The notes under the pieces: generated by a model
Told to the model about the DNA's origin: nothing
The model's database searches: none
Seen by the model: the letters and a program-made list of their open reading frames with translations, nothing else
Source: Pomacea canaliculata
Taxonomy: Eukaryota; Mollusca; Gastropoda; Architaenioglossa; Ampullariidae
DNA length: 64,000 bases
Reading direction: 5' to 3'
NCBI RefSeq assembly: GCF_003073045.1
Contig: NC_037602.1
Span: 1,612,001 to 1,676,000, forward strand
Shown: piece by piece, positions 1 to 64,000 of the stretch
How positions within the stretch are numbered: position 1 is the first letter of the stretch
How the letters are laid out: each line of letters begins with the position of its first letter
Program-made: the position numbers and the translations under genes

Positions 1-203
1 TCAACCGCACTCTCGATGATGTGTGTTTATTCCACTTTATGCTCCGTGAATTCTCTGGACTAATTCCCGATAACTCAGTTTCTTGGTGACAGAATGGACG
101 ACCTCGAGCGTCTAGCAGTTAACAATAACGACGACCACCACCACCACAACCGTTATTATTGTTGACAGCTATTCTTCCTCTGTCTGTGTCTTGTCGTTCA
201 CAG

Positions 204-3200
204 CTCAAAGTGACGATGAAAAGTTCAAGAACATCGAAAATGAATTCTGGTCATGGCGCATGCGCGACGCCCCGCAGTTCGCCACCCAAGTGGGTGACCA
301 CAGCTACAACGACATCCTCGAGTCCTTCGACATCTCCGTCTACCAGACTCGCAAGGTACTGTGTTGTTTACTAGACTCGCAAGGTACTGTGTTGTTTACA
401 GACTCGCAAGGTAGTGTGTTGTTTACAGACTCGCAAGGTTGTTGTTTACAGACTCGCAAGGTTGTTGTTTACCACACTTACAATGCAATCAACGCTGGTC
501 AGACCCTGCAAGTGCAGACATACGCCGCCATATTGTGTCCCCTGACGTACTTGACCTAACGGTCACCTGATGACGTCAGTCTGTTACCTGTGTGAGGAGG
601 GTGAGCTGACAGATCGCCATCTTTTTGACAGGACAAGGTCCGCGAGTTCCTGGCCAAGCTTGATGGTGTCCACCCTGGTTCTCTACCAACAAATCGTGAT
701 CTGGATTTTGCCATCTTCAAAGAGCATCTGCAGACAGCTCAAGATGGCTTCGCATTTAACATGTAATGTTCACGAGTTTATCTCTTGATAAAAAGTAGCA
801 AATAAATATAGAAATAAATAATAAATATAGTTAATAAGAAAGTAAATGATATTTGCATTTTAGTCTCGCGTCTTCAGTGAAAAATGTGAAGTGTATTTGA
901 ATCTCTCGAGAACTGCAAAGCAGGCATGATGCAAAAACAATCTTGCTGAAAATTGTTTAGAAAACATCCTGTGTGTGAATTTGTATATATATGTATGTGC
1001 GAGAGTGAATGAAACACTGAACACAGCCCGTCTGTCCCACTCTGCCAGGCTCCAGATTGTAAACCCAGTGAACTTCCTGGAGGGGATCACGGGAGACCCA
1101 GCCAGCTTCCATGTTTACCTGCCATTTTCGACTGTTGGCGACTTCGAAAACTACATCCAGAGGCTGACTCTTTTACCTAAGCAGGTGAGCTTACCTGAGA
1201 TGACTTGGGTAGCAATGTGCATAATCAGGATTGTTTTTAGTACCAGCAGCATCTTTCCCCCCCCCCCCTACCATTCATATAAATGTGTGTGTGTGTGTGT
1301 GAGAGAGAGAAGATTGTCATCGTATCGGATGATAGTTACAGACGAAGGGATACAAAGTCGAGATAATGTCAAAGGTAAAATAAGATTAACACAAACCTCA
1401 CACATGCTGTAAGTCACTTGGGACGAGGACAGTGCACCACGTGACATTAATGAGAATGTTTTTATCAGCTTTTTAAGATGTAATTAACGTCCATAATTTC
1501 TTACTTTCGAAATCACATACGAAGAAAAAGAGAAGTTTATCGAATATACTCTATACAGATATTTACTTCTGTTACAGATTGATGAGAAAATAGAACTGAT
1601 GAAAATCTCGATCCAACTAAAACACACTCTGCACAACGTGTCTGTGGTAAGTGTCAACACTGTACGTTACGGCCACCGCCACCCGACCCCGGGGGTCAGC
1701 CCTAGAAAACGCGCCGGCCACAGGTGTGGACACCTTGTGGTTACCACAGTGCAGTCTAGAATTGTAATTCCACACGTAAATGAATAAATACATAAGAGAG
1801 AAAACACTGGAACCTTTAGGAATCGTTCCACCATGGATTACTTCCTGTTAAATCCCGAAAAAAAAAATCAACCAATCAGGTATTTCGTTATGTTTGAAAG
1901 TAGGCGAAGGTTTAGTTGTTCAAGCGCCATCTTGAAGTTGGTTGCATTTACTCAATTCAACTTGGATTTGTACTCAAACAACCGAAAATGAGAAGAAAAC
2001 AGTAAGTAACATTTAAATTCAAGTGTATATTCTAATAAAATATAATTTTTGTGTACTTTTATGTGTGTGTGTGTGCGTAGGAATTTTATAAATATTTTTT
2101 CTTAATGTCGCATTTTTGATCTACTTTCCGATTTGTGATTTCTCTGTCCTGTACAGTTACAGTCTTGATTTTACTACAAGAACAGAAAACGTATATTTGT
2201 TAAAATTTACACCACGAAAATGGATTTAAAATGCTCTTTCAAACGGAGTATCACAGATAGTTGTTTTTATTCTAAGTTAATAAATATAACTTTTTAAAAA
2301 TACCGGTCAAAATTTCATTGGCGGGCATTCGCCCTACGTAGACCAGGGGAGCGCAGGTTACCATGGTTACTACAGTCGCGTACACTGAAAGGTCATCAAG
2401 TGGCTTACACAGTGTTGACGAAAGTATAAATTAATGATTTTGTGGTAATTATATGATCTTTGTCATCAAGTGAATAGTAATTCATTGACAACAGTATGAA
2501 GAGCTTCGATGATGTATAATCCTACCTGAATATATGATGATGACGATGATGATGCTGATGATTGCTTTAGGTGGGGGTCATACCACAGATCGAAAAACTT
2601 CTTTCGGTCAACGACACGGAGTCGCCGTTGTATGCTCCGCCCTTCACGACCAAACTGAACGAATCGTCCGTCTCGGAAGACAAAAAGTAAGAATCTTCAA
2701 AGAATGGAAACAAAAGGGTTCAGTCACCACTTTCAGGTGAGGGTTGGTGATCGTGTGGGAGTGGGACAGTAATCGCCAAAATTCACTTTGCCAGTAAGAT
2801 TTACGGATTAGCTAGCCAAGAGTGAGAGCTTGAAGGCTTTGTCAATATCTTTAATAAAGCGTCTTCATCAAATGACACTGAGGTCAATGAAGTAAACAAT
2901 GAACAAGATGGAACACATGTAACATCAGTAACACAGCTACAGTCTCCAGTGGTCAGTGTGTTGTTGTTGTTGCTGTCACAGGGAGTCAGTGAGGACCAGA
3001 GCTCTCGCAGCTGTTGGCCATGTCAAGGAGGCTCTGAGACGACTGAAGACGTTTCTGGAAGACGAGTACATGCCGAACACGCGCACCACGTGGGGGGTAG
3101 GGGGACTGCCCAACGGCACGGCGCTGTACGAGCAGTGTCTGCGCTACCACACCAGCACCGACATGACCCCGCAACAGGTTCACGACCTCGGCCTCAGCGA

Positions 3201-6200
3201 GATGGCGCGCATCCAGACCAACATGCAGGCCGTGAGTGCAGCTCTCCTCATGGACTTGTAAAGTCACTTTACAGCAACATCTCACTGAGTGCAGTGGGCT
3301 GACGAAGTAACTGCGTGCGAGACCATACATCCAGACTTTTGTACACCATTATCACCAATTATTAGAAAAGTGTAAAAAAAAAACCACAACTTTACTGGTT
3401 AATTGTTTAAACATAACTTACTGTTTAAAATCAGATTAGTACTGTTTATTGCTACCATAGCCATCCATCTTTTGAAAAGACATATTGCGTAAATGATCCT
3501 TAACTGAACATGTCTTTAAACAGATTTTTTTCTGGCTGGAATTTTATAATTAATAAAAAAAACAATACACCTGTAGTGCGGGATGCAAACACACAAGTCT
3601 GTACTTTATTGCTGCCGCAGGCTCTCAACAGGCTCAAGTTCAATGGCAGCATCCAGCAGTTCTACGAAGACATCCGCCATAATCCTCAGTTTCACAAGAA
3701 CACTTCGGCAAGTGTGATCTCTTCCAGAACTGAAATATTTGTAACACTTTAAGAAAGGCTTGAAATGATCGTACACACGCTTACTAGTTTATATATATTT
3801 GCTTACTGCTTGGCTGATTTATGTATTTGTTTACTTATTTATAATTTGAAGCGCTACTCGTTAGTTTAATTTTGTCAAACATTGTCCATCTTTTCCATCT
3901 TTTCATCTGAATTAATAGCTTTCTTTTTTTTTCTCATTATGACGGTTTCTATGATTTGCTGTGCAGGAGGAGCTGTTGGACACCTATAAAGACTATGTCA
4001 AGATAATCACACTTAAACTATCTTTGCTTTTCAAGAACATTCCAGATTATCCTCTTAGGTGAGAAATGATATCCCTCAGATACATGGAATGGAATTGAGA
4101 TGATTGAAATCGTCGTAATGAAGTAGTTCCGGTTTGTTTATCGTTAGTGCACCGTAGAATTATAGTTTATAGTTCCGATTGTTTACTTTAGTGCACCGTA
4201 GAATTACTACAGAAATGTGAAAACTTTTGCCCGAGTCCCTGGTGTCAGCTCCCACCAAACTATCTTTTGTCCTCTTGTGAGTTGTACGGACATCCTTTGA
4301 GAGAGTGCTGGGAGTGTAAACACATGGAGTATCTACATAGTAAACATGATGCTAGAAAGCTTTCATTTAAATATAAACACTTGTTTAGAGATCACAGAAC
4401 CCATTTTGTAATACTGTTCCAGAATTCTTCCGATGACTTTCGATGGCCCACTAGGTTTTTACCAAAGTGGATCTCCAGATGGCAAAGTTCCGGGAACATT
4501 TTATGCAAATGTAATGAATCCTGCCAACACGTGAGCTTCGTTCGTTTATTCTCTTGGCGATACATTGATAAACATGTTGCGTGTGTGATACAACATAAAA
4601 TACTATAATTACAGATTATGGTCATTTGTTAGCACAGAGGGTGTGACTGATTATATTGTTATCTACAGCAGCAGCCTGGTCATGGACAAGTGAACTCTTG
4701 ATCTCTGTTCATCTGTTTCTTGCTGCCATCAATATTTTTAAAACATTATTTTCTGATGCAGCACCACCATCACCCTGATGTCACTGGTTCTCCATGAAAC
4801 CATTCCAGGACACCACCTACAGGTAGCACCACGATCTGTGTAGTCACTCAAGTGTAACAGCCAACAGTTGTCTGACAAACTCTAAAGTTAGCCACATTGA
4901 CCAACACACTAACACACGCACAAACCATCACACACACGAGTGCACACACATTTGTACCTACACACACGCACGAACACAACACAAACTTACAATGACACAA
5001 TGCATGCAAGCTGTTTTATGTGGACATGCTTCATGAACTCATCCTATTTTTCTAATAATAAATAGACATTAACAAAGATGTGATTCTCGTCCTTTGTCAG
5101 AGCATCTACTCGCTGGCGACAAGACTACCTCCCTACCGAGCTTTCATTGAGGACAGCAACTACTACAGGATGCCGGCCACCTTCCCCATCAACACGGCGC
5201 ACATCGAGGTCAGAGTTCACACGGTGACAGGGTGTCCTCTGTACTTTAGTTCAGGACTTTAGTACATGTCTCAGTGAACATATTGCTTTTAGCTTTTCCT
5301 AGCTTAACATAACTTTAACTCTTTGTCCTTTAAACTTTCTCGTCACCACTGTTACTCGTTTGGTTTTTATTTATTTTGTGAACAAACCAGAACAGTTTTT
5401 TATCTTATTGTATTGATGTTGTCTTCTAATACCCGGGTAATTCCGTCTTACTACAATAATCAGGGTGTGTACCTCCTCCATGGCAGGGCTGGGGGCTGTA
5501 CGCGGAGTTCCTTGGCGAGGAGATGGGCGTGTACACCGACGACTACATGCTGTAGGTCAACTGCTTCTTGTAATGTTTGTACACAGTCTGTTTAAACTAG
5601 AAAGTTTTTATCTTAAAGAAAATTTTGTTTCTTTTATTTTATCCTCAAAAAAATCCTTTGTGTATCTTTTAAAGTTTCTGGGTAATGTTTACAATGTCTA
5701 GAAGGTCTGGCGCAGGCGCAGTCACATCATTGCTAAATGTGTCAGCACTTTACTGAAGTAATGTACACCACCCGTATATGTTTACCTCTCACCACACTAC
5801 ACACCTGTTGTAGTCAATACAAACAGAGACTGTGTCCTGTGTAACAAAGTCCAGTATGAAGTGTGTTCATGCTGTTTGTGTTTCAGGATGGGGCGCTACT
5901 CCGATGAAATATTCCGTGCCGTGCGGCTTGTGGTGGACACAGGGCTTCACTACTTTGGGTAGGTCGTCCTTCTTGTACCGACTTTACAGGTGTGCACAGG
6001 CTCCGTGATTCAAATGTGTACAACTGTGTTTCCACTTACAAACCGTCGATTCCATCGTTCTGTAAAAGTTAGGGACAATCGGTTTTCTCGGAAAGGCCTC
6101 CTCGCGTCTCTACTTTTAGTATTACTTTTATTATTAGTATTGCTGCTTGTCCCACCATCATCTGACTGTTGACTGTTTTGACAAGCTGGGAGCGAGAGCG

Positions 6201-6988
6201 AGCCATTGAGTTCATCGTCAACAACACGGCGGAGTCGCGCCACTCCGCGCAGGTGGAGACAGACCGTTACCTGACATGGCCGGGCCAGGCCACCGCCTAC
6301 AAGATCGGCGAGATCAAGCTGAAGGACCTGAGGACAAGTGCCAGAACAGCCCTAGGTACTCACTCACTCACTTTGTCACGTGACACAGGTTGTCGGGTAG
6401 CAATAAAATAATGGGAAGGGGGGTATGAGGAGCAACATCCAAACATCGGGAAAGCTGTGTGTTTTCACAAAGGTTCTGCAAGAAGGAAAGACAAGATGTC
6501 TCCAGTCACAAAGTCTTGGGAGGACAATGGCGGGAAGAGATGAGTCAACATTAGAATCACTGAAATAAGTTTTAGAAATAAGATAGAAACTGTTTAGTGA
6601 GGGACTGAGGAAAGATACTAGCAATGCAGGACCAACTACAGAATTCGTCATTGTCGTTATCATCGTAACGAATTACTGATTGGTAGAGGCAATATCATGA
6701 TAACGGATTTTTTAATAATAAGAAATTGGAATCTACTGTTGATATTTTCCAGGTAACAATTTTGACATTCGTGATTTCCATTCACTGATTTTGGACAATG
6801 GCGTGATGTCCCTGGACCTTCTAGAACAACTTGTCAATGAGTGGATCTCCTCTCGCCTCACCTCAACTACAACCTCACCAACATCTTCCGGTGCAACATG
6901 GATGTTGGACATGGGGTGGAGCAAACCTCTGCTGTGGTCGACTTTAGTTTGTTGGAGTGTAAAAAAACTCTGTGGGCGAATCTTCTAA
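204..6988 (+). CDS. DUF885-family predicted zinc metallopeptidase, copy 1 (5' partial)
   Basis: Coding exons: 204-355, 632-762, 1049-1184, 1578-1646, 2571-2686, 2982-3231, 3621-3707, 3967-4058, 4423-4530, 4762-4822, 5101-5208, 5487-5551, 5887-5958, 6186-6355, 6753-6988. Phases join into 616 residues plus stop. The first exon needs one base from upstream, so the start and the probable signal peptide lie outside the window. Family hallmarks seen: HETIPGHH in exon 4762-4822 (predicted Zn ligands and catalytic Glu), GWGLYAEFLGEE in 5487-5551 and YLTWPGQATAYK in 6186-6355. Known for the family: DUF885 (PF05960) proteins carry an HExxxGH site and are thought to be metallopeptidases; the substrate is unknown. 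The intron after 3707 starts with GC rather than GT. The tail after about 6850 differs from copies 4 and 5 and resembles only copy 2. It is the first of five tandem copies. Confidence 0.9.
346..474 (+). repeat. Minisatellite built from the exon-3 splice donor (copy 1)
   Basis: About five tandem units start at the true exon end (CAGACTCGCAAG, then gtactg). Each unit repeats ACTCGCAAGGT followed by TGTTGTTTAC. The first unit holds the real donor at 355/356; the others lie in the intron and carry the same donor-like sequence. The later units are shortened. Confidence 0.9.
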
Positions 6989-9900
6989 ACACCTACTAAA
7001 ATCTGTAAACATTTTGTTGTTGTTTTTTATTGCTTCGCTTGTCGATCTACTGAGTTAGTATTTTCACAAGATGAGTGTAATCGGAGAACTTGTTACCCAG
7101 ACTCTGCTCACAAAAAGACAACAAACCTCACAGGACTTGGTGTCTACAGGAAGTAGTCGCAGGCACTACTGTGCCTCATCCCTGTGTATAGGACGCGATG
7201 TGGTGTCAATGACCGTCTCTATACACAGAGGCTGAAACAATAGTTTACATGATTTTGTATTGTTTGTCTGTCAGCCACACCCTAGGTGTTAGTAGCTGTG
7301 AACATACATATGCAATCTCATTTTTGTGCGTTCGCGAGCGCGAGCGTGTCTGCTCCAGAGAAACATATTCACCTGAAGTTCTTTTGAAAATTGTTTGATT
7401 CAAGACCTATCCAGTATAACTGAGGCTGTTGCTGAATTAAAAAATATGTACCTTCTGTTGCCTACCTTGAAATGTGTTTATTATATTTTTAGAAGCATCT
7501 TCTGTCCTCGGTTATTAGCAGGTGACTATTGGAAGCTAGTCGTGTCTGACAGCCATGGTCTGTGTACTTAATCTCGTGATGTCTCACCTTGAGGCCTGAT
7601 GACTCACCTGGTCATGAGACGTGGGCGTGAAATATATTTTATATGTGTGTATATATCGGAGATGGTCCTTGGTACCTTGTATTTGACCCCACGTGACTCA
7701 GACAGCTCCCCTCCCCCCGGATCGCTGGTGTGGCCCACGTGACAATATTATTACAGTTCATCTTCAGTCTCCTCCGCTTCTGGTGCTTGTGTTACAGTAA
7801 AGTCGTGTGAGAGTGTGCATTTGTGTGTGTGTGCGTACGTTTGTGAGTGCGTGCATTTGTGAGTGTGTGTGTGTGTGCGTGCGTGCTGCACATACACACT
7901 GGAGCAGAACGTGAAAGGCGAGACATCTATGAAGTACATGACATGTAAATGCTGTGAACTGTAAACAGCTCTGTGTAAGTGTTCACAGCCCCGTCTGCAG
8001 TAAAGTGAGGGTTGGTGGGGGGGGGGGGGGACAGTTAACCATCTAACGGTCATGGAATGTTTCTAGTGTTAACCTCAAATACCATTCTGCCATTAATGTT
8101 CATGATGAAGACACAGTGTGTGAAATGCAATGCCTAGTGTATTAAAACAAGAAAGTGCGTGTAATTAACATGTTCACAAATTACAATGATAACACAAAGA
8201 AATATCACTCAGATACCGAGGGTCTGTATCACAAGATTTCCTCAGACTTTTCTCCCTAAATTAGAAAAAGAAAAGCTGATGAGGTCTACATTCTGCTATT
8301 GTCACAAGAGTCGAGATGATTCGGGCTGAGACAATGTGATGACTGCCGAGTGCATGTCCCCTCCACACTGAGCATGAACTGCACGTGAACTGCACGTGAA
8401 CATCTCCCTTCTTCTAGTGTTAGTTCACCCTCCTTGCTCGTCAGTGATGATAATCCCACAATATTGTTTCTGTAATCACGGTACCAGAGGCATTTTCTCC
8501 ACTGAAGACAGAGGGGAATGGACACAAACTAGGTTCTAAAGGGTCGCTACGGGTAGTTCCACACAGAGATACGAACCACCATGAGTTCAGGCACACACAG
8601 GGAAGGCGAGGGGAATATTTGGTTGACCCGATATTTATTTCTTGCAATTCATCCGTAATCCTGCGGCATCAATAACCGGTATCGGTAATTAACGATAGAA
8701 TTTTAATTTAAGATACCTTTTTTGTAGATATTTGAACATTCATTTCATCCCCGATGAGTCCACCACTAAAGTGCAAACTTCGGTGAGAGTCCGTATGGAC
8801 CCCAGCGGCCGTTAGAGGGTTAAGTGGAGGAATATAACGACGAGAGGTGTCACCCACACACTTGAATTGAAAGTGTACTTCACAGCTACTTCATGGTCTG
8901 ATAGCAGGCACCCGGTCATTCACCTGGCAATAAGCGTGCAGGAGCTGGAGGTTGGGGTAAGGTAAAGGTAAAGGTCAGCCCCTAACCTGTTCATATCCTT
9001 TAGGTGCAGGTGTTAGAGACTGCATGTTTCTGTACCTGGCTACCTTGAGTATTTTATGTATCTGATGTATTTGTCATCACCACTAGACTAGTCATCTACT
9101 GTCTCATCGTCACAATCATACTACACTAGTCACTGGCATCCCACTTGTCATCAGTGTGATGTCATCTGTCTGTTGACATCTTGTGTCACAAACACCAGAC
9201 ACCTGACTGTCACAGTGTGCAAGGTACGTCTCACCTTCTGTTTGTTGTTTCTAATATATATTTTACTGCTTCTGTTTTACCACATTATCTCTATATTTCT
9301 GCTTTTCTTCTTTTCCTCAACTTTTCCTATTTCTATATTTTTATTTTATTTCTGTGGTTCCGTACTTCTGCGTTCCTTATGTCTTTTGTTGACCTTTTGT
9401 GTTCATCTTTGCCATGAACCGCCAGAATTTCGTGTTTGTAAACAACCATAAAACCATCATGACCACATGGCATCACATGTTTATAGCGATGAATAAACTG
9501 TTTTACTGTGGTTTGTGTATGAAGATGAAGCCATTGGCCATTGTCACGCTCTTTACAAACCAGTCCATCAAATCCTGGAACTGGATGACAGTCGAGGTGC
9601 CACCTGGTATCGCCAGCCTCCTCCACACACACAGGGACACGTGTTCTGTTTGTAGTTCGACCTGTTTAGAGGCAAGATAACAATAATCCTTAGCTTTTAA
9701 CTGATGTAGGACACAATAAACATTTGTTTACATGTTTAGATACGCCTCAGCACACCGACTGCAAGCTGTAAATCAAAGCTGTGGTGGCTAGTCGGAGTAG
9801 ATAGTAAAGTGTGTACAGTATATGGAACGGTCTTTACCTTGACCTTTTTCTTTTTTCTTTCTGTTTTAACCGCCAGACCCGAGGCCAAAGTTAGCTTGAA

Positions 9901-10480
9901 GGTGACACCGGACTTGTAACCGACTTATTATGTCATGTCACACGCCGACTGTGCCAATATCTACAGAGCCTCTATTTACATGCCACAGGTATGCAGGAGA
10001 GCTACTTACTACTAGTGTGGACATTGACCTTTGACACTCAAATGTGTGCTGCATTCTTTCAAAACAAATTCTCTGTACAGCGAGCCAAGTAGTTTGACAA
10101 ACTGAAACGAAACGATGGATGGAGTGGGAGGCTTGAATTTACAGTTAGGTTGATATCGCCGATATCTACTGATATCTACTGATATCTACTGATATCTACT
10201 GATATCTACTGATATCTACTGATATCTACTGATATCTCTAAACAACCCAAACCACTCAGGTTGGTCTTTAATGAAGGCAGCAATCAATATTCTCAGTTTC
10301 TTGTCAATACTTGAATGGAATCTTTGGATCCGTCGTACTGCAAAGTTTTTAAATTGTCCAAGAGACAGCCACTGGGTCAATAACTTTGTACCAAGCAGGA
10401 GACCAACATTCTGTTATTGACTGTTGACAAGGACACGAGGACTGAGCACATCCTGTGTCACAACAACTGCTGCTTCACAG
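6989..10480. other. Intergenic region between DUF885 copies 1 and 2
   Basis: No conserved coding exon is visible on either strand. Contents: a TG-rich microsatellite near 7815-7890, a 14-G run at 8017-8030, a T-rich stretch near 9240-9350 and the 10-bp tandem array at 10161-10237. The reading frames at 9173-9680 have low-complexity composition and no splice-phase or family support. Confidence 0.6.
10161..10237. repeat. 10-bp tandem repeat (GATATCTACT)
   Basis: Seven perfect units of GATATCTACT followed by a partial unit, upstream of the copy 2 promoter. The units are identical, which suggests recent expansion and likely length polymorphism. Confidence 0.95.
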
Positions 10481-11095
10481 TTTATTGACGGCAGTAAACG
10501 GAGGAAAAGAGATCTTAACACTCTCACCTCCAGACCACGTGCTGCAGCTTGCAGTGGAGCAGAACTAAATAAAGCTTCTGTTGCTATGGAGACACACATT
10601 TGTAGGAGTTTTATATTATCCATTGAGATATGAATACGTGTATTTATTTATTTATTTATTCCTTGAGCGATAGATGCTGCAAATGGCGGCTTGCATACGG
10701 GTCTGCCACTGATGGACCAATGGGGTGATGGACACGTTGACACATTCCATGTCTAGTAGCAACTAAATTTATGACAGCAGTAAAAACAACAAACAACGGA
10801 TAACGGATATAAATACTGAAGCCTACAGACCCCGGACTGCAGTTTCCAGTGAGACAGACACCTGACAAAGCTGCCGTTACCATGGAAGTACGTATTGGAC
10901 TGAATGGTCATTATGTAATGATATACCAATATGTTTATTTATTTATTTATTACTTGAATGATCCATGCTGCAAACAGCGAGTTGCACAGGGCCACCAATG
11001 GACCAGTGGAGGTGGGGTGGAGGTGGGGTGGCTGTGCTGGATGTCTCCCATGATGCTGTTGTCATAGATTAACACGTTCATTCCATGACTAAAGA
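10480..11095 (+). repeat. Local tandem duplication of promoter plus first exon of copy 2
   Basis: Segments about 10480-10770 and 10770-11095 align along their length: a GCAGTAAA stretch, a CTGCAG/TTGCAGTGGAG-like stretch, a short ATGGA(G/A), a TTTATTTATTTATT run, then GATAGATGCTGCAAA versus GATCCATGCTGCAAA, ATGGACCA(A/G)TGG and CATTCCATG. The downstream unit has ATGGAA followed by the good donor gtacgt and is the likely live first exon. The upstream unit has ATGGAG followed by acacac, so its donor is lost, and its TATA motif is not obvious. Confidence 0.75.
10808..10815 (+). promoter_or_regulatory. TATA box of DUF885 copy 2
   Basis: TATAAATA lies 74 bp before the proposed start codon, leaving room for a short 5' UTR. 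Position and sequence fit a core promoter. No transcript evidence is available. Confidence 0.6.
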
Positions 11096-13660
11096 ATTGT
11101 TCCAGTGATGTATCCTTGTGCTGCTGTTCTCCCAGATGTCTTTTTCAATCTCTTTTATTATATTTTTCCAGGGAATAAAAAGTTTGGTCCTGACCGCTGT
11201 AGTCTTGCTGGTCATCAGTACAGGTAATCCAAACTGACCTTTAACCTTCTTGTAAGAGGACAATGAATATTGTTGTGATTGTAATATCAAACGTGTCACA
11301 TTAAAGTACAATAAGATGCTAGTCTCACAGTAGTGTTTATAGTCAAACCCGCCAGTTGACCGAATGGAGGGAGGCCCCGGAATGTGACTGAAGCCACCCC
11401 ACACCTTGTAGAAGGTTGCTGAGACTGAGTGTCGCCGTGATAATTTCCGACAGTCAGCCTTTCTGTGTCGGTGTCTCTGTGTTCAGATCCCACAACATCT
11501 GAAGAGCAAAGTGCGGATGAAATTGTCAAGAAAATAGAAAATGACTTCTGGCGATGGCGCCTGCAGGACGCCCCGGAGTTCGCCAGTCAAGTGGGGGACA
11601 CCTCCTACAACGACATCCTCGAGTCCTTCAACGTTTCTGTCTACCAGACTCGCAAGGTACTGTGTTGTTTACAGTGTTGTTTACTACACTCGCAAGGTAC
11701 TGTGTTGTTTACACAAGGTACTGTGTTGTTGTGTTGTTTACAGACTCGCAAGGTACTGTGTTGTTTACTGTGTTGTTTACAGAATCGCAAGGTACTGTGT
11801 TGTTTACAGTGTTGTTTACTACACTCGCAAGGTACTGTGTTGTTTACACAAGGTACTGTGTTGTTTACAGTGCTGTTTACTAGACTCGCAAGGTACTGTG
11901 TTGTTTACAGTGTTGTTTACTACACTCGCAAGGTACTGTGTTGTTTACAGTGTTCTTTACTAGACTCGCAAGGTACTGTGTTGTTTACAGTGTTGTTTAC
12001 TACACTCCCAAGGTACTGTGTTGTTTACAGACTCACAAGGTATCATGTTGTTTACCAGATTCAAAAGGTATTGTGTCGTTTCTGAAACTTTCCAGTTGTT
12101 AATGTTCTTTTCTGAAAAACATTTGCGAATCTCACGTGCGCTCGGTGCTAACTCCCTCATCGTTCGTCGACTTGTGTTGTGCACTGACGAAATATGAGTA
12201 CGTGACTGAGTTTAAATGTTAATTTATGAACCTCAATGTTGATGTTACAAAAGTTATGTTTGAAGAATGGACACGATGTATAATTATCCATAATATTTAT
12301 AAATGGCTGGCAAAGCAGTGACTGACGAAGCTGAACAGTTCATGCACACACAGAGATCACGTGACTGAACTATAAATAGCCACACGTCATCGCTATTCTC
12401 TGAGAGACATGCCAGGTGACAAGTGACATCTTTGTGACAGGACAAGGTCAGTGAGTTCATGGACAGACTTGGAGAAGTGAACAGCAGTTCTCTGAGCACA
12501 GGTGGCGCTGTGGACTTTGTCCTCCTCAGTCGACATCTCCAGACGTTTCTCGATGGCGCCGCCTTTGACATGTAAGTACACAGTTTTATATATACATGTA
12601 TATTATAAGACTACAGCAATAGATCAGGTGCAAAAGAAAGGTAAACGAGATTTGTATGGTAGCTTCTTGTACCTTGAATGTTAGTGAGGTGCATCTGAAG
12701 CGTTACTAGAAGACCGGACAGGTGAAAAGATGTGTAAATGCGACCTGATCTACTCACAACCTCGATTCGCCCATTGTAGAATTACTCAGTTGTTCTTCAT
12801 CCTTGTGTACACTCATCAAATGTTTTCATTGCAGATGTAACTCACAATGTCGACTCAATTTGTCCCAATGCTTCTAAATGTAGTACTGATTCTAAATCCC
12901 ACTAACAAATGTTTTGACTGCTTGCAAGTACCAGTCCAAACAAAGTACTGATACTTCTAAACTGTTTGTCCTCCATATTTTGTTCAAACACCTGGAGAAT
13001 CCACACTCCCATGTACAACTATTGTATTCCTTACGGTTGAAGATAAATGTCATTAATGTATGTCGCTTTAATCCGCCTGTTGCCAACTAGGTATCAGGCT
13101 GTTAACCCCGTCAACTTCATGGAAGGTGTCACCGCAGACCCCGGAGGCTTTCAACTGTACCTGACCTTCTCCACCATTGACGACTTCCACAACTACACCC
13201 AGAGGCTGAGCCTCCTACCCAAGCAGGTGAGGCGCCTAAATGTTACATGATGATAGAAGAATGAGTGTGAGCAGATGACGAAGATAAGACAATACAATTG
13301 TCAAACAAAGATCTGAAAATAGACGAGATGATGGACAGCAGAAAATACGGATGGCACTGATCACTCATGGCTATACAGCCACTCCGACACAGTACAGGTG
13401 AAGAGCTTTCATCGACATTTGAAGCTTTTTATTTTAAAATCCCATGAAAGACAGACAAGCAGTGTCGTAAACAAATATTTACATCTGTTGCAGATTGATG
13501 AAAAAATTGAGTTGATGAGAATCTCAATAAAACTGAGGCACACACTGCACAATGTGTCTGTGGTAAGTGTGATGTCTGTGATCCTATTGTTGTTGTTTAT
13601 TGTTTATTAAGTGTGAGTGCTAGCATGATGGATGATGATGATGATGATTGATGATGATTG

Positions 13661-13722
<62 letters not shown>

Positions 13723-16700
13723 ATTATTATGATGATTGTTGTAGGAGGGTGTCTTGCCACAGATCGACCAAATTCTGTCAGTGGACGACACGCAGTCGCC
13801 GTTCTATGTTCCTGCCTTCACGACGAAGCTGAACGAGTCCGATGTCTCAGACGATATCAAGTAAGTACAGTATGTTCCTGCACATTGTTCCTCATCTTTC
13901 TTACAACATCGTGGCTGACACAAAAACAAGTTACAACATTAGTAGATTGTGGTGTTCGTGGAATACGGTCGTTTGTGGTTGGCAGTAGAGTCAACAACAA
14001 TATTTTTGCTGTTGAGGTTGATGAAGCAGCTGGAAAACATCAAGAGTTGTAAACAGCCTAAACACTTAACTAACCGTGTAAATAAAGTGTCGACATCAAA
14101 TGAAGCAGATACCTATTACAAAAAAGATTGAATTCATGTCCAGGTATCGACACTAGAAGCTGGAATAGTTGTCTACTTTCTAACATCACTAACTCAGCTA
14201 CAGACAGTCTCAGTGGTCAGTGTGTTGTTGATGTTGTTGTTGTTGTCACAGGGAGACAGTGAGGACCAGGGCTCTCGCAGCTCTTGGCCATGTCAAGGAG
14301 GCTCTGAGACGACTGAAGACGTTTCTGGAAGACGAGTACATGCCCAACACGCGCACCACGTGGGGGGTAGGGGGACTGGCCAACGGCACGGCGCTGTACG
14401 AGCAGTGTCTGCGCTACCACACCAGCACCGACATGACCCCACAACAGGTTCACGACCTCGGCCTCAGCGAGATGGCGCGCATCCAGACCAACATGCAGGC
14501 CGTGAGTGCAGCCCTCCTACCCGGGGTGCTCTCCTCTTGTTGCCCAGTGAACCTGACAGTGCGCGTGAGAGAGAGAGAGAGCTCCTTAACGGTTTCTCCT
14601 TCCATCCAACATTAAAAATCACATTGTGTGACAGGCGTGACCTTTACTTTGTTTTAGGCTCTCGACAGACTCGGTGTCAATGGAACCCTCCAGGAGTTTT
14701 ACAAGAGCGTTCGCCGAGATCCTCACTTCTACAAGAACACTTCGGCAAGTAGCAGCTTGATGTTTGTAAACAGTGTGTGGATGGGGCGGCGCTGATGTTG
14801 CACACCATCAACATATTTAGTGCTTCAACACAATGTTGGAGATCGTTTCTATGTCTATATAAATATATATTTACAATTTGTCTTACTTATTTTCTACTTG
14901 TTTTCTCTCTACTGCTCAAAATTTGAGGATTCTTTTCAGAATCGCTGATGACATACTTTCATGCTGTGTAGGAGGAGCTCTTACAAATGTTTGAGGACTA
15001 CATCGCTGAAGCCAGCTCTAAACTGTCTTCTCTCTTCAAAAACATTCCAGACTATCCTCTGAGGTCAGAATTCAAAATCCTCTCTTACATGCATGACAAA
15101 TTAGGGAGATAGGACATACTAGCATAGCGATTTGTCATTTCTTTTTATTTGTATTAATTACTTAATTACAAACTACACTTAAGACACATTAACAGGAATG
15201 CTAAATAGTTTCAAGGAGTCACCTGCCACCATGCTTCATGTCCTCGTGCGGAAGACATCAGCTTGTCCAGCTCTGGGTTGCGGAGCAAAGTTTTCCAGCA
15301 ACTAATGACCAAAAGGTGGATTGTGGGGACTCGGAGGACACTAGTGAAGACAGGATGGGTTGTACACGGTGTCAAACTGTTAGCACCCGGGCAAAACTAC
15401 AGATTCGCCCAACACACCAGCTCAGTTTTACAAAGACAGTTATTTTGTACGGCTCAAAAACAATAAAAGATGAAAACATTCCCCATTTTTAGCTTAGAGA
15501 AAGTGAAGAGTGAAGTGGTAGAACCAATCAGCTTCTGACTGTTATAATTTACCTATTTACGTGTTATCATTGTTTTATCATTTATTATAAACTCTTGTTT
15601 CGTTATCAAAGGACTTTTGCTTGCCTCCACATTTCAGAGTTCTCCCTCTTCCCTACGATGGACCAAATCTTTATCAAAGTGGATCTCAAGATGGCACAGT
15701 GCCGGGTACATTTTATGCAAATGTCATGAATCCTGCCAGCAGGTGAGCTTACATCACTCTTGTACCTACTTGATAGAACTTGTGGATCGTACATCAACCA
15801 CCGCTTGGTAGCTCCGAGGGTGGGTGGACCTTAGTATTGTCAACAGGAGTAGCAATATGTGCAAAACAGTCAATTCTTGCTGTGCTCATCTGCGTGTTAT
15901 AATTATTTTATCTGCTGATCCGTGTGCCTACTGACACTATTTGTCTAACCATTGACACTGTTTGTTGTTCTCAACCAGTCCTACCATCAGCATGATGTCC
16001 CTCACTCTTCACGAAACGCTACCAGGACACCACTTGCAGGTGAACACATCTGTCTGAGCCCTACAACCACCCGTTAAACACCGACATACAGACGGGTGTA
16101 CACACTCACATGCGCGAACACACACACGCACATATATATATACACGCACACACATACATATGCAACTAATGCTTGTCTGTAAAATAATGTGCTGCTCCAT
16201 GATAGTTTGATAACAATCACAAAGACATCGAAAGACTTGGTTGTCAGCTCTATGCCGGGTACAGACCTGTACACACTGTGCTTTGTGTTCCACTCCTCAG
16301 ACTATCTACTCGTTCACCGCCAATCTCCCTCCCTACCGAGCTTTCACTGACAACAGCAACTACTACAGGATGCCGGCCACCTTCCCCATCAACACGGCCT
16401 ACATCGAGGTCAGAGTTCACACGGTGACAGGGTATCCCCTGTACCTTTGTTACACACTTGAGTACATGTCTGGGTGAGCATGGAATCATGGAATGTACCT
16501 CCCAGCTTTCCGGATAACTTGAGCTTTAAGGAGAACTTTAGTCGGGAGAAATCACTGACAGAGAACTTTAGGGAATATGTAGCAGGACTGTGTTGTTTGA
16601 GGGTGGTGGGAAAGCTGTGCATGTTGTCTGCTAATTTATTGTATTGATGTTGTCTTCTAATATCCGGGTAATCCCGTGTTACTGTAATAATCAGGGTGTG

Positions 16701-18134
16701 TACTTCATCCATCACAGGGCTGGGGGCTGTACGCGGAGTTCCTTGGCGAGGAGATGGGCGTGTACACTGACGACTACATGCTGTATGTGAACACGTCTGT
16801 TCATAGTAGTTCAACCTCTTTATAAGTCAGATTGTTGTCACACTGGGTGTTCCTTTCCTTGAATGAACAAAGTTTGTTTTCATGGCACAGAGTTCTGGTT
16901 TTTAAAAATAAGATTTCGGTGTTCTTTTAAAGTTTCTTCCTTCAGTGTTTCATTTGATTAGATGGTCACTATACATGATGTGCAAGCTCGCCAGTTTCCC
17001 GGTATGTGTAGTAACAAACCGTCACAGACAGAATGTCTCAGTACTGTAACCGTCTCTACTGTCCCCTCACCACTCTACACACCTGTTGTAGTCATACAAA
17101 CAGAGACTGTGTCCTGTGTAACAAAGTCCAGTATCAAAGTGTGTTCATGCTGTTTGTGTTTCAGGATGGGGCGCTACTCCGATGAAATATTCCGTGCTGT
17201 GCGGCTTGTGGTGGACACAGGGCTTCACTACTTCGGGTAGGTCGTCCTTCTTGTACCGGCTTTACAGGTGTACTCGTGTATATGGTTCATGCTTTGCTAG
17301 TCATCGACATGCCTCCTGCATCATAAACACTCACACATCTTCTTGTGAAGAAGACTGCCTCTCTCCAAGTCTTTGTTCCTGGTATTGTCGAGGTGATAAT
17401 AATAATTTTTTTCTTTATGTTGCCAAGTTGGGAGCGCCAGCGGGCCATTGAGTTCATGCTCAACAACACGGCCAAGTCTCGCCAGACGGCAGAGATGGAG
17501 ATCAACCGTTACCTGACGTGGCCGGGCCAGGCCACCGCCTACAAGATCGGTGAGATCAAGCTGAGAGACCTCAGGAACAAAGCCACTGCCGCCCTAGGTA
17601 CTCACTTCCATTGTATCCATTGGTCCTGTCTCACTCACATATGACTCACTCACTCTGAGGACATCTCTGACTCTCAGCTGATTTCTGTCCTTTGCGCAGA
17701 AAATAAAAAATAATTAGAGTAGTTAGGCAAATCGTATGAAAAGAAAATGAAATAAAAAATCAGGTTCAAATGCTTCTTGAACTTTGCAAGGAACCAGAGG
17801 AAGCAAAATAAATAAATAAATAAATAAAATAAATAAAATAAAAATCATTGTCGTCGTTATCAGAAACATTGTTATCATTTCTTTAACAACGAATTTTTGA
17901 ATCTGCTGTTGCTGTTTGTCAGGTGACCACTTTGACATTCGCGATTTCCATTCACTGATTTTGGAGAATGGCAAGATGCCGCTGGACCTTCTGGAGCAGC
18001 TTGTGGATGAATGGATCGCCTCTCACCCAACTTCCGGTGGAACTTGGCTGTCTGGAGCGTGGTGGAGCAAACCTCTGTTGTGGTCGACTTTAGTTTGTTG
18101 GAGTGTAAAGGAACTGAGTGGACAGTTCTTCTGA
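10882..18134 (+). CDS. DUF885-family predicted secreted zinc metallopeptidase, copy 2 (complete)
   Basis: Seventeen exons join in phase to 633 aa: 10882-10887, 11172-11223, 11487-11656, 12441-12571, 13091-13226, 13494-13562, 13745-13860, 14252-14501, 14658-14744, 14972-15063, 15638-15742, 15979-16039, 16301-16408, 16718-16782, 17165-17236, 17428-17597, 17923-18134. The start was chosen because ATGGAA plus the 52-nt exon gives MEGIKSLVLTAVVLLVIST, a clear signal peptide, in phase with exon 3. HETLPGHH falls at residues 416-423, GWGLYAEFLGEE from 462 and YLTWPGQA at 535-542. Inference: a secreted or lumenal peptidase with zinc bound by the two motif His and a downstream Glu, probably E468. The intron after 14744 has a GC donor. 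The exon-3 donor is repeated about 15 times in the following intron. Exons 8 and 13-15 are almost identical to copy 1, while exon 9 is much less so. Confidence 0.92.
11642..12085 (+). repeat. Expanded splice-donor minisatellite in copy 2 intron 3
   Basis: About 15 units begin at the real exon 3 end (CAGACTCGCAAG, then gtactgtgttgtttac). Most units contain CTCGCAAGGTACTG and TTGTTTACAG, that is, a donor and an acceptor-like AG after a T-rich stretch. Units vary (ACTACACTCG, ACTAGACTCG, ACAAGG) and the last few decay. The array stays open in all three forward frames for long stretches. That reflects its composition and is not evidence of coding. Confidence 0.92.
13629..13740. repeat. GATG/GATT microsatellite just before copy 2 exon 7
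   Basis: GATGATG-type repeats pass into a pure GATT tetranucleotide run of roughly 14 units. The run ends only a few bases before the acceptor at 13744, so it occupies the place of the branch point and pyrimidine tract. The same intron of copy 1 (around 2534-2560) has a shorter ATG-rich version. Confidence 0.9.
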
Positions 18135-18813
18135 AAAGCAGGCCTGACGAGAGGGGGGGACAGGGTCTGGTGTACCCGGGCCCGCGGCTGTCAAGGGGGC
18201 CCGGCCTTGGTCAGTGGATTTTTTTTTTTTCTTCTTCTCCTTTTCTTTTTCTTTTAAAGAAAGGTCTAAGGACAAAACACCCAAGCATTACACATGCAGA
18301 AGTTGAGTTTGAGTGTAGATATTGAGATTCGAATTATAAACATACATTATATACTGGGAAAATAATTTACGTTTACAAGTACAAGGGGCCCGGAGAGGTC
18401 GTCTGTCCCGGGGCCCGGGCTGGCTCTCGGCGGCCCTGCTGAAAAGTCTAGTAAAATCCTCAAACATGTTGATGTTCGTTATCACTTCGTTTGCCAATCT
18501 ATTTAGTTAGCTTTTTTTGAAAAGATAAATGTAAACGGATAATTTTTTCACAAAGCTTCTCCCCCAGAAAAACAACAAATTTCATAAAAACTTGGATTTG
18601 TACAAAAAGTAGTGGGCAATACAGACGATGTTACTTTATGAGAGGTGTTACTTGCATCCCTGTGCATTAAACACGACATACTTATATAACCATATGTATA
18701 GTCAGAAGAAGAAATTAGTTAACATGCTAGAGGATTTGTACGTGTTTGTGTGTCTGTACAGTCACAATGTCGGCGGTTGTAGCTGTGAAGGAAAACTGCA
18801 ATTTTTAGGAGTC

Positions 18814-18819
18814 AATAAA
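18814..18819 (+). terminator. Possible polyadenylation signal of copy 2
   Basis: AATAAA lies 680 bp after the stop codon, the first clear canonical signal seen downstream in the sense orientation. The 3' UTR length is therefore inferred only. Confidence 0.35.
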
Positions 18820-19479
18820 AACTCAGTGTAAGATGCTATTTCCGAAACTCTGGGTGAATATGTCACTGCTGTCCACATCACCGTCAACAACATCATTATG
18901 TACAGAAAGATCTTGGAGTTGTGAGGTCGTGTCTGTACATAAATACCCTTAATTACAATATGATCTCAACTCTCCAACTGGCTGAGGTCTTGTCGTCAAG
19001 GCTCCATTACAGTCTTGACCTCTGTGTTCCGTGACAACTGACATGTTTGTAGACATGCATCTCGAGAACGGAGGATGTACATTCTTTAGGTTCTGAAAAT
19101 AACCCCATACACTGGCAGTCATTAGATAAAAAGCTTGCACCCCAGCAGATCTTTAAGTTCACCCACATCAGATTTATCCCAGGCAGCGACTGTGTCACGT
19201 GACTACATCACACACCGATGCGACTGTTGGCCGACAGGTGGGCGATGAGGACGACAGCTGCTGGTATTGCATCACCATTACTGTTACTTGCACGGTTATC
19301 TTTCCAGTAACTTTATGGCTCTGCCATTGTAATAATAATTTCTATTTACTTATAAATATTTTATTTTGTAAGCCATTTGTCTCATGTAACAGAGAAATAA
19401 AAATAATGCATGCATTCGTGGGTACGTGTGTGCGTGTGTGTCCGCGGACTCGTGAATAGACATGTCCAGGAGACGAATA

Positions 19480-21200
19480 GACAAATCAGGGAGGTGACTA
19501 GACAAGTCAGGGAGGCTCTGGGACGACTGAAGACGTTTCTGGAGGAAGAGTACACGGCGAACACACGCATCACGTGGGGGGTAGGGGGACTACCCAACGG
19601 CACCGATGGTTGTTTGACTACATTGAAACTGTTCACTACAAACAAAGTATTTTAACTATGGCCGTGTCTAGCATCAATCATAACAGAGATGACTGACTTT
19701 AGCAATGAAAGGATAAAAGGAAAGAAGAGGCACAGAAGTGTTCCTTTATTTGTTCTTCCTTCTCTCAGTTGCTGGGTAACAAGCTGTCTCTAGCTACAGG
19801 TGTAGAGATGAAGACTTTTAGATTGTGACAAACCTGAGGGGCCTGACACTAACCTGAGTGACCCTCCTTGTCTTCATACGCTCGTCAGCTCAGACTTGAC
19901 CCTCGCCCCCCATACACACACTACACACACACTCATGAACATTATCATGATCACACTGCCAACACGTGTCTTGCGTGTGCGTTTGCTTGTAAGTCACAGA
20001 CGGGGGCCATCCGACTCGTCGTGCTTCTCTGTTTCATCTTGAGGTTTATTTTATATTTTATTTCACGGATTCCAAGTTCACCCGCTATCGGCGACACATC
20101 ACCTACAAGCAGTCCTCTGTCTGTCATTCTGCCAGCACTTTCACACACATCATGTCTTGGCCAGCTCAACATTTTTCCACACAAACATGTGTTTATCTCG
20201 CTATGTTATTACATGTAAACATGACATAAACAACAGTTTACTTTCCCATCAGGCTACGCGCCGGGACCACGTGACTGGATGTGCAGGCAGGACTTTCTCG
20301 TGTCTGTCCTCAGACTGCTGTAGCAGTTGTGGTGGTAGTGGTAGAAGTAGTATCATGGCTGTTGTTTTACTTTGATGTGCGAGTCTTGTGAGATAATGTG
20401 TCCATCATCAGCTGGCAACGAGAACGGGCGATTGAGTTTATTGTCAACAACACAACAAGACAACAAAGTGCCGCCATGCTGCTGACGTGGACAGACCGGA
20501 ACCTGACATGGCGGACACGCCACTGTCTACAACATCAACGACATCAAGCTGCGGCAACTCAGGAAAAAAAAAAAAAACAATCGCCCTCGTTATTCACTCA
20601 TTTCTACTCAGGACCCTCGTCTGTTGCCCACGAGTTTCTCCTGCAACGCTTTACACGTTTGAACTGATCCTCCGCTTTGCCAACGGTTGCTCTATTCCTG
20701 CGCTAGCAGTAGTAGTAATAGTAAGAGTAGAGTAGTAGTAATAGCAGGAGGAGTATAGTGAAAGTAGAAGCAGTAGAGTAGAAGTAATAACAGAAGCAGT
20801 AAAGCAGTAAGAGTAACAATGGAGGACGGACTTGCAGGATCCCACATCCGGTGTAGTTACCTGGAATGACAAAAGCAGAATGTACGACAGTAGAAACAAA
20901 AAGGATTCTCAATAAACAAATTTCATAAAAATAAATAACTTGAAAACATTAGCAACATAATGAAGTCACCTACATAACTCAAAGACACAGTCATCTGTAC
21001 CGACATTTTTACGATTTTCTCGCACATTCAATGAACCATCGGATGCTATTTTTAGCTGACAGCTTTGACATTCGCGACTTCCGCTCTGTGACTGTGGAGG
21101 ATGGCAGGTGCCTGTGGACCTCCTGCAGCAGGTTGTCGACAGATGGATCGTCTCTCGACAATTCTCACCTTCCGTGGCCAGTGGAGCGGCACTTCATGTT
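19480..21200 (+). pseudogene. DUF885 copy 3, decayed fragment
   Basis: Three exon relics stand in the order and orientation of the other copies. Exon 8 (about 19481-19605) encodes EALGRLKTFLEEEYTANTR and TWGVGGLPNGT, then breaks off before the YEQCLRYHTS part. Exon 16 (about 20412-20563) encodes WQRERAIEFIVNNT, then goes out of frame before the WPGQA motif. Exon 17 (about 21056-21180) encodes SFDIRDFRS and loses one base near GATGGCAGG, so the LLQQVVDRWI part shifts frame. Exons 9-15, including the HExxxGH exon, are absent. The relics still have splice-like AGs in front of exons 16 and 17. It lies between live copies 2 and 4. Confidence 0.85.
20700..20815. repeat. AGT-rich imperfect trinucleotide repeat
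   Basis: An interrupted run of AGT/AGC/AGA triplets lies inside the pseudogene region between the exon 16 and exon 17 relics. It gives spurious Y/S/C-rich frames on the minus strand. Confidence 0.8.
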
Positions 21201-21845
21201 TCCGGTGTAATGAAGCTTCTTTCTAAGTTTGCTGGAAGAAAAATGTTTTTGTTTATTTCATTTTGAGAGACAGAAGATACAAAAGAGGTAAAGAAGGCAA
21301 ATTACAAAATGTAATCTAAACGGTGCAATGAAATGAGTGAAGATCGCAAAATTTGCACATTTGTGTGAGTTGGTATTAGCGGCGTGTTTGTGTGTGTGTG
21401 CGTGCGTGTGTGCGTGCGTGCGTGTGTGTTTGTTTGTGTGTGTGTTTGTGTGTTTTCTCCGAGTGTTACAACATTTTCCGTTTTCTCCAATGACGGGGTA
21501 GCCATAGGTTACTTCCGCTGAAAATCTGAAAGAAATTCTTGTTTTCTTCTCTTAGTTTTGAAGATACAGGCCTAAATACACCTGACTATGTACAGGTGAA
21601 GGTCCACAGCACAGGAATGTACAACTGTACAAGTATACCTGACGTTGTCAAGGCTACAGCTGGGATCACGTGCTAATCACGTTTCGCCGACGTTATGGCG
21701 TTACGGGTAAGAAGTGATTCTATTCATGATGTTTGTAGACATGTCTTTTATAACAGAGACTGTAGGACAGAGTGTCTTGTAGTTACTTCAGAATTCTCCT
21801 CTCTGGTTTCTCCCTCACATCATTGGATCAGCGCCTGTCACAAGG

Positions 21846-21968
21846 GAAGGTTGGCTGTTCTGGGTTCAGCTCTCGTGTCGGGCACTCCTTTATTTCTCTC
21901 CATGTTCACAGGGCTGACTGCCATGTCATGCTATAGCCTTATCTTACTGCTGACTCGGCGTAAAACAC
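21846..21968 (+). repeat. SINE-like dispersed repeat, copy a
   Basis: A segment of about 123 bp matches 33528-33655: both begin GAAGGTTGGCTGT, share GGGTTCAGCTCTCGT and TCGGGCA, then ACAGGGCTG and CATG, and end ACTCGGCGTAAAACAC or CTCGGCGTAAAACAC. GGGTTCAGCTCTC resembles a degenerate tRNA-type B box, which suggests a tRNA-derived SINE. No A box or target duplication was identified. Confidence 0.55.
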
Positions 21969-24600
21969 AACTCCACCACACCACTCGTGTGATTAGAGAA
22001 GCACGAGCCTGATAGAGCGCCACGGCACGAGCTGAGTGTGGAACGGGTGTATGAAGAGCTGACGGAATCATGACGGCTGTTGTACCCGCCCGACGGTTGA
22101 AGTCAAGCAACTGGTGTCTAAGTCGGGTGCTGACACCTACAGACTTACATCGCCACCTACAACCGCCACACCATCTCCGCTCCATCGCCTGCTACACACT
22201 CGGCGCACACTCATCCCATTAGTGTGTACTGTGTACATGTATATCTATATCGGTACACACAGCATGCTCGGTACACAGTGACGTCACGGGCACTTATCAA
22301 CATGTTGCGCGTTGTACGAAGCTGACAACAGACCGCGTGAAGTTGGATACAACTGTTGTCTACAGGGTGAATGAACGACTGCAGCAGTCGTGGTGAGGAT
22401 CAATGCAACTGTAAGTCAGTGCTCGTACTTGTGTGTCCGGCTGTGTGTGTGAGAGAGAGACGGTGTGAGAGTGTGTGCGAGAGAGATCCATGAAAACAAA
22501 TGTAAGGAGACCATCAGAGCTCCATCAGCCGATGTGTTGCATCAAACTTGGGCGGAGCTTCAACTGTAGTCACACAAGGCCTGAGTGTCATTGTAACGGA
22601 TGCAAAGAACTCAAATATTCTCATCGCTCGGTTCATTGAAAATAATTGTTTAACGGCAATCACCTCCCTCTCTCCTCCATTCACTTCTCCGGTACACTCC
22701 CCTCCACTCACCACTATTTTGTCTCAGCAAAAACCTCAACACCAAACGCAGTCATTAGTCACACACGTGATAATAAAATATTTATATTGAGTTCGCTCCA
22801 TCTCACCACCTGCTACTGTGCTCATGTTTTATAGTAAGTAAGATGTATGTATACCACAGCAACAAGCACCTGCTGCACTCGGCGTTTTACAAACTCACAA
22901 ATCTCTTGTCCTGACAGAGGACAGGTACATACACCGGGTACATGGTGTGAGGTTGATGAGGAGTTTAACTGATTGCTTGGTGTACATAAAAGTCTGACCT
23001 ACCCTGGGGGAGGTTGTGTTCGGTCAGTCAGCGACTTCTGCAGTCCACAGCTGACGTGCATCCTCCACTTCACGTGCGGAGACAGAGGCAGGGTTGTTTC
23101 CCATCACTGAGGGATTGCTGCAGACATCAATGGAGACGTGAGTGAAGATGTGAGTTGAGGATAGTGACATAGTGATAGTGCTTTCCTCCTTTTGTGCATC
23201 TTTCAGTCTTTTACTGGGTTCTCCCACCCCTTACACTTATCTAGAGAGAGAGACAGCGGGTGTCTGACGTGCCACAACTTTGTTATCACAGTATTCAACA
23301 TCCCTCGGACATGACTAGTGGCTTCCGCTTCCGTCCAAAAATAGATTTTGTTACACAAGACACAAAAATATCCCTCTGACACTGACACACAGGAATAACA
23401 CAACAGACGTACCCAGCTAGCAGTGACACAATGACAGGAATAACAACAGACGTACCCAGGTGGCAGTGACACAATGACAGGAATAACACAACAGACGAAT
23501 GACGTAATTTTCGGACGACGCAAGGTGACGACAGTCGCAATATGACGTCAGACGTGTGTCATGACAACCATCGCTGCCATGTCGGTGGCTGTCACAAGCC
23601 CTGCCTGCCGCCCTGCACTCCATGAACTGTCAGACTGCAGTCCACCCGTACATCCTGCCTGCTGACACCGGGTGTCGCTGTCTGTGGCACTAGAGGCTGC
23701 GACTGTCAGGTATGTCAGTGCTGTCATGGCGGCTAGGGTGTCACTCTCCTGTCGCTGTCCCATGTCATGATGACCGAGACTGTCAGCCTCACTGCTACAC
23801 GCATGCACGAGAAAGATGAGCGGCATTGCAGACTTGCAGCAGACATCACCGTCACTTCCGCTTGTCTGGACACAGTGCACGGACAGAGTAGTCTCCGCTT
23901 GTCATAGGACTTGTCTGGTGTTTGTACATACTCATCTCTCATTAATGTTAGCAAGAACTCTCTGATATGATGACATGTGTCATCCTTTTGGTCTTTACCT
24001 TTAGCATCATCCTGTATATTTTTCACGATTTCATGTTGGTACCTAATGTCAGGGTACATTCTGGAGCCAAAAGTCGAGAGTATTTAGTGATCCCTTCAAC
24101 GTTAAAACAGTTGTCGCAGTTGTCGCAGTTGTCGCATCCAAGGGGAAAGTTCTCTCATTCGGACGCTGCCTTCTTTCGATGCCAAATGGAAAAAAGATAA
24201 AAATCCTATTTATAAAGATTTCTGATGTCAGCAACACTTATAGAATGTCATAGCTGTGGTATCGAGATAACGGGTGGCTTTATTGTGAGCGTTTGAAGGC
24301 TGTTTTCAGGGAAATACGAGGTCCCGTTTATACAGTTCATTCCTGGTTCGAAAGCCAGAGCTCTGAAAACCCGGGTATCCTCGTCTCCATGGGTAAAGAT
24401 AACAAAACGGGCAAATTAGCTCCCGATTTGTGACTCATTATTTTTTCAAAGTAAATTATCCTAATGATATATATATCTCAGATGCAACGGGGAATTTCCG
24501 AATTAGTGACTCGAGATAGAGGATAGTTAAATGGAGAAAGAAAAGTTGATGAAAAGCGAAACGTTCACTGTGCAAATAATTTTTATTGGTTTTTTTTTTT
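21969..24600. other. Region between copy 3 relic and copy 4
   Basis: No conserved exon was recognised. It holds short TG/GA-rich tracts (22438-22490) and a 43-bp-type tandem array (23391-23500). A non-coding first exon of copy 4 should lie here because the acceptor at 24630 needs an upstream partner. ATGGCGTTACGG followed by gtaaga at 21695 is one splice-competent candidate, but nothing ties it to copy 4. Confidence 0.4.
23391..23500. repeat. Minisatellite, about 43-bp unit
   Basis: Two full units and part of a third of CAGGAATAACACAACAGACG followed by TACCCAG and GCAGTGACACAATGA. The units differ by small indels and by CTA versus GTG. Confidence 0.85.
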
Positions 24601-24640
24601 TTTGGTCACTCATTGTCTCGTTCGTTTTAGCGTTTGAGTC

Positions 24641-27600
24641 ATGGGCGGAATGGATTCACAAAAGGAGGAAGGAAGCTGCTGCACTCAGTCAGCTGATGTC
24701 CTGCGCGCTATCGAGGACGACTTCTGGCGCTGGCGCATGCGCGATGCTCCGGAGTTCGCCTCCTCCGTGGGCGACTGCAACCACAGCGACATCCTCGAGT
24801 CCTTCACCCCGTCGGTCTTCCAGGCTCGCAAGGTAGTCCTTGAGGTTGTACAGTAGTTCACGTGACACGTTGTTATGAAGGTTTTCTCGCTTGACTGACA
24901 AGTCGCATCGTGTTTATCTCCCTTACTCCTCCCTTACAGTCCAGCGTCCAGTGCTACAGCATGCTACAGTGATGACAGTGTATCCAGTGTTACAGCATGC
25001 TACAGTGATGACAGTGTATCTAGTGTTACAGCATGCTACAGTGATGACAGTGTATCCAGATTTACAGCATGCTACAGTGATGACAGTGTATCCAGTGTTA
25101 CAGCATGCTACAGTGATGACAGTGTATCCAGTGTTACAGCATGCTACAGTGATGACAGTGTATCCAGTGTTACAGCATGCTACAGTGATGACAGTGTATC
25201 CAGTGTCACGGCATGCTACAGTGATGACAGTATATCCAGTCTATAGTAATGGCACTATGTCTAGTACTACAGCTAGTAATACCATGATAAGATAGTGTCT
25301 ATGCATATAGAAACCCCTATAGTTTGCACACCTCTACTGTGTGGTTGGCAGGTCCAAGTCCAAAGCTACCTGGACAAGCTTCAAGGTGTGGACAAGAGCC
25401 AGCTGACCCAGACTCAGATTCTTGACCTGGACATCTTCACAGATCATCTGCAAACATACAAAGAAGGCGCAGTCTTCGACATGTAAAAACCACTTTTTGA
25501 ATTTTTTGGGGAAATAGTTAATAAATTAAAATATGAAGATAAAGGAATAGTATGAGAAGCTAAAATAATTTGTAAGAGTCCAAAATGCCCTTAAAACTCA
25601 GGCCCTTGTCTAATATTAACTCATTCGCCAAACGTTTTACAGTTTCTCTCCTGATTAAAACCAACCCTCCCCACCAACTTAGGATGTGATTCTGTCGTGG
25701 TTGTTACATCGTCACATTTATCAAAATATATATTAAATGTTCATTCTGTGCGTCCTGTCGTCACTGTTGACCCTCCAGGTATCAAAGCATGAACCCTGTC
25801 AACTTCCTGGAGTCGGTGAACGCCGATCCTGGGAGGTTACAGGTCATCGCGCCCTTCTCATGCTTCAACGACTTCGTCAGCTACCTGGAGAGGCTGAGGC
25901 TGTTACCCACACAGGTAAATGATGGCTGTCTCAAGCATTTTAAAGACAGTTTAAGAGAGTTCAAGTGCCATACGAAAATAAAATGCGAACTACAGCACTA
26001 AAAGTATATTTATTGCTATATATATATAGAGAGAGAGAGCATAAAAGAAAAAAATCAAAAAATAAAAATAACCCATTCTCGTTTAAGGCCACACATTGAA
26101 AAAAAAAAACACAGCACTTACTAAATTATAATGTGGATTTCATTGACAGATAATAATAAATATATTCGGTTTTCAGATTGACGAAAAAATTGCTTTGATG
26201 AAGCAGGCTGTGGCCCTGGGAAACACGTTAAACAAAGTGTCCGTGGTGAGTCCACCCAGCTCTCGGTACCCTCGGGTACTGTTGTCTTGATACTTGTGTT
26301 GTGCACTCCATGATTAATTACTCAGACTCCCAGCATGGATGCCACGACACAGAAGTAAATTAACTGCTGTATTATCTATGCATGGTTGTTTGGGGCAGTG
26401 CGGCAAAGCAGTATCGAGTATTACACTATATCCTAATTCCATTTGTTAGATGTTCCTTCAGGGTGTTTGATCAACAGATACACATATTACAAGTGCATCC
26501 CGTGCTTCTCTTGCCCCTCCCCTCCCAAGCACAGACATGTCCTTGTATTACTTGTCCTTGTAAACAAAGGTGGCCTGTGCTCTTCCTTCTGTCATTCCTG
26601 GCGGCGGTGATGCATTGCCGCAAACATCCGCGAAGGACGTTGGAGGGTGTGTCGTGGATGGGAGCAGCTGTGTGCACCTCCCCTTCAACCTCACTTGTCA
26701 GTTCCTTCTTCCCAGAGCTTTATTTTCCTCTGCGCAATATTAGTAATAAAATAAATTAATCTCACGATGAGTGTCGGAGGAGGACTGTAGAGACGTAGTT
26801 GCATGTTTGTAAGCAAGAAAACTCTAATGGTGAGCGTGGTGAGGGCGTGGTGAGGGCGTGCGGGGTGACGTGTACAGTCGAGGGTTGCTTGTCCTCTAGG
26901 TGAGTGTCCCGGCTCAGATCCACAGGTTGGTGTCTGTCAACAATCAACAGTCGCCATTCTTCGTGCCGGCCTTCACCACCAGGCTCCAGGCGCTGCCATT
27001 GCCAGAGTCGCACAGGCAAGGATGACATCCTCAAGCCTTGAGGCTTTCTAAGCACCGTGTGTCATACAAACACCATAGCCATGTCTATCCTCTCTGGCTT
27101 TCTAAGCACTGTGTGTCATACAAAGACCACAGCTATGTCTGTCCTCTCTGGCAGATGCCATTTACCGCCAGGAAAAAGCTTGATAAACGGCGGTGGAGTC
27201 GACCTCCATCTGACAGTTTTTTATAGACCCGGAATTTTTAATTTAGTGAAGCTGAATGTGTCGTATTAAAACTTTAGTGTACCTGTCTCTTTTTGTACAC
27301 AATATATATATTATGAATGACATGTGGTTCTGGTAGGAGTTTTTACGAAAACATAGTTACAACACATCTACTAGTACATGCTTAAACTCCACGATGAAAC
27401 AATAAATGTTGCCCGCTTGACGCTGCGGCTTGTTTACCTTTGACCTCCAGGGAGGAACTACGTGCCAAAGCGGAGGATGCCGTGGTCAGCATCAAGAAAG
27501 CCTTGGTCCGCCTGGCCACCTTCCTGGAGCAGGACTACTTGCCGGCCACCCGGCCTACGTGTGGGGTGCACGGGTGGCGCGAGGGCAAGCGGCTGTACGA

Positions 27601-30600
27601 GCAGTGCCTCCGCTACCACACCAGCACCAACATGACCCCGCACCAGGTTCACGACCTCGGCCTCCAGGAAATATCGCGAATTGAGGCCAACATGAAAGCT
27701 GTGAGTGATTATGTAAATAACAATAATGACAGAAGAATTGCGGGTAGCTTTGTTGAACTTGAGTGCTGTAATGTAATGTAAGCTGCTTTATTGAGAGCAA
27801 TTACCTCAATAATTGTAATTGCGCAGGACAGTGTGTTAATGAAGAAAGAAGTTTTTCTAGTTCTAGTTGTAAACATTTGCAGGTTCTGCAGAGACTTGGC
27901 TTTGAGGGCACCATCAGGCAGTTCTGTGACAGTCTTCGAGGACATCCAAATTATCGAAAGAAAACCCCAGTGAGAATCTCAATGATGTTATAATTATTTT
28001 AATAGCTTTTCAATACACATCACTGCGCAAAGTGTCTTGAGTTTCTATTATTGCTGTCAGTGAGCTGTGACATCCTGATGAGAGTCCATCGTCTTCACAA
28101 GCGAACTTTTATTTCTTATTTTTTCATTCCTAATCACTGCATTGCATGGTTAGTTTGTCCATATTTCTACCTGATTACAATACAATAATGACTAGTAACT
28201 GCTTATTTCTACACGATTATTTTTCATTGGCATAAGCGGGATGAGACCTGCCTGACTGTCATTCAACTGTCATTGTTATTACAATAATTCTGTGCAGGAA
28301 GACCTGTTGGCCACGTTTACAGACTACATCTTTAATGTCATCTACCCTAAGCTTCCTCTGCTGTTTAAGGACATACCAAACTTACCTCTCAGGTAAGGTG
28401 ACTCCTTTCTTGTGTAGATGACAGATAATGTGCAGGACAGCTCTTGCGTATCATCGTCAGACATCTTGCCCAAAGTCGATCGTCGCTTTCTTTTGAAAAT
28501 TTCTATTGAAAGAAAAAGAGAAATTACATTTTAAAAGATAATTAATTACTCACTTGCTCTAAGCACTATGAACACGGTGTTTTTTTATCGCTAATTGTAA
28601 TATAAAACCGATCTCTTATCTTGAGTGATGATAGCATGTTATCGGAACCCATAAAGGAAAATATTTAAGAGAGATTGAAAGACTTTATGTTTATTTTATT
28701 TATTATTCTGATCAACAGTTCCAAAATATTGGTCTCTTTGGCTTTCAAATAATAAAATAATAATGATGTCAGTGTTCTTTCGGGGGAAACATGACGAGTG
28801 AGGTGTGGAATGTATTGTCAGGGTAGTCGCCATGCCGTACGACGGCCCGCTGGGAGAGTACCTGGGGGGAACGCCGGACGGCAAGACGCCGGGTACATTC
28901 TACGCCAACGTCACGCACCCGGAAAAAAGGTGGGCAGGGTGGACAGGCAGGGTGGTGGGTGAGGTCTAGTTGTCAGCAAAGCAAGTGTTGAAAAGGGTCC
29001 AATTCATCTTTAGTGTAGTCTTGCCTGGAACGAGACATAAACCTGATTACACATAAATAAACACAAGTACATGTAAATAAATACAAAATAAAGCTTGTTA
29101 GCTTGTTGTGCGATGTTTTCTGTTTTTTAGCGAAGGTATCCAGGATCATGGTGCTAAGGTTAGGTTAGTCCTCTTCCACATCTTTTTACAAGGATGGTGA
29201 CATTATCATCCTGTCGGTGTTTCATTTGCGTGAAAGCTCCGCCATCCTGAAATAAATAAACAGAAAAAGTACATGCATAGTTTAAAGACAGTCCTAGAGT
29301 CTAACCTTTGTCCATGGTACAAATCGAGGCTCAAGTTGAATGAAGTCAGCAAGATCCGCCATAAAATCTCAGGTGCAAAAAAATGCCAACCGTAGGAATT
29401 TTCCATTGGGTGGAGGAGAAAGTTCTCGTCTTTCAGCTCAGACAACGAGTTCTGCTCCGTCATTCGCTTGCGGTGGTTGCTGTCAAGCTACAGTTACATC
29501 GGAGGTTGGCGACACACCTGTTGATGTAAAGTGTCGGCGAAGACAGCATCCAGCAACACATGGACACCAAGCAGAGGATGGGTGACGAGCACTAGTCGGT
29601 GGTGTTACGTGTATTTTCACACCTGTTGACGTGCACGTGTGTGACCCTGGCAAGCACGATAGACGTTTGGAAAGGTCAACGGTGGACTAGAGTGCAACAG
29701 TTTATTGGACTAAGCTCAGTACAGGACACTATCTCCCAACATTTTAGTGACTATCCCCCGTCCCTCCACCCTCTCCAGAAACACACCTAGAAACCTGCAC
29801 AGAGAGGTCGTGACGTCAGGAGAGTACATGGATAGTAAGTTGTCAAAGTCAGTGAGAGAGAACTGAGACAGTCAACCAACCGACCTTCTGCCTGCCACTG
29901 GTAACTTCACAGGTAGTGGCGAGAAAACCAGGCTTAGGGAGGGCAAGGGGACAGCCACCCCCTCAAACAAGACTGGCACAAGAATATTTGTTTGCTTCCC
30001 CTCCTAACCCAAGGTTATAGATGTGATTCTTCACAAAGTACAAAAAAGGTGGAAAAACCGAGAGAGAGAGAGAGGAGAGAGAGAAATAACACATTTTTAT
30101 TTACTAGGCTAACAGAATGAGTCAGCATTATGCTCTCCTGGCATCTAGTCCTTGATAGATAGAAAGAAAAACACTATCTTGCTACAAAACAAAGAAGACA
30201 CTGACTTGCAAACCTTGGATGGGATTAATATGATTATAAATTTTGTCTTATTCTGAATATTACATAATTTCTTGTGATTGCGATAACCGGGTGTCATTTT
30301 TATGACTTTTGTTTCTTGTGAATGTTGCTTTGTAAAACACCAGTTCCAATCCCCTCCCATCCCCGCAGTTATAACAACTTTTTGTTAAATCTTTCCTACC
30401 TTCAGAGAGATCTCGAGGTGAAAGCAAAACATTTTCTGGTCAGTCTCTCTGTCGGTATGACGATCAATTTTAATTCATCCACACTAAGCTATTCTTTCTA
30501 TTTAGACTTCGATGTTTCAGCAACCGTCGTGTTTCATTCTGCTTTCAGCCCCACTATCAACATCATGGCCTTGGTTCTTCATGAAACTGTTCCAGGCCAC

Positions 30601-33091
30601 CATTTACAGGTAGATTATTATGTATGCACACAAACCGTCAACTGCGCGTTGATTCTTGTAAACGAGTGCTGCCTGTTGGAGTACATAACAACCCACGCAC
30701 ACTCATATTAGCGAATATTGTCTGTGATTATTATGACAAAAAGCCCTCTACCGCACATTTTCCCAGAGTTCTTGTTACAGAGCATCTACTCCATGTCTGC
30801 CAATCTACCTCCCTACCGAGCGTTTGTTGAGGACAGCAACTACCACAGGATGCCAGCAACATTCCCCATCAACACAGCCTACCTTGAGGTCAGTTAATGT
30901 AACCCATGAGGTTGATGGCTGAGTTTTATGAAGAATTAATCAATGCATGGGTGGATGAAGGGCTAATTAGAAGAATGGAGATGATGATTTTTTTTCTTTT
31001 CTTGGTCTCTTTTTTTAATTAGTCTTACTTTTTTAACCAGATATTTCAGAACGTCACCTTGAGGCAGAGTGTGTTAATAATTAACATAATTAATTCATAT
31101 CACTTCCCCTCGTCCTTGAAGGCACTGAGTCCAACAGCTCAATGACACTATGACCTTTTGTTTCCCTCCCCCCGTCAGGACAGTCGTTAGGTGACACCAT
31201 CTCTCCCCTCCCTCCTGGCGGGAGGTGGCCCGCATCATAACGAGGGCAGATAAACAAATTGCTCGAGAGACAAGTGAGTTAATGAGAGCAAAGTGGAACT
31301 GCACGACTGGTATTTACATCTCCTCACTACCACTGCTGCTTGTACCCAGAGATTTCTGTACACGTGTAGTCTGTGCATCCTGACCTCAGTTCTGTTTCCA
31401 ACCTCTTCTCCCCGACATTGTCCTCCACTGGAGGCCTCGTCAGCATTTCTCTCCTCCTTGCTCATATGACTTCTCTGTTACATGCAATGCAAACACTAAA
31501 CACCACTCACCTGTCACCTCCGTGTTTTTACTTTAAAGACATCAAAACATTCATTGACACTTTGTTGAATTGTTCAGGGCTGGGCGCTGTACAGTGAATA
31601 CCTTGGCGAGGAGATGGGCGTGTACACTGATGACTACATGCTGTGAGTCTGTTATTTGTGTTTTAGACGAGTAGAGTCCACCACTTGCGTGCTGTGTACC
31701 GGATAGACTGTATTGAATTACAAATGTCCATAAGCATACACAATCTTTCCTGTAATTTCTTTACAAGCTTGGTCAGACAGTAAACTTTGATAAAGAGATT
31801 GTCTAGGATGCGGCCATCAGTCACCAAACTCCAATCTCCCTTGTTCTTCTTCTTTCCCTTTTCGATTGCCTCCAATAACACAAATTAAATAGGTTCCAGG
31901 TTAGTTTTATTGTCAAAAATATCTGTACTTATTGTTGATGCTGATCGTATCATGTTGCAGGATGGGTCGGTACTCAGAAGAACTGTTCCGCGCGTGCAGG
32001 CTGGTGGTGGACACTGGACTCCATTACTTCGAGTAAAGCTGCAATCATTGCATTTACATACTGAGTTGTCCATGATGTTGTGTCCCTCCCACCTGCACTT
32101 TGAGCTTTAAAACTTGTCAGCAATCAAAGTCTAGTGTGTTAAATTGAGAACAAGTATAAGAGGAAAAAAATCTGTGAAACTGGACGCTTTGTGAGTTAGC
32201 CATTGCTGTCTCTACAGACACACAGATGTACACACCATCTGTCACAAGAACATGTTCACTTACACACGAAGCGAATATTTTTACCTACAAAAGAGGGCTT
32301 TTTATCTGTGGTGTTTGAAAGGTGGGAGCGCGAGCGAGCAATCCAGTTCCTGATGAACAACACTGGCGAGTCACGTGACTCCATCGCACCGGAAGTTGAC
32401 CGTTACCTGACATGGCCGGGCCAGGCCACAGCCTACAAGATTGGCGAGATCAAGCTGAAGGAACTGAGACAGAAGGCCACTGATGCTTTAGGTACAGAAC
32501 ACTTCTAGGTTTGAGGAATAACATTTCCGTTTGTTGTTTATGTGACCGATTGGCCTGAATGACAACTAAACCTCTCAGGTTTCTCTTTCCATCTCTTCCT
32601 TACTTTCGATCTTTCTTTTTCTCTTACAAACACGCACGTATGCATGCACACATAAAAAGAACCATTTTCTCACTTGCATGCTTCCGTACAGATATATAAA
32701 AACACCAAACTCATTCATTTATAACTAAAATATGAAAGAAAAGACAATAAGATAACATAGAATGAAAGAGAGAAAAAGGCAGAAAATATAAGAGAGAAAG
32801 ACAAATGCAAATCTGTGACAAAATTACCCGTGAACCTTTGCCTTATCTTACTTTGCCGTGGTTGAAAATCTTTTTTAATTAAAAATCGTTTTTAATTTTC
32901 AAGGTGACCGTTTCGACATTCGTGACTTTCATTCAGTCATTCTACAAAATGGCGGAATGTCTCTCAGTCTTCTTGAGCGTCTTGTTGACACCTGGATCGC
33001 CTCCCACCTGTACAACGTGTCTTCTTCGGGGGAAGGTGAATGCAGCTCCCCCAGTCAGGGGGAAGGTGAATGCAGCACCCCCAGTCAGTGA
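24641..33091 (+). CDS. DUF885-family predicted zinc metallopeptidase, copy 4, probably cytosolic
   Basis: Exons 24641-24832, 25352-25482, 25779-25914, 26177-26245, 26900-27015, 27451-27700, 27883-27969, 28298-28392, 28822-28929, 30549-30609, 30781-30888, 31578-31642, 31961-32032, 32322-32491, 32904-33091 join to 615 aa. HETVPGHH falls at residues 406-413. GWALYSEYLGEE and YLTWPGQATAYK are intact, so activity is plausible. Start choice: a strong acceptor (TTCGTTTTAG, 24621-24630) is followed by an in-frame TGA at 24635 and then ATG 24641 with purine at -3 and G at +4. The protein would begin MGGMDSQKEEG, without a signal peptide. An alternative acceptor at 24706 would match the phase of copies 1 and 2 and could restore a signal exon, but none was found. 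The intron after 27015 has a GC donor. The C-terminus ends in two copies of GEGECS(S/T)PSQ from a 30-bp duplication. Confidence 0.88.
24941..25240 (+). repeat. 36-bp minisatellite in copy 4 intron 3
   Basis: About eight units of TCCAGTGTTACAGCATGCTA followed by CAGTGATGACAGTGTA. The unit length is a multiple of three, so a long open frame runs through it without being coding. It sits in the same intron (after the ...ARK or TRK codons) as the splice-donor arrays of copies 1 and 2, but its sequence is unrelated. Confidence 0.93.
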
Positions 33092-33527
33092 TGGAGGTGG
33101 TCATCCCTCCCCCATTGCAATACATTGCTCAGCCATGTGAGAAACTGATGTCGTCACCACCCGAGTCTTTCTACACAAAGTTGTGTATGCCACGTCACCT
33201 CATCTCAGAACAGAATCACTGTCCACACATTCGAGTCTTCCCTGTGCTGTTGCTACCTTGTTTTAAAGGGGTGGGTTGTATGTAATACGCACCCGAACAC
33301 TTTATAATTTAACTCCTGAGAATGGTGCTTGCTTTAATTATTGCTTTTGTTTTATTTCACTTTGTCATTTTTTATCTTGTCTATGACCCATTATCCCCCC
33401 AAAAAAAATTCTTAATCGTTCGCTAAATTATATTTGTACAGGTTTAGGGTGTCTAATAGGGTTATATCATGTTCACCCCATTACAGTAACTCTACTTTCT
33501 GTCAAGAGGATGTGTCACCAATACACC

Positions 33528-33655
33528 GAAGGTTGGCTGTCGTGGGTTCAGCTCTCGTATCGGGCAACCTGTTTCTTCTCTGCATGTGGCATCTTTTTAC
33601 AGGGCTGGCTGTCTTGCCATGACATCACCTTGGCTGCTGGCTCGGCGTAAAACAC
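33528..33655 (+). repeat. SINE-like dispersed repeat, copy b
   Basis: Partner of 21846-21968, same orientation, about 128 bp, with the same GAAGGTTGGCTGT start and CTCGGCGTAAAACAC end. It lies about 440 bp after the copy 4 stop codon and is followed by a CA/C-rich tract. Confidence 0.55.
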
Positions 33656-34455
33656 TCATTCTACTCACACACACCCCCCCCCCCCATGCTGCTGTTAAAG
33701 GGAGGGTGTGCCAATTAGCGGGCGCATTGCCCTTTGTGACCTTTCCATCATAGTCTTGTATATGGGTGACTGCCTGCCTTCAGCCTGGTGAGACTTCAGA
33801 AGAACCACCTGCTCAGTTGTAGTCTGAAGTGGTTTGTTGATGTGTAAATACACAACAGCCCCTCAGCTTGCCCAATGCACGGGGATCGTCTGAGTTCCAC
33901 GGATGAAGTGTTGCCGTCCTCCAAATGTCACCTCTGTCTCTCTGAGACCCCGAGTTGCCAGACAAGCTTCAGGTTGAACAGAAGACAGACTGGTCTTTGT
34001 GAGTGAAGACAACTCCAACTTCCGGTTCAACGCTGGTTGTCTGCCCCAGTCTGACTATAAGAGACCTCTCTACATTTGTACACATAGCAACAGTGAGCCT
34101 CACCTCTGTCCCACTCAGGTACCCACCTTGCGTGGGCAGCACCATTTTTTTCTAAGAATGTAAGAAATCGTTCTCAGGAATGTCGTTTGATGCCATCAGT
34201 ATTCACAGAAATCACAAATACAGTATTTGATGTGAAAATAACTTTTCCTATTTTCAACCTTTATTATTTTCAGTGCAACATCTGTGCGTCTGTGATAATG
34301 TTAAAATAACTGTATACAAATTAAAAGACAACACAACGAATGCTTTTCATGATGAGTTCATCTGAGGATTTGTACGTAAATGTTTTCGCCGTTCATCTTT
34401 TCCCATTGTTTGTTATACTGAGCCCTCTCTCTCTCTCTCCATTACATAGATAATT

Positions 34456-34630
34456 CAGGGCTTCTGCTAAGGCTAAATTCTTTGGGGTCCCAGGGACCCC
34501 TTCTTCAGATTTTTAAGGGGTCCCTGTTCTTCGCCCAAATTTGAAGGGGACCCCATTGACGAAAATTGAAGGGGTCCTCCGAACTTTTAATGCGTACTGT
34601 ACGCAATTTTTTGCGTAAGCAGAAGCCCTG
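34456..34630 (+). mobile_element. 175-bp non-autonomous DNA transposon (hAT-like MITE), copy A
   Basis: Termini are inverted repeats: CAGGGCTTCTGCTAAGG at the left, GCGTAAGCAGAAGCCCTG at the right. CAGGG ends are typical of hAT elements. The interior has palindromes GGGGTCCCAGGGACCCC and GCGTACTGTACGC. A second copy of identical length lies inverted at 43452-43626, with only a handful of differences. No clean 8-bp target duplication is visible here. Confidence 0.8.
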
Positions 34631-35214
34631 TGATATATAACATCAAGTTGTTTCCCATGTGTGGTTGCATATTTGAATGGTATTTTAAAAAACTGGTGTG
34701 CGAGAGGATCGTTTTAAAGAATCTAGCAGATGGATGTATGATGCAGCTTCAGTTTGTGCCACCGACCGGTGGAGCAATGAATGTGACGGTTGTGACGAAC
34801 TGGTGCGGGGAGGGGGATGGCTAACTCGCCCGAGGGGAAAGGAGCACTTCTCTGGCTCGTTCCACTGACCTTTGCCCTCTCACACCCACTCGCCCGCTTA
34901 TTCACACGTCCACACGCGTACGCACCGATAACCACTTTCACCCACGTGTGCAAACACAACCGACAAGACAGTTGTACAACGTAGAAAATTATTATGAAAA
35001 CGAAAAAAGCAAAATTAGGTTAATATGAAATCAGATGTTCTGAAATCGAATAGGCATGTAAACTACTTAAAGCCACCCGCCATCAGGTTGGGAAATGGAC
35101 AGTTATAGAATAGTCAACTTGGAAGATAAGAAGTCTCATGACATGTCAATGCTTGTACACATGTCCGGACACGCGGTCCGTTCCTGACCTACAGTTCACA
35201 GCCTCGGAATGTGG

Positions 35215-35285
35215 TAGGTCCCCGGGACTCGAACTGCTCCTTTTGTGCTGGAACTGGTGGCACCACTCTACCTTGCCCTGGGTTA
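35215..35285 (-). repeat. Possible tRNA-derived SINE head (minus strand)
   Basis: On the minus strand, AGTTCGAGTCCC (35224-35235) closely matches the tRNA B-box consensus. About 30 bases before it, GGTAGAGTGG is a weak A-box-like stretch. No cloverleaf could be drawn with confidence, so a SINE remnant is more likely than a tRNA gene. Confidence 0.35.
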
Positions 35286-36304
35286 CCTGGAGGGGAGCGG
35301 CGGGTCGGGCGTACCCTGAGCGATGACGCAATGCGATGAACATTGTCCCCATTACGCAAGCGGCCGCGATACCCAGGCTCAGCTAATACCCGGGGAGATA
35401 TTCTCACCCCTTTCGTTTTCTAGCCTTTTTTCTCTTCTTCCTTACTTTTGTTTTGACACTAGGGAGACTCAGACATTCTGAAGGCAAGTCGGTCAGGCTT
35501 TGTCGGTACATGTGACGTTGAGTGACGTCAGCTCCAGTAATGAGGGCTGGTGACGTAATCACTTGATACAGTTGACCTGTCTGGCAAGATGGCGGGGAGA
35601 GGTTGTGAGGGCTGTTACATGTGGTCTGTTGACAATTCCATGGCATTCAGGGCTCAGATCCGTTCTCCGCCAGACACAAGAGGCTCGCTCCACGCTGAGA
35701 GAGCGAGAGGCCAAAGAAGGAGAAAAATACAGAATTGCAGTTGTGACGTGCGGCGGTATAAATCGATATCAAGCAGTTATTGCAGTCATCGATTTCTCGT
35801 CCCAGTGGAAGCGTGGAAAAGTGTTATCTTGCTGTAGGACAGTTTCACTGACAAAACGAGGCGCCATTTCTATAAAGAAATCCTCCCACTTCTACTATCT
35901 ACTATCACTCAGTATTATACAAGAGAGATGGTAACAATCACCCAAATATTAACAAGGTCTGTGAATATCTGAGAAGGCTGGACTACCAATATGGCTTCTG
36001 ATGACGTCACATCAGCTAAAGCATGCATGCCGTGCTCTGCATCTTCAGTTTATGAGAGGAGGAACTCAATACTGTATCATTAAAATATTAACCTCCTGGA
36101 GAATTTTACTGACTGCTGTACGGTGCACGAGAAGACCCGCTGTATATCAGTAGACAAGGAATCCTATTAACTCACGTTCATTACAATACACCATTACACT
36201 AGACAGGCTTCGTTTGACTGTCGTCATGGATTATCATCGGCCTTCTCTATGCCCTGCTTATCTATAATAATCGCTCGTCTCCCCGATCCCTCACTCCATT
36301 GTGT

Positions 36305-36475
36305 ATGCTGCTGACATCGTGTGTCATCATCTATATCATATACTGCTGACATAATTATTCTGTGATATCATCTCTATAATACTGCTGACGTCAAATGTCA
36401 TCATCTCTATCATACTACTGACGTCATATGCTATCATCTCTATCACATACTGCTGACATCACATGTTATCATTAA
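36305..36475. repeat. Imperfect tandem array, roughly 30-36-bp unit
   Basis: Four to five units follow the pattern ATCATCTCTATCATA, TACTGCTGAC(A/G)TCA. The units differ by substitutions and small indels. The GACGTCA in some units looks like a CRE but comes with the repeat. Confidence 0.75.
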
Positions 36476-36782
36476 AAGATGGTCGTGATGAAAGTGTCGC
36501 TGAGCTCAGCAGACGATCATGACGAGGGCGCTGTTGACGTCAGAGTTACAAAGCGAATTCGTTGGAATGTTTGCAGCAGTCTGTCCTGCTGACACTACTT
36601 TTTGTCAGAACTTTCTGGTAACGACATCGTCGTCGCTGCCTTTTCGTCTTTTACTCCGAGCTGGTGTCAGGCCCGTTAACTGCAGATCGATACAGCGAAA
36701 ACTGTATTCCTCCCTGGGGGGACTGAGTTCCGCGATGGCTCAGTGTGTGTGTGTGTGGAGGGTGGTTAGCTGTGTCAAATGA

Positions 36783-38760
36783 ACACCGCGGTTATCGACC
36801 CGCGCACTCTTGGGTGCCGGCGTAGATAGTCGTGACGTCAGGCCGGCCAGAAATAGCAGCCAGCGCTCGGCAGATGACTTCCTCTGATTTTCTCTTTCTC
36901 TCACAACGTGGATCGACAACGACGTGAACTACGACCTGTTGCACTCTTACATAGAGTGTTAATATTGCGAGCATCCGACCATGAATCTGAGTTAAAACCT
37001 AGACGTTCAAACTACCGATTATTTTCAGTTTACATTATCTACGTCTTACTCTATTCACAATATTCTACGCAGAATGTTTCAGGCGATGAGGATGTAGAGA
37101 GAAACAATCGAAAGAACTCAAACAAGCAACCAAACAGGTAGAGTGCAGATGTGCACAGTGTCAGGTAGAGACGCACATTGTCAGTTTGGGTTTTGGGTTT
37201 TATTTTTCTTGAAGAAATCAGATGCTCAGTAGTTTAGTCTGGCTGCCTGACGAAGCGGAGAATCCTAGGAAGACTCACAGACTTGAGAAACGGTCGAGGC
37301 CTGGCAGAAATGAATTCTTGTTGTTGTGTGCAATACAGCGATAAGCGGTCATGCAGATGTTAGGGGTCGTCTGATGTGTGTCACCGTGCCCCGACATGCC
37401 CGACATACACTAACAACTACAACAGACCTATGTTAGTCAAACAACAAGAAAGAAAGGAATGAATGAAGGAAGGAAGGTTGAGAAAAGTGAAATGCTTTGA
37501 CTCTGACTTCTGTTATTTCTGGTACAAAACATGATGATGTGGAGAGATCGTCCTGCTCTCTATGCCAAGTCAGAAGTGTGTCACACTGAGCTGCTCTAGT
37601 TGCGGTCCTGTCGTCTGCAGGTCGATGTGGATAAATGGCGGCGCATGGTACGGTGCGCACGTCCATAATCCGTGACATAAGGCTAGCTAGACAGCCCGGT
37701 CATTGCCCAGTCACCTGCATAACAGGCTTTCCACAGGTAGGGAAGCATCTTCAATGCATTGCCACAAGGACGTCTGGTGCCATAGCGACAGTGCACGTGA
37801 TGCAGGGGTCACGGCCTTGACAGTCTCACCCATCGATCCTCGTCATCAGACCGTGACGGCGGTTAGCTCCACCTGTTGGTGCACTCAGACCAGTATTGCA
37901 CCACGTGTCTATGACGTGAGATATGTTGTTACCATGGCCTACATGTGCTGCCCCCACTCGCTGTGTGTCGGCTCCACTCGCTCTGTTTATTGTCAGATAA
38001 AAAAGAAATGTTATCTGTTGGTGCATGTTGCATGGCACGCTGCCCGATGGCGGATGCATTCCAGATGAAGGAAAGCCAGCAGGATGCCAGACCCCAAAAG
38101 AGCTCGATTGCTGCACTAAGTCTGTGGATGTCGCGCTAAGGAAGTGGCTTTTAGCGCGCCGTGCATGGTGGGAAAAGAAAGTGGTTCACGCTATCTACCG
38201 TTGACTAACTCTCGACTGTAGCTTATATGATATAGTGGGAATGACCGTTTTCTAATGATTGGATAAAGCTCATTTACCAGTCTCTGGACAAACAATCCCC
38301 TTCCGTTCTCAAGATACACCACCTTGCACAGAAAGACCTTACACTCGTGACGTCACGTTTGTACGCAGACTCGCCTACTTAGCATACACCACTAACTCCA
38401 CTGCTGAGGCTTTGATAATGTAAACCTATCCTACTCCATGTACAGCACTGATATCTGTTTTATTTATATGACAAGAACTTAAAATGGCAACACTGCAAAT
38501 CATTATTAGCTAAATTAAATGAATGTTAGCGATTATATAGTTTTAAAGTACTTACATTACTAACCTACGTTATCGCAACTTAAAATATGACATGCCTTTC
38601 GAAAAGTAATACGACCTAAAATAATAAATAAAGAAAGCAGCCTAGCTTATAAATTACTTTTGGGGCTTAGTCAATCTCGATGCAAGCTAAGTGAACAGTA
38701 GAATGAATTTTTGCCAGTAGATAGTGTTTTATGAGATTACTCTAATGCACCAAAAAAAGT
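36783..38760. repeat. Diverged 2-kb tandem duplication, left block
   Basis: Several stretches match the next block in the same order: GTTATCGACCCGC with GTATCGATCCGC (38809), ACGACGTGAACTACGACCTG with ACTACGTCAACTACAACCTG, CGAGCATC(C/A)GACCAT, CGTCATCAGACC(G/A)TGA, ACTAAGTCTGTGGATGTCGC with GCTAAGTCTGTGGACGTCGC, and AGCCTAGCTTATA with AGCCTGGCTTATA. The offset grows from about 2020 to 2160 bp. A frame at 38034-38150 reads GTLPDGGCIPDEGKPAGCQ then TPKELDCCTKSVDVAL, cysteine-rich, but a TAA closes it just upstream and no acceptor rescues it. Confidence 0.65.
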
Positions 38761-39258
38761 AAGGCCGAGTGATCTGATGTCTCACAAAGTTATTAAACTA
38801 ACACAGCGGGTATCGATCCGCACACACTTCAGCGCAGGCGTTGGTCATGACGTCAAGAGGCCCAAAATAGCACAGCAGGCGCCCGGCCCGGTGCGCTTCG
38901 ACTGGATTCCTCTCTCCTCCAGCAACCGTCCTCCTGGCAGCCCACGGAGCCGGAGATGGAGGTGAACAACTACGTCAACTACAACCTGCTGACAGGACAG
39001 GTTAAATAACCATTTATAGACTTTGAATGTAGCATCGTACAGATTGCTATGACTACAAGGACAATGCTTTAATATTTCGAGCATCAGACCATAAATCCAA
39101 TTACAAAAAATTTCAATCATTTAATTCCGACTCCCAACATTCCACACACCGTTTTTCAGAAGAAGAGAATGAAAAAGAAAATAATAGCTTTTATAGCGTG
39201 GTATCCCAGCCAAAGTCAGGCACTCCGCGCATTACAAAAACAACTCAACACAGAAAAA

Positions 39259-39295
39259 ATAATCATCATCATCGTCGTCGTCGTCTTCGTCGTCG

Positions 39296-39328
<33 letters not shown>

Positions 39329-39332
39329 ACGC
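39259..39332. repeat. ATC/GTC trinucleotide repeat
   Basis: A run of ATC triplets interrupted by GTC triplets (about 24 units) in the right duplication block. The matching position of the left block has no such expansion. Confidence 0.95.
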
Positions 39333-39986
39333 TTGTAGAAAAGACTCAAGCAATCAAGCAGACAAAGTGTAGCTCGCCAGTGCAAATCATAGGTTTAGAC
39401 GACAAATGCCTGCTTCTTCAAGAAATTAGATACAGTAGTACATTCCCTACCAGCTGATTTGGCTTGTTAACAAAAACAACAAAATAATTAAAAAAAATAA
39501 AAAAATAAAAGGTTATGGGAAGTGAAATGCTTTCCTACTGACTCCTTCAGATGTCATACAGGTGCAGAAATGCGGACTCGGAAGTCTGTGAGCCTGAGTT
39601 TTCTCGGCTGCGTCCTTTCCTTTTTCTTTTTTGACCGATTTTGCCAAAATATCTGCGCATAATGTAGGGCACATGTAAATCACACGAGCGTTGGTAATCG
39701 GTGATGCGTATTAGCATACAGCTGCCACGCAGCCATGCCATTAAAGCTTTGTCACCTCACGAGAAGTTTCTGGAAAACAACTAAACAACGAAAGCCTCTG
39801 TCACTGCGCACACAGCCTGTGCATCGTCCCGCGAGGACTTTGCGGCAATGTAAACAGCGATGACAGATGATGAAACGCTGACTGACGAGAACCATGTCCT
39901 CAACCGTCTTGCCAGCTGATCATCGTCATCAGACCATGATCCCTTTACTTGCTGTTACATTGTGTGTAACAAGCAGACCGCGATAT

Positions 39987-40045
39987 GTAATAACATAATG
40001 TAATAGCTCTGTAATAACATAATGTAATAGCTCTGTAATAACATA
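39987..40045. repeat. 24-bp tandem repeat
   Basis: Two full units and a partial third of GTAATAACATAATGTAATAG followed by CTCT. The units are identical, so the expansion is recent. Confidence 0.9.
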
Positions 40046-42140
40046 AACGTTGTTACCACTGTTCACCAGTCTCTGTGCTTCACCTTTAGTTGAAGTTTAA
40101 TTCCTTGAAGCTGTACGTGAGCTACATTTGGGGTCGTGGGAGTGTGCAGGACAAGAGATATAAGAAAAGATGTCAGACATGTACGTGCGTGCTACCCGGC
40201 ACCCGGCCAAATGCCACGTGGGTTCCAGAGGACGAGCGCAGGCTGATTGCCAGGCCCAGTAAAGCGCGGTGACTGCGCTAAGTCTGTGGACGTCGCGCTG
40301 ATCAAGAGGTAACCTTCATTGTGCCATTCACCACAGGACAAGAAAGCAGCTGACGTCATCCACGGGTGGCTAACCGTCCGACATATTGTAGCTTCTGATG
40401 ACTGAATAAACCTCAGTTCAAGGTGCCTTACTAACGTCTGGTGTAATAACCATGATTAGTTCTCATGAGACACACCTGTCCTGTCAGTTACCTTTACAAG
40501 TGATCTCGACAAGTATGACCTACAACTTGTGACGTCACATTTGTACATAGATACGCCTAACTGACATGTGGCAAGCTTTTTTTTCCCAACCCCATGCTTA
40601 GACTTTAGCAACATAACTGTATCCACGTATAATTGTAATGTGCGTGTTGTTGATATAAAATAACTTGAGAGGATAACAATGTATGTGATTACATAGTTGT
40701 AATAATATTAAATTATTTAAATTAATAATATATGAAGTTAGCAGCATTAAAGATCACATTCCAACAGAGAAAGTATCACAGACTAAAACAAAGAAAGAGA
40801 AGCCTGGCTTATATATATATTTTCTGGATTTAGTCAGCCTAGACGCAAATTAGGTGAGCAACAGAACAATGTTTTCTAACATAGACTAGGGTTCTGTGAC
40901 ATTTGTAACTCTCTCTGTCACACACACACACACGCAGGTATAGATGCACTCGCACGCGCTGCTGTAGGACAGGGTTGTAATGTTCTAAATTCTTGTTAAT
41001 AACTTATGTAATCATCCACGAGTTTCAAAAGCTGCGCAAGCGGTGCACGGCGTGGCGCTGGTGCAAATATCAGATCAAAGAAGCACATGGCGGCTACAGG
41101 TGTGTGCGTGTGTCCTTTATGTGTGTCATTTGCTGGGCCACTTCCCCACTGACAGCTGCTCTCAGTCACGGAACAAGGTATACTCTCTGCACATGCAGTG
41201 GCTTTAGTTTTAGAAAACAAGACAATGATCAGTTCAAAAGAAATGAGGCAAGCATTTATACCTTTATTACACAAAGTCATGGTTTCATTATTAATTGCGG
41301 GAAAAATAATGCAACTTAATTTTATTTTAATGCTATAACATAATTGACGCCGTATGTATGTACTTTTTGTGTTGTTGTTTTTTTCTTAGGAAAAAATAAA
41401 GCTTCCCAGCAATTGTTCTAAATTCTTGTTAATTTATTTTTTTAAATTTCTTCTGTATTAAAGTCGGAAGACGGGGCACGTACGAACATAGCTACTGTCC
41501 CTACCACCACACTATGCACGCACACACGCGCTCACACACACACACAATGCATATACTCTTTGTTACTTTAGTCTTTAATTAGACTTTTAAGTGTGCCGCT
41601 TATGTTTTGTGAATTTTATACGACTTACACTATCTTAAAAATTTACAAGTCAGGGAACTGTATTTGTGTAAAAATGTAAATGTATTTTAATAGAATGTTT
41701 TTAATCATTCAAACAGTTTTGAACTTTTTTTTCAATTAGCTGTACACAAAATAAATTTATCACAAAAATCTAGTTGAATAAAATCGATCCAAAAATAATT
41801 GTCAAAATAAAAAATTAAGTGCACGAGACTGCGAATAAAAACATCTATTATATTTTGTCATCTTTATGCATAATTATAATATGCGAAGTTTATTTTCATT
41901 ATTTATCAGGGACTCCTGAAACTAGTACAGCCATGCGCAAGGATACAGCATACAATATAGTGCAGATGAACACCATGAAGCCATATCTATTTTTTTCACC
42001 TGTATCCTAAGTTTCATTTTTTTAAACAGATGTGAGAAATTATCATTTCATTGATTGGTTTTGGTATATAATCCCGGGTTGTATTGTATAGAGGGATTTT
42101 CCATCGGGAGTGGACCACCGAACTTTTCCACGTCTCATTA

Positions 42141-42200
42141 TGCGCATGCGCGAGGAAAGAAGACTACGCGAGTCGGAGGGAACTATAAATAAGACGTCAT
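42141..42200 (+). promoter_or_regulatory. Promoter-like cluster upstream of DUF885 copy 5
   Basis: TGCGCATGCGCG (42141-42152) is a perfect NRF-1-type palindrome. TATAAATA follows at 42184-42191 and GACGTCAT, a CRE-like site, at 42193-42200. The next 240 bp are comparatively GC-rich and lead to ATGs at 42440. The layout suggests a transcription start near 42215. Factor binding is inferred from motifs only. Confidence 0.55.
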
Positions 42201-42439
42201 CGTCCTCGTAATCCGTCATTGAGAAGCTCGGCTGCTCGACACGTTGTCCTCGCTGCTCACACGGCAAAGCTAGGGAACCTCAGTTCTTTAGTCTCCTTTC
42301 CTGTTTCACTTGAGTGTTCGATCCATTTCAATTCAAGCAAGCTGCATTCTACACCAAAAATCTCTGTCTTGATGCAGATTAGAGGTCATTGTAGATCTAG
42401 CGACAAATCACGAATCGACTACCAATTTTCCTTCGCAAA

Positions 42440-45400
42440 ATGGCGATGGCGATGGCAGTGGAGAAATCTGCACTCGCTGAGGGCATCCAGCCGAGAGTAA
42501 GAAGCAGATCTAAAACATGGGAGTTACATGGAAGTAGAGGTGAGTTCACTAAATCAGCTCTCGATTTTGTCAGGCATGTTCAACAGAAAGGCATGGGTAC
42601 TAATATTAGAAGTGTCTTTTTCGAAAAATGATCGTCTTCAGAGACTAATATGTAATACGGAGAATTTTTATACAAGAACATTTTTGTTCCTCATTTTATA
42701 AAAGCTTCACAGATGACAAACCAGGTATTTGGAATAAAATACGGTGTTGAATGCATAGTTATCCAGCTGTTGCTGTGTATCTTTAGCTTATCTGTCTGAA
42801 AACAGAGTTGAGTTGTAGGTAAATACAGTTTCTGTTTGGAAATATTATATCACAAATAATAATTTTCATGTATGCGGAACTAATGACATCATTAACTTTA
42901 ATGAGTTACTGTTGCTCGCTCGTTTGGTCTTATCATTAACACTAACAGCTGTGATATTTGTAGCCATATACGTACTTGGCAGTTTGCGGACAAGAACTAT
43001 TTGGGGATAAAGGGCATTTGCACGTAGTGTCTCCCCGGTACATTACTACTATAAGCAGGCAATTACAAGTTTTGTTTTTTAAAACTTGCACTAAAGACGA
43101 TCGGATGGAAAAATAACAAGAAATGCAAAAGTATTTCCGCTAATTATTTTTAACAAGTCGACACGTGTATGAGCGCTCGGGTGTTGTTGGCATGTAGTGT
43201 GTTGTCTAATCCCTTCCATGGAGTTGTTGAAAAAGGGACTGTCATTAAAGGCTTTCAACAGTTTTTCACTAAGTAAGGCTTTTTTTGAGGGCTGTTTTCT
43301 TTCCGTGATAGGCTTTCACCTATTACTAAGTGTCCAAGTAATAGTATAGAAACTGTTATTCCCAAGACCTGGTATCCTACTTACTGCCTCATTGTAATTT
43401 TAATCTGGATATAAAGTTGCCAAGTGTGCATTATCATTATCAGTGATAAAACAGGGCTTCTGCTTACGCAAAAAATTGCGTACAGTACGCATTAAAAGTT
43501 CTGAGGACCCCTTCAATTTTTGTCAGTGGGGTCCCCTTCAAATTTGGGCGAAGAACAAGGACCCCTTAAAAATCTGAAGAAGGGGTCCCTGGGACCCCAA
43601 AGAATTTAGCCTTAGCAGAAGCCCTGTAAAATATCTGTAAATTTTAGAATGTTACCTAGAGAGTTTATGATTCTTTTCAGAATTTGTTGAATGTTTAATG
43701 CTGTTGTAGCAAAGGGAGTTCCAGTTTGCAATAATTCTTTGTGAAAAATAAAATTAGTTTTTTGTGGTATTACAATTTTTGGTAAAATCTTTTCCTTCAG
43801 AATTTTTAGTAATCTTAATTTTTGTGAGTAATCCATGCATATCAATATCGTCATGTTCATCAAATGTGGTGTCAGAATATCAGATATAAGTCCTTTATAC
43901 ATCAGAGAAAGTAACAGGTGACATGAGCAGGTTGGGGGTTTATCTTATGTACTATGCCTTAACATAGGCTGCAGAGTCATTACTTGTTGGAGCTGTGAGC
44001 AGTAACCTGGGACCAGGTGAACAATACATTGCAAGCTGATTGTCTAACATGTATATGTTTTAGCTTGTCCACACGCTGCTTTATACAAGCCAGTCATTTA
44101 GTGCTCAGTGATTTTGTATACCTGGCATGTTAGAAACTTCAGAATTTTGTAATTGATAATTTTGGTTTTCATTAGAGTGTTTGTGCACTGGTTTTAAATT
44201 CCTATTACATGTACAACAGAAACAGGAAATTATAAAAACTGATGAGCAGCCTTCCGCACACGTTTTTTCCATACCTTGGTATCTGAGAAATATGAGCTTC
44301 CTGGTATTCGTTTGGTTTGGTTTAATTTTCATGTGCCTACCTACTCTGACCATGAAGGCTTCAAAGCAGGACATGCCTGCTGCACCAGAACTCCCATCCA
44401 TGCACCTGAAGCTCTCAGATCTCTAGAAGCTGACTTCTGGGCCTGGCGGATGGAAGACGCTCCAGAATTTGCCACAGCTGCTGGTGAGACATGTCACAAT
44501 GACCTCCTGGAGTCCTTTGATATATCAGTCTATCAGACTCGCAAGGTATTATTGCTGTTTATCTCTGCATTCACAAACCATGATTATTTCAGTTTCTTTT
44601 ACCCCCGTCCTTTTTGTTTTTCCATTCCATGAGAAGCCAACAAGAGATGACGCCTACAAAAGTCAAGTCAAGTAGGAGAAAAGGTGCTATGAAATTGAGG
44701 AGGTTTTTTTTTTTTATTTTTTAAGGAAAATAACCTTCATGCAAAAAACTGGAAAGAATTTATGGCAGATCTTTATAGCAAGAAGCAGATTGTTTTGAAA
44801 ATCAGTTATGTGGATAACAAAAAGTGCAGTTCTTTTAGGCAGATTTGTGTCTAGATCATTCATGCATTGACATTTTAAATTTAATGAAGTTTATTTTGAA
44901 AACTTTACTGTCTGATTCTTATTCTAAGTTTTTTATCAATTCCACTTTAAATGACTGCATCCTATGATGTTGTAATCCATGCAAATATCAACAATGCCTA
45001 AGTAGCATTGCATAATGTATTGAAATATATTTGCATATGCACAAATTAAGAGCATGCACACACACACACCTAAATGCATACATGCTGGCGTGTGCAGCAG
45101 CCCATTCTTAAGAGACATATACACATGCAGATTAGATGGGGTTGATATGCAGGTTAACATATACAGACACTACTTGTACTGTCTGGGGAAATGCTGTACA
45201 GGTAGTCCTCGGGTTACGACGGTCTCGAGTTTCGTGGTTTCGACGCTTTATACGTGTCTCATTGCGACTTACGTCGTAAGTCGAACTGTACGTGCGCCTA
45301 ATTCCACGTGCGGCACAATATTTTACTGTACTTATGTTTATTGATACTTAGGTTTATTATGTTTATTAATAATTATTCAGGGTACTGTGTTAGGATAGGT

Positions 45401-48400
45401 GTTTGGATAGGCTAAGTATTTGCAGTACTGTACTGTTATTATGGTACAGTACTGTATGAACGTATGATCCGACTTATGTTGAAATTCGGTTTACGACGCC
45501 GCATAAGAACAGATCAACGTCATAAGTCGAGGACTACCTGTACTAAGAATTGTTCATTTAAAGATGTAGGCATTTTTCTTAACTGCTTTAATTTGTCCTT
45601 GCAATGATTTTACCTCAGAACTCAGGTGGTGTTTATTATTTATTGTTCTGATACATGTTTTTATACAGTGCTAAAGATTTAAAGAGCAATGCTTACAGAA
45701 TTTGATATTGAAAGCAAGGATACAGCTGTAAAGAGTTATATTGTGTACTTAAGTGATTGGGTCACAGAGACCATAATTCTCAGTGCTCGTTGTTTTTAGA
45801 GTGTGATTCTATCTCCTGCAATGTTTGGGAAGATTTTTCCTAAAGTTAAAAATTTTTTTTTGGTGGGGATTGATAAGTAGAAGATAGCTGAAGGTCTGTT
45901 TTTAGACAGAATGATGTATAGCTCGTTTTAATACATTATTGCTCGGTGAGAAGAGTTGAAAACTTGTATGAAGGGTGTGAAAATATTGAAATTTTTTGGT
46001 GAGAACTTATCAAAGCATAAAGCTCATTAATTGATTCTCTTAATCGAATTACAGCAATCCCTCGCCACTTCAATCTTCACCTGTCACATGTTTTCATAAG
46101 AAATTAATGGGAAAAATGATTCGTTGATTTTCTGCCAAATTCAATCAGTGGAAGAAAAATATTTTATGAATTTTTAGATGAAAAAAAAAAAACTCAAAGT
46201 GTATAAAAATATATTACTAATATTAATTCTAACAATAAAGGAATATTATAAATAATAAAATTAATATGAATTACAGTAAATAGTGCATATATACTCTGAA
46301 ACGAGAACCAGCATCGCTTGCCTGAGATGCTGCGCGCCTACTCGCAATTGTAAACAACACATGGTTGTTTGCTAGAGAAGCATAAAGGTTTATATAGCGT
46401 TAAAGTATGGGGGAGGGTTTAAAAAGCCTTAATATAGTGTATAAATACATACATAAATATACCGTTTCTATTTTGCGAATTTTCGGTTATCGCAGGTGGT
46501 TCTGGAACGCATCATCCTTGATAAACGAGGGATTACTGTAACTTCGTAGAATTTTGTTAAGAAAGGATTGATTTTTAAAGTGGAACAGAAGAGTGGCTTT
46601 TAAAAAAAAAAGTTTTTGCATTATTATGAATAAAGGTCCCAGTAAAATAATAATTAAAGCTTCGACGTAGCTTCGGCTTCCTGACTACCGGCAGAGGATC
46701 TGTGCATGTACCCATGATTAACAGAATTATTGCTTTGCCTTTTTTTAGTCCGCAGTCTGTTGTTTGCGCGAGCTTTGAGCTGGGTGCAAATCAGTTCTGG
46801 CCTTCCTCTTTAGGAAGCTGCGTGAGTGTCACTATTTTTCAAATCCATGACTGAAGTTCTCAAGTGGTAATAAACTAAGAATTGTGGTGCGTGGGCACTT
46901 AGTAAAACAGTTTTTTCCTTAAAAAAAACAAAACAAACAAACCGTTTGGTGTTTACAGACGGCATTGTGTCCGTCCAGTTAAAATTTTGTGGTCCATTTT
47001 AATGTATAAAATGGCAGACATTTTTAAATGTAAATTCAGAGTACGTAATAGCATAAAATGTAGTTCTGCTCACGTAGCTGAAAAGAATGTTAAGGTTCAT
47101 ATGCAAATACATTAATTGAAGCAAATTCAGTGTATGAAATATTATGTGTTGCAGGTCAAAGTGCTGGAGTACTTAAACAGACTTCAAGGGGTTAACAGAG
47201 AGCAACTTTCTCCTACAGACAAACTAGACTATGATATCTTTGATAACCATCTCCAGACATTCTTGGATGGTGCCAGATTTGATATGTAAGTTTTTAATTC
47301 CTGTTCTTTTGGTTCATAATGATAATGTTGGCCCTGCTTGTGAGCAGAGTGAATGTTTTATTATCAAATTTTATGGTGCTGAAAGTTTTTCTTATAAAAA
47401 TAATTTGGTGTTCTAAGTTTGTATGTTGCTTTAGTTTACCTTTCCCCCTTTCCTTTACATGAGATTTCATAATGTAATTACCATGGACTTTATGATTCTT
47501 GAAGACCAGTTTTTCACTGAGGAAAATTACTTTCAGGTATGTTAGCGTAAATCCAGTAAACTTCCTGGAAGGTGTCAATGCTAATCCAGGACATCTTCAA
47601 GTCATAATGCCTTTTACAGACATCTGTGACTACGAGGATTACCTACTGAGGCTTGAACTGTTGCCCCAACAGGCAAGATATTTGTCTAAAGAAATATAGA
47701 AAAACATCTTTTATTAATATCTTGAAGCATCTATAAAATATTGATAGGGTTTTGATACAGTAACATAAATTATGTCAAAGGTCACATTCTATATGATTGT
47801 AGTAGGCAAGTTTTTTTTCTTTCTTTCGAAACATTAATGACTAGAAAAATGAAGGAATATAATAAAGCTTTTGCTTAGATGTGGTAGGCTTAGTTGAAGT
47901 TAGAAACCATTATAGTCTTTGTACATTCTGACGCAATGGTTTTATATACGGATATTTGTAAATACAATTTATATAGCAGCAAATGGAAAGTCGTTTAACT
48001 ATTTACCATGTTAAGCAACACAGAAGTAAGTGGTTTTTCGTTTTCTTTATCTCTTAGATTGACGAGAAGATTGAACTAATGCAAACAGCCATTACTCTTG
48101 GTCACACTCTGAATAAAATGTCTGTTGTAAGTATTTTTCTTGTCTTGATGTTATTTTGCACTTGCCTACCTTTCTTTTCTTGCACTGAGTTGTACAGGCA
48201 TGATTGTCAGTTTTGTAAACTCCCTGATGATTGCTTGACAGCATTTCTTAATGAGAAATTTCTTTACAGAAGTCCTGCTGAAGTTTTGTTCTAAATTAAG
48301 CATATTTTTACCACATTTTTGCACCAAACTACTACATAGTATTCTTGTTTTCCAGATCCGCATTCCATCTCAGATAGATGACATTGTAATGGATGACGCT

Positions 48401-51400
48401 GAAGAGTCACCTTTTTATGCACCAGCATTTACAACTAAACTGGATAACTCCGATGTACCAAGTTCAAAGAGGTTAACATTTTTTGTTAAGAGAAAGTCAA
48501 TATTTACCAAGAATTAACAGTAACATAATAAAAAATAATAGCAATAATAAAAATTTGGTTGTCCTGTTTTTCATCTTATTTTTCCAAGATTTAACTTAAT
48601 TAAAAATTTTACGATATTTTAGTTATAATTTTTCTTTTTTTAGGACTGTGTTGAGAGCAAGAGCTGAAAACTGCATCAACTTGATCAACCAGGCATTGCT
48701 GCGGATGAAAGACTTCCTGGAGTTGGCCTACATCCCAGCAGCCCGTACAACATGGGGTGTAGCAGGCTGGCCTGATGGTAAGCAGTTGTATCAACAGTGC
48801 CTCAAGTACCATACTAGCACAGACATGACGCCCCAAGAGGTGTATGACCTGGGCCTGAAAGAGGTGTCTCGCATTCGTGGGAACATGGAAGCGGTAAGTG
48901 TGAGTTAGTGACGAAGGAAGACTTTCTCCATTCCCTCACTCAGAGATTACCCAGTCTTCTGAGATGTTGCAAGACCAGCATGAACCATTCAAATCTGTTG
49001 ATTCACTGGACTGAAATTCTGAGTTCATATCCACATGAGGAAATGTATTTTAGAAATTTCAACTATTATTTGTTGAGGTGTCATTTTGGTACATAGTATT
49101 GTGTAGTCACTGCATTTCATGCATTTCAATCTGCTGTTCCATCTCAACAAGATTTTTTTTTTAAAAATCAGACAATATTCATTAAACTGCATCAAATGCC
49201 ATTAAATCTCTTTTCATATCAGCTATTTTGCTGATAACAGAAGTGCTCATTGCTAATAGCACAAGCTAGCAGGATCACATAGTTGCATTTTCACATTGCA
49301 TAATCACATTTTTCACTGGAAACATCCAAATGAGCCTGTATCTGTGACAGTTTTGCATTTCTGAGGTATTTCAGAGAGCAAGCTAGGGGAGAGAATTCAA
49401 TATTAAAAATATAAAAATTTAGTTTTCTCGCAGACATAACCAGGTCACCCCAAATCCTTCTACTTCTCACCTGAAATTGCTGTTTGATATAAATTTTATT
49501 CCTGTTTCCTTGACAGGCTTTGAAGAGGCTGAACTTCCAAGGTTCCATCAAACAGTTCTATGACAGCATCCGAGCAGACCCTAAGTTCTACAAAAACAGC
49601 CCAGTAAGATTTTAATTCTGTTCTTTTTTCTTTTTCTTGATTTAAAAAAAATTTTTTAACGTTTGAATGTGATGATCATCTATCATTCATAGTCACCACT
49701 TCTGTTACGGTATCATAGCAGAACAGCAGGTGAGGGGGATAATGATGCCTTGAAGGTTTTTGGGTTCGGATTTTTCCTTTTTTTGTGCTGAGGTAGAAGT
49801 TGTTAATGATTTTATTCTTTATGTGCAGGAAGAACTGCTGTCAACTTTTGAAGACTATATCTACAATCACATCTTCCCTAAGCTACCTAAACTCTTCAAA
49901 AATATTCCTGACTTTCCACTCAAGTTAGTTTTTTTGACAACTTTCCACCCTCTCTCCTGGCATGATTAGCGCAAGCTCTAGACCAGTGGTGCCCAACCTT
50001 TTCTCACCCGAGGGCCACACTGGACACGTTATAAAATCTTGCAGGCCAGAACATGGTGATTTTGCCAGAATCATGACGTTAAAAATGAAATTGTGTGGTT
50101 AAAATGAGGCTAGATGTGTCCTGCGGGCTGCGGGATGGGCACCCCTGCTTAGACAGTGTTGAAATCTGTGCAAAAACCATCTGTTGAAATATTGGTATCT
50201 TGAATCATGAAGTACTTAAATATAAGTTCTTTTAAAAATTTTGAAGACGTAGAAGCAGCACAATGTGGATTTCTTGGAGGTTCTGCACATGCATATGCAA
50301 AAGATGAAAATGTAAACATAAGGTTAACTTTTCTTACGTGTACTGCTGTTTATCTGTCATAATTGACACAGTAGCTTGAGAAGGGAAATGTCTTACTCTT
50401 TGGTTGCACATGTTTCAGGGTTGAGCAGATGCCATATGATGGCCCTGGTGGAGTGTACATGGCAGGGACTCCAGATAAGAAAGTGCCTGGAATTTTCTAT
50501 GCTAATGTTACTGATCCTTCAAGAGTGTAAGCAGGGGTCAAGCTGATACTTTTTTTTATACCTCTTATTTTTACTTAATCTCATAAGATTGGGAAAAAAT
50601 TATAGTTGCATAATGAAATAATTGTATCTAATTGAATGTGTTGGAGATGACAGTGGATGATGCTTGTTTTAATTTTTGCTGCTGTCATGTAACCTGAACA
50701 TTTTTGGGAAGGAGAAAACTTGAATTTTGCAATAAAAGTAATGAACATTGCCTACTTTCTGGTGACAGCATTAATCCAAGAAAATTCATATTTACCATTT
50801 TTTTAAAAATCTACATGGGTTACCTGCCTTTACCAAAAAACCTGTCTTCATCAATTGTTGCAAGATTAGGATGTTTCCAAACTTGGTTTTTCAAGTGTGT
50901 TCTTAATTATTTTTCAGCTCTACTCTTAACCTCATGGCTTTAACACTTCACGAAACACTACCTGGACACCATCTACAAGTAATATATTTTTTCGGTTGAT
51001 TTCAGTTTTTATTTATTTAATTTTTTGTGGAAATCTCAGATTGGTAAAAGGGGGGTTTAATATGCTCTTGATACTTGATTTAAAATATTGGTTATGCACT
51101 TCCTCAGAAATGTTGTGGTTTATGCATATTTACCTTTAACCCTTTCTTTTATGCTATAGGCAATTTATTCTCTTTCTGCAAACATGCCACCATTCCGAGC
51201 ACTGATCGAGGACAACCATTACTACAGAATGCCTGCCACATTTCCCATCCACACAGCATATATTGAGGTTGGTAGCACTGATTTTGGCAGCTATGTCCAA
51301 ATAGATTAAAATCAATCAAATAATGGTTTTCATATTTTTGTGTTATAAAGCTTATGATGCATACTTAAATGGGAATTCTGTGAGGTTCTTCAGAGTAGCA

Positions 51401-52702
51401 AATGAACACGCTCACTCACACAGTGTTTTTATCAAGTGGTAAAGTCATATATGATAGGGAGTTTGATTTTACTCTGGAAGTCAATTATCTAATGGCATTG
51501 CTTTTAACTCCTCTAGGGCTGGGGCCTTTACAGCGAGTATCTTGGAGAGGAACTTGGCCTGTACCAAGATGACTACATGCTGTAAGTTGAAGTTGTTGAA
51601 ATGCTGTTACACATATAGTCTTGGGTATACATAGGTTTTAGTGGCGGCTTTTTTGTGTGTGTGTGTTATTTTGTTTTTTTGTTTGTTTGTTTGTTTTTTG
51701 CCTTTTACTTCACTTGGTACGTCTTTTCAAAGAGACTGCATGCAGATTGTGGTTCTTATATAAAAGTCATGTCTAGCACCTATTTCACATTGTGCCAAAT
51801 TATATAAAAAATTTCTTTCTTTTCAAACAAAAAAAAGAATGGGTCGATATTCTGAAGAAATCTTCCGTGCATGCAGACTGGTCGTAGACACTGGACTTCA
51901 CTACTTTGGGTAAGGACTGTGTGCAGCATAATTTAAAATGCTTTCCATCAGTTTTATTGGTGTCATAAAGACTAATAACATAGTTAAAAAGGTTAAATTT
52001 GTAGTGAGTAGGTAACAGGTCAAGAGTAAAGGCTTTGGCAGGAATGTAATTTTTATCATAAATAACTGTTGGGGGTTTTTTGTTCATTAAATTTTTTCTT
52101 TGCTTTTTCATGGTGTAGTCATATTTTATGACTGAATGTTTGCTTCAGATGGGAGCGTGAGCGGGCCATTCAGTATTTACTGGACAACTCTGTTGAAACT
52201 CCAGAAAATGTGAAAATTGAAGTGGACCGGTACTTGACCTGGCCTGGGCAAGCCACGGCATACAAAGTTGGTGAAATAAAGATCAAGCAACTTCGCCAGA
52301 AAGCTAGTAATGCTTTAGGTATGACAGTCATTATTTTTGTAAATAATATCTGTTTTACCTTTTAGATGTCATATTAAATGAAGCAAAGCATCCAGGAAAA
52401 TAGGTTGTGATAAAGACAAACGGTACTTGATATATGTATACATTAAGAGCATCATCATATCCTGCAACTGAATGGGTTTTATGCACACCTTAGTTATTTT
52501 TTTTCTTCATGGAATTATTTTAGTCTTTTTGTATATTCCAGGTGACCTGTTTGATATCCGAGATTTCCACTCTGTTATCTTGGTGAATGGAGGCATGCCA
52601 TTAAACTTGCTGGAACAGCTGGTAGATGATTGGATTGCAGCAACATTACACCCTGAAAATGCACTGCAGGATAAAGATGAGAAAATATGCACTGAGGAAT
52701 AA
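42440..52702 (+). CDS. DUF885-family predicted zinc metallopeptidase, copy 5 (N-terminus uncertain)
   Basis: Well-supported exons: (44288 or 44427)-44545, 47155-47285, 47537-47672, 48058-48126, 48356-48471, 48644-48893, 49517-49603, 49829-49923, 50419-50526, 50918-50978, 51160-51267, 51517-51581, 51838-51909, 52149-52318, 52542-52702. Motifs HETLPGHH, GWGLYSEYLGEE and YLTWPGQATAYK are intact. Two starts compete. (a) Exon 42440-42496 (MAMAMAVEKSALAEGIQPR, donor gtaaga) joined in phase to an acceptor at 44287 gives 647 aa and no signal peptide. (b) ATG 44292 begins MSFLVFVWFGLIFMCLPTLT, an excellent signal peptide, but in another frame; a short intron about 44332-44418 would be needed. The intron after 47672 has a GC donor. 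It is the most diverged copy. AT-rich third positions make its codon use differ from the GC-richer copies 1, 2 and 4. Confidence 0.88.
43452..43626 (-). mobile_element. 175-bp hAT-like MITE, copy B (in copy 5 intron)
   Basis: Reverse complement of 34456-34630 over its full 175 bp with about five differences. The CAGGGCTTCTGCT terminal repeats are intact. TAAAA flanks both ends, but no 8-bp duplication is clear. It sits in the first intron if the 42440 start is used. Confidence 0.85.
45199..45540. mobile_element. Tigger/pogo-like MITE 1 (in copy 5 intron 3)
   Basis: Left end CAGGTAGTCCTCGGGTTACG, right end CATAAGTCGAGGACTACCTG, forming inverted terminal repeats. TA dinucleotides flank both sides (45197-45198 and 45541-45542), as expected for Tc1/mariner-pogo insertion. 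The 342-bp element has no transposase frame, so it is non-autonomous. Confidence 0.85.
46052..46538. mobile_element. Tigger/pogo-like MITE 2 (in copy 5 intron 3)
   Basis: Left end CAGCAATCCCTCGCCACTTC, right end TTGATAAACGAGGGATTACTG, matching inverted CAGTAATCCCTCG-type termini with TA target duplications (46050-46051 and 46539-46540). It is 487 bp, AT-rich, with no transposase frame. Its ends differ from MITE 1, so it belongs to a separate subfamily. Confidence 0.85.
49984..50147. mobile_element. hAT-like MITE in copy 5 intron 10
   Basis: The 164-bp element has inverted ends CAGTGGTGCCCAACC and GATGGGCACCCCTG, typical of hAT elements with GGGCCAC motifs inside. Flanks CTCTAGAC and CTTAGAC look like a slightly decayed 8-bp target duplication. 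Confidence 0.75.
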
Positions 52703-55325
52703 AACTTGTAAATTGTTGGATTATTTTATCGACTATGGGCAGTGGTGCTTTTGTGCAATCTCGTGACTTCAAGGATGGTGATTGCTGCAGAATGGCATGC
52801 ATTGCATTATGTCGTGCCTTTTTTGCTTTTACTTTAATGCATGGGGGGAAAAAATAAGTATTTTGTTTTCTTTGCCTTGAATAAATGAACTGGTTAAGAA
52901 TTGTATTATATATGCATTTGACTTGTTAATCCTATTTTCATTTTACTCCAGGTAGCAATTTTATTGATTGTATTAGTTATAAATGGTGAATTTCAGTTAT
53001 GGTTAGAGTGATGGACTTGATGCATTTATCATCTGCAAGAGACTTCAACTTATAGACAAATGTTAAATGTTTTGTGATAAAACCCCAAGTCATACTGGAT
53101 TGAGAGCTCTGAAAGTTTTTTTAAATTTTGCTTTTCTTTTGAATGCAATGGAGTTCTTGAGAGAGTTGTATGCAGAAAAACAATTTATACCCACCATGTG
53201 GTTTCTTTGTGGATACATTCATGAACAGAATTCATTCTTTGCGTTCTTTAGTCTGCCTATGTGTGTATGGAGTGGTCACTGTACGTGTATGCAATGGGTG
53301 AGATGTCTAGTGCGTTTCTGGATTTTAGGTGATAAGTTACTTGTTCTTTCTCACTCTGTCTCTCTATCTCTTACCTGTCTTTCAATGCGGATGCTATTAT
53401 TCAGCTCAATACAAAATGGTACAAATATCAACCTTTTAGACAAATGCTGCAAAATATCTCTTAACATCCAAAGTTGTCACGGACGCTGGCTGTCACAAGA
53501 GCAACACACACACGACGTCCATACTCGTTAATTCAACATAGAACAACGGTTGCCTGAGGATGTCCACATCATGTTATTTTCCTTATCATGTGGCCGAGGA
53601 CTTTACGACGAAGAACACAGGTACATTTAAAAAAGAAAAAAAAGTGTCTCAACGCACAGTTCTTTAGAGAAAATGGTTAAAACCATCTATGATGTAAGTA
53701 AACCTCGAGGGCGTAGGTAATGCACTAGCCTCTACACTTGATTACAGACATCAGCCACTCAGTTCATAACTTAAAATGGTTTTCAGTCTTTCTGAAAGCC
53801 AGTTCTCGATACATCAATTCCTAACCATCCATACCATCTAACCATGCACACTGACTCTCTAAGCTTTCAGTACAAACTATCAGTCACCTGTAACCATACT
53901 CACAGCTCGGCGTCTGCCTAGCGCAGTGTTGTCGCCCTTGTCATCTCCAGTCACAACACGAATAACACTCACCACACTTGTAATCCACTCGAAGCCATTT
54001 TTCCTTCCCCGATGGAGTAGGAAACTCTTTGGGTCTCCCCGTGTAAGTCACAGACGGATGCCACTGTCAGGCCGTACATACACACTGGCGGTGTCGGGGA
54101 GGGGGTGCTCACCCAGTCACAGCAGCGGTACTCCACGGTGACGTCACGAGGTCCGGTGCACCCAGTCCACCCGCTGCTGGGCGTTGTACCGACGGCGATC
54201 GAGGAATGGTCTTGGGAGGCGATTTTTTCTCCTTCAGAAGTGCTCCAGCTCAGTCAGCCCATACAGGGAACCTGTAACTCGAGTTTACACTAAACTACTA
54301 TTCTACACCATGTTCTCCAATCCACACATCTTTCTCTCATGTATTCGTGTTTACAACTTTGAAACCTACAGGAGTTCTATTACAATTCCACAAGCAATAA
54401 CAGAAATATGTTAGACCTCGTCTAGGCGAGGTTACTCAACAAGGGGTCAGCACTGCGCCGCCTCCAGTGTCGATGAACACCACCCTGCTCTACTCTGTCA
54501 TCTCACCTCGCGACATTCACGTGACTCACGCACGTCTTCTTCCTTCACTATCCCGGGCCTGAGTACATTTTCTACCTCTTTCCCATCAAAAATCACCACA
54601 TACTCCGTGTCACGGTTAACCCTTTCCCCTCTAACGCTCTCAGTCCTTCTCCCGTGCACTCTATCCGCTCTTCCCTACGTCGCCAAGGGGTTAAAATAAC
54701 ATGAAACACATGGAGGCACGGACTGGCGCGTGACAGAGGTAAAATACACACATCAATACTTGACAACCCAATCTGTGAAAATATTAAGCAACACAATAAT
54801 CTGTGTGTAGATGAGCAGTTTTCAGAATAGACCACGTGATTCTACATCTCAGGGTTACCTCATCACTTACCAATAACTAGATTACAAAAAACTATATAAA
54901 CCGTCATTTATCGATAATAACATATTGAACTTTTATTCCCATGTATTACTCTTACTTCTTTTGCTCTACATACTGTGATCGCCTACATTTCCAAAGACAT
55001 TATTATTTAAATGCACGTAGTTATCATTCAGTGCTTGTTGTATTATTTTATATATATATTGCCCTATTTAAAAAAGAATAATTTTGCATTTATAAAGAAG
55101 TGTAATATACCTTTATCATGAGTACATGACGGCGGCCGACATGCCGGTGACACTAGGAGCAGGGTATGATAAGAGTTTGATGGAAGTAGATGTAAGTGTA
55201 GAGAAGCTCGTGCTGTCCCGTTATCTGCGCTGGAGAAGGTTTTTGTCAGAAGGCGAGTTTCCAGGACACGTGCCTTAAATATACTCACCACACAATGCTG
55301 AATAATCAGTTGGCGAGGGTGGATG
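52703..55325. other. Intergenic region between copy 5 and the expansin-like pair
   Basis: AATAAA at 52880-52885 is the likely poly(A) signal of copy 5. The rest shows no recognised exon. The frame at 53067-53531 lacks codon structure and splice support. A minus-strand stretch at about 54113-54256 could be an exon (see findings). Confidence 0.5.
52880..52885 (+). terminator. Polyadenylation signal of copy 5
   Basis: AATAAA lies 178 bp after the stop codon at 52702, in sense orientation. A TTG/T-rich stretch follows. It is the first canonical signal downstream of the coding region. Confidence 0.6.
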
Positions 55326-55333
55326 TATATAAG
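55326..55333 (+). promoter_or_regulatory. TATA box of expansin-like gene 1
   Basis: TATATAAG lies 57 bp before the start codon. The second gene has the same sequence at nearly the same distance (61 bp), which supports a shared core promoter. Confidence 0.75.
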
Positions 55334-55382
55334 GCCAGACTTACAGTCCGAGCCATGCTAGTGACAGAGGTAGAGGCTCAAC

Positions 55383-58197
55383 ATGTTGCTGCTGTCGTTG
55401 TTGTCGTTGGTTGTAGTGGCGTCTGTTGATGGCGCGGGGACCGTTAACTCCGAGGCCCTCAACATGTACAAAAGTACGTTTAAAGGCGATGTAAGTGATC
55501 TCTCTTTCAATTAATGGTTTTCGTCACCAGGTCAAACTTTATCGTTATTAATTACATGATTTCCCTTATTTTTCGTTCTTAATATCATACTTTTAGTATA
55601 AGCGTGAGATTATGTCCTCACAGCATTGTAATTTTACCTTTCCATACAGTTCAAGTAGGGGAAGGGTTGTTCGACTAAATTCTAAAGGCCAAGGGTCAGC
55701 TGTTTGAATCTTTCTTTCTTTAGTGTCTTCCTTGGTAAAGGTATGTGACAGCAGTAGTCGTGCTACCCATTGCATTCATTAATAAACATGTTTTCCATTC
55801 TGTATGCAGGGTACTTACTATGGCAGCTCTGGTGGTGGTGGCACGTGTTCATACGGGGTACAAAACCCACCTGCAGCCAGCGGGACAAAGTACCCCGTGG
55901 CTCTCAACAGTCCTCAGTTTATGAACTCTGTCATGTGTGGGTCCTGCTGGAGGGTGAGTATGGGTAAGGACACGTGTTTAGCTGTACTTGTATTAGTGTC
56001 AGACATGAAGATTAGCTGTCAGCTATTGACACTAGCTAAGCTACACACATTAGATGTGTCAGGGTTAGACATCTTAAATGTGTGGTATATACCCAAGTAA
56101 CTGTCAGGCAAAAACGTGCTGGCGGTGCTGCTGGTGCTGCTGGTGGTGCTGGTGGTGCTGGTGCTGCTAGTGGTGGTGCTGCTGGTGGCAGCGGCGGTAG
56201 AAGCAGCTGCAACAGAAAGAAAAGAACAAACGTAACAAGAAAGAGAGTTGAACAAAGTTGAAAAAAATGATAAATACTTGACTTGTTTTCTATAAATACT
56301 TGACTTGTTTTCTAGAGACCACCATGTCTCTGTCCACTCTCTGGCTAACTCGCTGAATGTGTGCAGGTGACTGGGGCTGGGACTGGATCAGGCCACAGCC
56401 CAATAACAGGCACATTCACGGTCTTTGTGGACAACCTGTGCCCTGAGTGTCACGCCGGTATTCTATAAAAACAATATTTAAATACTAGAGAGTTGTCAAC
56501 TGGTTTTCTAATGACTTGGTAAATATCAGTGCAAGATACTATTTCTGACTATTTCCTCTCGTTTTCAAGATATACAAGGATCTACAAGCACATAAACATC
56601 AAAATTGTGACTTCACGATCTGCTTTTGTTTCTAGTTCTCCGACTGGCTGAACCTTCCACATCAAAAACGTCTTCATAACCCTGATTTCTGTTTGAAGGA
56701 ATAGTATCTTGCATTGAGTTCTACCCAGTTAGAAGAAAATCATTTTGCATCCCTCTAGTCATTCAACGATATTCCATCCGTAATTATCATCACGTGTTTG
56801 GAGGCATAGAGGTGATGACTAGTGCGAAGCTGGCTAACAAGTCTGTCTTCCTCTTTGTCCTCCATTACTACCTTCCACACTTTGTGTGTTCTGTGGCTGG
56901 TAATCTCGCTTTTGAGGTCGGGACTCAGCAACCTATAGTCAGGGCGTGACGGGTGGCAACAACTTGAATCGGAAATAAAAATACATTAATCTTTTGGGAG
57001 GGAAAAAAATTAACGCCAATGCACCCACGTTGTTACCTTTGAAAATTTTTTTTTACAAAACTGTTTTTGATGCGTTGGAAGGGGACCTTGACCTGGGTGT
57101 GAGCGGTGACGGCCGTTGGGACATCACCATTCAAGCTGTCCAGTGTCCGGTGGGGTCTGGCAACGTGCAGTTCAAGTTCCAGGGTTCCAACCCTTATTAT
57201 GTGAAGCTGCAAGTCCGCAATGCTCGGTAAAGCTCTTTGACGAGAGAGAATACGGTAATATGCTGGTGGGGAGAGCGTGTGTGTGCGTGTGTGTGTGCGC
57301 GCGCACGCGTGTGTGTGTGTGTGTTTGTGTGCCGACATGCATCGCTGCACTGACGACCCTTGTGTCACCTGACCCTCCCAGACTGCCCGTGCACGTGATG
57401 GAGATCGAGCAGGGCGGAAGTTTCCACGCCATGACGCACACGGGCGACGGCTTCTTCCTGTACAATGGCGGCCCCATCAGCGGCGCCTTCAGGGTCCGAC
57501 TGACGGCAGTCAACGGCGCGCAGATCACAGACACCATCAGTGGAATCGGTGAGCACTGCTGGCAGGACAGTCTTCCTGTGTCTGTCACGTGTCATCTATG
57601 TTCCTGATCGTTATTATTCTGGGATTATCGTCATGGCTTCTTACAGAACTTTTCTTCGCTGACTCTACAAGAGTCGACATTGCAGGTACCCAGATAGTTC
57701 CATCTGAGCCAAAACGCCTGGAAGCATTTGTAGTATATAGCGCATTGTTAAAATAATATTCATATATATTCTTTTTTTGTAGTCATACAAGAGGAAGTGA
57801 AGATAAAGCCGCACGCACCATTGGCAGTTTTGTTATGTAATGAAACGACATCCTGCTGATAAAAAGAATTTTAAACTAACAAATAGTTATTTATCACAGT
57901 TGGGCTTCTTGTAAATTTAATGAGTGCTTTCATTGTCCTCTGTATTTCTTGTCACCTTTTTTTTCTTAACAGTTCTTTAAAACTTACCATTTTATTATTG
58001 TTGTATCTGATGTTACAATTCCTTCATAACATCAGCTTTGTGGAACTGGTAAAAGTCCTAGAGAAATTGTGGAGCTGTTATCAGCTTAATACAATCTGCA
58101 GTATACTTTGCACTATGCCATCCTGTCTGCAGTGAACGACCAGATCCTGTCGGGACAGAACCAGTTTCCCTTGGACAGCAGCCTGCCCAGCGCCTGA
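55383..58197 (+). CDS. Secreted expansin-like protein 1
   Basis: Exons 55383-55490, 55810-55953, 56367-56457, 57082-57226, 57382-57548 and 58133-58197 join in phase to 239 aa. The signal peptide is MLLLSLLSLVVVASVDG. The first domain (about 36-137) resembles the expansin/GH45-like double-psi beta-barrel: GTYYGSSGGGGTCSYG, MCGSCW, FVDNLCPECHAG, then DLDLG at 116-120, whose Asp is the counterpart of the conserved expansin Asp. Six cysteines could form three disulfides. The second domain (about 138-239: NVQFKFQGSNPYY, then VRNARLP and FRVRLTAVNGAQ) resembles the expansin C-terminal/CBM63 carbohydrate-binding domain. Known role of expansins: loosening cellulose-rich walls without hydrolysis. In an animal, food-wall loosening is the natural guess. 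The segment after DLDLG is a few residues shorter than in plant or bacterial members. AATAAA at 58295 is the likely poly(A) signal. Confidence 0.93.
57272..57333. repeat. GT/GC microsatellite in expansin-like 1 intron 4
   Basis: Alternating GTGTGC/GTGTGT of about 60 bp in a 155-bp intron. It produces long spurious minus-strand frames rich in HT repeats. Confidence 0.9.
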
Positions 58198-58294
58198 AGC
58201 ACCAAAAGCTTCAGTGACTCAGTGGAGGAGCTTCTCTGGTTTCTTCCACACGAGACTGTTTGACTGACTTATCTTTCCCAGGGTGTCATGCAAA

Positions 58295-58300
58295 AATAAA
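58295..58300 (+). terminator. Polyadenylation signal of expansin-like gene 1
   Basis: AATAAA lies 98 bp after the stop codon at 58197, a normal distance for a short 3' UTR. Confidence 0.65.
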
Positions 58301-59648
58301 GACCTCCCACAGATGTACCTTCTCTTTGTCCTTCATTACTCTGTCTGCCTCTCCTCTCTCTTGTCATGACATGAACTCTGCCCTGTGCTCTGTGTGACTG
58401 ACATTCGTGTTGTAGCAGGTGAGCGGCTGGCACCGAGAGACAAAGTGAAGCTGCCAGACAGTCTTTGACTGCTTTATAAATTATTGTCAAACATGTGCTT
58501 ACTCTCTGTTCTACTTGATTTCAACACGTGAGTGAATATGTAACAGCTGAAATGTCCATTTTCATTGCTGACACCAACTTAAAGGGGAACTTACTGCTGC
58601 ATATCCCCGCCTCAGCTTCCCCTTACCATCATTTCTACTGACACCCAGTAGGTAGTCCGTCGACATTTTAATCATAAACATCTGCGATGACCATGCACAT
58701 AATACTTTTGGGAAAAAGGGACCAAGATGGCAGTTGATGACGTCACCAGGCGGTCAAACCAGGTCACGCCGAAAGTGCTGTACATGTCCGCAGTAAACAA
58801 TAATAATACAATATTCTACAAGTGCAAGAAGGGCGCACAATGCTGTAGACCTGACAACCGGAGCTCGGCGACTAATGTCGTGCTCGGGTGGTCTCGATAC
58901 CCAGGTGACGTGTTGCTGCCAGCGCTCTTGTCTGGGACAAGTCAGTAACAAGGATTTCAACTGACAGTCTGGAGAAAATGGCAGATGGCGAAGGTTATCT
59001 TTCTAGAAAAAAAAACTTTAAATATATTGAAGATAAGTGTCGCCAAGACACGTGGAACGTGAGGCCGAGCATGAGGACAAATGGGACTGTGACATGTAGG
59101 TCACTGCAGGAATCAGGAATGTTCCCCAACGAACACCTGACGAGAGTGAGTGACAGCAGTCAGCTTGGTAGACGAGGTGAAGTGGTACTTAGGGGGAAGA
59201 CAAACAAATAATCGATATAACGAAAGCACAAGCATGTCAACAAGCAAACCAATAAACAAACACAGTGTCACAGCTGTGCTGTGCATCCCCGAAACAAAGT
59301 CAATTCATTCTTGGACTTTCTTGACCCTAGAAACCTGTGGTCTCTGTGCTGGAGAATTGAAAAAGTTTTAATATTCTTACTATACCGTGATGATTATTGA
59401 TGCTGATGGATAATGATGATGGATGATTGTTGATGATGATGCGCAGGTCCTTCACACTGAAATCTCCAAGAAAAACAATTATGATAAGGTATTTTAACAA
59501 AAAGTATTTAAATGACAATCAAAGGACAACCATATTTTCTAAGCATGCAGAATGAAGAAGGATGAATGTGATCGCTGTCAAAGTCACAACAGGGCGTGGT
59601 TATTGGTCAGGGACTGAAAGTATAGAGACTGAGCAGGCCTGTGTGGTC
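58301..59648. other. Intergenic spacer between the expansin-like genes
   Basis: No coding exon was recognised. A short GATGAT-type run lies near 59400-59440. The frames on both strands near 58727-59371 are short, lack conserved motifs and have no matching splice phases. Confidence 0.5.
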
Positions 59649-59656
59649 TATATAAG
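59649..59656 (+). promoter_or_regulatory. TATA box of expansin-like gene 2
   Basis: TATATAAG lies 61 bp before the start codon, matching gene 1. A second AT-rich stretch, GATATAAAAAGG, follows at about 59659 and could serve instead. Confidence 0.7.
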
Positions 59657-59709
59657 ACGATATAAAAAGGTTTGTCAGACGACGATAGAGGCTGAAGTTC
59701 ACCTGTGAC

Positions 59710-62340
59710 ATGGGGATGCTGTCGGCGGTGCTGGGGTTCACTTTCATTGTGTCGGGGCTCGGCGCGGACACCTACGAGGAGGCCCTCAATCTCTACAGGT
59801 CCACCTTTCATGGAGATGTAAGATGTAGTTTATTCCACGTTTCATATGTTAATTATTACATTTCATTACCTAATTTTATATTTTCATCTTTGTTTTCTTT
59901 ACTAAAAAATTTGCAGGGCCATATTTTATGATAATGAATGAAATGTTTTGCCTGCTCCCTCCCCACGTAACATGGAGGTGAAGTCTCTCGTGACTTGTCT
60001 TCAGACCTTCACGGCTCTTCTCTCTTTTGTCATTTTGTTTTCAATAACATGCTTTATCAATTCTTATTTATTTGTACGATTGGATTTCTTCTCGATGTTA
60101 TCTGTCTTCTTTCACTTTATTCTCTCGTTTCCCCTTTCTTCTCATTCAGTTGAATTCGGTCGCACACTTTCTTTGTAGACATTTTATACAAAGTTGTTTA
60201 TAATCACTTTGCCGGAATAAGGTAAATTGTTTATAATCGTTTTGAATAAAGTAAGTTGTTAATCATAATCTTTGTGTAAAGAAAGTTGCGTGAACACAGC
60301 GCGAGGTTCATTGGGTGACATCGGGTGCTGCATGACAAGCCCAAGTGCCATGACAATAATACAAGAGGAACATTGTGGAATAAGTATACAACAGTAACCA
60401 GTGGCCAACAGTTACAAAAGATTTCAGAAAGGAAATAGTTGAGGACAGAAAACAAAAGTCAGTCACAAAACAGTTTTTGGTACTGATGACATCATTCGTG
60501 GTGTGTTGTTTACATGAATTGTTGACTTTGTCAGTGACTAAAGATACTGTAATCTGAACATCTAGTGTTTATTGGTAGAGATTTGCTTGTTTATTTGTTG
60601 GTTTTTTTCGCTCAGGGTACGTACTACGGGGACGCTGGCGGGGGAGGAACGTGTTCCTACGGGGTACAAAACCCTCCGGTTGCTAGGCAGGTGAAGTACC
60701 CGGTGGCTCTCAACCGACCTCAGTTCTTGAACTCAGTCATGTGCGGGACCTGCTGGAAGGTGAGTGAACACACGTGTACTTGATGTGTTATGAGTGAACA
60801 CACGTGTACTTGATGTGTTCACTTCATTCTCCCTCCCTTAGTCTTTGCCGCTTGTGTCCCCTGTTCTTCTTATTCTCAGGAACTGTGTGCAGGTGACTGC
60901 GTCAGGACATGGCTTGGGCAACAACCCTATACGAGGGGAGTTCCTCGTCTTTGTTGACGACTTGTGTCCGGGATGTCAGGCTGGTAAGTCTTGCTTTGTT
61001 TTTTTCGTCCCCTGCACTCCCCAATCCTCGCTATACCGAGTGTTTTAGCAACATCACCCTGCTGCTATACCATGCGGTGACTTTAGCAACATAACACCCT
61101 TCATCTGGATCATGTAGTTTTGTCTTTTAAAGTCTCATCCTGACGAAGATTTTGTCATCTACCACATCATCATTACGGAGGTTTTGTGCAGCTATCGCGG
61201 TCCTCAAGCAGACTAAAATATTACTATAAAATATTACTATAAAATATTACTACGCCCATGTTGAAGTCAGAAACGTGTTACATCTGCTTTGTAAGGTATT
61301 TATAGCACATGCAAATTTTTTGCGATAAGTAAACCTGTCAAGTTGGTTAATCTGCATAACCGAGGGTGTGGTGTGTAAGGGTGGGGAGGAGCGAATAAAT
61401 GTCGAAAAGACAGAAGAAAGAGATGAGTTTGTTACCTGTCTGTACTTGAAGGGGACCTTGACTTTGGAGTGGACGGTGATGGCCGTTGGGATATCACCAT
61501 TCAAGCTGTTCAGTGTCCAGTGGGCTCTGGCAACGTGCAGTTCAAGTTCCAGGGGTCCAATCCTTGGTACCTCAAGCTTCAGGTGCAGAATTCGCGGTAA
61601 GTGGGCGAAGGTGAGTCAGGGTGCGAGTGGCTTGCGACACTACCATCTTCACGCGTCCTCTTTTTTCTTCCACCATTATTATTTACGAAGCTGGTAAACA
61701 AACTCGTAAATGCTCTAGATCCGAGGTAGAAGCAAATCATATAGACTGACTAGTATATCATAGGAATATCAATGGTTACCTGTGAAACACCCACACACAC
61801 ACCAACACAGAGAGAGAGAGAAGGGAATGGAAAGCAGAAGCAGAAAGCCGACTAAGACGAAGAAGACGACACTGCTGATAATGATGATCGTCGTCGTGAA
61901 CAAGATTGATATAATAGTTTTCTATACATATATATAATTACCTGTGGTTTCAGACTGGCGGTGCACAAGATGGAGATTGACCATAACGGCTGGCAGCCCA
62001 TGAAGCACACGTCTGACGGATTCTTTGTCTTCAACTCGGGGCCCGTCAACGGCAGTTTCCGAGTGAGACTAACGGCCGTCAACGGCGCTCAGATCATCGA
62101 CACCATCCCCAGAGTGGGTACGTGTGACAGACACAAAGTCTTTTCTATCTGAAATTATTTTCATCTGGTCTTTGAGCACAGTAATTTTCATTTATTTATT
62201 TGACTGTGTCTTGCGTCTTAAGCAAATACCAGACACATAATGGAAACAAATACCAGTCACGTGATGTAAACGAATACCAGTGATGTCATGTAAACAAATA
62301 AAAGTGACTTCATGTAAACAAATAACAGTCAAATTATGGA

Positions 62341-62376
<36 letters not shown>

Positions 62377-62477
62377 ACCTGGCTGATTAGTGTTTGTTTC
62401 TTACCTGTGCAGAAAGCGACAGCGTTTTTCCCGGACAAAATCAGTTCCCACTGGACACAAGCCTGCCTCACGCCTAA
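59710..62477 (+). CDS. Secreted expansin-like protein 2
   Basis: Exons 59710-59817, 60616-60759, 60893-60983, 61452-61596, 61954-62117 and 62413-62477 give 238 aa. Exon lengths 108, 144, 91, 145, 164 and 65 equal those of gene 1 except for one missing codon in exon 5, so the pair is a tandem duplicate. The signal peptide is MGMLSAVLGFTFIVSGLGA. Conserved features: GTYYGDAGGGGTCSYG, MCGTCW, FVDDLCPGCQAG and DLDFG at 116-120 in the barrel domain, then NVQFKFQGSNPWY, LTAVNGAQ and a GQNQFPLDTSLPHA end. All six cysteines are kept. The final intron carries a 33-A run about 36 bp before the acceptor. It is likely secreted with the same role as gene 1. ATTAAA at 62593 may be its poly(A) signal. Confidence 0.93.
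62344..62376. repeat. Poly-A tract in expansin-like 2 intron 5
   Basis: Thirty-three consecutive A, preceded by three to four imperfect repeats of AAACAAATA(C/A)CAGT(C/G)A (about 62245-62340). This could be the tail of a retroposed element, but no SINE body was identified. Confidence 0.8.
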
Positions 62478-62689
62478 CTCCATGTGCGGGAAGATTCACA
62501 AGTCACGTGGTGGGAATATTTCATGAAACAACCCTCGGCTCTTTGTTGAGCTCAGTAGGATTCCCGTGTTACCGAGATATAGATATAGTTCATTAAAAGT
62601 GTGTCATGACACAGGATGACACTATTTTTTCCGTTTCACCTAGATATAGATATATTTGATTAAAATTGGATTCTAACAAAACACTTAAT

Positions 62690-62800
62690 AATAATAACAA
62701 CAACAACAAGAATTATAATAAGCACTTGCTTGTATAGCGCCTTATCTCCCCTGTAGACAAGCTCAAGGCGCGTCACAGATGACAGATGTTGTGACGTGAA
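62690..62800. repeat. Possible SINE/MITE remnant with TATAGCGCCTT core
   Basis: A run of AATAATAACAACAACAAC is followed by GCACTTGCTTGTATAGCGCC, then a CTCAAGGCGCG stretch. From memory, the pair 'TATAGCGCCTT ... GCTCAAGGCGC' resembles a dispersed family common in marine invertebrates. Only one copy is present here, so support is weak. Confidence 0.4.
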
Positions 62801-62858
62801 AATAAGTTGACGTCAGAACAAAATGACGGTACTCCAGGCCAAAGGTCAGCGTCTACAC

Positions 62859-63058
62859 CAGGGGTGGGCAATTAATTTTCCCAAGGGGCCGCATGAGAAA
62901 CTGGGATGGTTCTAGAGGGCCGGACTAATATAGTTAACTCAGTGTTACCCAATACTGTATGTATAGTATATATACTGGCGGGCTGGCCAGCGGGCGGGCC
63001 GGTCAGAGACAGGAGGCGGGCCGGATCCGGCCCGCGGGCCGGCGTTTGCCCAGGTCTG
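62859..63058. mobile_element. 200-bp hAT-like MITE with perfect 8-bp target duplication
   Basis: Left end CAGGGGTGGGCAATTAATTT, right end GCGTTTGCCCAGGTCTG, forming imperfect inverted repeats. GTCTACAC is present exactly on both sides (62851-62858 and 63059-63066), the diagnostic 8-bp hAT target duplication. The interior is rich in GGGCCG motifs and has no transposase frame. Confidence 0.9.
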
Positions 63059-63066
63059 GTCTACAC

Positions 63067-64000
63067 GCAACACGAAGGCACTCCACATGTCAAGTCTGCA
63101 GGTCGACAAGGGACTGAAGTCACCGAAACACAGAGGCAGCACATTCCATACACACGATGGCAGCCCGTCATAAACATAAACAATCACGAGTCACACACGA
63201 GCAAGACATCACATCAGACACAAGTACAACGACCTCTGCCGCCTCCAGCCAGTGAGGCCAGGGGACATCACTGTGAGACCAGGGGACGTGACTGTAACTC
63301 AGCTTTGCAAGGTCCCCGTGTTACACGTGCATTTCATGAACATTTATTATGATACAGTGTCTGGCACTAACAGACAAAGCGTATCTCCCTTGTCAGACGA
63401 AAATCACACACAATCACAGACTCAATGCTGTCTCCATCACTGTCCCCACGTCTGGTTCACTGGAAGGAACGTGCCGGACTGTCATTATTAGTACCTGCTC
63501 ATCCCACGACCATTAAGTGTCCCCACGTGGTAAACTAAGGCTGAACTCTCTGTAAAGTCTGTTGAAATAGTTGTGTTTTTATTTTGTACACATGGAGCAT
63601 AGACACGCAGGTTGGACGTTTGACCTCTAGCGCCGCTGTGCAATGTGTCACGTGACAAACCCAGATGTAACCCTTAACCCTTTGGATTCTCTGAAATCTT
63701 TCTCTACCAACATCCTTACCACACTCAGGAGCATACAGGTTGTGTGAAGTTTGGATAATACCGAATACAACTATACCGGCAAGAGGAGAAAATGGGACTG
63801 CGGACGACAAGGGAAGTAACGCCGTCAAAATGACGTTCCGATATCTGTTCGCAATGTTGCGGTTGTTTCCCTTGCTATGTGAGCCGCTACCCGATGATGA
63901 ACCCCTTTAAAAAGTCTTCGCGTGGATGCAGGCCATTGTACCAGCAACAAAATTGCAGGCTTGTCACTCTCTGTAAATAAACTGGAACTGTAAAAGTGTC
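63067..64000. other. 3' end of window, no gene recognised
   Basis: No conserved exon is visible. AATAAA near 63976 and a TTTAAAAAG near 63907 are isolated signals with no attached gene model. The two expansin-like genes suggest looking for a third copy beyond the edge, but none begins here. Confidence 0.45.

Follow-up and report, generated by a model that had tools for sequence, protein, structure and literature searches.

The locus and its gene copies

We examined a window of 64,000 bases (G000:C13:1612001-1676000) in a snail genome of which 440,159,624 bases on 24 contigs were searched. The tandem genes in this window belong to the DUF885 (PF05960) family. The gene models of copies 1 and 2 gave open frames of 636 and 633 aa, respectively, all their introns were GT-AG or GC-AG, and both N-termini resembled a signal peptide on visual inspection. 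Copy 2, the copy that was scanned, matched DUF885 at full length (residues 49-591 on profile positions 1-532, E = 4e-135), and the end of its exon 3 falls after residue 76, inside the domain. Its matches among solved structures were three bacterial-type chains (3o0y was the best) and covered residues 170-595 only, with the junction region outside. The positions of the features are given in Table 1.

Table 1. Features of the exon 3/intron 3 junction and its array in the DUF885-family copies (window positions unless a contig is named; a slash marks the exon-intron boundary).
Feature	Position	Strand	Basis
Exon 3 of copy 1	204..355	+	Paralogue alignment, gene model
Junction minisatellite of copy 1, from the real donor (array extent 347-474)	356..474	+	Array listing, site count
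Sixth unit of copy 1, decayed, GT lost, GTTTACCACACTTACAATGCA	466..487	+	As good a match in 0.004 of 1000 shuffles
Exon 4 of copy 1	632..762	+	Gene model
Exon 3 of copy 2, end ...VYQTRK, phase 0	11487..11656	+	Paralogue alignment and gene model
Seed unit, exon part, GTCTACCAGACTCGCAAG (VYQTRK)	11639..11656	+	Unit alignment
Junction minisatellite of copy 2, from the real donor (array extent 11648-12085)	11657..12085	+	Array listing, site count
Last unit of copy 2, decayed, GTTTACCAGATTCAAAAGGT; VYQ part nearest to the exon	12050..12069	+	0/1000 shuffles as good
Exon 4 of copy 2, stops of both shifted frames inside	12441..12571	+	Gene model
Family remnant, presumed copy 3; only exon 8 and exon 16 pieces	19503-20511		Exon queries
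Copy 4, exon 3 core	24695-24832
Copy 4, single junction, array of junction type absent, GTCTTCCAGGCTCGCAAG/GTAGTCCTTG	24815..24842	+	Unit alignment
Copy 5, exon 3 core	44402-44545
Copy 5, single junction, array absent, GTCTATCAGACTCGCAAG/GTATTATTGC	44528..44555	+	Unit alignment
L013, distant exon-3 homologue	G000:C3:29164288-29164422	minus
L012 and L014, distant exon-3 homologues, same junction, single, without array	C14

Splice sites for scoring were picked by eye from the paralogue alignments and comprised 54 donors (none taken from any last exon, nor from exons 1-2 in copies 4 and 5) and 40 acceptors (15 from copy 1, 16 from copy 2, 5 from copy 4 and 4 from copy 5). Four of these 54 inferred donors had GC instead of GT, at 3707, 14744, 27015 and 47672; they belong to intron 9 in both copy 1 and copy 2, to intron 7 in copy 4 and to intron 5 in copy 5. 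They were dropped, leaving 50 GT donors from four genes.

Anatomy of the junction minisatellites

Intron 3 of both copy 1 and copy 2 opens with a minisatellite that runs from the exon-intron junction onwards and carries donors within its units. Copy 2 contains 13 AAG/GT sites including the real donor at 11657, at spacings of 40, 21, 35, 39, 40, 21, 40, 40, 40, 40, 27 and 28 bases, while copy 1 contains 5 including the real donor at 356, at spacings of 28, 27, 27 and 23. The sites of copy 2 comprised 11 AAGGTACTG, 1 AAGGTATCA and 1 AAGGTATTG, and those of copy 1 comprised 2 AAGGTACTG, 1 AAGGTAGTG and 2 AAGGTTGTT. Within the window we counted 9 occurrences of the 14-mer CTCGCAAGGTACTG, of which 7 lie in copy 2 and 2 in copy 1, against a mean of 0.00 in 100 dinucleotide shuffles.

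The initial annotation had described such an array in both genes, with a different number of units in each, and this was confirmed. In copy 2 the majority of the donors match the first (10 of the 12 extra donors are the same in all nine bases of AAGGTACTG). Its figure of about 15 donor copies compares with 13 counted in copy 2. The unit CTCGCAAG/GTACTG, said to recur throughout, was found in 7 of 13 units in copy 2 and 2 of 5 in copy 1, and not in the rest. In copy 1, unlike most of copy 2, the donor part varies from unit to unit: the four extra units all have an intact exon part, and only one of them keeps GTACTG. Distal units were decayed in both arrays.

We considered whether the arrays, or their lengths, could be artefacts of assembly, given that a single assembly was used and that tandem repeats are error-prone in assemblies. 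The two arrays lie 11 kb apart, each with its own variants and decayed ends, and the published assembly, if it is the same one, is described as built from PacBio reads of about 10 kb and polished with Illumina data (PMC6129957); thus, an artefact appears very unlikely.

Origin of the repeat unit

All 18 AAG/GT sites and the lone junctions found in copies 4 and 5 were put into one alignment. The exon bases in the unit were GTC TAC CAG ACT CGC AAG (VYQTRK), 18 in total, followed by about 10 intron bases, so that the likeness to the exon reaches upstream of TRK. In particular, the exon reads GTCTACCAG-ACTCGCAAG-GTACTGTGTT and unit 2 of copy 1 reads GTTTACTAG-ACTCGCAAG-GTACTGTGTT; GTTTACTAGACTCGCAAGGTACTGTGTT of this unit aligned to GTCTACCAGACTCGCAAGGTACTGTGTT of the exon and intron, and its 28 bases are identical to unit 8 of copy 2. 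The last unit of copy 2 reads GTTTACCAG-ATTCAAAAG-GTATTGTGTC, and other units carry TGTTTACAG, one base shorter.

The VYQ-like part of the last copy 2 unit agreed with the exon at 8 of 9 bases; among 4024 control sites, the share that did as well was 0.0007. The units with TAG agreed at 7/9 or 6/9 bases (0.01 and 0.06 of control sites, respectively) and those with TTTACAG at 7/8 with a gap (0.0075 of control sites), while both short 21-base units had no VYQ-like part. In copy 1 the first two sites are exactly 28 bases apart, and in copy 2 another 13 bases repeat the TGTTGTTTAC stretch, as seen by eye, and give the 40-base spacing.

Because the likeness extends upstream of TRK and the first copy 1 spacing is 28, the aligned units indicate that the seed unit is a 28-base tandem duplication across the exon 3/intron 3 junction, comprising six codons and about 10 intron bases, with the splice signals inside the duplicated segment. 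Since the unit duplicates 18 exon bases, the acceptor-like TTTACAG is copied VYQ coding sequence. This origin of the repeat unit from a junction duplication is the new point of our analysis.

Confinement to the locus

In whole-genome searches, whose repeat counts are lower bounds and which skip simple repeats, a 25-mer from the unit had 7 exact matches and a 144-base query had 4, all of them at the copy 1 and copy 2 arrays. The looser ACTCGCAAGGTNNTG had 15 matches, 10 at the locus and 5 as singles elsewhere, against 3 for the reversed control.

With exon 3 as the sole query, we found seven exon-3 homologues genome-wide. The homologous junction was present in all seven, and the first donor of the arrays lies at it; the array was present only in copies 1 and 2. 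The other five (copies 4 and 5, L012, L013 and L014) have a single junction; exon 3 of L013 is stop-free and ends ...AYIKRE/GTAAGT, and TRF found no array at that locus. Copies 4 and 5 had been reported to be free of the array, which is correct for the junction type, but intron 3 of copy 4 carries another, unlike minisatellite. This is an ACAG-rich array of 36-bp x 8.2 at 24947-25240, about 115 bases past the donor.

As a control, we counted donor junctions touched by any tandem array, with arrays merged by hand up to 53,000, and found 2 of 58 against 2.7 expected from coverage alone. Tandem arrays are therefore not generally drawn to donor junctions, and the peculiarity of the copy 1 and copy 2 array is that the unit itself is built from the junction.

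Relation of copies 1 and 2

The likeness between the two copies (209-6355 vs 11510-17597) is patchy. Across 13 exons (exon 11 differs in length; exons 1, 2 and 17 were left out), identity ranged from 0.66 in exon 4 and 0.83 in exon 3 to 0.97-0.98 in exons 8, 14 and 15, and this pattern suggests patches of gene conversion. The third introns, from the end of the array to the last stretch before exon 4, gave no blastn alignment between the copies. In such surroundings, the identical 28-base units in both arrays point either to gene conversion or to an array that predates the split of the copies.

The last third of exon 3 was more similar between copies 1 and 2 (0.92) than the other thirds (0.80 and 0.78). 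We did not retain gene conversion through exon 3 as the sole cause, since this third is likewise nearer to copy 5 (0.84 and 0.80); constraint would account for at least part of the likeness, and the suggestion of conversion comes mainly from the other exons.

Proposed micro-exons in the units

The initial annotation had read the units as nine-base micro-exons encoding TRK. Units of this form do exist: a YAG stands directly before an exact ACTCGCAAG in seven of them (3 in copy 2 and 4 in copy 1) and before a variant of it in three further units. On an acceptor matrix built from the 40 acceptors (median 3.55), these pre-unit sites scored from -1.2 to 4.9, a range that overlaps the median of the real acceptors. 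The exon's own VYQ stretch scored 4.49, and the acceptor-like look of the units is explained by the VYQ codons; as TTTACAG is copied VYQ coding sequence, the micro-exon look is largely a by-product of it.

Distances also speak against this reading. The next YAG lies 14-47 nt past the donor at the 16 of 18 array sites that have one (a four-base GTAG at 411 was set aside), while the shortest intron in the two gene models is 156 nt (n=30), and a new intron spliced between neighbouring units is therefore unlikely. In copy 2 the unit acceptors lie 87, 126, 227, 307, 374 and 402 nt from the first donor, and in copy 1 the distances are 19, 46, 73 and 96 nt, so that a TRK exon would require units to be skipped, which is feasible in copy 2 yet unlikely. 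Taken together, we consider splicing of TRK micro-exons from single units extremely improbable.

Donor choice and reading frame

We then asked what use of the extra donors would do to the protein. Of the 16 extra donors, 5 kept the reading frame: 4 of the 12 in copy 2, with inserts of +32, +45, +92 and +137 aa, and 1 of the 4 in copy 1, with an insert of +35 aa. The remaining 11 shift the frame and run into a stop within exon 4. The array might nevertheless be an alternative-donor array, in which the choice of unit yields cysteine-rich in-frame inserts or a frameshift shut-off and array length acts as a heritable dial. The donors are near-identical, the exon frame stays open along the entire 411 nt of array in copy 2, and in human IFI6 the repeat donors are reported to be used (PMC4526556). 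On the other hand, so few frame-keeping donors weaken the proposed in-frame tuning, most copy 1 donors are altered, and the inserts would land inside the DUF885 domain and not, as had been supposed, before the catalytic domain. We also rejected the open frame as a sign of selection: only 1 of 5000 base shuffles was open, but so were 2041 of 5000 unit-order permutations, and the openness follows from the unit itself. Overall, we regard such an array as unlikely. RNA folding was unremarkable, with z of -0.88 and -1.23 for the arrays (30 base shuffles each) and -1.28 for a control stretch.

Another reading is that the repeated units, as U1-binding sites that are not cut themselves, help the first donor, with its poor intron side, to be recognised. 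At the intron positions alone, only 5 of the 50 family donors score at or below GTACTG, and it is GTACTG that the unit repeats. However, homologues of similar or poorer intron side (copy 5, GTATTA) cope with a single donor, and the first donor pairs with U1 at an average predicted strength (-6.2 kcal/mol against a family median of -6.4; 24 of the 50 donors are equally weak or weaker than AAGGTACTG) because of its AAG. A helper role is thus quite unlikely. We had also considered the first donor unusually weak, since its nine-position score was below all 50, but A at -3 occurs in only 3 of the 50, probably for coding reasons, and the U1 pairing is average; we therefore dropped this view.

Discussion

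We consider it probable, taking the account as a whole, that the array is a junction-duplication minisatellite that leaves with the intron while the first donor is the main one and the extra donors are minor. A tandem duplication across the exon 3/intron 3 junction of a DUF885-family gene gave rise to the minisatellite, its units would have been gained and lost by slippage or unequal exchange, and descent and/or gene conversion would have made it common to both neighbouring paralogues. The sequence shows the anatomy of the array, where its unit came from, that it is confined to this locus and what the reading frames are; which donor serves, and the lack of a function of the array, we infer. 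The first donor is most probably the main one, giving an intact protein and removing the array with intron 3; it is favoured because it lies at the junction common to seven homologues, because the protein is intact, and because distal units have decayed. The account is also supported by the single junction in five homologues and by the stop that 11 of the 16 extra donors bring about within exon 4. Moreover, the intact exon parts and altered GTACTG of copy 1 are the reverse of what donor-keeping would predict. The extra donors would probably take at most a minor share, mostly as frame-shifted messages (unproductive leakage). Such leakage is plausible in copy 2, because its extra donors are mostly identical to the first one, with U1 pairing near the family median.

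A more functional version, in which the two paralogues share a length-adjustable splice selector, unit number balances intact secreted enzyme, insert forms and dead messages, and conversion moves units between the copies, seems to us distinctly unlikely; if it were true, cysteine-rich inserts of 35 aa in copy 1 and 32-137 aa in copy 2 would enter near the start of DUF885.

Our literature search by term found no paper on a VNTR at an exon-intron junction or on the IFI6/G1P3 repeat. Turri et al. in 1995 reportedly described a minisatellite with multiple splice donors in human IFI6 (6-16, G1P3). Two of its downstream repeat units are described as acting as donors, which results in three mRNAs (PMC4526556). 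The snail array resembles IFI6 in that a minisatellite repeats the splice donor at an exon end. It differs in that donor use in IFI6 comes from transcripts while the snail array is described from genomic DNA, in that the snail units have 21-40 bases and are mostly frame-shifting while the IFI6 unit has 12 bases and is frame-neutral, and in that gene and phylum are unrelated.

In recent human paralogues, minisatellite units with a mean length of about 30 bp, located at exon-intron boundaries, are described as altering splicing, with 27 RNA-supported intron changes (PMC2812944). As described there, unit number differs between recent paralogues, and in the snail we found such a difference at the boundary (5 vs 13, with none in the five other homologues); unlike those human cases, the snail array, read at the genomic level, repeats the 5' splice site specifically. 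A single duplicated 3' splice site region in potato is reported to have become a new intron, its splicing supported by RNA-Seq, and duplication of a splice-site segment is presented as a path to new introns (PMC4974935). Both that case and ours involve a tandem duplication over a splice junction that copies splice signals, but in the snail it is a 5' splice site that has been copied, many times over, and single units are too short for introns. We conclude from these comparisons that the snail array appears to belong to a known kind of accident and is distinguished by its long series of near-identical donors.

The copies thus offer a natural series for the choice among identical donors, with one site in copies 4 and 5, five donor-like sites in copy 1 and 13 in copy 2, and they illustrate how signals resembling donors and signals resembling acceptors can both come from one duplicated exon end. 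Use of the extra donors, if it occurred, would make the array a molluscan equivalent of IFI6 with an independent origin, and a possible source of length-dependent variation of the protein.
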